A stretch of DNA of 21,555 bases, taken from a virus. Positions 1-21,555 of the stretch are shown here, one piece after another. Positions within the stretch are counted from its first letter, which is position 1, and every line of letters starts with the position of its first letter. The notes beneath the pieces were generated by a model. It was not told the DNA's origin, made no database searches, and saw only the letters and a program-made list of their open reading frames with translations. The stretch lies in IMG/VR virus record IMGVR_UViG_3300009374_000044, positions 1 through 21,555 of that record, one strand, 5' to 3'. Made by a program: the position numbers and the translations under genes.

Positions 1-1
1 G

Positions 2-331
2 ATTACACCAGAACAGTTGGGGTTTTTGATTGAGGAAGTGGGGTTTACCCAACTCCACCTCTGCAATTCGTTGCCAGTTTTGAGAGGCGGCCTTTCGGGT
101 GAAGTGTTGCGTTCCTATGTCTTGAACCACCTAAAGTTCATTCGGAGCGAATGGGGAGATGGCCTGGAGTTGATTGCGGGCGGTGGGGTGAATGGGATCG
201 GTGCGGCTAGCGATTATCTTGCAGCAGGCGCAAATCATTTGTCTCTGGGGTCAGTGTGCTTCAACCCTTGGAAGGCTAGAACCTTGGTGAAAAAACTGAC
301 AACATCAACTTCAACTTTAACTTTTACTTAG
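2..331 (+). CDS. pyrD: Dihydroorotate dehydrogenase-like protein, C-terminal part (5' truncated by window)
   Basis: The reading frame is open from the window edge, so only the last ~109 residues are seen. It has a GGLSG motif (visible residues 29-33), then IAGGGVNG (~58-65), and a segment reading AAGANHLSLGSV. This is the usual end of a dihydroorotate dehydrogenase TIM barrel, where these glycine-rich turns bind the FMN phosphate. The family oxidises dihydroorotate to orotate in pyrimidine synthesis, so in a phage it would be an auxiliary gene supporting nucleotide supply. GC is about one half by eye, clearly above the following genes, which suggests recent acquisition from a host. It ends in a Ser/Thr-rich tail at a TAG stop. 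Another FMN-dependent TIM-barrel enzyme is possible because the catalytic residues lie upstream of the window. Confidence 0.75.
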   Translation: MTPEQLGFLIEEVGFTQLHLCNSLPVLRGGLSGEVLRSYVLNHLKFIRSEWGDGLELIAGGGVNGIGAASDYLAAGANHLSLGSVCFNPWKARTLVKKLTTSTSTLTFT

Positions 332-342
332 CAAGGAACAAA

Positions 343-519
343 ATGTCACCTACGTATAATTACCGATGCAATTACTGTAACAAAGAATGGGAAGAAGAGG
401 TGCCTAACGAAGAACAAAAACTGCAACCAACGCAAGTTCTGCAGCCGGTTGAGTGTGACATTTTTGTTGCACCACACGCTGGGGTTGCAAAATGTGATGT
501 GGAACTTGTTGAAACTTGA
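343..519 (+). CDS. Small CxxC protein, possible zinc ribbon (58 aa)
   Basis: ATG start with an AAGGAACA ribosome-binding site just upstream. The N-terminus reads YRCNYCNKEW, a CxxC knuckle at Cys9/Cys12, with two further cysteines at 38 and 51 that could complete a zinc site. The middle is acidic and glutamine-rich. It lies 11 bases after the pyrD-like gene and 32 bases before the MazG-like gene, all on the same strand. No function is recognised; the CxxC start resembles FmdB-like regulatory zinc ribbons only loosely. Confidence 0.55.
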   Translation: MSPTYNYRCNYCNKEWEEEVPNEEQKLQPTQVLQPVECDIFVAPHAGVAKCDVELVET

Positions 520-551
520 AATTTGAATGATATTAACGAGAAAGTTTTTTG

Positions 552-869
552 ATGGATAAAATTACTGAACTGATGATTATTACGATGGAAGAATGTGCAG
601 AGTTGACACAAGTTTGTTCCAAGTTATTACGCAAACGAAACACAGAAGGCGAAATAAGTGCCGAAACTAGACAAAATCTTACCAGTGAAGTCGCAGACGT
701 AATGTGCATGGTGGATCTAATGGAAGAACATGGTCTGGTGAAACACGGCGATATTCTTGAAGGAATTGATTCAAAGAGACAGAAGTTGCGGAAATGGTCT
801 GACTTGATTCCGAAGCGACAAACCTGGCAAGAAATTCTAGCAAATGAGGAAGATGAGGAAGTGAAATAA
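552..869 (+). CDS. MazG-like nucleotide pyrophosphohydrolase
   Basis: 105 residues, all-helical, with the signature of the MazG/all-alpha NTP pyrophosphatase superfamily: EECAEL near the N-terminus (~14-19) and SEVADVMCMVDL (~46-57), giving the E-x2-E ... E-x2-D set of metal-binding acids. These enzymes hydrolyse (d)NTPs, or ppGpp-type alarmones in the case of MazG, to monophosphates plus pyrophosphate. Phages often carry one, proposed to adjust nucleotide pools or the stringent response. The ATG at 552 is preferred over the TTG three bases upstream. It sits with the pyrD-like gene, so both may serve nucleotide metabolism. The exact substrate cannot be read from sequence. Confidence 0.8.
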   Translation: MDKITELMIITMEECAELTQVCSKLLRKRNTEGEISAETRQNLTSEVADVMCMVDLMEEHGLVKHGDILEGIDSKRQKLRKWSDLIPKRQTWQEILANEEDEEVK

Positions 870-871
870 TC

Positions 872-1024
872 ATGATCAAGTTACGTTACCTTTTTGGTAT
901 ACCTTACCTTTATCTCTTGGGAATGACTGGGCAAAATATTCTCTTTGATGCAATCATGATTGGTATTCTTGCTGGGTTGACTGATAATTATTATGACAAC
1001 AATAATAATGTTCGTCCATCATAA
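872..1024 (+). CDS. Small hydrophobic membrane protein (50 aa)
   Basis: Starts two bases after the MazG-like stop codon. Residues ~5-36 are strongly hydrophobic (YLFGIPYLYLLG, then a segment with AIMIGILAGL), enough for one long or two short membrane helices. An Asn-rich polar tail (YDNNNN) follows. No family is recognised. The RBS is weak (GAGGAAGTGAAAT lies inside the upstream gene), so it is probably translated by coupling. A function such as a membrane-acting early protein is only a guess. Confidence 0.45.
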   Translation: MIKLRYLFGIPYLYLLGMTGQNILFDAIMIGILAGLTDNYYDNNNNVRPS

Positions 1025-1035
1025 ATAGTTTTATT

Positions 1036-1326
1036 ATGACACGAGCATTAGACCGAGCAAACATTCAAGTTGGTGATGCATCTCTGGGCAGCAATCACAA
1101 TCATATTATTAACGGGGCCTTGGAGATGCAATTTTTGATGCAGAATTATAAAATGGAAGAAATGAATATCATAGTAGCACAATATGAAAATAGATCAACA
1201 ATAAAAGCTACTATAAATGGTATAGAAATGCATGTTCCTATAGCAAAAGGCAACAGACATTATGATGAAATCCTACGACAAGTAGAAGCAGGAACACTTG
1301 TCATTGCACCAGCGGACGAAGAGTAA
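1036..1326 (+). CDS. Conserved phage-type hypothetical protein (96 aa)
   Basis: Complete frame from ATG to TAA. The N-terminus MTRALDRANIQVGD is followed by a polar middle. The last third (GNRHYDEILRQVEAG, then PADEE) resembles the C-terminal strip common in small phage tail-related proteins, where N-x2-Y-x2-y-x-x-W/V-x-x-G is followed by an acidic PADE end. That resemblance is by eye only. The first strong promoter of the window starts 10 bases after its stop codon. A link to tail or fibre proteins is plausible but unproven. Confidence 0.6.
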   Translation: MTRALDRANIQVGDASLGSNHNHIINGALEMQFLMQNYKMEEMNIIVAQYENRSTIKATINGIEMHVPIAKGNRHYDEILRQVEAGTLVIAPADEE

Positions 1327-1335
1327 GAAAAAAAC

Positions 1336-1364
1336 TTGACATTCTCCTTTTTACCCTTTATACT
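1336..1364 (+). promoter_or_regulatory. Sigma70-type promoter P1
   Basis: TTGACA at 1336-1341, a 17-base spacer, and TATACT at 1359-1364, preceded by an A-tract (AAAAAAAC). It lies 41 bases upstream of the metallopeptidase ATG. A short inverted repeat, ATAAC-GAT-GTTAT (1374-1386), sits in the early transcribed region. It belongs to the set of seven matching promoters in the window. Confidence 0.8.
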
Positions 1365-1404
1365 ATAAATGTAATAACGATGTTATCAAAGGAGATCATT
1401 CGTA

Positions 1405-1908
1405 ATGAAAAAATTCAAAGTTACAGGCAAGTCAATTCCCGATTCGTGGTCAACCGCTGCGGTTGTTATGTCAGTGATTGCACTTGATCGATTGATTGGT
1501 AAAGATGCTCGTGAGAAACTTGACTTGCGAGTACGTTTCAAACATCATCATTCTGAAGGAGAAGCGGTTGTACGTGATAAAGTTTCTCTGGATAAATTTG
1601 ATGTTATCATTGATCCCTATCGCATAGTCAAAGATGCATGGGACAGAGTATTTCCAGATGATGAACGAGTGACAAAGTTGATGCAAATTCTTGCACACGA
1701 ACTCGTTCACGTAAAACAATATATTGTTGGTGATTTGAGAACAGAAGAATCTGGTTATGCAATCTGGAAAGGTGAGAGATTTTCACCAGAGGATTTGCAA
1801 TCTTACTTTGACTTGCCTTTTGAGAAAGAGGCTCGTGGTGAAGAAGAAGGGCATATGTTTGCTTTTCTATTTCGTTATAAACAACTTCAAGAAGAAGGAG
1901 TAATTTGA
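1405..1908 (+). CDS. Zinc metallopeptidase-like protein (HExxH)
   Basis: 167 residues with a clear zinc-protease motif, AHELVHVKQY (His98, Glu99, His102), followed ~40 residues later by LPFEKEARGEE, where Glu141 is a likely third zinc ligand. This layout, HExxH then P-F/W-E-x-E-A, is common in small phage and plasmid metallopeptidases related to the SprT/ImmA group. The likely activity is cleavage of a cytoplasmic protein; the substrate is unknown. There is no signal peptide or membrane helix. The ATG is preceded by AAAGGAGATC. It is first in an operon driven by promoter P1, and the next gene overlaps its stop by four bases. Confidence 0.75.
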   Translation: MKKFKVTGKSIPDSWSTAAVVMSVIALDRLIGKDAREKLDLRVRFKHHHSEGEAVVRDKVSLDKFDVIIDPYRIVKDAWDRVFPDDERVTKLMQILAHELVHVKQYIVGDLRTEESGYAIWKGERFSPEDLQSYFDLPFEKEARGEEEGHMFAFLFRYKQLQEEGVI

Positions 1909-2204
1909 GACATCCACACTATGATAAGTTGGCAAAGAACCACAAGGTTCTGGTTGGTCCACCTGTTCGCCATGAGCGAGACAATTACAAGTATTTTTCT
2001 ACTGGTGATTTTCGTGTATGGCACGTTTTGTGTGATCCATTTGTTTTGCGTGATGATATGATGGAAGAGACAGATGAATTCATTATAGGGTGGGAATTTG
2101 AAGATGATCCAGTGATGCCTGAGGCAGAAGATGAAGAATACGATGAAGATGATGAAGATGACGAAGAAGAAGATGACGAAATCTTTTTTAGTGAAAATAT
2201 TTGA
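1905..2204 (+). CDS. Hypothetical protein with extreme acidic tail (99 aa)
   Basis: The likely start is TTG at 1905, overlapping the TGA of the metallopeptidase gene, with GAAGGAG four bases upstream; no in-frame ATG lies nearby. The first ~70 residues are mixed (RVWHVLCDPFVLRDDMMEE). Residues ~72-95 are almost entirely Asp/Glu, which could mimic nucleic acid or buffer basic partners. The TGA stop lies within the -35 box of the next promoter (TTGACA at 2201). No family is recognised. Confidence 0.6.
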   Translation: MRHPHYDKLAKNHKVLVGPPVRHERDNYKYFSTGDFRVWHVLCDPFVLRDDMMEETDEFIIGWEFEDDPVMPEAEDEEYDEDDEDDEEEDDEIFFSENI

Positions 2205-2229
2205 CATTCCTTTGATAATTTGATATAGT
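2201..2229 (+). promoter_or_regulatory. Sigma70-type promoter P2 with conserved leader
   Basis: TTGACA (2201-2206), 17 bases, TATAGT (2224-2229). The downstream leader has GTGAGTGA, then AACCCTCTTTTCGGAGATTTG ending at the ATG 2278. The same order recurs at 7675. The -35 hexamer contains the stop codon of the upstream gene, so promoter and coding end share bases. Confidence 0.85.
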
Positions 2230-2277
2230 ATAAGTGAGTGATAGAGACAACAATAACCCTCTTTTCGGAGATTTGAT

Positions 2278-2634
2278 ATGGCATTTGCAGACAGTTCAAC
2301 ATACTTCAATGTAGGAGACAGTTCGATTATTGGTTCCTTTGAGTCCAAAGAAACTGGTAAATTCTTTGAATACTCTGAAGGTAAGGAAGAGGATTGGGGA
2401 ACTTATGCTGATTATGGGCTGAGAGATGAGTATGTTCATCGTGTCTGGGTAACTTCTCCATGGAAAATGGATAGAGGTTTTCGTATGGCAAAGGTTCTAA
2501 AAACTGTAGCCTATATTCTTCTTGATGAGGATGATTATGGAGAACCTGTGATAGAGAAATGGAAAATCAAAAAACATAATGTTTATTCAAGAGAGAAGAA
2601 ACATTATTGGTCTGAATATGATTTAACTTCCTAA
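2278..2634 (+). CDS. Hypothetical protein (118 aa)
   Basis: Good start: CGGAG eight bases upstream of the ATG, directly behind promoter P2. The protein is rich in Tyr, Trp and acidic residues (EEDWGTYADYGLRDEYVHRVW) and has one short hydrophobic stretch (KVLKTVAYILL). There are no catalytic motifs, signal peptide or membrane helix. It is the only gene between P2 and the palindrome at 2640, so it is probably transcribed alone. No family is recognised. Confidence 0.65.
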   Translation: MAFADSSTYFNVGDSSIIGSFESKETGKFFEYSEGKEEDWGTYADYGLRDEYVHRVWVTSPWKMDRGFRMAKVLKTVAYILLDEDDYGEPVIEKWKIKKHNVYSREKKHYWSEYDLTS

Positions 2635-2639
2635 CACTA

Positions 2640-2660
2640 GTGGTCACAAATTGTGACCAC
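2640..2660. repeat. Perfect 10-bp inverted repeat, possible terminator or operator
   Basis: GTGGTCACAA (2640-2649), one base, then TTGTGACCAC (2651-2660). It lies six bases after a stop codon and 20 bases before promoter P3. There is no T-run on the + strand after it, which argues against a classic intrinsic terminator. The symmetry and the one-base centre suit either a tight hairpin or a dimeric repressor site. Confidence 0.6.
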
Positions 2661-2680
2661 CTAAAAAACTTGAAAATATT

Positions 2681-2709
2681 TTGACATTCATAGAAAAATT
2701 TGTTATAGT
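2681..2709 (+). promoter_or_regulatory. Sigma70-type promoter P3
   Basis: TTGACA (2681-2686), 17 bases, TATAGT (2704-2709). Unlike its sister promoters it is followed by a long leader of ~185 bases before the ATG at 2902, and this leader carries unusual GC-rich and hairpin-forming sequence. Confidence 0.8.
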
Positions 2710-2746
2710 GTTCTTGTGAGGTTAAGAGAGAGAGAAAAGATTTTTG

Positions 2747-2851
2747 ATGATCGGAGCCCCTCCGTCAGTGGGGGGTGGGGGACCAGCACGACCGCCCAGT
2801 GAGAGAAAGAAATACACAAAACTTTCATGTAATGAAAGTATTTCACATTAA
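2747..2851 (+). other. GC-rich leader segment with possible 34-codon leader peptide
   Basis: Within the leader of P3, bases 2751-2800 are strikingly GC-rich for this genome. CGGAG-CCC-CTCCG (2752-2764) can form a small hairpin, and G-runs of six and five occur at 2770-2775 and 2777-2781. An ATG at 2747 opens a 34-codon frame rich in Gly and Pro (IGAPPSVGGGGPARPP) ending at TAA 2849-2851. No good ribosome-binding site precedes it, so it may be structured RNA rather than coding. Confidence 0.3.
2821..2839. repeat. Hairpin in the P3 leader
   Basis: ACTTTCAT (2821-2828), loop GTA, ATGAAAGT (2832-2839): a perfect eight-base stem. It lies 62 bases upstream of the ATG at 2902 within the untranslated leader. 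No T-run follows, so it is more likely a regulatory or stabilising RNA structure than a terminator. Confidence 0.5.
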
Positions 2852-2901
2852 TTGATCGAAACTCAAAATTACTTTTCTTCAATCCTAACGAAAGGAACAT
2901 T

Positions 2902-3078
2902 ATGTTTGATTGGAATGATACCACTAACAAAATTGGTGATGCATTAGTTCTCAAAATGTGGTGGGAACTGTCAATCTCAACTCTTGAAGAGTTGTTATTA
3001 GAAAACTGGAATGAAATGGATGATCTGTCATGGATACAGATCAATGAAATAATTTCTTTTAAAAAGGAGTGGTTATGA
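2902..3078 (+). CDS. Small hypothetical protein (58 aa)
   Basis: ATG preceded by AACGAAAGGAAC, a good ribosome-binding site also seen ahead of 3592. The product is Trp- and Leu-rich and acidic (VLKMWWELSISTLEELLLENW), consistent with two amphipathic helices. Its TGA stop overlaps the start of the next gene (ATGA), so the two are translationally coupled. No family is recognised. Confidence 0.55.
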   Translation: MFDWNDTTNKIGDALVLKMWWELSISTLEELLLENWNEMDDLSWIQINEIISFKKEWL

Positions 3079-3524
3079 TGGAAAAAATTGAATATGTTGA
3101 TCGGATGAGGTATGCAACCGATCCTGACATTGGTTACTACCCCTACGATGAAGAAGATGTCTTTGTGATAGAAAGTCCTTCAGTAATTCTCAGAGAAGCC
3201 TTTGAGGAATATGGTGAAAGGTTTGCATCTCAACTGAAAGGTGTGGCCGATTCTCATTTTCCAAAGAGATATGGTGAAGAAGGTCTGAGTGTTGAATGGG
3301 GGTATGACTATCTTGATTCTTTCTGGAAAGAACCGATGAGAATTCGGAAAGATGGAAAAGTTCATCGTCAAGATGTCAAATCACGAAAATCTTATCTGGT
3401 TCACACCAGAGGTTTTGAACTGGAAGGACATTGTGAATGTGGATGTAGATTCACCAAGAAATCACAGAAGTTGAGAAAGAATTCTTTTTATTACCAATAT
3501 CCAGAATACGATAAAAGGAGTTGA
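3075..3524 (+). CDS. Hypothetical protein (149 aa)
   Basis: AAAAAGGAG lies five bases before the ATG at 3075; a second ATG at 3078 is equally possible. The N-terminal half is acidic with many tyrosines (IGYYPYDEEDVFVIE). The C-terminal half is basic and contains HCECGCRF, a cysteine cluster that could bind a metal. It shares an operon with the 58-residue protein behind P3. No family is recognised. Confidence 0.6.
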   Translation: MMEKIEYVDRMRYATDPDIGYYPYDEEDVFVIESPSVILREAFEEYGERFASQLKGVADSHFPKRYGEEGLSVEWGYDYLDSFWKEPMRIRKDGKVHRQDVKSRKSYLVHTRGFELEGHCECGCRFTKKSQKLRKNSFYYQYPEYDKRS

Positions 3525-3589
3525 TGATTATGAGAAAAGATTCTATACAAAAACATTTTCCTTGTGAGAGAAACCTTAACGAAAGGTAA
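3524..3589 (+). CDS. Possible 21-codon micro-ORF
   Basis: A strong AAAAGGAG precedes ATGs at 3524 and 3530, giving MIMRKDSIQKHFPCERNLNER and a TAA two bases before the next start codon. It fills the gap between two genes, overlaps the upstream stop (TGATG), and has its own ribosome-binding site. It could be a real micro-protein or a coupling device for the nuclease-like gene downstream. Its short length leaves it uncertain. Confidence 0.35.
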   Translation: MIMRKDSIQKHFPCERNLNER

Positions 3590-3591
3590 AT

Positions 3592-4398
3592 ATGAGTTTT
3601 CCTAGTGACGGCAGAAATCATCACAATGCAATAAAAAACGAATACAATACCAAAGAATATTTACAAGGTCATGCTCATTTAATATATGGAGATGTGAAAG
3701 AAGGTAAATATGTTGTTCTAAGTAAAGGTGGAACAACAAATAAAGCAGACAATATCATTAAATGTAATGACGGAAAAGTGATAAACATATCCGATAAACA
3801 AAAAAAGAATGGTTTGTCTGGTTCTTTTGATTACACAAATACATCAAGACTAATTCATATTTTGTTAGAGAATAGAAATGAGAGTGTAAAAGAAATTAGG
3901 GTTTTATTGGATAGTGTCAGAGAAGATAGAAAATTACCTATGGAAGAAAGAAAGAAATTGGTAGAAAGTTATAGACCACGAATTAAGAAAGCAAGTTATG
4001 AATTTCTTAATAGTTTATCATCAGATGATATTATTGGTTTAATTAATCAATATCTCATCGAACCTAACAAAGAAATGGAAGAGTTTATAACAGATGGTAA
4101 AGAAAATAAAAGATATACATTTCCTTTCATGAGACACCCTGTAGTCAAATTAATTGAAAATGGTTTTACTGCATCAATTCTTGTTAAGGTTGGTGGTTCT
4201 TCTGGGCGCATTATCTTCTCCAAAGGTAAAGAAAAGGTCAGTGTCGGTTTGAGAATTAGAGTCCACACTAATAATGGAGCTACTGCACTTTTAAATGCGG
4301 GTGGTTCTAATAACTCTAGTCAATTTGTTTTGAAATTTCAACAGGACAGTATTAAAAATTTATTAACCACAATGGGGGTATCAGTAATTGAAATCTGA
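3592..4398 (+). CDS. Possible PD-(D/E)xK-type endonuclease paired with a methyltransferase
   Basis: 268 residues, no signal peptide. Residues ~45-72 read GGTTNKADNIIKCNDGK then VINISDKQKK. An Asp (Asp53), a strand, and a short S/D-x-K triplet (Ser67-Lys69) match the spacing of the PD-(D/E)xK nuclease core, in the variant KxDN...ISxK seen in many phage and restriction nucleases. The C-terminal region has Gly/Asn-rich and strand-like segments (LRIRVHTNNGAT, FVLKFQQDSIKNLL). The next gene is a DNA methyltransferase overlapping it by 11 bases, the usual layout of a type II restriction-modification pair. Nuclease identity is inferred from the weak motif plus the neighbour; an accessory protein of the methyltransferase is the main alternative. 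Confidence 0.5.
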   Translation: MSFPSDGRNHHNAIKNEYNTKEYLQGHAHLIYGDVKEGKYVVLSKGGTTNKADNIIKCNDGKVINISDKQKKNGLSGSFDYTNTSRLIHILLENRNESVKEIRVLLDSVREDRKLPMEERKKLVESYRPRIKKASYEFLNSLSSDDIIGLINQYLIEPNKEMEEFITDGKENKRYTFPFMRHPVVKLIENGFTASILVKVGGSSGRIIFSKGKEKVSVGLRIRVHTNNGATALLNAGGSNNSSQFVLKFQQDSIKNLLTTMGVSVIEI

Positions 4399-5362
4399 TT
4401 TTTATGTATTGAAAAGAGATGCGAAAACTATGGATAAATTATCTGTAGATGTAGATTGTATCTATATTGACCCACCATTTGGGTTACAAAAAGATTTTTC
4501 CATGAAAGAATCTGATGGTTCTGATAAATCGTTTTCAGATAATTGGGTTTCTTTTGAAGAATTCATAGAATGGTACGCAGGAATAATTCATGGGTGTTGG
4601 GATAACCTTAAAAAAGATGGTTGGTTGTATTGCCATAATAACCACATCAGTAATGCATTAGTTCTTTCAAAATTAGATATCGTTAAGAATTATTATACTA
4701 ATATATCTTGGAAAAGAAGTCATCCACATAATAATATAAAAAATGGATGGGGAAATATCACAGATAGTATATTGGTTTTTCGTAAAGGGAATCCATATTT
4801 TTCTGTAGAATATAAACCATTAGATTCAAAATATGGCAAAAACAGTTTTAATAATACAGATGAGGTTGGAAATTATGCTCTAGCTCCAATTACAGGAGAA
4901 AAAAGTAGAGTGGGACATATGTTTGAGTTTAATGGTGTAACTCCTGTTTATGGATGGAGAGTTAATAAAGAAAAAATACAGGATTTACATGATAGAGGTT
5001 TGATACATTATGGTAAAAATAAACCCTATAAAAAATTGTATGCTTCAGATAGTAAAGGGGTTCCAATACAAAATTTTTGGGATGATATTCATCCTGTCAC
5101 AAGAAGAGAAGGTAGAAATTATCCTACTCAAAAACCAATTAATCTTCTTAAACGAATAATACAAACAAGTTGTCCAGTTGGTGGAATAATGTTTGACCCA
5201 TTTGCAGGAGCAGGTACAACTTTATCTGCGACAATTGAATGTGGTGAAAATCGTAAATGTATAACGAGTGATATTTCAGATGAGTCCCTAGAATTAATAC
5301 AAAATAAATTTCCATTATTTGATTTGAATACTGATGGAAATGATGTGTGGGAAAATAATTAA
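4388..5362 (+). CDS. DNA methyltransferase, beta class (N6-adenine or N4-cytosine)
   Basis: 324 residues. Motif IV, YIDPPFG (Asp28-Phe31), comes first. The SAM-binding motif I, FDPFAGAGTT (~269-278), comes near the end, preceded by NYPTQKPINLLKRII. This IV-then-I order defines the beta class, typical of type III Mod subunits and many type II amino-methyltransferases. It transfers a methyl group from S-adenosylmethionine to an exocyclic amino group in DNA; the middle region (~100-240) would be the target-recognition domain. The TTG start at 4388 is preferred because it keeps the FYVLKRDA segment normally found just before motif IV; an ATG at 4430 is the alternative. Its target sequence is unknown. 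Confidence 0.88.
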   Translation: MKSDFYVLKRDAKTMDKLSVDVDCIYIDPPFGLQKDFSMKESDGSDKSFSDNWVSFEEFIEWYAGIIHGCWDNLKKDGWLYCHNNHISNALVLSKLDIVKNYYTNISWKRSHPHNNIKNGWGNITDSILVFRKGNPYFSVEYKPLDSKYGKNSFNNTDEVGNYALAPITGEKSRVGHMFEFNGVTPVYGWRVNKEKIQDLHDRGLIHYGKNKPYKKLYASDSKGVPIQNFWDDIHPVTRREGRNYPTQKPINLLKRIIQTSCPVGGIMFDPFAGAGTTLSATIECGENRKCITSDISDESLELIQNKFPLFDLNTDGNDVWENN

Positions 5363-5397
5363 AAAATGCTTTTTTCAGTTGACAAAGGAGATATATT

Positions 5398-5757
5398 ATG
5401 AAAAAGTCAAAAAAAGGTTACAAAGTGGTTTTAAATTCATGTTATGGTGGGTTTGGATTATCAGAAGAAGCTATTCAAATGTTGATTGACAAACATGGTT
5501 TGGAACTTGATTCAGAATTAGATTATGGATATGTAGACAATGATGATTTCGGAATTGAGGATGAGAATTATGAGGCGTATCGTATGGATAAACGTTTGGT
5601 TTCAGTTGTAGAGGAACTTGGTGTGAAAAAGGCATCGGGTAAACACGCAGAACTCAGAGTTGTTATTGTGCCAGACGAAGTGGTTGAGGTTCATGGTTGG
5701 CACATTGATGATTATGATGGTATCGAATCTGTACACCAATCTCATTGGGTAGGTTGA
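5398..5757 (+). CDS. Conserved phage hypothetical protein (119 aa)
   Basis: ATG preceded by AAAGGAGATAT. The N-terminus reads YKVVLNSCYGGFGLSEEAI, and the C-terminal end VVEVHGWHIDDYDGIESVHQ. I recall this combination as a widespread small Caudoviricetes protein of unknown function. It is acidic in the middle and probably globular. It follows the methyltransferase by 35 bases and is in line with two further genes. Confidence 0.7.
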   Translation: MKKSKKGYKVVLNSCYGGFGLSEEAIQMLIDKHGLELDSELDYGYVDNDDFGIEDENYEAYRMDKRLVSVVEELGVKKASGKHAELRVVIVPDEVVEVHGWHIDDYDGIESVHQSHWVG

Positions 5758-5758
5758 T

Positions 5759-5998
5759 ATGATGAAATTTAAATCTACAAAACAATTCTTCTGGCGTCTG
5801 AATGTTTTGAGAAAGAAAGGTGCCAAAGTCAAACCCAAACTTCAACCAAGTGCAGAACATATTGCAGAGGTAAACAGAATAGAGTTTGCTGTCAATCGCA
5901 GAGTGTTCTGGGAGTTGGGCAGAGAAGGTTTTGCTAAATGGTCCAGATTAGGATACAAGGACTACGGAACTCTTGCACGAGCGTATGGAATAAGATGA
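5759..5998 (+). CDS. Small basic hypothetical protein (79 aa)
   Basis: Starts at ATGATG one base after the previous stop (TGATATGATG), so it is coupled. It is rich in Lys/Arg (FFWRLNVLRKKGAKVKPK) with a helical second half ending GYKDYGTLARAYGIR, which could contact nucleic acid. The stop TGA overlaps the ATG of the following methyltransferase. No family is recognised. Confidence 0.55.
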   Translation: MMKFKSTKQFFWRLNVLRKKGAKVKPKLQPSAEHIAEVNRIEFAVNRRVFWELGREGFAKWSRLGYKDYGTLARAYGIR

Positions 5999-6849
5999 GT
6001 GAAAATTATGAAAGAGTAGATTTCAAATCTACTTATGGAGTGGTTCCATATTCTATTTGGGAAAGTGAAGACCCAAAATATTCAAACCCCATTCTAAAGC
6101 ACCTTAAAGAAAGGCAAGGTGAATCCACTAGAGAAAATACTCTCAAGAGTTTTGGTGGGGCTGGTGAGAATACAACCTATACTGCAACTACAAGTTACTT
6201 CAATCCGAAACTTTGCAAGATAATTTATTCATCCTATTGTCCAAAGAATGGAACTATCTTTGACCCATTTAGTTCTGTAGTTCGTCCTTACATGGCAAAG
6301 TTATTGGACTATAACTATGTTGGGTGTGAAGTGAGAAAAGATGAGTGTGACAAGATTGACGAGATACTGAATACCAATTCTCTGTTTGAGGAAAGTGATG
6401 TTAGGGTATTGAATATTGATTGTAGAGAGTTTGAGACAGAACAAAAGTTTGATTTGGTTTTTACTTGTCCACCATATTGGAATCTGGAAACATATTCTGA
6501 ACAGGACAATGACCTAAGCTCTATTTCAAACTATTCTGATTTCTTCACAGAGATGAGTAAAGTTTACTCAAAGTGTTCATCTCTAATGCATAGTGAATCT
6601 TATTGTTGTTTTGTAGTTGCTGACTTCAGAGATTATTCTGAGGGTCGTAAGTTGATAAATCGTTTGGTTCCCTTTGTTTCGGATATGATTCGGTGTGGAG
6701 AAGATTCTGGTTTGAGTTTATACGATAAGGTCATAATTAAGAAACCAATGGGAACGGCTCCTTCCAGATTGAAACTCTGGAACAACAGAAAGACAGTCAG
6801 GATACACGAAGAACTTCTAGTTTTTAGAAAAAAACTTGACATCCGATAG
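5995..6849 (+). CDS. DNA methyltransferase with degenerate SAM motif (284 aa)
   Basis: Motif I region IFDPFSSVVRPYMA (~88-101) precedes motif IV TCPPYWNLETYS (~157-168), so the order is I then IV, unlike the other methyltransferase here. The stretch after motif IV (SISNYSDFF, then CCFVVADFRD) matches phage-type DNA amino-methyltransferases with a CPPY motif. The usual FxGxG of motif I is replaced by SSVV, although the DPF start and the later VGCEV acid are kept, so activity may be altered. The ATG at 5995 overlaps the previous stop (ATGA) and gives the family-like N-terminus GVVPYSIWE; a longer frame from 5938 is an overlap artefact. No partner nuclease is adjacent, so it is probably an orphan methyltransferase for self-protection or regulation. 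Confidence 0.8.
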   Translation: MSENYERVDFKSTYGVVPYSIWESEDPKYSNPILKHLKERQGESTRENTLKSFGGAGENTTYTATTSYFNPKLCKIIYSSYCPKNGTIFDPFSSVVRPYMAKLLDYNYVGCEVRKDECDKIDEILNTNSLFEESDVRVLNIDCREFETEQKFDLVFTCPPYWNLETYSEQDNDLSSISNYSDFFTEMSKVYSKCSSLMHSESYCCFVVADFRDYSEGRKLINRLVPFVSDMIRCGEDSGLSLYDKVIIKKPMGTAPSRLKLWNNRKTVRIHEELLVFRKKLDIR

Positions 6850-6864
6850 AAAAATTGGTATTAT
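6836..6864 (+). promoter_or_regulatory. Sigma70-type promoter P4
   Basis: TTGACA (6836-6841), 17 bases, TATTAT (6859-6864), with an upstream A-tract (AAAAAAAC). It lies inside the 3' end of the methyltransferase gene. The downstream leader GTGAGTTGATGATAATAATCC and CTTTTCGGAGATTG leads to the ATG at 6908. Confidence 0.82.
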
Positions 6865-6907
6865 ATAAATGTGAGTTGATGATAATAATCCTTTTCGGAG
6901 ATTGAAT

Positions 6908-7087
6908 ATGTGGGTATCAGAAGTAAAAACAAAAAAAGGAAGATACGTTGGTTCTTTTCATCATCGTAAATCTTTTGCGACTATGGATGAGGGACTTGAT
7001 TGGGCGAGGGATCTCGCCATGCGTATTCTTGAGAATGGTTTCTACAAAGATGAAGAACTGATTATGCATCACTATGAGGAAAAATAA
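6908..7087 (+). CDS. Small hypothetical protein (59 aa)
   Basis: The ATG at 6908 is chosen because CGGAG lies seven bases upstream; an in-frame TTG at 6902 would leave almost no spacing. The product is basic and Trp-containing (MWVSEVKTKKGRYVGSFHH) with a helical second half (GLDWARDLAMRILENGF). It is the first gene after promoter P4. No family is recognised. Confidence 0.6.
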   Translation: MWVSEVKTKKGRYVGSFHHRKSFATMDEGLDWARDLAMRILENGFYKDEELIMHHYEEK

Positions 7088-7100
7088 TTTGGAGAATAAT

Positions 7101-7367
7101 ATGAAAGAATGGACTACTGATTCAGAATACACCAGAGGTTTTAGAGAGAGTATGAGAGAAACCGCAATGAAAGACCTTGAGAGTGCCGCAACAAGAATTG
7201 AGATTCTTGAAGCTGACCTTGATGCCGAACGCAAAAAGAAATGGGAATTGGTTCACAAAATTAAACTGATTGATTCTGGCGCTGACCTTGATACTATTCT
7301 GGAAGATAATGAACCTCTGACCCTTCATGAAAAGATTGACCTAATCAAAAAAGGATTTTCATCATGA
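7101..7367 (+). CDS. Coiled-coil hypothetical protein (88 aa)
   Basis: The ATG at 7101 has GGAG six bases upstream and is preferred to the upstream ATG at 7074, which overlaps the previous gene. Residues ~20-60 are charged and heptad-like (LESAATRIEILEADL, then DAERKKKWELVHKIK), predicting a coiled coil. The end reads LHEKIDLIKKGF. The stop overlaps the ATG of the next small gene (ATGA). No family is recognised. Confidence 0.6.
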   Translation: MKEWTTDSEYTRGFRESMRETAMKDLESAATRIEILEADLDAERKKKWELVHKIKLIDSGADLDTILEDNEPLTLHEKIDLIKKGFSS

Positions 7368-7480
7368 GATTAGAAACACTAGACGCTTTGCTTCGCAGAA
7401 AGCGTTTTGCAACCAAACGAAAAGGTTGTGACAAAAAGCGTCTTTCTAAAAAACTTTGTCGTAAAAAGGTATCATGGTAA
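7364..7480 (+). CDS. Very basic small protein (38 aa)
   Basis: The ATG overlaps the upstream TGA. Around 16 of 38 residues are Lys or Arg (RRKRFATKRK, KKRLSKKLCRKK), with two cysteines and a Trp near the end. The composition suggests nucleic-acid or membrane binding. Its stop overlaps the start of the next mini-gene. Tight coupling on both sides supports translation, but no homologue is recognised. Confidence 0.45.
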   Translation: MRLETLDALLRRKRFATKRKGCDKKRLSKKLCRKKVSW

Positions 7481-7590
7481 CAATTGGAAGATTACTTGAT
7501 TTTCTTGCAACCAGTTTCATCTGGTATTTGATTATTACTGAATTGCTCTTTGCAATTACAGGAGTGATTCTTCCCACATTCATCTACTAA
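7474..7590 (+). CDS. Small membrane protein (38 aa)
   Basis: The ATG lies within the last codons of the basic mini-gene (ATGGTAA). After a short polar start, residues ~8-37 are hydrophobic (FLATSFIWYLIITELLFAI), a single membrane-spanning helix with a possible second short one. It ends one base before the tRNA gene. No family is recognised. Confidence 0.45.
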   Translation: MVTIGRLLDFLATSFIWYLIITELLFAITGVILPTFIY

Positions 7591-7591
7591 C

Positions 7592-7665
7592 GTGTCGATG
7601 GCCGAGTGGTTAGGCAATGGTCTGCAAAACCATTTAGGTCGGTTCGATTCCGACTCGACACTCCA
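7592..7665 (+). tRNA. tRNA-Cys (GCA)
   Basis: A complete cloverleaf is visible: acceptor GTGTCGA/TCGACAC, D arm GCC/GGC around GAGTGGTTA, anticodon stem ATGGT/ACCAT with loop CTGCAAA (anticodon GCA at 7624-7626), T arm GTCGG/CCGAC with loop TTCGATT, discriminator T, and an encoded CCA. It reads the Cys codons UGC and UGU. It is the only tRNA gene in the window and lies just upstream of promoter P5. The window encodes several Cys-rich small proteins and a CCA-adding-enzyme homologue, so tRNA supply may be under selection. Confidence 0.95.
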
Positions 7666-7674
7666 AAAAATAAT

Positions 7675-7703
7675 TTGACATTCAATGAATTTTTTGATAT
7701 AGT
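7675..7703 (+). promoter_or_regulatory. Sigma70-type promoter P5 with conserved leader
   Basis: TTGACA (7675-7680), 17 bases, TATAGT (7698-7703), ten bases after the tRNA. The leader (GTGAGTGAGA, then AACCCCTTTGGAGATTTGAT) is nearly the same as that of P2, ending at the ATG 7745. Confidence 0.85.
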
Positions 7704-7744
7704 ATAAGTGAGTGAGATTGAGATAACCCCTTTGGAGATTTGAT

Positions 7745-8041
7745 ATGAGTCACGTAGCGAATGAAATTTACAGACAACTTGGTGGAAACAAGTTCCGTGT
7801 TATGACAGGTGCCAAAAATATGGTATCTCTTGAGAATGGAATCGCCATGAGGATTGGTCGTAACAAGACCAATGCAAATTATATGGAAATAGTTCTGAAT
7901 GAATTAGACCTTTATGACATCACTTTCGCAAAAGTCACAAAGATGGGCGAGATGAAGTCAATGAAAGGTTATGATAATGTTTATAATGATATGTTAGTTC
8001 GTATCTTTGAGTCCCATACTGGAATGTATACTTCACTCTAA
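7745..8041 (+). CDS. Conserved phage hypothetical protein (98 aa)
   Basis: Starts behind P5 with GGAG nine bases upstream. The pattern ANEIYRQLGGNKFRVMTGAK, then LENGIAMRIGRNKTNANY and LYDITFAKV, matches a small conserved protein I recall from many phages and plasmids, with no established function. It is mixed alpha/beta with no catalytic motif. It heads an operon that continues to 9479. Confidence 0.7.
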   Translation: MSHVANEIYRQLGGNKFRVMTGAKNMVSLENGIAMRIGRNKTNANYMEIVLNELDLYDITFAKVTKMGEMKSMKGYDNVYNDMLVRIFESHTGMYTSL

Positions 8042-8054
8042 TAAGGAGATTGTT

Positions 8055-8237
8055 ATGGAAAGTTTAGAAATTGCAGAAAGTATTGCAAGAGATATTGCAA
8101 TAGAAAAACGAGCTCGTTTGGATGCTAGAGTTGCGGAGATTGCAGCGTCAATGAAACGACAGGGATTCCCAATATCAATAGCTCGAATTCGTGCAAGAGT
8201 TATTGATGCCATTGATCGTGGAGAAATGGCATTATAA
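8055..8237 (+). CDS. Small helical hypothetical protein (60 aa)
   Basis: The ATG at 8055 is preceded by TAAGGAGATTGTT, so it is preferred over an in-frame upstream start that overlaps the previous gene. The sequence is Ala/Ile/Arg-rich and almost entirely helical (AESIARDIAIEKRARL, ISIARIRARVIDAIDRG). It could be a small nucleic-acid-binding or dimerising helical protein. No family is recognised. Confidence 0.55.
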   Translation: MESLEIAESIARDIAIEKRARLDARVAEIAASMKRQGFPISIARIRARVIDAIDRGEMAL

Positions 8238-8239
8238 TT

Positions 8240-8259
8240 AACCCTCTTTTGGAGATTTG
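8240..8259 (+). promoter_or_regulatory. Promoter-less copy of the repeated leader
   Basis: The bases AACCCTCTTTTGGAGATTTG sit immediately before the ATG at 8262 and match the ends of the P2 and P5 leaders almost exactly. No TTGACA/TATAAT pair lies in front. It supplies a strong ribosome-binding site and looks like the remnant of a dispersed promoter-leader cassette. Confidence 0.6.
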
Positions 8260-8261
8260 TT

Positions 8262-8582
8262 ATGAGTGCAGCAAAAGTGAAAGCAGTCAAACTTCTGGAA
8301 ACTGCTGAGAAGTTGAATTGGTCGGTTGATGTCAAAGGTGGTGTTCTTTGTATTACTAAACATTTTACTGTTGGTAATATGAGCGATTTTGTAGAGTGTG
8401 ATATGGAGTACTATGAGGTACTTAGTTTGTTGCCATCAACTGAACCCGGCTCGGTTTGGGGAACTGATGGTGGTGGAGTTGGAGCCATAGGTGCCCTCAA
8501 GTCTGGTATATTTGAGATGAAGAAGAGTGGTGGCTCAAAACGTGTATTGAAAGCAATTGAAAAGGAACTTGCTTATGCCTAA
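8262..8582 (+). CDS. Hypothetical protein (106 aa)
   Basis: Good ribosome-binding site in the repeated leader. The protein starts with a helix (AAKVKAVKLLETAEKLNW) followed by strands (SVDVKGGVLCITKHF) and a Gly-rich loop (GTDGGGVGAIGALKSG). No catalytic motif or membrane helix. It overlaps the following gene by eight bases. No family is recognised. Confidence 0.6.
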   Translation: MSAAKVKAVKLLETAEKLNWSVDVKGGVLCITKHFTVGNMSDFVECDMEYYEVLSLLPSTEPGSVWGTDGGGVGAIGALKSGIFEMKKSGGSKRVLKAIEKELAYA

Positions 8583-8874
8583 ACGACATATGGTAGCGTC
8601 TGGTTGTTTCTTTGAACCGGCAGAGGATGATGTAAAGAATCCGATTGTTGGTAGGAAAAAAGGTTCTATTGATATTGACGATACTCTATATCGTAGAAGG
8701 TCAGAACTGGAAGATATTCCAGATGACTTTGAGAAACGAATGATGAGTATGGGACAAGTGGAATCTGGTGGATTGAATAAAGAAGTCAAGATGCCAAAAG
8801 ATTTTACTGTGTCTGTGGCATACAATAAGGGAGCATATATGGTAATTCCAAAAGGAGATTTGAATGAAAATTAA
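8575..8874 (+). CDS. Hypothetical protein (99 aa)
   Basis: The ATG at 8575 has AAAAGGAAC upstream and overlaps the end of the previous gene. The middle (RKKGSIDIDDTLYRRRSELE) and a second half with FTVSVAYNKGAYMVIPKGD suggest a small alpha/beta protein. The last ~11 bases overlap the next gene, whose ribosome-binding site (AAAGGAGAT) is inside this frame. No family is recognised. Confidence 0.55.
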   Translation: MPKRHMVASGCFFEPAEDDVKNPIVGRKKGSIDIDDTLYRRRSELEDIPDDFEKRMMSMGQVESGGLNKEVKMPKDFTVSVAYNKGAYMVIPKGDLNEN

Positions 8875-9280
8875 TGAATATATCAAAAAGTATCGTGTTG
8901 TTAAGGCTTATGAAAGAAAGGCTTTGGAAGGATATTATGAAAGTGGAATTTTTCTTATGGCCCAAACGCCTCATGTTGTATGTAAAGATGGATTTATTAT
9001 GTCAGTTCAAGCAAATTTTTCTGCATATTCAAATCCCAAAGATGTCATTTATGAAGGAGAATATGATTCTATGGAAATAGGATTTCCTTCTGCACCCGAA
9101 CCTCTAATTGCAGAGTATGCAGAGGATTGGGAAATTGAGGGTGATGATGATCCTAGATTGTGTGAAACTGTTTATGGTTATGTGCCAGTTGAAGTAATTG
9201 ATGCCGTTATAGAAAAACATGGTGGTATCAATGAAGAGGCCGCACAAATCGTACTAGGGGAACAATGGTATGAAGAATAA
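8864..9280 (+). CDS. Conserved phage hypothetical protein (138 aa)
   Basis: AAAGGAGATTTGA precedes the ATG. The core VVCKDGFIMSVQANFSAYSN, then YDSMEIGFPSAPEP and YGYVPVEVIDAVIEKHGGI, matches a family I recall from many phages and plasmids (typically MSVQAS...VEVGFPS...YGYVP...I..HGG), with no known biochemical role. Its presence supports the phage assignment. It overlaps the next gene by 11 bases. Confidence 0.75.
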   Translation: MKINEYIKKYRVVKAYERKALEGYYESGIFLMAQTPHVVCKDGFIMSVQANFSAYSNPKDVIYEGEYDSMEIGFPSAPEPLIAEYAEDWEIEGDDDPRLCETVYGYVPVEVIDAVIEKHGGINEEAAQIVLGEQWYEE

Positions 9281-9479
9281 AAAACATCAATATACAGTTG
9301 AATTACTGTTTCATTTCAATTGTGGGACTTGTGAGAATTGGTGGAGTTATGCCTCCACTCCTTATTGTTTGACTGGAAGTATTGAATACAATTCTCTTCC
9401 AGAACATATTGATTATTACTGCCCTCATTGTGGTGCAGCCGAAAAGGTTGAGATAAAAAGTGGATTTGAAAAAACTTGA
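9270..9479 (+). CDS. Zinc-ribbon protein (69 aa)
   Basis: Two cysteine knuckles, FNCGTCENWW and YYCPHCGA, separated by ~35 residues make a four-Cys zinc ribbon. Such proteins bind nucleic acids or act as protein adaptors. The ATG lies inside the end of the previous gene, so translation is coupled. Its TGA stop is embedded in the -35 box of the next promoter (TTGACA at 9476). Confidence 0.65.
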   Translation: MKNKKHQYTVELLFHFNCGTCENWWSYASTPYCLTGSIEYNSLPEHIDYYCPHCGAAEKVEIKSGFEKT

Positions 9480-9504
9480 CATTGAAGTTATACTTTGGTA
9501 TTAT
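9476..9504 (+). promoter_or_regulatory. Sigma70-type promoter P6
   Basis: TTGACA (9476-9481), 17 bases, TATTAT (9499-9504), preceded by GAAAAAAC. The leader GTGAGTTAAGTGATTTGATG, then AACC and TTGAGATTGATT, leads to the ATG at 9554. The core is the same as P4. Confidence 0.82.
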
Positions 9505-9553
9505 ATAACTGTGAGTTAAGTGATTTGATGATAACCTTTTATTGAGATTGATT

Positions 9554-9808
9554 ATGAAACCTAATTCTTTTTTTGTTGGTGATGTGGTTCGGTTGACGGG
9601 CAAAACTCGTCATGGTAAGAATCGTGTTCATGAGAATGGTGAGTTCTGGGAAATCATTACAGTTGATGGTGGTGAGAGTTCAATTCTTTCAACCAAGATT
9701 TGTGTGGTTCCTTTGAATGATGAACGCCGAGAGAACTGGCGTTGGTTGGATGTTCCAGAAGACGAACATATGGAATTTGAAATCATAGATAATGAGGTAG
9801 TGTTATGA
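9554..9808 (+). CDS. Small beta-rich hypothetical protein (84 aa)
   Basis: The ATG at 9554 fits the P6 leader (TGAGATTGATT upstream); an in-frame TTG at 9542 would lie inside the leader. It begins PNSFFVGDVVRLTGK, and the pattern of short strands (FWEIITVDGGESSIL, ICVVPLNDER) suggests an SH3- or KOW-like barrel. The TGA stop overlaps the next ATG. No specific family is assigned. Confidence 0.6.
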   Translation: MKPNSFFVGDVVRLTGKTRHGKNRVHENGEFWEIITVDGGESSILSTKICVVPLNDERRENWRWLDVPEDEHMEFEIIDNEVVL

Positions 9809-9981
9809 AAAAGGCGACTGTTGAAGATGTTGCAAAATTTGCAAGAAGTTATTTTGAATCGGATGAAGAAATTTCTTTTACTTTGACCGAAGAAATGATT
9901 GCACAAAATGAGAACGAGGATATGATGTTTCTCATGATGGCACAAGAAGATGGTGAAGAACAAGAATTATTAGAGGAATGA
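9805..9981 (+). CDS. Small acidic hypothetical protein (58 aa)
   Basis: The ATG overlaps the upstream TGA. The product is acidic and helical, with Met-rich segments (EEMIAQNENEDMMFLMMAQEDG) and a Glu-rich end. Its TGA overlaps the ATGATG of the next gene. Such peptides can act as inhibitors or adaptors, but nothing specific can be said. Confidence 0.5.
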   Translation: MKKATVEDVAKFARSYFESDEEISFTLTEEMIAQNENEDMMFLMMAQEDGEEQELLEE

Positions 9982-10433
9982 TGTCAGGATATATGGGACC
10001 AATGAAGACAAAAACAGAGTTGTTCCTGAAACTTCTGAAACGTGTGCAACGGCCAGAATATACTCTTCACATCCTAGAAAATCGTGAAGGTTTAAAAGCG
10101 ATGTTTTATAATTATAGGGGAGAGTCATTTGACGAAGGTGATTGTGTCAAACTCACGGCAACCATCGCAGACCATAGAATAAGTTCTTATGATGGTTGTC
10201 AATTGACTTATCTTAATAGAGTCACTATTCTTGAAAACAAGGGTTCTGTTGAGAAACAAAAGAAGCAAGAAATCGTGGACAATCTTTATGACAAACGAGA
10301 AAGTCATAAGAAACAGGTGAGTAAAAAATTGAGCAATCTGAGAGACAGGTTGCGGTCCAATAGTAAACAATTAGAACAAACAAAGGCGTATGGAAAAGAA
10401 CAAAAAATCGGAGAAACGTTCTCGTCTGCCTGA
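9978..10433 (+). CDS. OB-fold-like protein with basic helical tail (151 aa)
   Basis: The N-terminal ~85 residues contain GLKAMFYNYRGESFDEGD, then VKLTATIADHRISSYDGC and TYLNRVTILE. This resembles the OB-fold-like domain (strand, then G/D-x-V-x-L-x-x-T-V-x-x-H-x-x-Y-x-G-x-x-x-T-x-L-x-R) found at the end of some phage and plasmid replication proteins. The rest is strongly basic and helical (KKQVSKKLSNLRDRLR). Together they suggest a small nucleic-acid-binding protein. In-frame ATGs at 9978, 9981 and 10002 are possible starts; 9978 is given for the tight coupling (ATGA). Confidence 0.5.
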   Translation: MMSGYMGPMKTKTELFLKLLKRVQRPEYTLHILENREGLKAMFYNYRGESFDEGDCVKLTATIADHRISSYDGCQLTYLNRVTILENKGSVEKQKKQEIVDNLYDKRESHKKQVSKKLSNLRDRLRSNSKQLEQTKAYGKEQKIGETFSSA

Positions 10434-10554
10434 AACTTGCGAAGATCATGTAATTGATGAACGTAAGGTAGAAGAGGCTATAGAAAGAATGTATGATCAG
10501 AGACAAGAAGATTTATTCAATAGTGAAGATTGGAACTGGAGCGGTTTGAGGTAA
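10390..10554 (+). CDS. Small charged hypothetical protein (54 aa)
   Basis: Overlaps the 3' end of the OB-fold-like gene in another frame, starting at ATG 10390. It begins with a Lys/Arg-rich stretch (KNKKSEKRSRLPE) and ends with an acidic, Trp-containing helix (QEDLFNSEDWNWSG). The stop is one base before the next ATG. The overlap start lacks a strong ribosome-binding site (GGCGTATGG), so the exact start is uncertain. Confidence 0.45.
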   Translation: MEKNKKSEKRSRLPETCEDHVIDERKVEEAIERMYDQRQEDLFNSEDWNWSGLR

Positions 10555-10555
10555 T

Positions 10556-10876
10556 ATGTCAGATAATAAAGAAATTTCTCAAAAAATAATAGAATCTCTT
10601 CGTAACGTAGCACACGAAAACGGAAAGATGACTTCTCCAACAGCAGGAGTTGATACTCAAGGAAAATCCAAGAAGGGCAAATCTTATGAGGGTTTTACTT
10701 TTGGAATTTCTGCAAGAATGGATGGTGAAGTTAGGGTGTTTGGAAAGAATTTTATTCTCCTAAATTGGCAATCAGGCAGACATTGGGACAATCAAGTGTG
10801 TCGAAGTTTAATCGAAGCACAAGAATGGTTTCGTTCAGAGACTTGGGCCGGGAATGATGAGGAAGAGGTGTTTTGA
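10556..10876 (+). CDS. Hypothetical protein (106 aa)
   Basis: ATG one base after the upstream stop; GAGGTAAT overlaps as the ribosome-binding site. A Lys/Gly-rich linker (QGKSKKGKSYEG) is followed by strands (FGISARMDGEVRVFGKN) and an aromatic C-terminal segment (WQSGRHW, EWFRSETW). It is probably a small soluble protein. No family is recognised. Confidence 0.6.
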   Translation: MSDNKEISQKIIESLRNVAHENGKMTSPTAGVDTQGKSKKGKSYEGFTFGISARMDGEVRVFGKNFILLNWQSGRHWDNQVCRSLIEAQEWFRSETWAGNDEEEVF

Positions 10877-10901
10877 TGTCTAAAATAGAAGTAACATTAT
10901 A

Positions 10902-10909
10902 CATAAATA
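10902..10909 (+). promoter_or_regulatory. Possible late-type promoter element
   Basis: CATAAATA, one mismatch from the T4 late -10 octamer TATAAATA, lies 35 bases upstream of the membrane-protein ATG at 10944, which also has an ATGGAGG ribosome-binding site. AT-rich sequence makes chance matches common, so this is tentative. Confidence 0.35.
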
Positions 10910-10943
10910 TAACTACATTCTTTAACTATCATGGAGGTATTAT

Positions 10944-11165
10944 ATGGTAGACAAAGTGTTGGGTTGGATTCGCCAACTCACAGAACTAGGGCTTGCAATC
11001 ATAGCATTAGGTGTGGTTTTACAAGTCATCTTTGGTGCAGTTGTTCCATTCTTAGGATTGGACATTGTAGGTTCGGTAGTTGCACTAGTAAAACAATTCG
11101 GAAGTGAAGGGTTAGTTGGATTAGTTGCCGTATGGGTACTATGGGGTATCTATTCCAGAAAATAA
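10944..11165 (+). CDS. Two-helix membrane protein (73 aa), possible holin-like
   Basis: ATG preceded by ATGGAGGTATTAT. There are two clear hydrophobic segments, ~15-36 (LGLAIIALGVVLQVIFGAVV) and ~53-70 (SEGLVGLVAVWVLWGIY), joined by a short loop with VKQFGS, and a short basic tail (YSRK). The size and two-helix shape fit small phage holins or virion membrane proteins. No lysis enzyme is adjacent, so the holin idea is weak. I recall similar proteins from pelagic myoviruses with no known role. Confidence 0.65.
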   Translation: MVDKVLGWIRQLTELGLAIIALGVVLQVIFGAVVPFLGLDIVGSVVALVKQFGSEGLVGLVAVWVLWGIYSRK

Positions 11166-11179
11166 TTTTATCATAGTTT

Positions 11180-11211
11180 GAGAGTAAGGGAGAGACTACT
11201 TACTCTCCCTT
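11180..11211 (+). repeat. Overlapping, mutually exclusive hairpins between two genes
   Basis: GAGAGTAAG (11180-11188) pairs with CTTACTCTC (11199-11207). Alternatively AAGGGAGAG (11186-11194) pairs with CTCTCCCTT (11203-11211). Each stem has nine perfect pairs and they share bases, so only one can form. The second is followed by T-C rather than a long T-run, so it would be a poor terminator. It sits just upstream of the lipoprotein start at 11232. Confidence 0.5.
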
Positions 11212-11231
11212 TCCAAGAAGAAATTACGAGC

Positions 11232-11672
11232 ATGAAAAAGTTACTCTATGTAATGATGTTCGTTATGTCACTGATGATTGGTTTCAGTTGTACTACGAAA
11301 GAAACCAAAGTTATAAATGATACTCCCACATTAGAAGTTAGGTCACAAATTCTTGAGCCGTGGGATGAAAAAAACAAACATTTTTGGATTTCAGTTTATT
11401 TTGCAAAACTGTCTTATGACCCAAATATGAGACAGAGATTTTTGCCACATATTCTGTATGGAGTATGCGAGTGTATCATAAATGAATTTGAGAAACATTA
11501 TACTTTAGAAGAATTTCAAACTAAAGTACAAAATGATAATGCAAAAATGGTTTCTCCTGAAGTGAAACAACAAATTTGGAATATTTCTTATGGTTGTTCT
11601 CAAATTGGCATACAGAAACAAATGAAGGAGATGTTAAAATTCCAACAACAAATTCTAGTAAATCCTGTTTGA
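11232..11672 (+). CDS. Probable lipoprotein (146 aa)
   Basis: The ATG at 11232 is preferred to an upstream in-frame TTG because it gives a textbook signal: MKKLLYVMMFVMSLMIGFSC, i.e. two lysines, a hydrophobic core and a cysteine at position 20. The residues before the Cys (G-F-S) deviate from the strict lipobox L-A/S-G/A-C, so simple Sec export is the alternative. The mature part is soluble and helical (FLPHILYGVCECIINEFE, KQMKEMLKFQQQIL) with several Cys. A phage lipoprotein might act at the cell envelope, for example in superinfection exclusion, but that is a guess. Confidence 0.6.
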   Translation: MKKLLYVMMFVMSLMIGFSCTTKETKVINDTPTLEVRSQILEPWDEKNKHFWISVYFAKLSYDPNMRQRFLPHILYGVCECIINEFEKHYTLEEFQTKVQNDNAKMVSPEVKQQIWNISYGCSQIGIQKQMKEMLKFQQQILVNPV

Positions 11673-11678
11673 AGAAAT

Positions 11679-11814
11679 AAGAGTGTTGTGAGTGGGAGTC
11701 GTGAAGCTGACTACTTTGCACCATCTCACCCGGCGGAATTAGTCAGTCGCTTAGATTTTCGTACAAAGGTAAATCAATTTTAAATTGATGTATGGAAACT
11801 TGCACTCTTTTTTT
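11679..11814 (+). ncRNA. Candidate structured RNA with terminal T-run
   Basis: No convincing coding frame spans this stretch. The ends pair: AAGAGTG (11679-11685) with CACTCTT (11803-11809), directly followed by TTTTT, like a terminator closing a large domain. Inside, CTGACTA (11707-11713) pairs with TAGTCAG (11740-11746), GTGAG (11688-11692) with CTCAC (11725-11729) in crossing (pseudoknot) order, and ATCAATTT (11773-11780) with AAATTGAT (11782-11789). It matches no RNA family I recognise. It may instead be only the 3' leader and terminator of the lipoprotein gene. Confidence 0.35.
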
Positions 11815-11824
11815 ATATTTAATT

Positions 11825-11868
11825 CGTTATTATTAAAACAAGTACATACACATTTAATAACAATAACG
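11825..11868. terminator. Hairpin between convergent transcripts
   Basis: CGTTATT (11825-11831) pairs with AATAACG (11862-11868) and ATTAAA (11832-11837) with TTTAAT (11853-11858), leaving a three-base bulge. It begins right after the T-run of the + strand unit and touches the stop codon of the minus-strand gene (11871-11869), so it may end that transcript. Confidence 0.4.
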
Positions 11869-12015
11869 CTACTTCAAACATTGTTCCTTCCTCAAGTGTT
11901 CCTCTATATGTTCTTCTAATTTTTGAATATCAACAAATATTTCATCACATTCATAACAACAAACAAAATCATATTTGAAATAAAATTCATGGTCGTATTG
12001 TTGTTTTTCTAACAT
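11869..12015 (-). CDS. C2H2 zinc-finger mini-protein (48 aa)
   Basis: On the minus strand an ATG at 12015-12013 opens 48 codons ending in TAG. Residues 20-40 fit the classic C2H2 finger exactly: C-x2-C-x3-F-x5-L-x2-H-x3-H, seen as CYECDEIF then LEEHIEEH. The chance of this full pattern arising in a shadow frame is small. It is the only convincing minus-strand gene in the window. The ribosome-binding site is weak (AAAGAAATCCCTC), and CTAAATAT, a late-promoter-like octamer, lies ~15 bases upstream of the start. It probably binds zinc, and DNA, RNA or a protein partner. Confidence 0.6.
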   Translation of the reverse strand: MLEKQQYDHEFYFKYDFVCCYECDEIFVDIQKLEEHIEEHLRKEQCLK

Positions 12016-12088
12016 GAGGGATTTCTTTTATATTTAGAAAATAATAGAAATCTAATGCTTTCTGAATATTTAAAAAATATATATTTGT

Positions 12089-12571
12089 ATGAAAGTATCA
12101 AAGAAAGCAAAACTCATAAAGAAAGTGCAGAAGATGGAGTTTAATAATCCTGTTATTACGACATTGGCTGGTTTGGTCATATTTTACATTGGTCTGAAAC
12201 TATTTTCGGGTGGCCTAAAGTCAATGGGAAACATAGACCATCTTCAATGGTTTCTTGGAAACCCAATCTATATGTTTTTCGGTGGTATTATCATGACACT
12301 TCTCTGGCAATCCAGTTCTCTTTCCACTACTGCAATCATTGGTCTGGTTGCTAGTGGTGCATTGCCTTTACCCGCTGCAATTGGTGCAGTTCTTGGTGCA
12401 AACATTGGAACCACAGGAACTATTTGGTTGGCCGGAATATTGGTTTCTGATGGTATACCGACAGGTATTACAAAACATATCGCAATGGTTCATACTGGTG
12501 TGAATCTTTTCATGGCAGTTTTACTCCTACCTTTTACTCAACATATTACAAGGTTTGTATCACGATTTTAA
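12089..12571 (+). CDS. Half-length Na+/phosphate cotransporter-like membrane protein
   Basis: 160 residues, mostly hydrophobic. It has both signatures of the Na/Pi-cotransporter (NptA/YjbB) family: TLLWQSSSLSTTA (Gln74-Ser77) and AVLGANIGTTGT (103-110), plus FSGGLKSMG near the N-terminus. Full proteins have two such repeats, each with a QSSS motif, plus a regulatory tail; here only one repeat is present, with ~4 membrane helices. It would need to dimerise to transport, or it modulates the host carrier. The ATG at 12089 has no clear ribosome-binding site; MEFNNP at 12134 is an alternative start. A phage gene for phosphate uptake fits a phosphate-poor ocean. Confidence 0.75.
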   Translation: MKVSKKAKLIKKVQKMEFNNPVITTLAGLVIFYIGLKLFSGGLKSMGNIDHLQWFLGNPIYMFFGGIIMTLLWQSSSLSTTAIIGLVASGALPLPAAIGAVLGANIGTTGTIWLAGILVSDGIPTGITKHIAMVHTGVNLFMAVLLLPFTQHITRFVSRF

Positions 12572-12572
12572 C

Positions 12573-12601
12573 TTGACAAATGTATATCATTTTGATATAC
12601 T
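12573..12601 (+). promoter_or_regulatory. Sigma70-type promoter P7 with embedded operator-like inverted repeat
   Basis: TTGACA (12573-12578), 17 bases, TATACT (12596-12601). A perfect inverted repeat, GTATATCA (12582-12589) - TTT - TGATATAC (12593-12600), fills the spacer and most of the -10 box, where a bound dimer would block RNA polymerase. The other six promoters lack it. It lies 42 bases before the bS21 start. Confidence 0.75.
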
Positions 12602-12643
12602 GGTCTTATAAATCATTAAAACATTGTTTAAAAAGGAGTTGTT

Positions 12644-12874
12644 ATGATATCTATTCGTGTAAAACCAAATGAAAATATAAATCGAGCCTTGTCTCGTTTT
12701 AAGTCTGCTGTACTAAATGAAGGTATTATCAAGACAGTAAATGATAAATCTCATTTTATAAAACCTTCTCTTAAAAAGAAACTCAAAAGGGAAGCTGCAG
12801 AACGACAACGAATGAAGGATGAAATTAGACTGATTAGGCAGATAGAGAATGAGCAAAAAGAGTGGAGATCCTAA
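12644..12874 (+). CDS. rpsU: Ribosomal protein bS21 homologue
   Basis: 76 residues with the bS21 pattern: ISIRVKPNENINRALSRFK at the start (compare the family's x-V-x-x-x-E-x-x-x-x-A-L-R-R-F-K-R), a middle with FIKPSLKKKLKREAAERQR, and a charged helical tail. bS21 sits on the 30S platform next to the anti-Shine-Dalgarno end of 16S rRNA and helps initiation. Phage copies are known in marine and huge phages and are thought to replace or compete with the host protein to bias translation. Strong start: AAAAAGGAGTTGTT before the ATG. It has its own promoter, P7. It overlaps the next gene by 26 bases. Confidence 0.85.
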   Translation: MISIRVKPNENINRALSRFKSAVLNEGIIKTVNDKSHFIKPSLKKKLKREAAERQRMKDEIRLIRQIENEQKEWRS

Positions 12875-13172
12875 AAAAGTTGTCAATCTAGCGGACTTCC
12901 GTGACGAGAAAAAGGCACTTAATATTAAAATAGGTGGCTATTATGCACATCCAGAAATGGGTGTGCATCTTCATTGCATTGGCATTACAGAACCAATGCA
13001 TACAAAAGGCAATACAGTCCATTTTGTGATAGAAGATCATTTTGGAAATCTTGCTACCTTCCAGACTACAGATGCACCTCATGGTTTCGTCTATTCCAAT
13101 CAAGATGAATTTTTATATGCTTTGAGGAAAGTTGTCAAAGATATAGAAGATGACGGACCCAAGGTTTCGTGA
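12849..13172 (+). CDS. Hypothetical protein (107 aa) coupled to bS21
   Basis: The ATG lies inside the bS21 gene, so the two share a transcript. The first 20 residues are basic and polar (SKKSGDPKKVVNLADFRDEK), followed by a His-rich core (YYAHPEMGVHLHCIG, GNTVHFVIEDHFGN) that looks like a small beta-sheet domain and could bind a metal. No family is recognised. It ends three bases before a late-type promoter octamer. Confidence 0.6.
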   Translation: MSKKSGDPKKVVNLADFRDEKKALNIKIGGYYAHPEMGVHLHCIGITEPMHTKGNTVHFVIEDHFGNLATFQTTDAPHGFVYSNQDEFLYALRKVVKDIEDDGPKVS

Positions 13173-13175
13173 TCT

Positions 13176-13183
13176 TATAAATA
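13176..13183 (+). promoter_or_regulatory. Late-type promoter octamer
   Basis: TATAAATA is an exact match to the T4 late promoter -10 element, read in T4 by gp55 with the sliding clamp. It stands 42 bases upstream of ATG 13226, at the border between the sigma70-driven small genes and the leader-bearing cargo genes, where late expression would be expected. Confidence 0.55.
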
Positions 13184-13225
13184 ATTATATCGTTATCCCT
13201 ACCTATAAAACTTAAAATTAGAAGA

Positions 13226-13261
13226 ATGATTACATTCGCAGAGTATCTTGCTGAGGTATAA
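13226..13261 (+). CDS. Orphan capsid-targeting-like leader (11 codons, ends at TAA)
   Basis: An ATG preceded by AGAAG encodes MITFAEYLAEV and then stops at TAA. The frame continues, after this single stop, into the homing endonuclease. MITFAEYLAE matches the leader of several proteins downstream, including the L-x-E end that T4 gp21 protease would cut. It is either the cut-off start of a gene interrupted by the endonuclease, or a leader meant for it. Confidence 0.4.
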   Translation: MITFAEYLAEV

Positions 13262-13264
13262 ACA

Positions 13265-13912
13265 TTGTTTGTATATATTACTACAAATTTATTGAATGAC
13301 AAGAAATATATTGGAATGTGCAGTAGGGATGATAGTGAATATTTAGGCAGTGGTATTCTTTTGAAACAAGCAATTCAAAAATATGGGAAAGAAAATTTCA
13401 AAAGAGAGATACTAGAAATTTGCTCTACCATTCAAGATTTAGAAAAAGCTGAAAGGCATTGGATTGATAAATTTGATGCTGTAAGTCGTGATGAGTTTTA
13501 TAATTTGATAGATGGGGGAAGAGGTGGTAATTCAAACTATCTAAAAAAATATTGGAATTCCATGACAGAGGGTGAAAGGAAAATGGCTAGGAATTGGGGC
13601 AGAAAAACAGTTGTTGATGGTGAACACAATCCAATGTTTAACAAGAAACACACGGATGAAACAAAAAGAAAAATTGGCGCCAAAAGTGTAAATAGGAATT
13701 GGGGTAGGAAAACACCTGTTGATGGGGCAAACAATCCAAGAGCTAAAAAGGTTCAATTGTCTCTTCCCAATGGAAATATCATGATTTTTGATTGTATAAA
13801 AGACATTTCTGATTATTTTTCTATACCATTTTCCACAACGAAGAGTATAAAGAATAAACCGCCCGTAAGCAACAAATCCAAATATTACGGATGGAAAATA
13901 ACTGAATGCTAA
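13265..13912 (+). CDS. GIY-YIG homing endonuclease with NUMOD motifs
   Basis: 215 residues from a TTG start with GAGGT eight bases upstream. The N-terminal nuclease has FVYITTNLLNDKKYIG (the GIY part is FVY, the YIG part intact), YGKENFKREILE, a probable catalytic Glu in EKAERHWIDKF, and YNLIDGGRGGN. Next is a NUMOD3-type DNA-binding motif, HNPMFNKKHTDETKRKI, and a C-terminal NUMOD1-like segment (FDCIKDISDYFSI to KYYGWKI). Such enzymes cut DNA lacking the insertion and spread by repair. Its stop overlaps the ATG of the next leader-bearing gene, and a matching leader lies just upstream, so it sits between two similar leaders. Confidence 0.85.
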   Translation: MFVYITTNLLNDKKYIGMCSRDDSEYLGSGILLKQAIQKYGKENFKREILEICSTIQDLEKAERHWIDKFDAVSRDEFYNLIDGGRGGNSNYLKKYWNSMTEGERKMARNWGRKTVVDGEHNPMFNKKHTDETKRKIGAKSVNRNWGRKTPVDGANNPRAKKVQLSLPNGNIMIFDCIKDISDYFSIPFSTTKSIKNKPPVSNKSKYYGWKITEC

Positions 13913-14001
13913 CTTTCAAACAGTTTACAAAGGAGATATATCAAGGTGTAGGTCTTTCTTTGCTAGAGGCAAAGGAAGGTAAAAACTTACACCTTGAGTG
14001 A
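13906..14001 (+). CDS. Leader ORF of the ligase-like gene, split off by a frame break (31 aa)
   Basis: The ATG overlaps the endonuclease stop (ATGCTAA). It encodes MLTFKQFTKEIYQGVG and continues to GKNLHLE, then TGA. In related phage proteins, as I remember them, NLHLE runs straight into HLEDE. Here the HLEDE part continues in the -1 frame after eight extra bases (TGACTGAG), from GTG 13998 in the gene downstream. So this is the natural N-terminus of that protein, now either separately translated and coupled (GTGA overlap) or broken. Confidence 0.55.
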   Translation: MLTFKQFTKEIYQGVGLSLLEAKEGKNLHLE

Positions 14002-15170
14002 CTGAGCACCTTGAAGATGAAGTTCTGAATAATGGTATCAATGGAACAAGAGGTGCAATCAACTTCTTACGTTCTCTCAGAGATATGCTTGCAGGAAGCA
14101 CAAAGTCTAGTGTCAATGTGACTGTTAAATGGGATGGTGCTCCTGCAATATTTGCAGGGATTAATCCAGAGAATGATAAGTTCTTTGTAGGAACAAAGGG
14201 TGTGTTTAATGTAAACCCTAAAGTCAACTATACAAATGCAGACATTGATGCAAATCATTCATCGTCAGGTCTTAATTCCAAACTCAAAGTTGCACTTAAA
14301 TACTTACCAAAATTAGGAATCAAAGATGTTCTCCAAGGCGATATGTTATTCACTCAAGATGATTTGTCTACGGAGACAATAGATGGTAAATCGTATCTCA
14401 CCTTCCAGCCCAACACAATCGTATACGCAGTTCCAAAAGAAAGTTCCAGTAAAATCAAGAAAGCGAAAATGGGTATTGTCTGGCATACCACTTACACAGG
14501 AGAGAAACTTGAAGATATGCGTGCCACTTTCGGTGCTAATATAAGTGGGTTGAGAAAAACGGACGATGTATATTTTACAGATGCAGATTACAGAGACACT
14601 TCTGGGACAGTCAATTTCAACAAAGCGGAAACTGCATCAATCACAAAAGTTCTATCTTCCGCTGGTAAAAAGTTTCGTGAACTGAAATCAACATTTATGA
14701 ATGAACTGATGAATGACAACAACCTTCTCATCTTGGTAAAGACATTCAACAACGTCAAAGTCAGAGAAGGACAAAAGATTTCTAATACAACGAAACACAC
14801 AGGAGAGATGATTAAGTACATCAATGCTAAGTTGCAGAAAGACATTGATAAGATTAAGACAGAAAAGAACAAAGAGATTAAGACAAAAAACAAGAACGAG
14901 TTGATTTCTTACATCACCAAGAACAGAGTCAATTTCAAGAACATCTTTGATATGCAGAACTTGTTGGTGGATGCCAAGAATATGGTGATACGCAAACTTG
15001 AAAAAGCAAAAGGTGCAATGGATACTTTCATACGGACAGAGAATGGATATCGTGTGACTGCACCAGAGGGTTTTGTTGCAATTGACCGAATGGGTGATGC
15101 TGTCAAATTGGTTGACCGCCTTGAGTTTTCAAGAGCTAACTTTAATGCTGCGAAAGCGTGGGATAAGTAA
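13998..15170 (+). CDS. Conserved T4-like phage protein with ligase-superfamily motifs (390 aa)
   Basis: I recall this as a cyanophage/pelagiphage family, possibly the one called DUF6267. VTVKWDGAPAIFAG (Lys44-Gly47) fits motif I (KxDG) of covalent nucleotidyltransferases such as RNA and DNA ligases, VLQGDMLF (~111-118) fits motif III, and PEGFVAIDRMG then VKLVDR (Glu357-Lys370) fits motifs IV-V. That order and spacing suggest an RNA or DNA ligase-like or capping-like enzyme using Lys44 as the adenylate site. The GTG start overlaps the TGA of the leader ORF; the true ancestral start is 13906. A long Lys-rich helical insert (~270-325) is present. Catalytic function is inferred, not shown. Confidence 0.65.
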   Translation: MTEHLEDEVLNNGINGTRGAINFLRSLRDMLAGSTKSSVNVTVKWDGAPAIFAGINPENDKFFVGTKGVFNVNPKVNYTNADIDANHSSSGLNSKLKVALKYLPKLGIKDVLQGDMLFTQDDLSTETIDGKSYLTFQPNTIVYAVPKESSSKIKKAKMGIVWHTTYTGEKLEDMRATFGANISGLRKTDDVYFTDADYRDTSGTVNFNKAETASITKVLSSAGKKFRELKSTFMNELMNDNNLLILVKTFNNVKVREGQKISNTTKHTGEMIKYINAKLQKDIDKIKTEKNKEIKTKNKNELISYITKNRVNFKNIFDMQNLLVDAKNMVIRKLEKAKGAMDTFIRTENGYRVTAPEGFVAIDRMGDAVKLVDRLEFSRANFNAAKAWDK

Positions 15171-16202
15171 ATGAGTAAAACATACAGAGAATTTATCACA
15201 GAACAAAAGGGTGCATCGGCGGTATTCACGTTTGGTCGATTTAATCCCCCAACAATCGGTCATGAAAAACTTCTCAAAGTGTTAGGGAATGCAGCTCAGA
15301 AAGAAAGAGGTATGAATTTTGTGAACGTTGCTCACGTTTATACGTTCATGAGTCATTCACAAGACAAAAAGAAAAACCCTTTGAGTCATGACCAAAAGAT
15401 GATGTTTATGAAACTGATGTTTCCAAAACATCGTCAGACATTTGTTAAGTCAAAGGCACGAAATGCACTTGAAGCACTCGTTCAGTTGCACGATATGAAA
15501 AAATACTCAAGAGCAGTTATGGTAGTTGGAAGTGATAGAGTTTCAGATTTTAATACTCTCCTGAACAGATATAATGGAGTAAAATCAAAACACGGATTAT
15601 ATCAGTTTGACGAAATCAAAGTGATTTCTGCTGGAGAACGTGATCCAGATGCTGAAGGTGTAGAAGGCATGTCTGCATCCAAGATGAGAGCCGCAGTTGC
15701 AGATGGAAACTACGATGTTTTTAAGATGGGAATCCCTGCAAGTGTATCAGAAAAAGATTGCAAGAAACTTTACGATGCTGTTGCAAAAGGTATGGGTGTA
15801 AGTAGTGTAAAAGAAGAGATGGATGAATACGAAGATTTTGAGATGGAACTTTATGAAGCACTTACTCCTGCACAACGAAGAAAGATGGCAATGAGAATGA
15901 AGATTCAAGCAAAACGCCCAGGGTTTATTCGTAAGAGAGAGATTTCTATGAAGAAAGCTGCGACAAAAGGAAAACTTGATAGTCGTGCAAGAAAGGCTGC
16001 AATCAATATGGTTATCAAAAGGTTCTTTCCAAAACTCAAAAAGAAATCTCGCTCAGAACTTTCTTATGCAGAACGTGGTAAGATTTCGGACATCGTAAAA
16101 AAGAAATCAAAAGTAATTGCAAGGTTCGCTAAACGTCTTGTCAAGGATAAACGAAAACAAGATGTAGAACGGAGAAGAAATCGAAATAAGAAGAAGGACT
16201 AG
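15171..16202 (+). CDS. Nucleotidyltransferase (TxGH type) with capsid-targeting-like leader and basic tail
   Basis: 343 residues. The leader MSKTYREFITE (1-11) is nearly that of T4 internal proteins. Then comes a cytidylyl/adenylyltransferase domain: FTFGRFNPPTIGH (19-31, TxGH loop), VVGSDRVSDF (~118-127) and GMSASKMRAAV (~166-176, the ISSTxxR-type motif). Such domains join a nucleotide to a phosphate-containing partner; nicotinamide-mononucleotide adenylyltransferase is one relative. The C-terminal ~110 residues are rich in Lys/Arg (RRKMAMRMKIQAKRPGF and similar), fit to bind DNA. An LYE|ALTP site at ~230 could be a second cleavage point. It starts right after the stop of the ligase-like gene. 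Confidence 0.78.
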   Translation: MSKTYREFITEQKGASAVFTFGRFNPPTIGHEKLLKVLGNAAQKERGMNFVNVAHVYTFMSHSQDKKKNPLSHDQKMMFMKLMFPKHRQTFVKSKARNALEALVQLHDMKKYSRAVMVVGSDRVSDFNTLLNRYNGVKSKHGLYQFDEIKVISAGERDPDAEGVEGMSASKMRAAVADGNYDVFKMGIPASVSEKDCKKLYDAVAKGMGVSSVKEEMDEYEDFEMELYEALTPAQRRKMAMRMKIQAKRPGFIRKREISMKKAATKGKLDSRARKAAINMVIKRFFPKLKKKSRSELSYAERGKISDIVKKKSKVIARFAKRLVKDKRKQDVERRRNRNKKKD

Positions 16203-16203
16203 G

Positions 16204-16314
16204 ATGTGTGAAAACGAAGATTGTAAATGTTCCAACTGCACTTGCGATCCATGCAAGTGTTCTGAAGATAATCCATGTGGTTGCGATATTGAGGATTTGG
16301 TCGTAGCAATATAG
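16204..16314 (+). CDS. Metallothionein-like Cys-rich peptide (36 aa)
   Basis: The ATG is one base after the upstream TAG, with ACTAGG as a weak ribosome-binding site. Nine of 36 residues are Cys, spaced as CKCSNCTCDPCKC and then PCGC: repeated C-x-C and C-x-x-C pairs, no aromatic residues, and many Ser/Asp/Lys. This is the composition of metallothioneins, which bind clusters of Zn, Cu or Cd. It ends in a short hydrophobic tail (LVVAI). It is followed 12 bases later by the nuclease gene. It would store or buffer metal, or protect against it. Confidence 0.6.
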   Translation: MCENEDCKCSNCTCDPCKCSEDNPCGCDIEDLVVAI

Positions 16315-16326
16315 AGAAAGGATGAA

Positions 16327-16845
16327 GTGGCTGAGTATAAGAATGAAGAACCATGTGAATTTATTTACAACGTAACTGCAATAGAAAAGATTGTTGATGG
16401 AGATACACTTGATGCAGTTATTGATTTGGGATTTGATGTAAGGTTTTGTGGTCGGGTTCGTTTACTTGGAATTGACACTCCCGAATCAAGAACAAGACAT
16501 AAGAACGAAAAAGTTTACGGAAAGTTGTCCAAAAAAGCACTATCATCGTGGATAAATTGGGCAGTCATGGATGATAGAGATGATATAGAAATTCAGGTTA
16601 GATGCCCAGAAGCCGATTCAAGAGGAAAGTTTGGAAGAATTCTGGGAGAAATCTGGGTCAACTGTAACGAAGATGGTCATGAATTTGGTGGTTGGACAAA
16701 TGTAAATAAGTGGATGTGTGAAAATGGTTATGCTGTGGGGTACTGGGGCCAGAACAAAGATGATGTTAAAGACGAGCATTGGAAGAATAGAGAATATCTT
16801 GCAGAACATGGTAAACAGGAATTGTTACAATGGGATGAAGATTAG
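16327..16845 (+). CDS. Staphylococcal nuclease (thermonuclease) homologue
   Basis: 172 residues. VDGDTLDAVID opens the OB-fold; the catalytic set is intact: GRVRLLGIDTPE gives Arg45, Asp50, Glu53 with exactly the spacing of SNase Arg35/Asp40/Glu43, and KFGR gives Arg104 for Arg87. The family cuts DNA and RNA with calcium. Without a signal peptide it would act in the cytoplasm or within the virion. GTG start with GAAAGGATGAA upstream; no in-frame ATG fits. The stop shares a base with the IscU start (TAGTG). It might degrade host nucleic acid or act as a virion nuclease. Confidence 0.85.
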   Translation: MAEYKNEEPCEFIYNVTAIEKIVDGDTLDAVIDLGFDVRFCGRVRLLGIDTPESRTRHKNEKVYGKLSKKALSSWINWAVMDDRDDIEIQVRCPEADSRGKFGRILGEIWVNCNEDGHEFGGWTNVNKWMCENGYAVGYWGQNKDDVKDEHWKNREYLAEHGKQELLQWDED

Positions 16846-17231
16846 TGGCTTATTCAGAAAAGGTAATAGAACACTATGAAAAACCCCGAAATATGGGTTC
16901 TCTTAATCCCACTGATAATAGCGTTGGTACTGGTCTTGTTGGAGCGCCAGCCTGTGGTGATGTAATGAAACTCCAAATCAAGGTTGATGATGAAACAGGA
17001 ATTATTGAAGATGCCAAATTCAAAACTTTTGGTTGCGGTTCAGCCATAGCTGCCAGTTCCCTCGCTACTGAATGGGTTAGGGGCAGAACAGTTGATGACG
17101 CTATGGAGTTATCAAATACGGAAATCGTAGAGGAACTTTCACTTCCACCTGTTAAGATCCATTGTTCGGTTCTTGCAGAAGATGCAATCAAGGCAGCGAT
17201 AAATGACTACAAAGAAAAACAGGGATTTTAA
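16845..17231 (+). CDS. iscU: IscU iron-sulfur cluster scaffold protein
   Basis: 128 residues, the same length as E. coli IscU and very close to it (MAYSEKVIEHYEKPRN; VGAPACGDVMKLQIKV; FGCGSAIAASSL). The three cluster cysteines are present (Cys37, Cys64 and the Cys in KIHCS), as is Asp39. The HscA-chaperone recognition motif LPPVK is intact. IscU assembles [2Fe-2S] clusters with IscS and passes them on via HscA/HscB; no other isc gene is nearby, so it would plug into the host system. GTG start overlapping the nuclease stop. Confidence 0.93.
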   Translation: MAYSEKVIEHYEKPRNMGSLNPTDNSVGTGLVGAPACGDVMKLQIKVDDETGIIEDAKFKTFGCGSAIAASSLATEWVRGRTVDDAMELSNTEIVEELSLPPVKIHCSVLAEDAIKAAINDYKEKQGF

Positions 17232-17276
17232 ATTAGAAACAGTTTTAACTTACAACACTTCTAAAGGAGAAAAAGG

Positions 17277-17462
17277 TTGGCTCATAAAAGTCCGCTCCCT
17301 CAAGTAGATCATGGAGTTGATGTTTGTGGTGATGAGTGGGATGAACCAGTTGGGAGAGAAGAGTATATTGGAGTTACTATGATAAAACAACACGATCCAA
17401 AACACCCATACTGCACCAATTGGCCGATTAGAAAAACGAAAGATACAGATGAAAAAATTTAA
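17277..17462 (+). CDS. Small hypothetical protein (61 aa)
   Basis: TTG start, supported by AAAGGAG seven bases upstream. The product is rich in Asp, His and Pro (HKSPLPQVDHGVDVCGDEWDE, then QHDPKHPYCTNWPIRK), has two cysteines, and no helix-rich or membrane segment. A metal-binding role is possible given the His/Cys/Asp content and the IscU neighbour, but nothing is proven. Its end overlaps the next gene by 14 bases. Confidence 0.5.
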   Translation: MAHKSPLPQVDHGVDVCGDEWDEPVGREEYIGVTMIKQHDPKHPYCTNWPIRKTKDTDEKI

Positions 17463-17640
17463 CGAATATTCCTCTTTTGAACAAAAGATATTATCAACCC
17501 TAAAAAGGAAACCAAGCAATTTACTTTCACTTTCTCATAAACTCAGGGAGGATGTAACTCCTGTTAATTCTATGTTACAACATCTCCAAGTTTATGATAA
17601 GGTAGAATGTATCAATGAGGTTTGGAGAGTCAAGAAATGA
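17449..17640 (+). CDS. Small winged-helix-like protein (63 aa)
   Basis: SSFEQKILSTLKRKPSNLLSL is followed by SHKLREDVTPVNSMLQHLQV and YDKVECINEVWRVKK. This is the H-T-H plus two-strand wing pattern of minimal winged-helix domains (MarR/ArsR-like size), so it probably binds DNA and may regulate transcription. The start MKKFNEYSSFE only weakly resembles the cargo leader. ATG start inside the previous gene; its stop overlaps the next ATG (ATGA). Confidence 0.55.
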   Translation: MKKFNEYSSFEQKILSTLKRKPSNLLSLSHKLREDVTPVNSMLQHLQVYDKVECINEVWRVKK

Positions 17641-17885
17641 AAACTTTCAAGGAACTTATCAAAGAATATGATGACAGGACTGATCGGTATGTAGCCGATG
17701 AGATTAAACGAAGGAAACTTGCAAGAATTACTGTCAACGCAACTGATGATAGAAAGATGATAAAAGGTAAGGCTGACTTTACTATGGATCATCATACTGG
17801 AAGTTCAACTATTCATGTATATTTGAGAAAGATGCCAGGATCTACGAAAGGAGTGGTTGCTTACAATTACGAAATAAAATTGTGA
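17637..17885 (+). CDS. Leader-bearing hypothetical protein (82 aa)
   Basis: The ATG at 17637 overlaps the upstream TGA and gives MKTFKELIKEYDDR, one of the best matches to the shared leader, with an I-x-E end at residues 8-10. The remainder is basic at first (DEIKRRKLARITVNATDD), then beta-rich (GSSTIHVYLRKMPG, VVAYNYEIKL). If the leader is cut, a 72-residue body would remain. No family is recognised. Confidence 0.6.
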   Translation: MKTFKELIKEYDDRTDRYVADEIKRRKLARITVNATDDRKMIKGKADFTMDHHTGSSTIHVYLRKMPGSTKGVVAYNYEIKL

Positions 17886-18256
17886 CTGCTAAGTTTGCAA
17901 AGAAACTTGAGCAGATGGAGATGGTAGAAGAACTATTAACTAAAATCAAATTTCAAATTGAGGAATGTAATATGAGTTATTCACGATGGTCCCATTCTTC
18001 TTTTTATACTTATTGGTGTTCAAGTAAGGCAGAAAGAAAAGAGGATGAATTATTTGCTTGTCATGTGGATTTAGAGGCACAAATAATGATTACATACGAA
18101 GAATGTAAAAGAATAGAAGATAGTTTAGTTTTGATTAAAGGTAAAATCAATCAAATAGAAAATGATGAAGAAGCTGCAGAATTACAAGGCTACATCAAAA
18201 ATTTTATAGGTGATATAGATCACAAGTATATGTCCGAAGTTAAAGACGGACAATGA
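17882..18256 (+). CDS. Helical hypothetical protein (124 aa)
   Basis: GTG start overlapping the previous TGA (GTGA). Long charged helices (AKKLEQMEMVEELLTKIKFQ; CKRIEDSLVLIKGKINQIEN) suggest a coiled coil, with an aromatic/Ser loop between (SYSRWSHSSFYTYWCSS). Its TGA overlaps the ATG of the leader pseudogene. No family is recognised. Confidence 0.55.
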   Translation: MTAKFAKKLEQMEMVEELLTKIKFQIEECNMSYSRWSHSSFYTYWCSSKAERKEDELFACHVDLEAQIMITYEECKRIEDSLVLIKGKINQIENDEEAAELQGYIKNFIGDIDHKYMSEVKDGQ

Positions 18257-18378
18257 AAACATTTAAAACACATATTTCAGAATCAAGTCTTTTTAGAATA
18301 TAGAAATATAATGAAGAACATGATTGTGGTGTAATGACTGCTTTTCGCAAGGCAGTGGACATTGAATTTGGTTTCTGA
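18253..18378 (+). pseudogene. Remnant of a leader-bearing phage gene (in-frame TAG, truncated)
   Basis: ATG 18253 gives MKTFKTHISESSLFRI and then TAG at 18301-18303. The same frame continues with KYNEEHDCGVMTAFRKAVDI and stops at TGA 18376-18378. The part after the TAG looks protein-like; I recall a phage family with EHD-x-G-x-(I/M)-(S/T)-A-F-R near its N-terminus followed by ~150 more residues, absent here. TAG is used as a normal stop elsewhere in the window (331, 16202, 16314, 16845), so readthrough is unlikely. A hairpin, ACTGCTTT-TCGC-AAGGCAGT (18337-18356), lies within it. Confidence 0.45.
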
Positions 18379-18402
18379 AAAACCTTGGAAGGAAATAGAA
18401 TA

Positions 18403-18930
18403 ATGGCCAGCATGAATGCTGCGTTTTGGATCAATCCAACAGGAAAAATTTATAGAGTTGGAAAAAATCATATTTCTGATGTTATTAAATATCCTAAAAA
18501 ATTTGGTTTGACGTTACAAGACATTCAAAAAGTTTTTGATAAACATAATGAACCATTAGGACTTGAAGGGAAAGCAAGAGAAGAAATTTTATTGAATCTT
18601 TTCAAAAAAAATTATATACGTATCCGAAAATACAAGAATTTAGGATATACGGTTAATGTCAAGAAATTGGCCGGAAAGACGAAAAAATATGTGTATGATT
18701 GGGTAGAGAAACTTTTAGGAACTGGTATAGAGGGTGAAAAAGATTATACTACTACACCTGTTTATTTTGATGCTGCAGACAAAAGTTATTCACCAACAAC
18801 TTTGGGGGATATTCAAAAAGATATTTCGGTTATGGAATCGAATCAACACGAACTTGTTGAATGTCATGTTTCACAATGGGAAGATGTAAAAATAAAGAGG
18901 TTTGAGGAATTTATAAATGAAACCATTTAA
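18403..18930 (+). CDS. Conserved T4-like marine phage protein of unknown function (175 aa)
   Basis: ATG with GGAAGGAAATAG upstream. Starts ASMNAAFWINPTGKIYRVG, NHISDVIKYPKKFGLT; a second region reads GKAREEILLNLFKKNYIRIR and KYVYDWVEKLLGTG. I recall this combination (N-A-x-F-W-x-N-P, F-G-L-T, G-K-A-R-E-E-I) in cyanophage and pelagiphage genomes without a known role. The C-terminal end, KRFEEFINETI, resembles the cargo leader motif but at the wrong end. It overlaps the CCA-enzyme gene by 14 bases. Confidence 0.65.
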   Translation: MASMNAAFWINPTGKIYRVGKNHISDVIKYPKKFGLTLQDIQKVFDKHNEPLGLEGKAREEILLNLFKKNYIRIRKYKNLGYTVNVKKLAGKTKKYVYDWVEKLLGTGIEGEKDYTTTPVYFDAADKSYSPTTLGDIQKDISVMESNQHELVECHVSQWEDVKIKRFEEFINETI

Positions 18931-20554
18931 AAAATTCTTATATGAAAGTCAACTCGCAACTGCATTGTCAGTAGATGTTAGGGATGCAATCAAAAACAAG
19001 GGTGGAAAAATTTATCAGATTGGTGGTGCCGTTAGAGATGAGATTCTTGGGAAAGTATCAAAGGATTTAGACCTTCTGATTGTTGGATTAGAATTAAATG
19101 AGTTGGGAAGAATTCTGAAGCCATTCGGCAAGATCAATCTTGTCGGAAAATCTTTTGGTATACTCAAATTTACACCGAAGGGTAGTTCCGAAGAGATTGA
19201 TATTTCTGTCCCAAGAGTGGATTCCAAAAGCACAGGAAAAGGACATAAAGATTTTGAAGTTAAGTTAGGTAAAGGTATTTCTTTACAACAAGATCAATTA
19301 CGAAGAGATTTTTGGATTAATGCACTTGCAAAAGATATTGATACAGGGGAAGTAATAGATGTAGAACGTAAGGGAATGACGGATATCAAAAATAAAGAAA
19401 TCCGTATGATAAGTCCAGTTGCATTTGAAGAAGATCCATTGAGGATGTTACGTGCGGTTCAGTTTGCAGCCCGATTTGGTTTCAAAATAGAGAAAGAAAC
19501 ATTTAAGGAGATACAGAAAAACGCAAGAACAATTTCTACCATTTCTGCTGAGAGATTTCAAGAAGAGTTTCGTAAAATGTTTACTAAAGCAAAGAAACCT
19601 AGTATCGGAATCAAATTGTTATTTGCAACAGGCCTGATGGATTTTATTCTACCACAGTCAAATTTGAGAAATATAGATTTGACTACTATAGATAAACTTG
19701 ACAAGAAAGCGTTCCCTGCATTTATGGGAATAATTTTAAATGGGTATGGTTCAAATGCAGGAAAAGAAATTGCAAGTGTGATGAGATTATCAAATGCAGA
19801 TTCAGATGCAGTTCAGGCAGTAGTTTCATATGCATCTAAAGCATCATTTTTAGATAGAGATGATTTTAAATTAGTCAGGTTTTTAAAGAATGTAAATGAA
19901 AAAGGAATTCAAAATATAGATGCATATTTGTCTGCCAAGAGAAGACCAACTTTGTCAAGCAAACTCAAGAGGATGGAAGTCATTTCTGTCAAAGAATTAT
20001 CAATTGGTGGTAGAGATTTGTTGAAATTAGGAATGAAAGGAAAACAGGTCGGTGATGCACTTGAGTTTGCATTTGAATTTGCAGTTAGAAATGGGAGAAA
20101 CAATAAGTCAGAATTGTTAGATGTTATTAAAAACAAATATGGAATGACAGAACAAGTAGAAATAGAAGATATTTTGAAGTATTATCCAAGTCCTAGAGAA
20201 GTCAAGTATATCAGATCGGTTAGACATAAGTTGATTAAGAAGAATCCAGATATGAAACCGATTGGAGATGACAAGTTACACGTTACGCTTGCATCTGGGC
20301 CTGGGTGGAAAAAGATAAAGTCGGACTTTGGAGATGTGAAATTAAATAATCCAGATTTTCAGTTAGAGTTTGAAGATCCAAAGAAAGTTGAATCATCTGG
20401 TAGAGTTTCGTGGTATATGAAAGTTAAACAACAAAGACAACTCAAGGATTATGTCACAGATTTACTTCAATCAGATCCAGACCCGAAAAGATTGTTTCAT
20501 GTGTCGATTGCAAATAAGACAGGAAAAATAGGAGATTCAGTTGCAAACATTTAA
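18917..20554 (+). CDS. CCA-adding-enzyme homologue fused to a 2H-phosphoesterase-like domain, with leader
   Basis: 545 residues in three parts. (1) Leader MKPFKKFLYESQ with an L-x-E site. (2) Class II nucleotidyltransferase: YQIGGAVRDEILG (36-41 GGxVRD), SKDLDLLIVG (catalytic Asp50, Asp52), QLRRDFWINALAKD, then EEDPLRMLRAVQFAARFGF (~170-188), as in bacterial CCA-adding enzymes and poly(A) polymerases. It adds or repairs the CCA end of tRNA. (3) C-terminal ~110 residues with two H-x-T/S motifs, KLHVTLAS (His455, Thr457) and FHVSIANKTG (His528, Ser530), the mark of 2H phosphoesterases, which open 2',3'-cyclic phosphates. Bacterial CCA enzymes use an HD domain for this instead. The fusion is unusual. 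Whether it adds CCA or poly(A) is not certain. Confidence 0.85.
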   Translation: MKPFKKFLYESQLATALSVDVRDAIKNKGGKIYQIGGAVRDEILGKVSKDLDLLIVGLELNELGRILKPFGKINLVGKSFGILKFTPKGSSEEIDISVPRVDSKSTGKGHKDFEVKLGKGISLQQDQLRRDFWINALAKDIDTGEVIDVERKGMTDIKNKEIRMISPVAFEEDPLRMLRAVQFAARFGFKIEKETFKEIQKNARTISTISAERFQEEFRKMFTKAKKPSIGIKLLFATGLMDFILPQSNLRNIDLTTIDKLDKKAFPAFMGIILNGYGSNAGKEIASVMRLSNADSDAVQAVVSYASKASFLDRDDFKLVRFLKNVNEKGIQNIDAYLSAKRRPTLSSKLKRMEVISVKELSIGGRDLLKLGMKGKQVGDALEFAFEFAVRNGRNNKSELLDVIKNKYGMTEQVEIEDILKYYPSPREVKYIRSVRHKLIKKNPDMKPIGDDKLHVTLASGPGWKKIKSDFGDVKLNNPDFQLEFEDPKKVESSGRVSWYMKVKQQRQLKDYVTDLLQSDPDPKRLFHVSIANKTGKIGDSVANI

Positions 20555-21500
20555 ACAATATTTAAAAGAACGAGCTCCAGCGTGGCAAGAAAGTTTGTCT
20601 ACTATGTTATTTGAATTACCAAGACAATCTATAGATGATGTGGTGATACCATTAGGTTCTTCAATAATTGAAAGATTGTGGCCTGATAAAATAAGGTCTA
20701 CTGTATTTCATCTTACTGATTATGAAGGGATAGAAGGATTGAAAAAGATGCAGAAATCAAAAAAATCAATATCTGCATTTTTTAATATGGACAGTTTTCT
20801 TATAGACGATGGTATTCGGACTGAAGGTGGTTATGTTGTAGAGTTATCTGCCGATATTCTTGTTTCTTCACCAGATGACCTTGCCACTATGGTAGACAAA
20901 TCGGGTAGAAGATATATTATCTTTCAAAGGCTTAGACAAGGTTATGAAGGTGGAGGATTGGGAGGTGGCACAAAATTGGCAGGAATGAGAAGAGATATAA
21001 CCAATATGTTTAAGAATCTTGTTAATCAATATGACGAATTTATAGAACCAGAAGATATTGAAGCTGCATTAGGTATAAAGATAGAAGTCAATGGTTTTGA
21101 CAAGGCAATGAAAGATTTTAAAAAAAATCCATTTCTTGCATGGAGAGTGATAGGTAATAGTATAAGAAAAATATCACGCCCTGGTTTCGTTTTTTCTATG
21201 GCCATTAAAGATTATTTGGATAGAATGGAAAAAATTATGAAGAAAAATTCCAGACAACTAGGTTCTTTATTTTATGATTATGCTAAAAATAAGACATTTA
21301 GATACGAAAAAGGTATAGGACAAACACCTTGGGATGAATTAGTGGTTAATAATTTTACAATCAATAAGATACACGTTGGCCCAATGTTTTATGTTGATTT
21401 CAAAGATGATACTGAAATTGAAGGATTTCCAATTATGGTATGGAAAGATTCTGAATCATTAATACGACATATTCAAAAAATAACTAAGATAAAAAAATGA
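20541..21500 (+). CDS. Large leader-bearing phage protein, function unknown (319 aa)
   Basis: TTG start with AGGAGATTCAG upstream, overlapping the CCA-enzyme gene by 14 bases. The leader MQTFKQYLKERAP has an L-x-E site. The body includes STVFHLTDYEGIEGLKKMQK, SKKSISAFFNMDSF, GYVVELSADILVS, DKSGRRYIIFQRLRQ, a Gly-rich loop, and a C-terminal VNNFTINKIHVGP. I recall close relatives in cyanophages with no function. The order F-H-x-T, S-I-S, then V-x-E loosely recalls ADP-ribosyltransferase folds such as T4 Alt, which is also a capsid protein, but the match is weak. Confidence 0.65.
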   Translation: MQTFKQYLKERAPAWQESLSTMLFELPRQSIDDVVIPLGSSIIERLWPDKIRSTVFHLTDYEGIEGLKKMQKSKKSISAFFNMDSFLIDDGIRTEGGYVVELSADILVSSPDDLATMVDKSGRRYIIFQRLRQGYEGGGLGGGTKLAGMRRDITNMFKNLVNQYDEFIEPEDIEAALGIKIEVNGFDKAMKDFKKNPFLAWRVIGNSIRKISRPGFVFSMAIKDYLDRMEKIMKKNSRQLGSLFYDYAKNKTFRYEKGIGQTPWDELVVNNFTINKIHVGPMFYVDFKDDTEIEGFPIMVWKDSESLIRHIQKITKIKK

Positions 21501-21555
21501 AAAAGTTTGATGAGATCATTGCAAATAATTTTAAAATTAAAAAGGTTTGGGTATT
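21497..21555 (+). CDS. Start of a further leader-like gene (3' truncated by window)
   Basis: The ATG overlaps the upstream TGA (ATGA). The visible 19 codons read MKKFDEIIANNFKIKKVWV. The first ten residues partly resemble the shared leader (M-K-x-F-x-E-I-I), but the E of the cleavage site is missing, so it may or may not belong to the set. The gene runs off the end. Confidence 0.5.
   Translation, partial: MKKFDEIIANNFKIKKVWV

Follow-up and report, generated by a model that had tools for sequence, protein, structure and literature searches.

On comparison with its relatives, the minus strand of the window (the whole 21,555-nt stretch of viral DNA analysed here, IMG/VR record IMGVR_UViG_3300009374_000044) carries a real gene for a 48-residue C2H2-type zinc-finger protein, a member of a conserved, as yet unnamed family of small acidic marine-phage proteins. 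Comparison of contigs shows that conservation acts on the finger as a protein and that many relatives have it as the middle, coupled member of a cassette, between an asparaginyl-tRNA synthetase (AsnRS)-like catalytic core and an unusual tRNA-Asn; in the window, the finger alone remains at the site that the core and the tRNA occupy in relatives. Eukaryotic-type C2H2 fingers are rare in bacterial viruses, and our searches found no characterised phage example. The finger described here has a genomic partner that can be tested, namely a phage synthetase core with its own tRNA. It also illustrates that short minus-strand genes in seemingly empty gaps can be verified by cross-contig comparison.

A C2H2-type gene on the minus strand

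The gene (11869-12015, minus strand; ATG start, stop codon included) translates to MLEKQQYDHEFYFKYDFVCCYECDEIFVDIQKLEEHIEEHLRKEQCLK followed by a stop. As a first-pass annotation of the sequence had claimed, these 48 residues fit the C2H2 pattern exactly, as C20-x2-C23-x3-F27-x5-L33-x2-H36-x3-H40. The finger proper spans 11896-11958 (minus strand), with ligand codons at 11956-11958 (C20), 11947-11949 (C23), 11908-11910 (H36) and 11896-11898 (H40). The C-x2-C-x12-H-x3-H spacing and the Phe and Leu of the hydrophobic core are also kept in homologues. Across all six frames of the window, the exact pattern C-x2-C-x3-F-x5-L-x2-H-x3-H occurs once, and it was matched in 0.3% of 300 dinucleotide shuffles of the window. 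Taken alone this rarity is suggestive; the comparison with relatives decides.

The gene lies in a gap of 416 bases (11673-12088), one fewer than the 417 first given, and its intergenic position stands. The neighbouring genes run on the plus strand; the region is otherwise one-way, as described. The finger gene had also been called lone, which holds for the window; most related contigs have it second in an operon, together with the AsnRS-like core and tRNA-Asn. Elsewhere, the window phage carries a bS21 homologue (12644-12874), a NifU-like scaffold (16845-17231) and a CCA-adding enzyme (18917-20554), as well as a tRNA-Cys.

Relatives and purifying selection

A first scan with the window peptide returned just one near-identical contig (loci L002 and L003), whose DNA is about 99% identical and whose peptide is the same. 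The ORF itself does not differ between this contig and the window, whereas the 2.3 kb around it has 8 substitutions. Using the neighbouring Na+/Pi-cotransporter-like gene (12089-12571, plus strand; PF02690, E 1.5e-16), a conserved flanking marker, we obtained 80 related loci, and divergent finger relatives were found on the minus strand beside the cotransporter gene in three of them (L004, L031 and L039). A four-sequence alignment of fingers then served as the query for the wider family, which comprises relatives in 42 viral contigs and one contig of a metagenome-assembled genome (MAG), mostly 40-60% identical.

Among 25 members, C20, E22, C23, D24, L33 and H36 are invariant and F27 is nearly so. 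Position 40 is His, or Cys in one clade (L113, L115 and L118). Cys is another zinc ligand, so this exchange keeps the ligand type. In most close pairs pN/pS is 0-0.3, with change mostly at synonymous sites; the pooled value is 0.35 over 311 pairs, of which the distant ones are saturated.

The look for stops and frameshifts in relatives that the first-pass annotation had proposed thus left the gene standing: frame and ligands are kept. A chance ORF or non-functional relic would be short, in a gap and lacking close relatives in phage isolates, as this ORF is. Because frame, ligands and synonymous-biased change are kept across dozens of contigs, we take the ORF to be a real gene and find that alternative scarcely credible here; as to the family, it is already refuted. 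No usable match was found, by DNA or by peptide, in 50,697 phage isolate records. PHROGs gave weak scattered matches, none describing the finger, and an NCBIfam search gave no match. A relative of the upstream 164-aa gene was found only in the near-identical contig.

One full cassette (L125 4026-5201) lies on a contig of 89 kb that was assigned to a Methylophilaceae MAG; this is probably a phage contig, and would then hint at a host. In addition, some contigs have an N-terminal extension, IPVYKNGxGIHDLIxELQRQAREL, joined to the finger, and in others the extension stands free without a finger; it was noted at L050 3700-4030 (minus strand), L061 2600-2910 (minus strand) and L084 4905-5126 (plus strand).

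Predicted fold and acidic surface

In the AlphaFold2 model of the window finger (mean pLDDT 77), a short helix precedes a hairpin and a long helix (residues 30-47) follows, a predicted standard beta-beta-alpha finger. Its best structural matches in the PDB are C2H2 fingers, with Z about 3, and C2H2 fingers also lead the best 60 of 152 matches in a PDB profile search. By sequence, the protein presumably binds zinc. Prokaryotic zinc fingers of the Ros/MucR type are spaced C-x2-C-x9-H-x3-H; the window finger, with x12 between its Cys and His pairs, lacks this spacing. It thus shares exact spacing, predicted fold and profile matches with eukaryotic-type C2H2 fingers (PF00096 and PF13894), but differs from them in being single and acidic, including at base-contact positions, and in missing the Pfam gathering thresholds (18.8 bits for PF13894, where 27 are required, and 17 for PF00096, where 25.2 are). 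Because of these scores we call it C2H2-type and not a Pfam member. All four members of the four-sequence alignment match PF00096 weakly (best E 6.7e-05).

Net charge across the family ranges from -1 to -13, and is -7 in the window, compared with +10 in Zif268. At the canonical contact positions of the helix (-1, 2, 3 and 6), Asp or Glu prevails across the family; the window has D, Q, K and E there, a less acidic set. The family thus lacks the basic surface and the base-reading residues at these positions that mark DNA binding, and binding of DNA or RNA by its members is unlikely. The first-pass annotation had implied a nucleic-acid-binding role, and the charge speaks against it. C2H2 spacing, fold and Pfam similarity do agree with a classical DNA- or RNA-binding regulator, and there is a precedent in AFV1p06 of Acidianus filamentous virus 1, like the window protein a small single-finger protein in a virus of prokaryotes, which binds DNA (PMC3541406). 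However, the helix face of AFV1p06 is positive, and that protein also has a third strand and, as its putative fourth ligand, a Glu (PMC3541406); we claim no homology between the two. The window protein, by contrast, is a single finger of net charge -7 with no basic tail, from a family acidic at its base-contact positions. We therefore consider such a regulator very unlikely.

Since the family is acidic where the helix face of AFV1p06 is positive, we favour docking on a protein over binding of DNA or RNA. Single fingers that act by protein contact are known in the UBZ and NDP52-type proteins, two of which (3wup and 4xkl) are among the top structural matches of the window finger (Z 3.2 and 3.1). 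These differ in binding ubiquitin, and their Z scores are low, as for any 30 residues, and tied with those of DNA-binding fingers; common ancestry is not implied. Charge and the analogy to such protein-binding fingers suggest a protein-docking role, in which zinc would hold the beta-beta-alpha fold and the acidic face would dock on a protein, not on DNA or RNA.

A cassette with a synthetase core and tRNA-Asn

In about 27 contigs, the finger gene follows a gene that we call c8 and is itself usually followed by an unusual tRNA-Asn(GUU). The c8 stop and the finger start overlap by 4 nt in many contigs (ATGA, TTGA or GTGA), and a tRNA with anticodon GUU comes after the finger in nearly all c8-linked contigs, overlapping it or within about 100 bases. 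We found no description of this arrangement in literature searches. The c8 product has about 290 residues and is a class II AsnRS/AspRS-like catalytic core (PF00152, E 9e-19; phrog_29758), found beside tRNA-Asn(GUU) at, for example, L095 2017-3138, L087 4123-5220, L126 2504-3394 and many more places. It retains the class II motifs (R89, E91 and H99; GGGIGxTR) and has no anticodon-binding domain. Its model, of low mean pLDDT (58), aligns with AsnRS/AspRS cores (Z about 15.8), and the fit to GenX and to archaeal asparagine synthetase A is almost as good, so that more than one substrate is conceivable.

Most of the cassette tRNAs have U1:A72, G73 and an encoded CCA, like tRNA-Asn. In many of them the variable arm is long, and the D-arm resembles that of class II tRNAs. 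A correlation of the finger with the long arm was considered and rejected, as both short and long arms occur with it. Possibly c8 and tRNA-Asn(GUU) form a self-contained charging pair. c8 is widespread, with 575 matching stretches, from which 80 loci were retained, and it often has such a tRNA beside it but lacks a finger. Among cyanophage isolates, P-SSM7 and P-SSM5 carry a c8 (T4-GC194) annotated as 'tRNA ligase' with tRNA-Asn, and P-SSM2 has the same arrangement by sequence, its record placing the annotated tRNA elsewhere. These share with the cassette a synthetase core beside a like tRNA-Asn, but have no finger gene between the two.

The coupled order, a c8 without an anticodon-binding domain and a tRNA with an unusual body would all suit a finger that recruits the tRNA in trans for c8, with solo copies serving a distant c8 or being relics. 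Split pyrrolysyl-tRNA synthetase offers a precedent: its tRNA-binding part, PylSn, is a separate small protein encoded beside a class II core and its tRNA (PMC10810272). That placement is found in many relatives of the window, not in the window itself. Unlike PylSn, to which we saw no sequence similarity, the finger is acidic, which argues against tRNA binding, and finger and synthetase each occur alone; the N-terminal domain of PylRS is not among the best 60 of 152 PDB profile matches to the finger. Moreover, c8 without a finger is common, including in the three isolates with the tRNA directly after it, the finger accompanies tRNAs of either arm length, and it persists without c8 on contigs of 66 and 124 kb. 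A tRNA-recruiting subunit is thus a minority possibility.

Fingers without the synthetase

A finger without an adjacent c8 occurs in the window and in about 18 further contigs. The two long contigs, L004 (66 kb) and L110 (124 kb), have one finger each and no c8 match anywhere. L004 aligns with L095 in three blocks, namely the promoter and leader up to the c8 start, the finger, and the next gene. The cassette is intact in L095; c8 and the tRNA are missing from L004, where the c8 promoter and leader stand directly before the finger. In L086 c8 is deleted internally; this locus keeps the promoter, about the first 37 c8 codons, the last c8 codons, an intact finger and a tRNA-like sequence. Solo and c8-linked fingers interleave in the tree, with the weak support that 48 residues give. 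Conversely, c8 and the tRNA occur without a finger in L005, L006, L007 and L009, and L050 and L061 keep only the leader part of the longer finger form.

The flanks of the window match those of L005 at 86% on the side of the structured RNA described below and at 81% on the cotransporter side, and between these shared flanks L005 carries c8 and the tRNA. The alignments point to loss of the synthetase and retention of the finger, a direction that is clear for L004/L095 and L086 and less so for the window. Because contigs are fragments, the window phage may carry c8 or the tRNA in another part of its genome. As each is kept without the other, the finger and c8 are each of value on their own.

Our preferred reading, held tentatively and at somewhat less than an even chance, is a functional small acidic single-finger gene, formerly of a cassette, that would be transcribed late from the minus strand and whose product would dock on a protein partner. 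Since the finger outlasts c8 and the tRNA, its main partner would probably be a host protein or a conserved phage protein. A partner in translation or tRNA metabolism is the most plausible guess given the synthetase and tRNA association and the bS21 homologue, CCA-adding enzyme and tRNA-Cys of the window phage, and the finger would then aid late phage protein synthesis. A bolder proposal, which we think rather unlikely, is a three-part translation module of marine phages, in which the finger completes or directs an AsnRS-like core and a class II-like tRNA-Asn, and in time turned into an effector of its own, acting on host tRNA charging and left behind in the window.

A putative late-type promoter before the finger gene

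A T4-late-promoter-like element, CTAAATATAAAAG, lies at 12025-12037 on the minus strand, 9 bases before the start codon, with similar elements at relatives. TAAATA-type elements precede 11 solo finger starts (the window and 10 others), and several c8 operons have one as well. In the 60 nt before ORF starts in related loci, TATAAATA was observed 38 times against 4.1 expected, and the control string TATATTTA 7 times against 3.6 expected. In T4-like cyanophages, NATAAATA has been described as the late promoter (PMC2984593). These data support a putative T4-late-type promoter belonging to the window finger itself, from which the gene would be transcribed on the minus strand; the element is probably that of the old operon, and the finger would then be expressed late. 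A second TAAATA-type match, at 11821 (minus strand), is downstream of the finger gene, and we do not take it for the promoter. Five sigma70-type, early promoter-like TTGACAT..TATA elements (2194-2241, 2674-2721, 6829-6876, 7668-7715 and 9469-9516) are all on the plus strand of the window.

A small acidic gene with a late promoter, gained and lost independently of its neighbours, might also encode a counter-defence or host-takeover protein, such as a blocker of a host anticodon nuclease or of some other defence aimed at translation, that rode with the tRNA cassette and was kept once the tRNA was unneeded. Phage tRNAs reportedly help phages to escape retrons and other defences (PMC11555353). We judge this role unlikely, if conceivable.

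A convergent structured RNA

The hairpin noted earlier on the 3' side of the finger gene exists. It had been described as terminator-like, but it is no terminator of that gene and belongs to a convergent structured RNA on the plus strand (11679-11815), a neighbour and not a part of the gene. Stem P1 closes the RNA (11679-11685 with 11803-11809) and is followed by a U-run, which ends the transcript convergent to the finger gene. No Rfam family matches the RNA, a permissive-threshold Rfam scan of the gap giving chance-level matches, and the phage isolates contain no match to it. In related loci we found 25 distinct copies, many facing c8 or a finger gene.

Among 19 sequences, 14 of 23 pairs have changed on both sides. 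The covariation score of 0.324 compares with 0.183 in shuffles, none of 500 being as high, and slid partners score no more than 0.15. Covariation is strong in three stems. The fold of the plus-strand element as a single sequence has a z of just -1.4, so the structure rests on covariation and not on energy. A proposed helix (alignment columns 45-50 with 78-83) crosses two others and would make a pseudoknot. Because its pairs hardly vary, covariation backs the stems and says little on this helix; for a further crossing helix, there are 4.8 Watson-Crick pairs within sequences against 3.5 between them. The RNA is probably pseudoknotted, and as a family of marine phages it is possibly more novel than the finger.

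Follow-up and report, generated by a model that had tools for sequence, protein, structure and literature searches.

A phage CCA-family nucleotidyltransferase joined to a 2H phosphoesterase domain and bearing a T4-type capsid leader, possibly an injected tRNA-end repair enzyme

We found that a marine T4-like phage encodes a protein of 545 residues in which a capsid-targeting leader of the T4 type is followed by a class II CCA-family nucleotidyltransferase (residues ~21-406) and then by a 2H phosphoesterase domain (residues ~413-545). The parts are known; their combination is new, conserved, and testable, and no published report of a CCA-2H fusion was found in the literature searched. The gene lies in the window, by which we mean the whole stretch of DNA analyzed, a 21.5 kb fragment of a virus record (Table 1). 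A second IMG/VR viral contig (L001) carries an identical copy, which rules out an assembly accident. Selection on both domains is purifying (dN/dS 0.12-0.38, where computable). The family matches, invariant motifs, fold, and leader statistics given below argue that neither the leader, the nucleotidyltransferase, nor the 2H domain is a chance pattern. Because the gene bears the tag with which T4 loads its head, a tRNA-end repair enzyme is probably injected along with the phage DNA. We lean, with slightly better than even confidence, towards a virion-packaged tRNA 3'-end repair protein that would be loaded through its leader and injected, whereupon the 2H domain would open cyclic phosphates and the CCA tail would be rebuilt.

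Table 1. Positions in the window of the CCA-2H gene, its parts, and leader-tagged neighbors
Feature	Position	Strand	Remarks
CCA-2H open reading frame	18917-20554	+	ATG start, 545 aa
Capsid-targeting leader MKPFKKFLYE, residues 1-10	18917..18946	+	T4 IPII/IPIII pattern; predicted prohead-protease site between LYE and S
CCA-family class II tRNA nucleotidyltransferase, residues about 11-406	18947..20134	+	Pfam, PHROG, NCBIfam, and PDB matches
Junction tripeptide M410-T-E412	20144..20152	+	Possible second prohead-protease site; [IM]xE in five fused lineages
2H phosphoesterase domain, residues 413-545	20153..20551	+	AF2 model, Foldseek, alignment
First catalytic motif H455-V-T457	20279..20287	+	H and T invariant, 22/22 relatives
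Second catalytic motif H528-V-S530	20498..20506	+	H and S invariant, 22/22 relatives
Next gene, leader-tagged (L/MQTFKQYLKE)	20541..21500	+	Overlaps end of 2H reading frame
HIGH-superfamily cytidylyltransferase-like protein, leader-tagged (MSKTYREFITE)	15171..16202	+	Same cargo class
DUF6267 protein	13998..15170	+	Leader-tagged in relatives; ligase-like motifs

All the motifs of class II CCA enzymes were present in the nucleotidyltransferase domain, namely GGAVRD (GG-x-VRD), DLD (D-x-D), RRDF, EDPLR (ED-x-x-R), and ERFQEE (ER-x-x-x-E). Pfam PolyA_pol matched residues 33-163 (2e-18) and PolyA_pol_RNAbd residues 188-247 (9e-17), PHROG 2244 (tRNA nucleotidyltransferase) matched residues 30-381 (1.5e-59), and the closest solved structure was the CCA-adding enzyme 6ibp (9.5e-22). 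A preliminary description, made by reading the DNA, had called this domain a class II nucleotidyltransferase, which these matches bear out; the positions it gave were also correct (GGAVRD at 36-41, D50/D52, EDPLR at 172-176, H455 in HVTL, and H528 in HVSI). Among NCBIfam models, all of them below their curated cut-offs, the CCA model PRK13299 came first (5.7e-41, residues 21-406) and the PcnB poly(A) polymerase followed behind (8e-33), and CCA-adding activity is likely on these grounds. The phage protein resembles the Bacillus-type CCA tRNA nucleotidyltransferases of PRK13299 in aligning with them at full length; unlike them, it scores below the curated cut-off and has an extra leader and a 2H domain. 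It also resembles E. coli Cca, which combines in one chain a class II tRNA nucleotidyltransferase and an HD domain with phosphodiesterase activity on 2',3'-cyclic phosphates (Yakunin 2004, as cited in PMC10673834). However, the phage protein is leader-tagged and phage-borne and has a 2H fold rather than the metal-dependent HD domain. No HD match was found in the CCA-2H protein, and this absence, together with the second, different 2H-type fusion described below, supports the earlier suggestion that another fold fills the HD role.

The C-terminal domain was covered by no family of Pfam, PHROGs, or NCBIfam above threshold. The AlphaFold2 model of this domain (pLDDT 84.6, pTM 0.78) was compared with the PDB by Foldseek, and 24 of the 24 best matches were 2H enzymes, including Acb1, a Burkholderia phage PDE, CPDase, LigT, Usb1, MHV ns2, and others. 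Among viral models (BFVD), the best match was a Swiss-Army-Knife 2H protein (1.4e-5). The predicted fold is clearly 2H, as the preliminary description had supposed and had proposed to check by structure prediction; the subfamily is not clear, because the TM-scores of the PDB matches were modest (0.36-0.51, normalized by query). In an alignment of 22 divergent relatives, down to about 30% identity, the H-x-T and H-x-S motifs were kept in every member, and R, N, D, and S were also kept around or after the second motif. Both histidines were conserved throughout; a fold other than 2H, or histidines that vary among homologs, would have refuted the preliminary description, and neither was observed. 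In fold and in its two H-x-[TS] motifs, the domain is like the known 2H phosphoesterases (LigT/ThpR, CPDase, Usb1, and Swiss-Army-Knife 2H); unlike them, it forms a sequence family outside the cut-offs of the three databases and is joined to a CCA enzyme. The nearest Pfam signal came from PF13563, the superfamily of 2'-5' RNA ligases (9/22 members, with 6e-4 for the best of them). A tblastn search against 50,697 isolate phage records returned no relative (one chance match), and searching PDB sequences with a profile built from the 2H alignment gave no credible match; only the comparison of folds succeeded. Separately, a Pfam TRI4_N match, which was weak, sub-threshold, and covered about 28 residues, was taken as chance.

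Since Acb1 was among the best structural matches, the substrate could be a signaling nucleotide. The 2H domain would then be an Acb1-like anti-signaling nuclease, acting on CBASS-type cyclic oligonucleotides or 2'-5' oligoadenylates and adjoining the CCA enzyme only as co-injected cargo. This is the chief alternative to the repair reading, and we consider it unlikely. The domain shares the 2H fold with the Acb1 anti-CBASS nuclease (T4 57B), which was the top PDB match by E-value; several Acb1 proteins ranked high in BFVD, leader-tagged 2H genes exist without CCA, and injection would suit early counter-defense. However, the base contact E141 and the lid residue W147 of Acb1 lie 28 and 34 residues past its second catalytic histidine, H113 (PMC9117128), and only 17 residues follow H528 here, so that the region holding both is missing. 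Similarity to the T4 Acb1 profile was also absent (hhalign probability 0.4%), and on these two counts we set aside membership of the Acb1 family. The fusion to a CCA enzyme is a further difference from Acb1, and the best viral fold match was the Swiss-Army-Knife protein, another point against this reading. RNA ends are favored as the substrate by the repeated link to CCA enzymes and by the CPD-like replacement in L012 (see below).

The leader MKPFKKFLYE fits MKTYQEFIAE of T4 IPII and IPIII (translated from NC_000866) at every patterned position, the two sharing M-K-x-aromatic-x-x-F-(I/L)-x-E, including the (I/L)xE prohead-protease site. In T4, the 10-residue leader directs proteins into the scaffold core and is then cut away by gp21 (PMC10229621), and the internal proteins, once injected, keep host restriction from acting (PMC12373910, PMC3012670). 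Equivalent leaders were borne by homologs of the CCA-2H protein. Across the leader-using contigs, the pattern stood at 35/788 gene starts versus 6/7312 internal start codons (P about 5e-30), and no gene start of the two CCA-only contigs G013 and G016 had it. Genes for a T4-type protease (PF03420, gp21) and capsid (PF07068, gp23) were found in the larger relatives G003 and G004, both of which have the fusion, and in G009; none of either type was found within the window, itself a fragment. The capsid leader claimed in the preliminary description thus genuinely corresponds to the T4 capsid-targeting sequence, and larger relatives have gp21 and gp23 homologs. If cargo has to withstand the prohead protease, few internal (I/L)xE sites are expected. 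Their frequency across 30 leader-tagged families was 0.77 of expectation, whereas the remaining ORFs of these contigs reached 1.17. No set among 5000 length-matched controls gave so low a value (Poisson P 4e-4), and control motifs showed no such difference. This depletion lends indirect support to the idea that leader-tagged proteins really meet the protease. The phage protein shares with T4 IPI-IPIII and Alt the 10-residue leader with its (I/L)xE cleavage site and would share with the internal proteins an injected counter-defense role. It differs from them in that the cargo is a putative RNA-repair enzyme with a second possible cleavage site that would split it.

These results bear on whether the protein is simply a CCA enzyme made late by the phage to mature or maintain tRNAs in the course of infection, with the leader and the 2H domain incidental. 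CCA enzymes are indeed common in phages (446 phage records matched), yet CCA is part of the sequence of all nine tRNA genes in the contigs examined, which can therefore mature without the enzyme. Moreover, the leader is kept in the CCA relatives of T4-like phages and is missing from the CCA-only group, and the 2H domain is under purifying selection with invariant active-site residues. We regard this explanation as very improbable. In the window itself, a tRNA-Cys gene at 7592-7665 encodes its own 3' CCA.

The same fusion, for which the preliminary description had proposed to search related phages, was found in L002-L006, L008, and L047, in addition to the window and L001. CCA and 2H occurred as adjacent separate genes in L009, L010, L011, L016, L052, L053, and L055-L057; in L052, L053, and L055-L057 the 2H gene had its own leader-like start, and in some split forms it had no leader. 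A 2H gene with its own leader and without an adjoining CCA gene was found in L023-L030, and 2H genes without a nearby CCA gene also in L064-L067, showing that 2H does not need CCA. CCA alone, without a leader, was found in L017-L021. In the gene tree the fused state needs at least two changes, and the order of fusion and separation is not settled by the tree. In L012-L015, the same leader-CCA protein carried a different C-terminal domain with HVTVAY and HITISH (two H-x-T motifs) and a weak match, just under the cut-off, to the fungal tRNA ligase CPD domain (PF08302, 1.4e-4). Homology of the L012 C terminus to the 2H domain of the window was unsupported (hhalign probability 0.5%), and we regard it rather as a distinct, putative 2H-type domain, judging by the PF08302 match and the two motifs. 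The fungal CPD domain is fused to a kinase and a ligase, whereas its counterpart here is joined to a CCA enzyme. That one CCA enzyme carries either of two distinct 2H-type domains speaks for a functional pairing, an end-healing partnership. CCA and 2H are linked in three ways (fused, adjacent, and as CCA with a CPD-like C terminus in L012-L015), a point in favor of the repair reading.

We also observed an (I/M)xE tripeptide between the domains in five of five fused lineages: MTE in the window, IRE in L002, IKE in L008, ITE in L047, and IKE in L012. As the lineages are related, these are not five independent events. The window copy has just two further [ILM]xE sites, one of them that of the leader. 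By blastn, similarity to the stand-alone leader-2H gene of L034 (85%) started at 20150, the codon of Glu412, and ended inside the start of the leader of the next gene. The 2H domain of the window was 80-87% identical to stand-alone copies and 59% identical to the 2H domain of L002, whereas the CCA part was 76% identical to L002; with the 2H domain nearer the stand-alone copies and the CCA part nearer L002, the 2H module was probably swapped at the leader boundary. The fusion may be a polyprotein that is cleaved within the prohead. The protease-like junction site, a point absent from the preliminary description, suggests that the virion may contain the CCA and 2H enzymes as separate proteins.

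Other leader-tagged cargo included, at L096:562-1755, a protein with a zeta/AAA_33-type kinase N-terminal to a HAD (NT5C-like) domain, which occurs in G004 alongside the CCA-2H fusion; T4 polynucleotide kinase-phosphatase has this domain order too. The AlphaFold2 model of the DUF6267 protein (pLDDT 82) had no significant ligase match, with DNA ligase IV and an RNA editing ligase among its weak Foldseek matches. Searches of the fusion-bearing contigs, which are fragments, yielded no canonical RNA ligase, the Rnl1 search having been run without a positive control; matches to RNA_ligase (PF09414) in G013-G016 lay within ORFs of 828-841 residues of CCA-only phages. The fusion could be a mere packaging convenience for two independent injected enzymes, with CCA acting on acceptor ends and 2H on other RNA ends, for instance healing anticodon breaks together with a leader-tagged kinase/phosphatase and an RNA ligase. 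Consistent with this are the (I/M)xE tripeptide between the domains of every fused lineage, the onset of DNA similarity to leader-2H genes at the junction Glu codon, the stand-alone and split 2H genes, and the kinase-HAD protein in a phage with the fusion. However, cleavage at the junction is predicted from sequence and DUF6267 is a candidate ligase, and we hold such a division of labor to be distinctly unlikely. A further reading is a capsid-borne polyprotein whose leader would be trimmed by the prohead protease, which would also cut at the conserved (I/M)xE junction and free a CCA-adding enzyme and a 2H phosphodiesterase in the head. The polyprotein would belong to a shuffling set of leader-tagged cargo (kinase-HAD phosphatase, 2H, CCA, DUF6267, and nucleotidylyltransferase), and the phage would thus inject a complete RNA-end repair kit ahead of the translation of any of its genes. 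This kit is attractive and unproven, and we put it forward as a doubtful possibility.

Several further observations concern the neighboring genes and similar cargo. The upstream gene (18385-18930) overlaps the start of the CCA-2H gene, and its C terminus, KRFEEFINETI, is a leader-like motif. The product of the next gene downstream had no family match; about 20 relatives occur near these genes, with conserved VFHxT...KKSISAFF and PDKTGRRW, and the family is possibly an ADP-ribosyltransferase-like enzyme. In DUF6267, the invariant KxDG (KWDG), EGFV, and KLVDR resemble motifs I, IV, and V of covalent nucleotidyltransferases (ligases). Compared with L026, a frame break at 13909-14010 (apparently about 8 extra bases, TGACTGAG) parts the DUF6267 leader from its body, which restarts in the window at a GTG; just upstream, at 13265-13912, lies an ORF that is GIY-YIG homing-endonuclease-like by its sequence. 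At L065:4288-6998, in a 191 kb T4-like contig, five consecutive genes have near-identical MExW-type leaders, and this run includes a HAD phosphatase adjoining a 2H protein. Two small leader-tagged proteins, L032:656-1249 (with a weak DUF3990 match only) and L053:342-770 (with no Pfam match), looked ADP-ribosyltransferase-like by eye, as for the injected T4 Alt. No protein of the window matched a PADLOC family.

From the family, fold, conservation, leader pattern, and gene association, we infer packaging, injection, catalysis, and substrate as follows for the tRNA 3'-end repair protein that we favor. The T4-type leader would place the precursor in the prohead scaffold, where the phage prohead protease would remove the leader after Glu10; through the second (I/M)xE site, the head may also come to contain the two enzymes as free products of the precursor. 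The protein would enter the host together with the DNA. There, judging from the two families, metal-independent nucleases would leave tRNA ends with 2',3'-cyclic phosphates for the 2H domain to open, after which the CCA tail would be rebuilt by the CCA-adding domain. A cut by a RuvC nuclease (e.g., Cas12a3) should leave 3'-OH ends, so that damage by Cas12a3 should need the CCA step only and no 2H step. Damage to the CCA of tRNA does occur in infected cells, as the Cas12a3 defense strips CCA tails (PMC12851939).

Phage-encoded CCA enzymes, 2H phosphoesterases, and RNA ligases are known already, as is the injection of anti-restriction proteins by T4, and earlier work has suggested roles for 2H domains of phages both in RNA repair and within injected proteins (PMC7824862, PMC9503650, PMC5512222). 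If our reading is true, an injected tRNA-end repair enzyme would join both themes as a translation-free counter to tRNA-destroying immunity, and translation-free repair would matter most then, because tRNA damage blocks the making of any repair protein. The CCA-2H fusion allows a direct test of RNA repair carried in the phage particle, and the leader is usable for finding other injected counter-defense enzymes in environmental phages.
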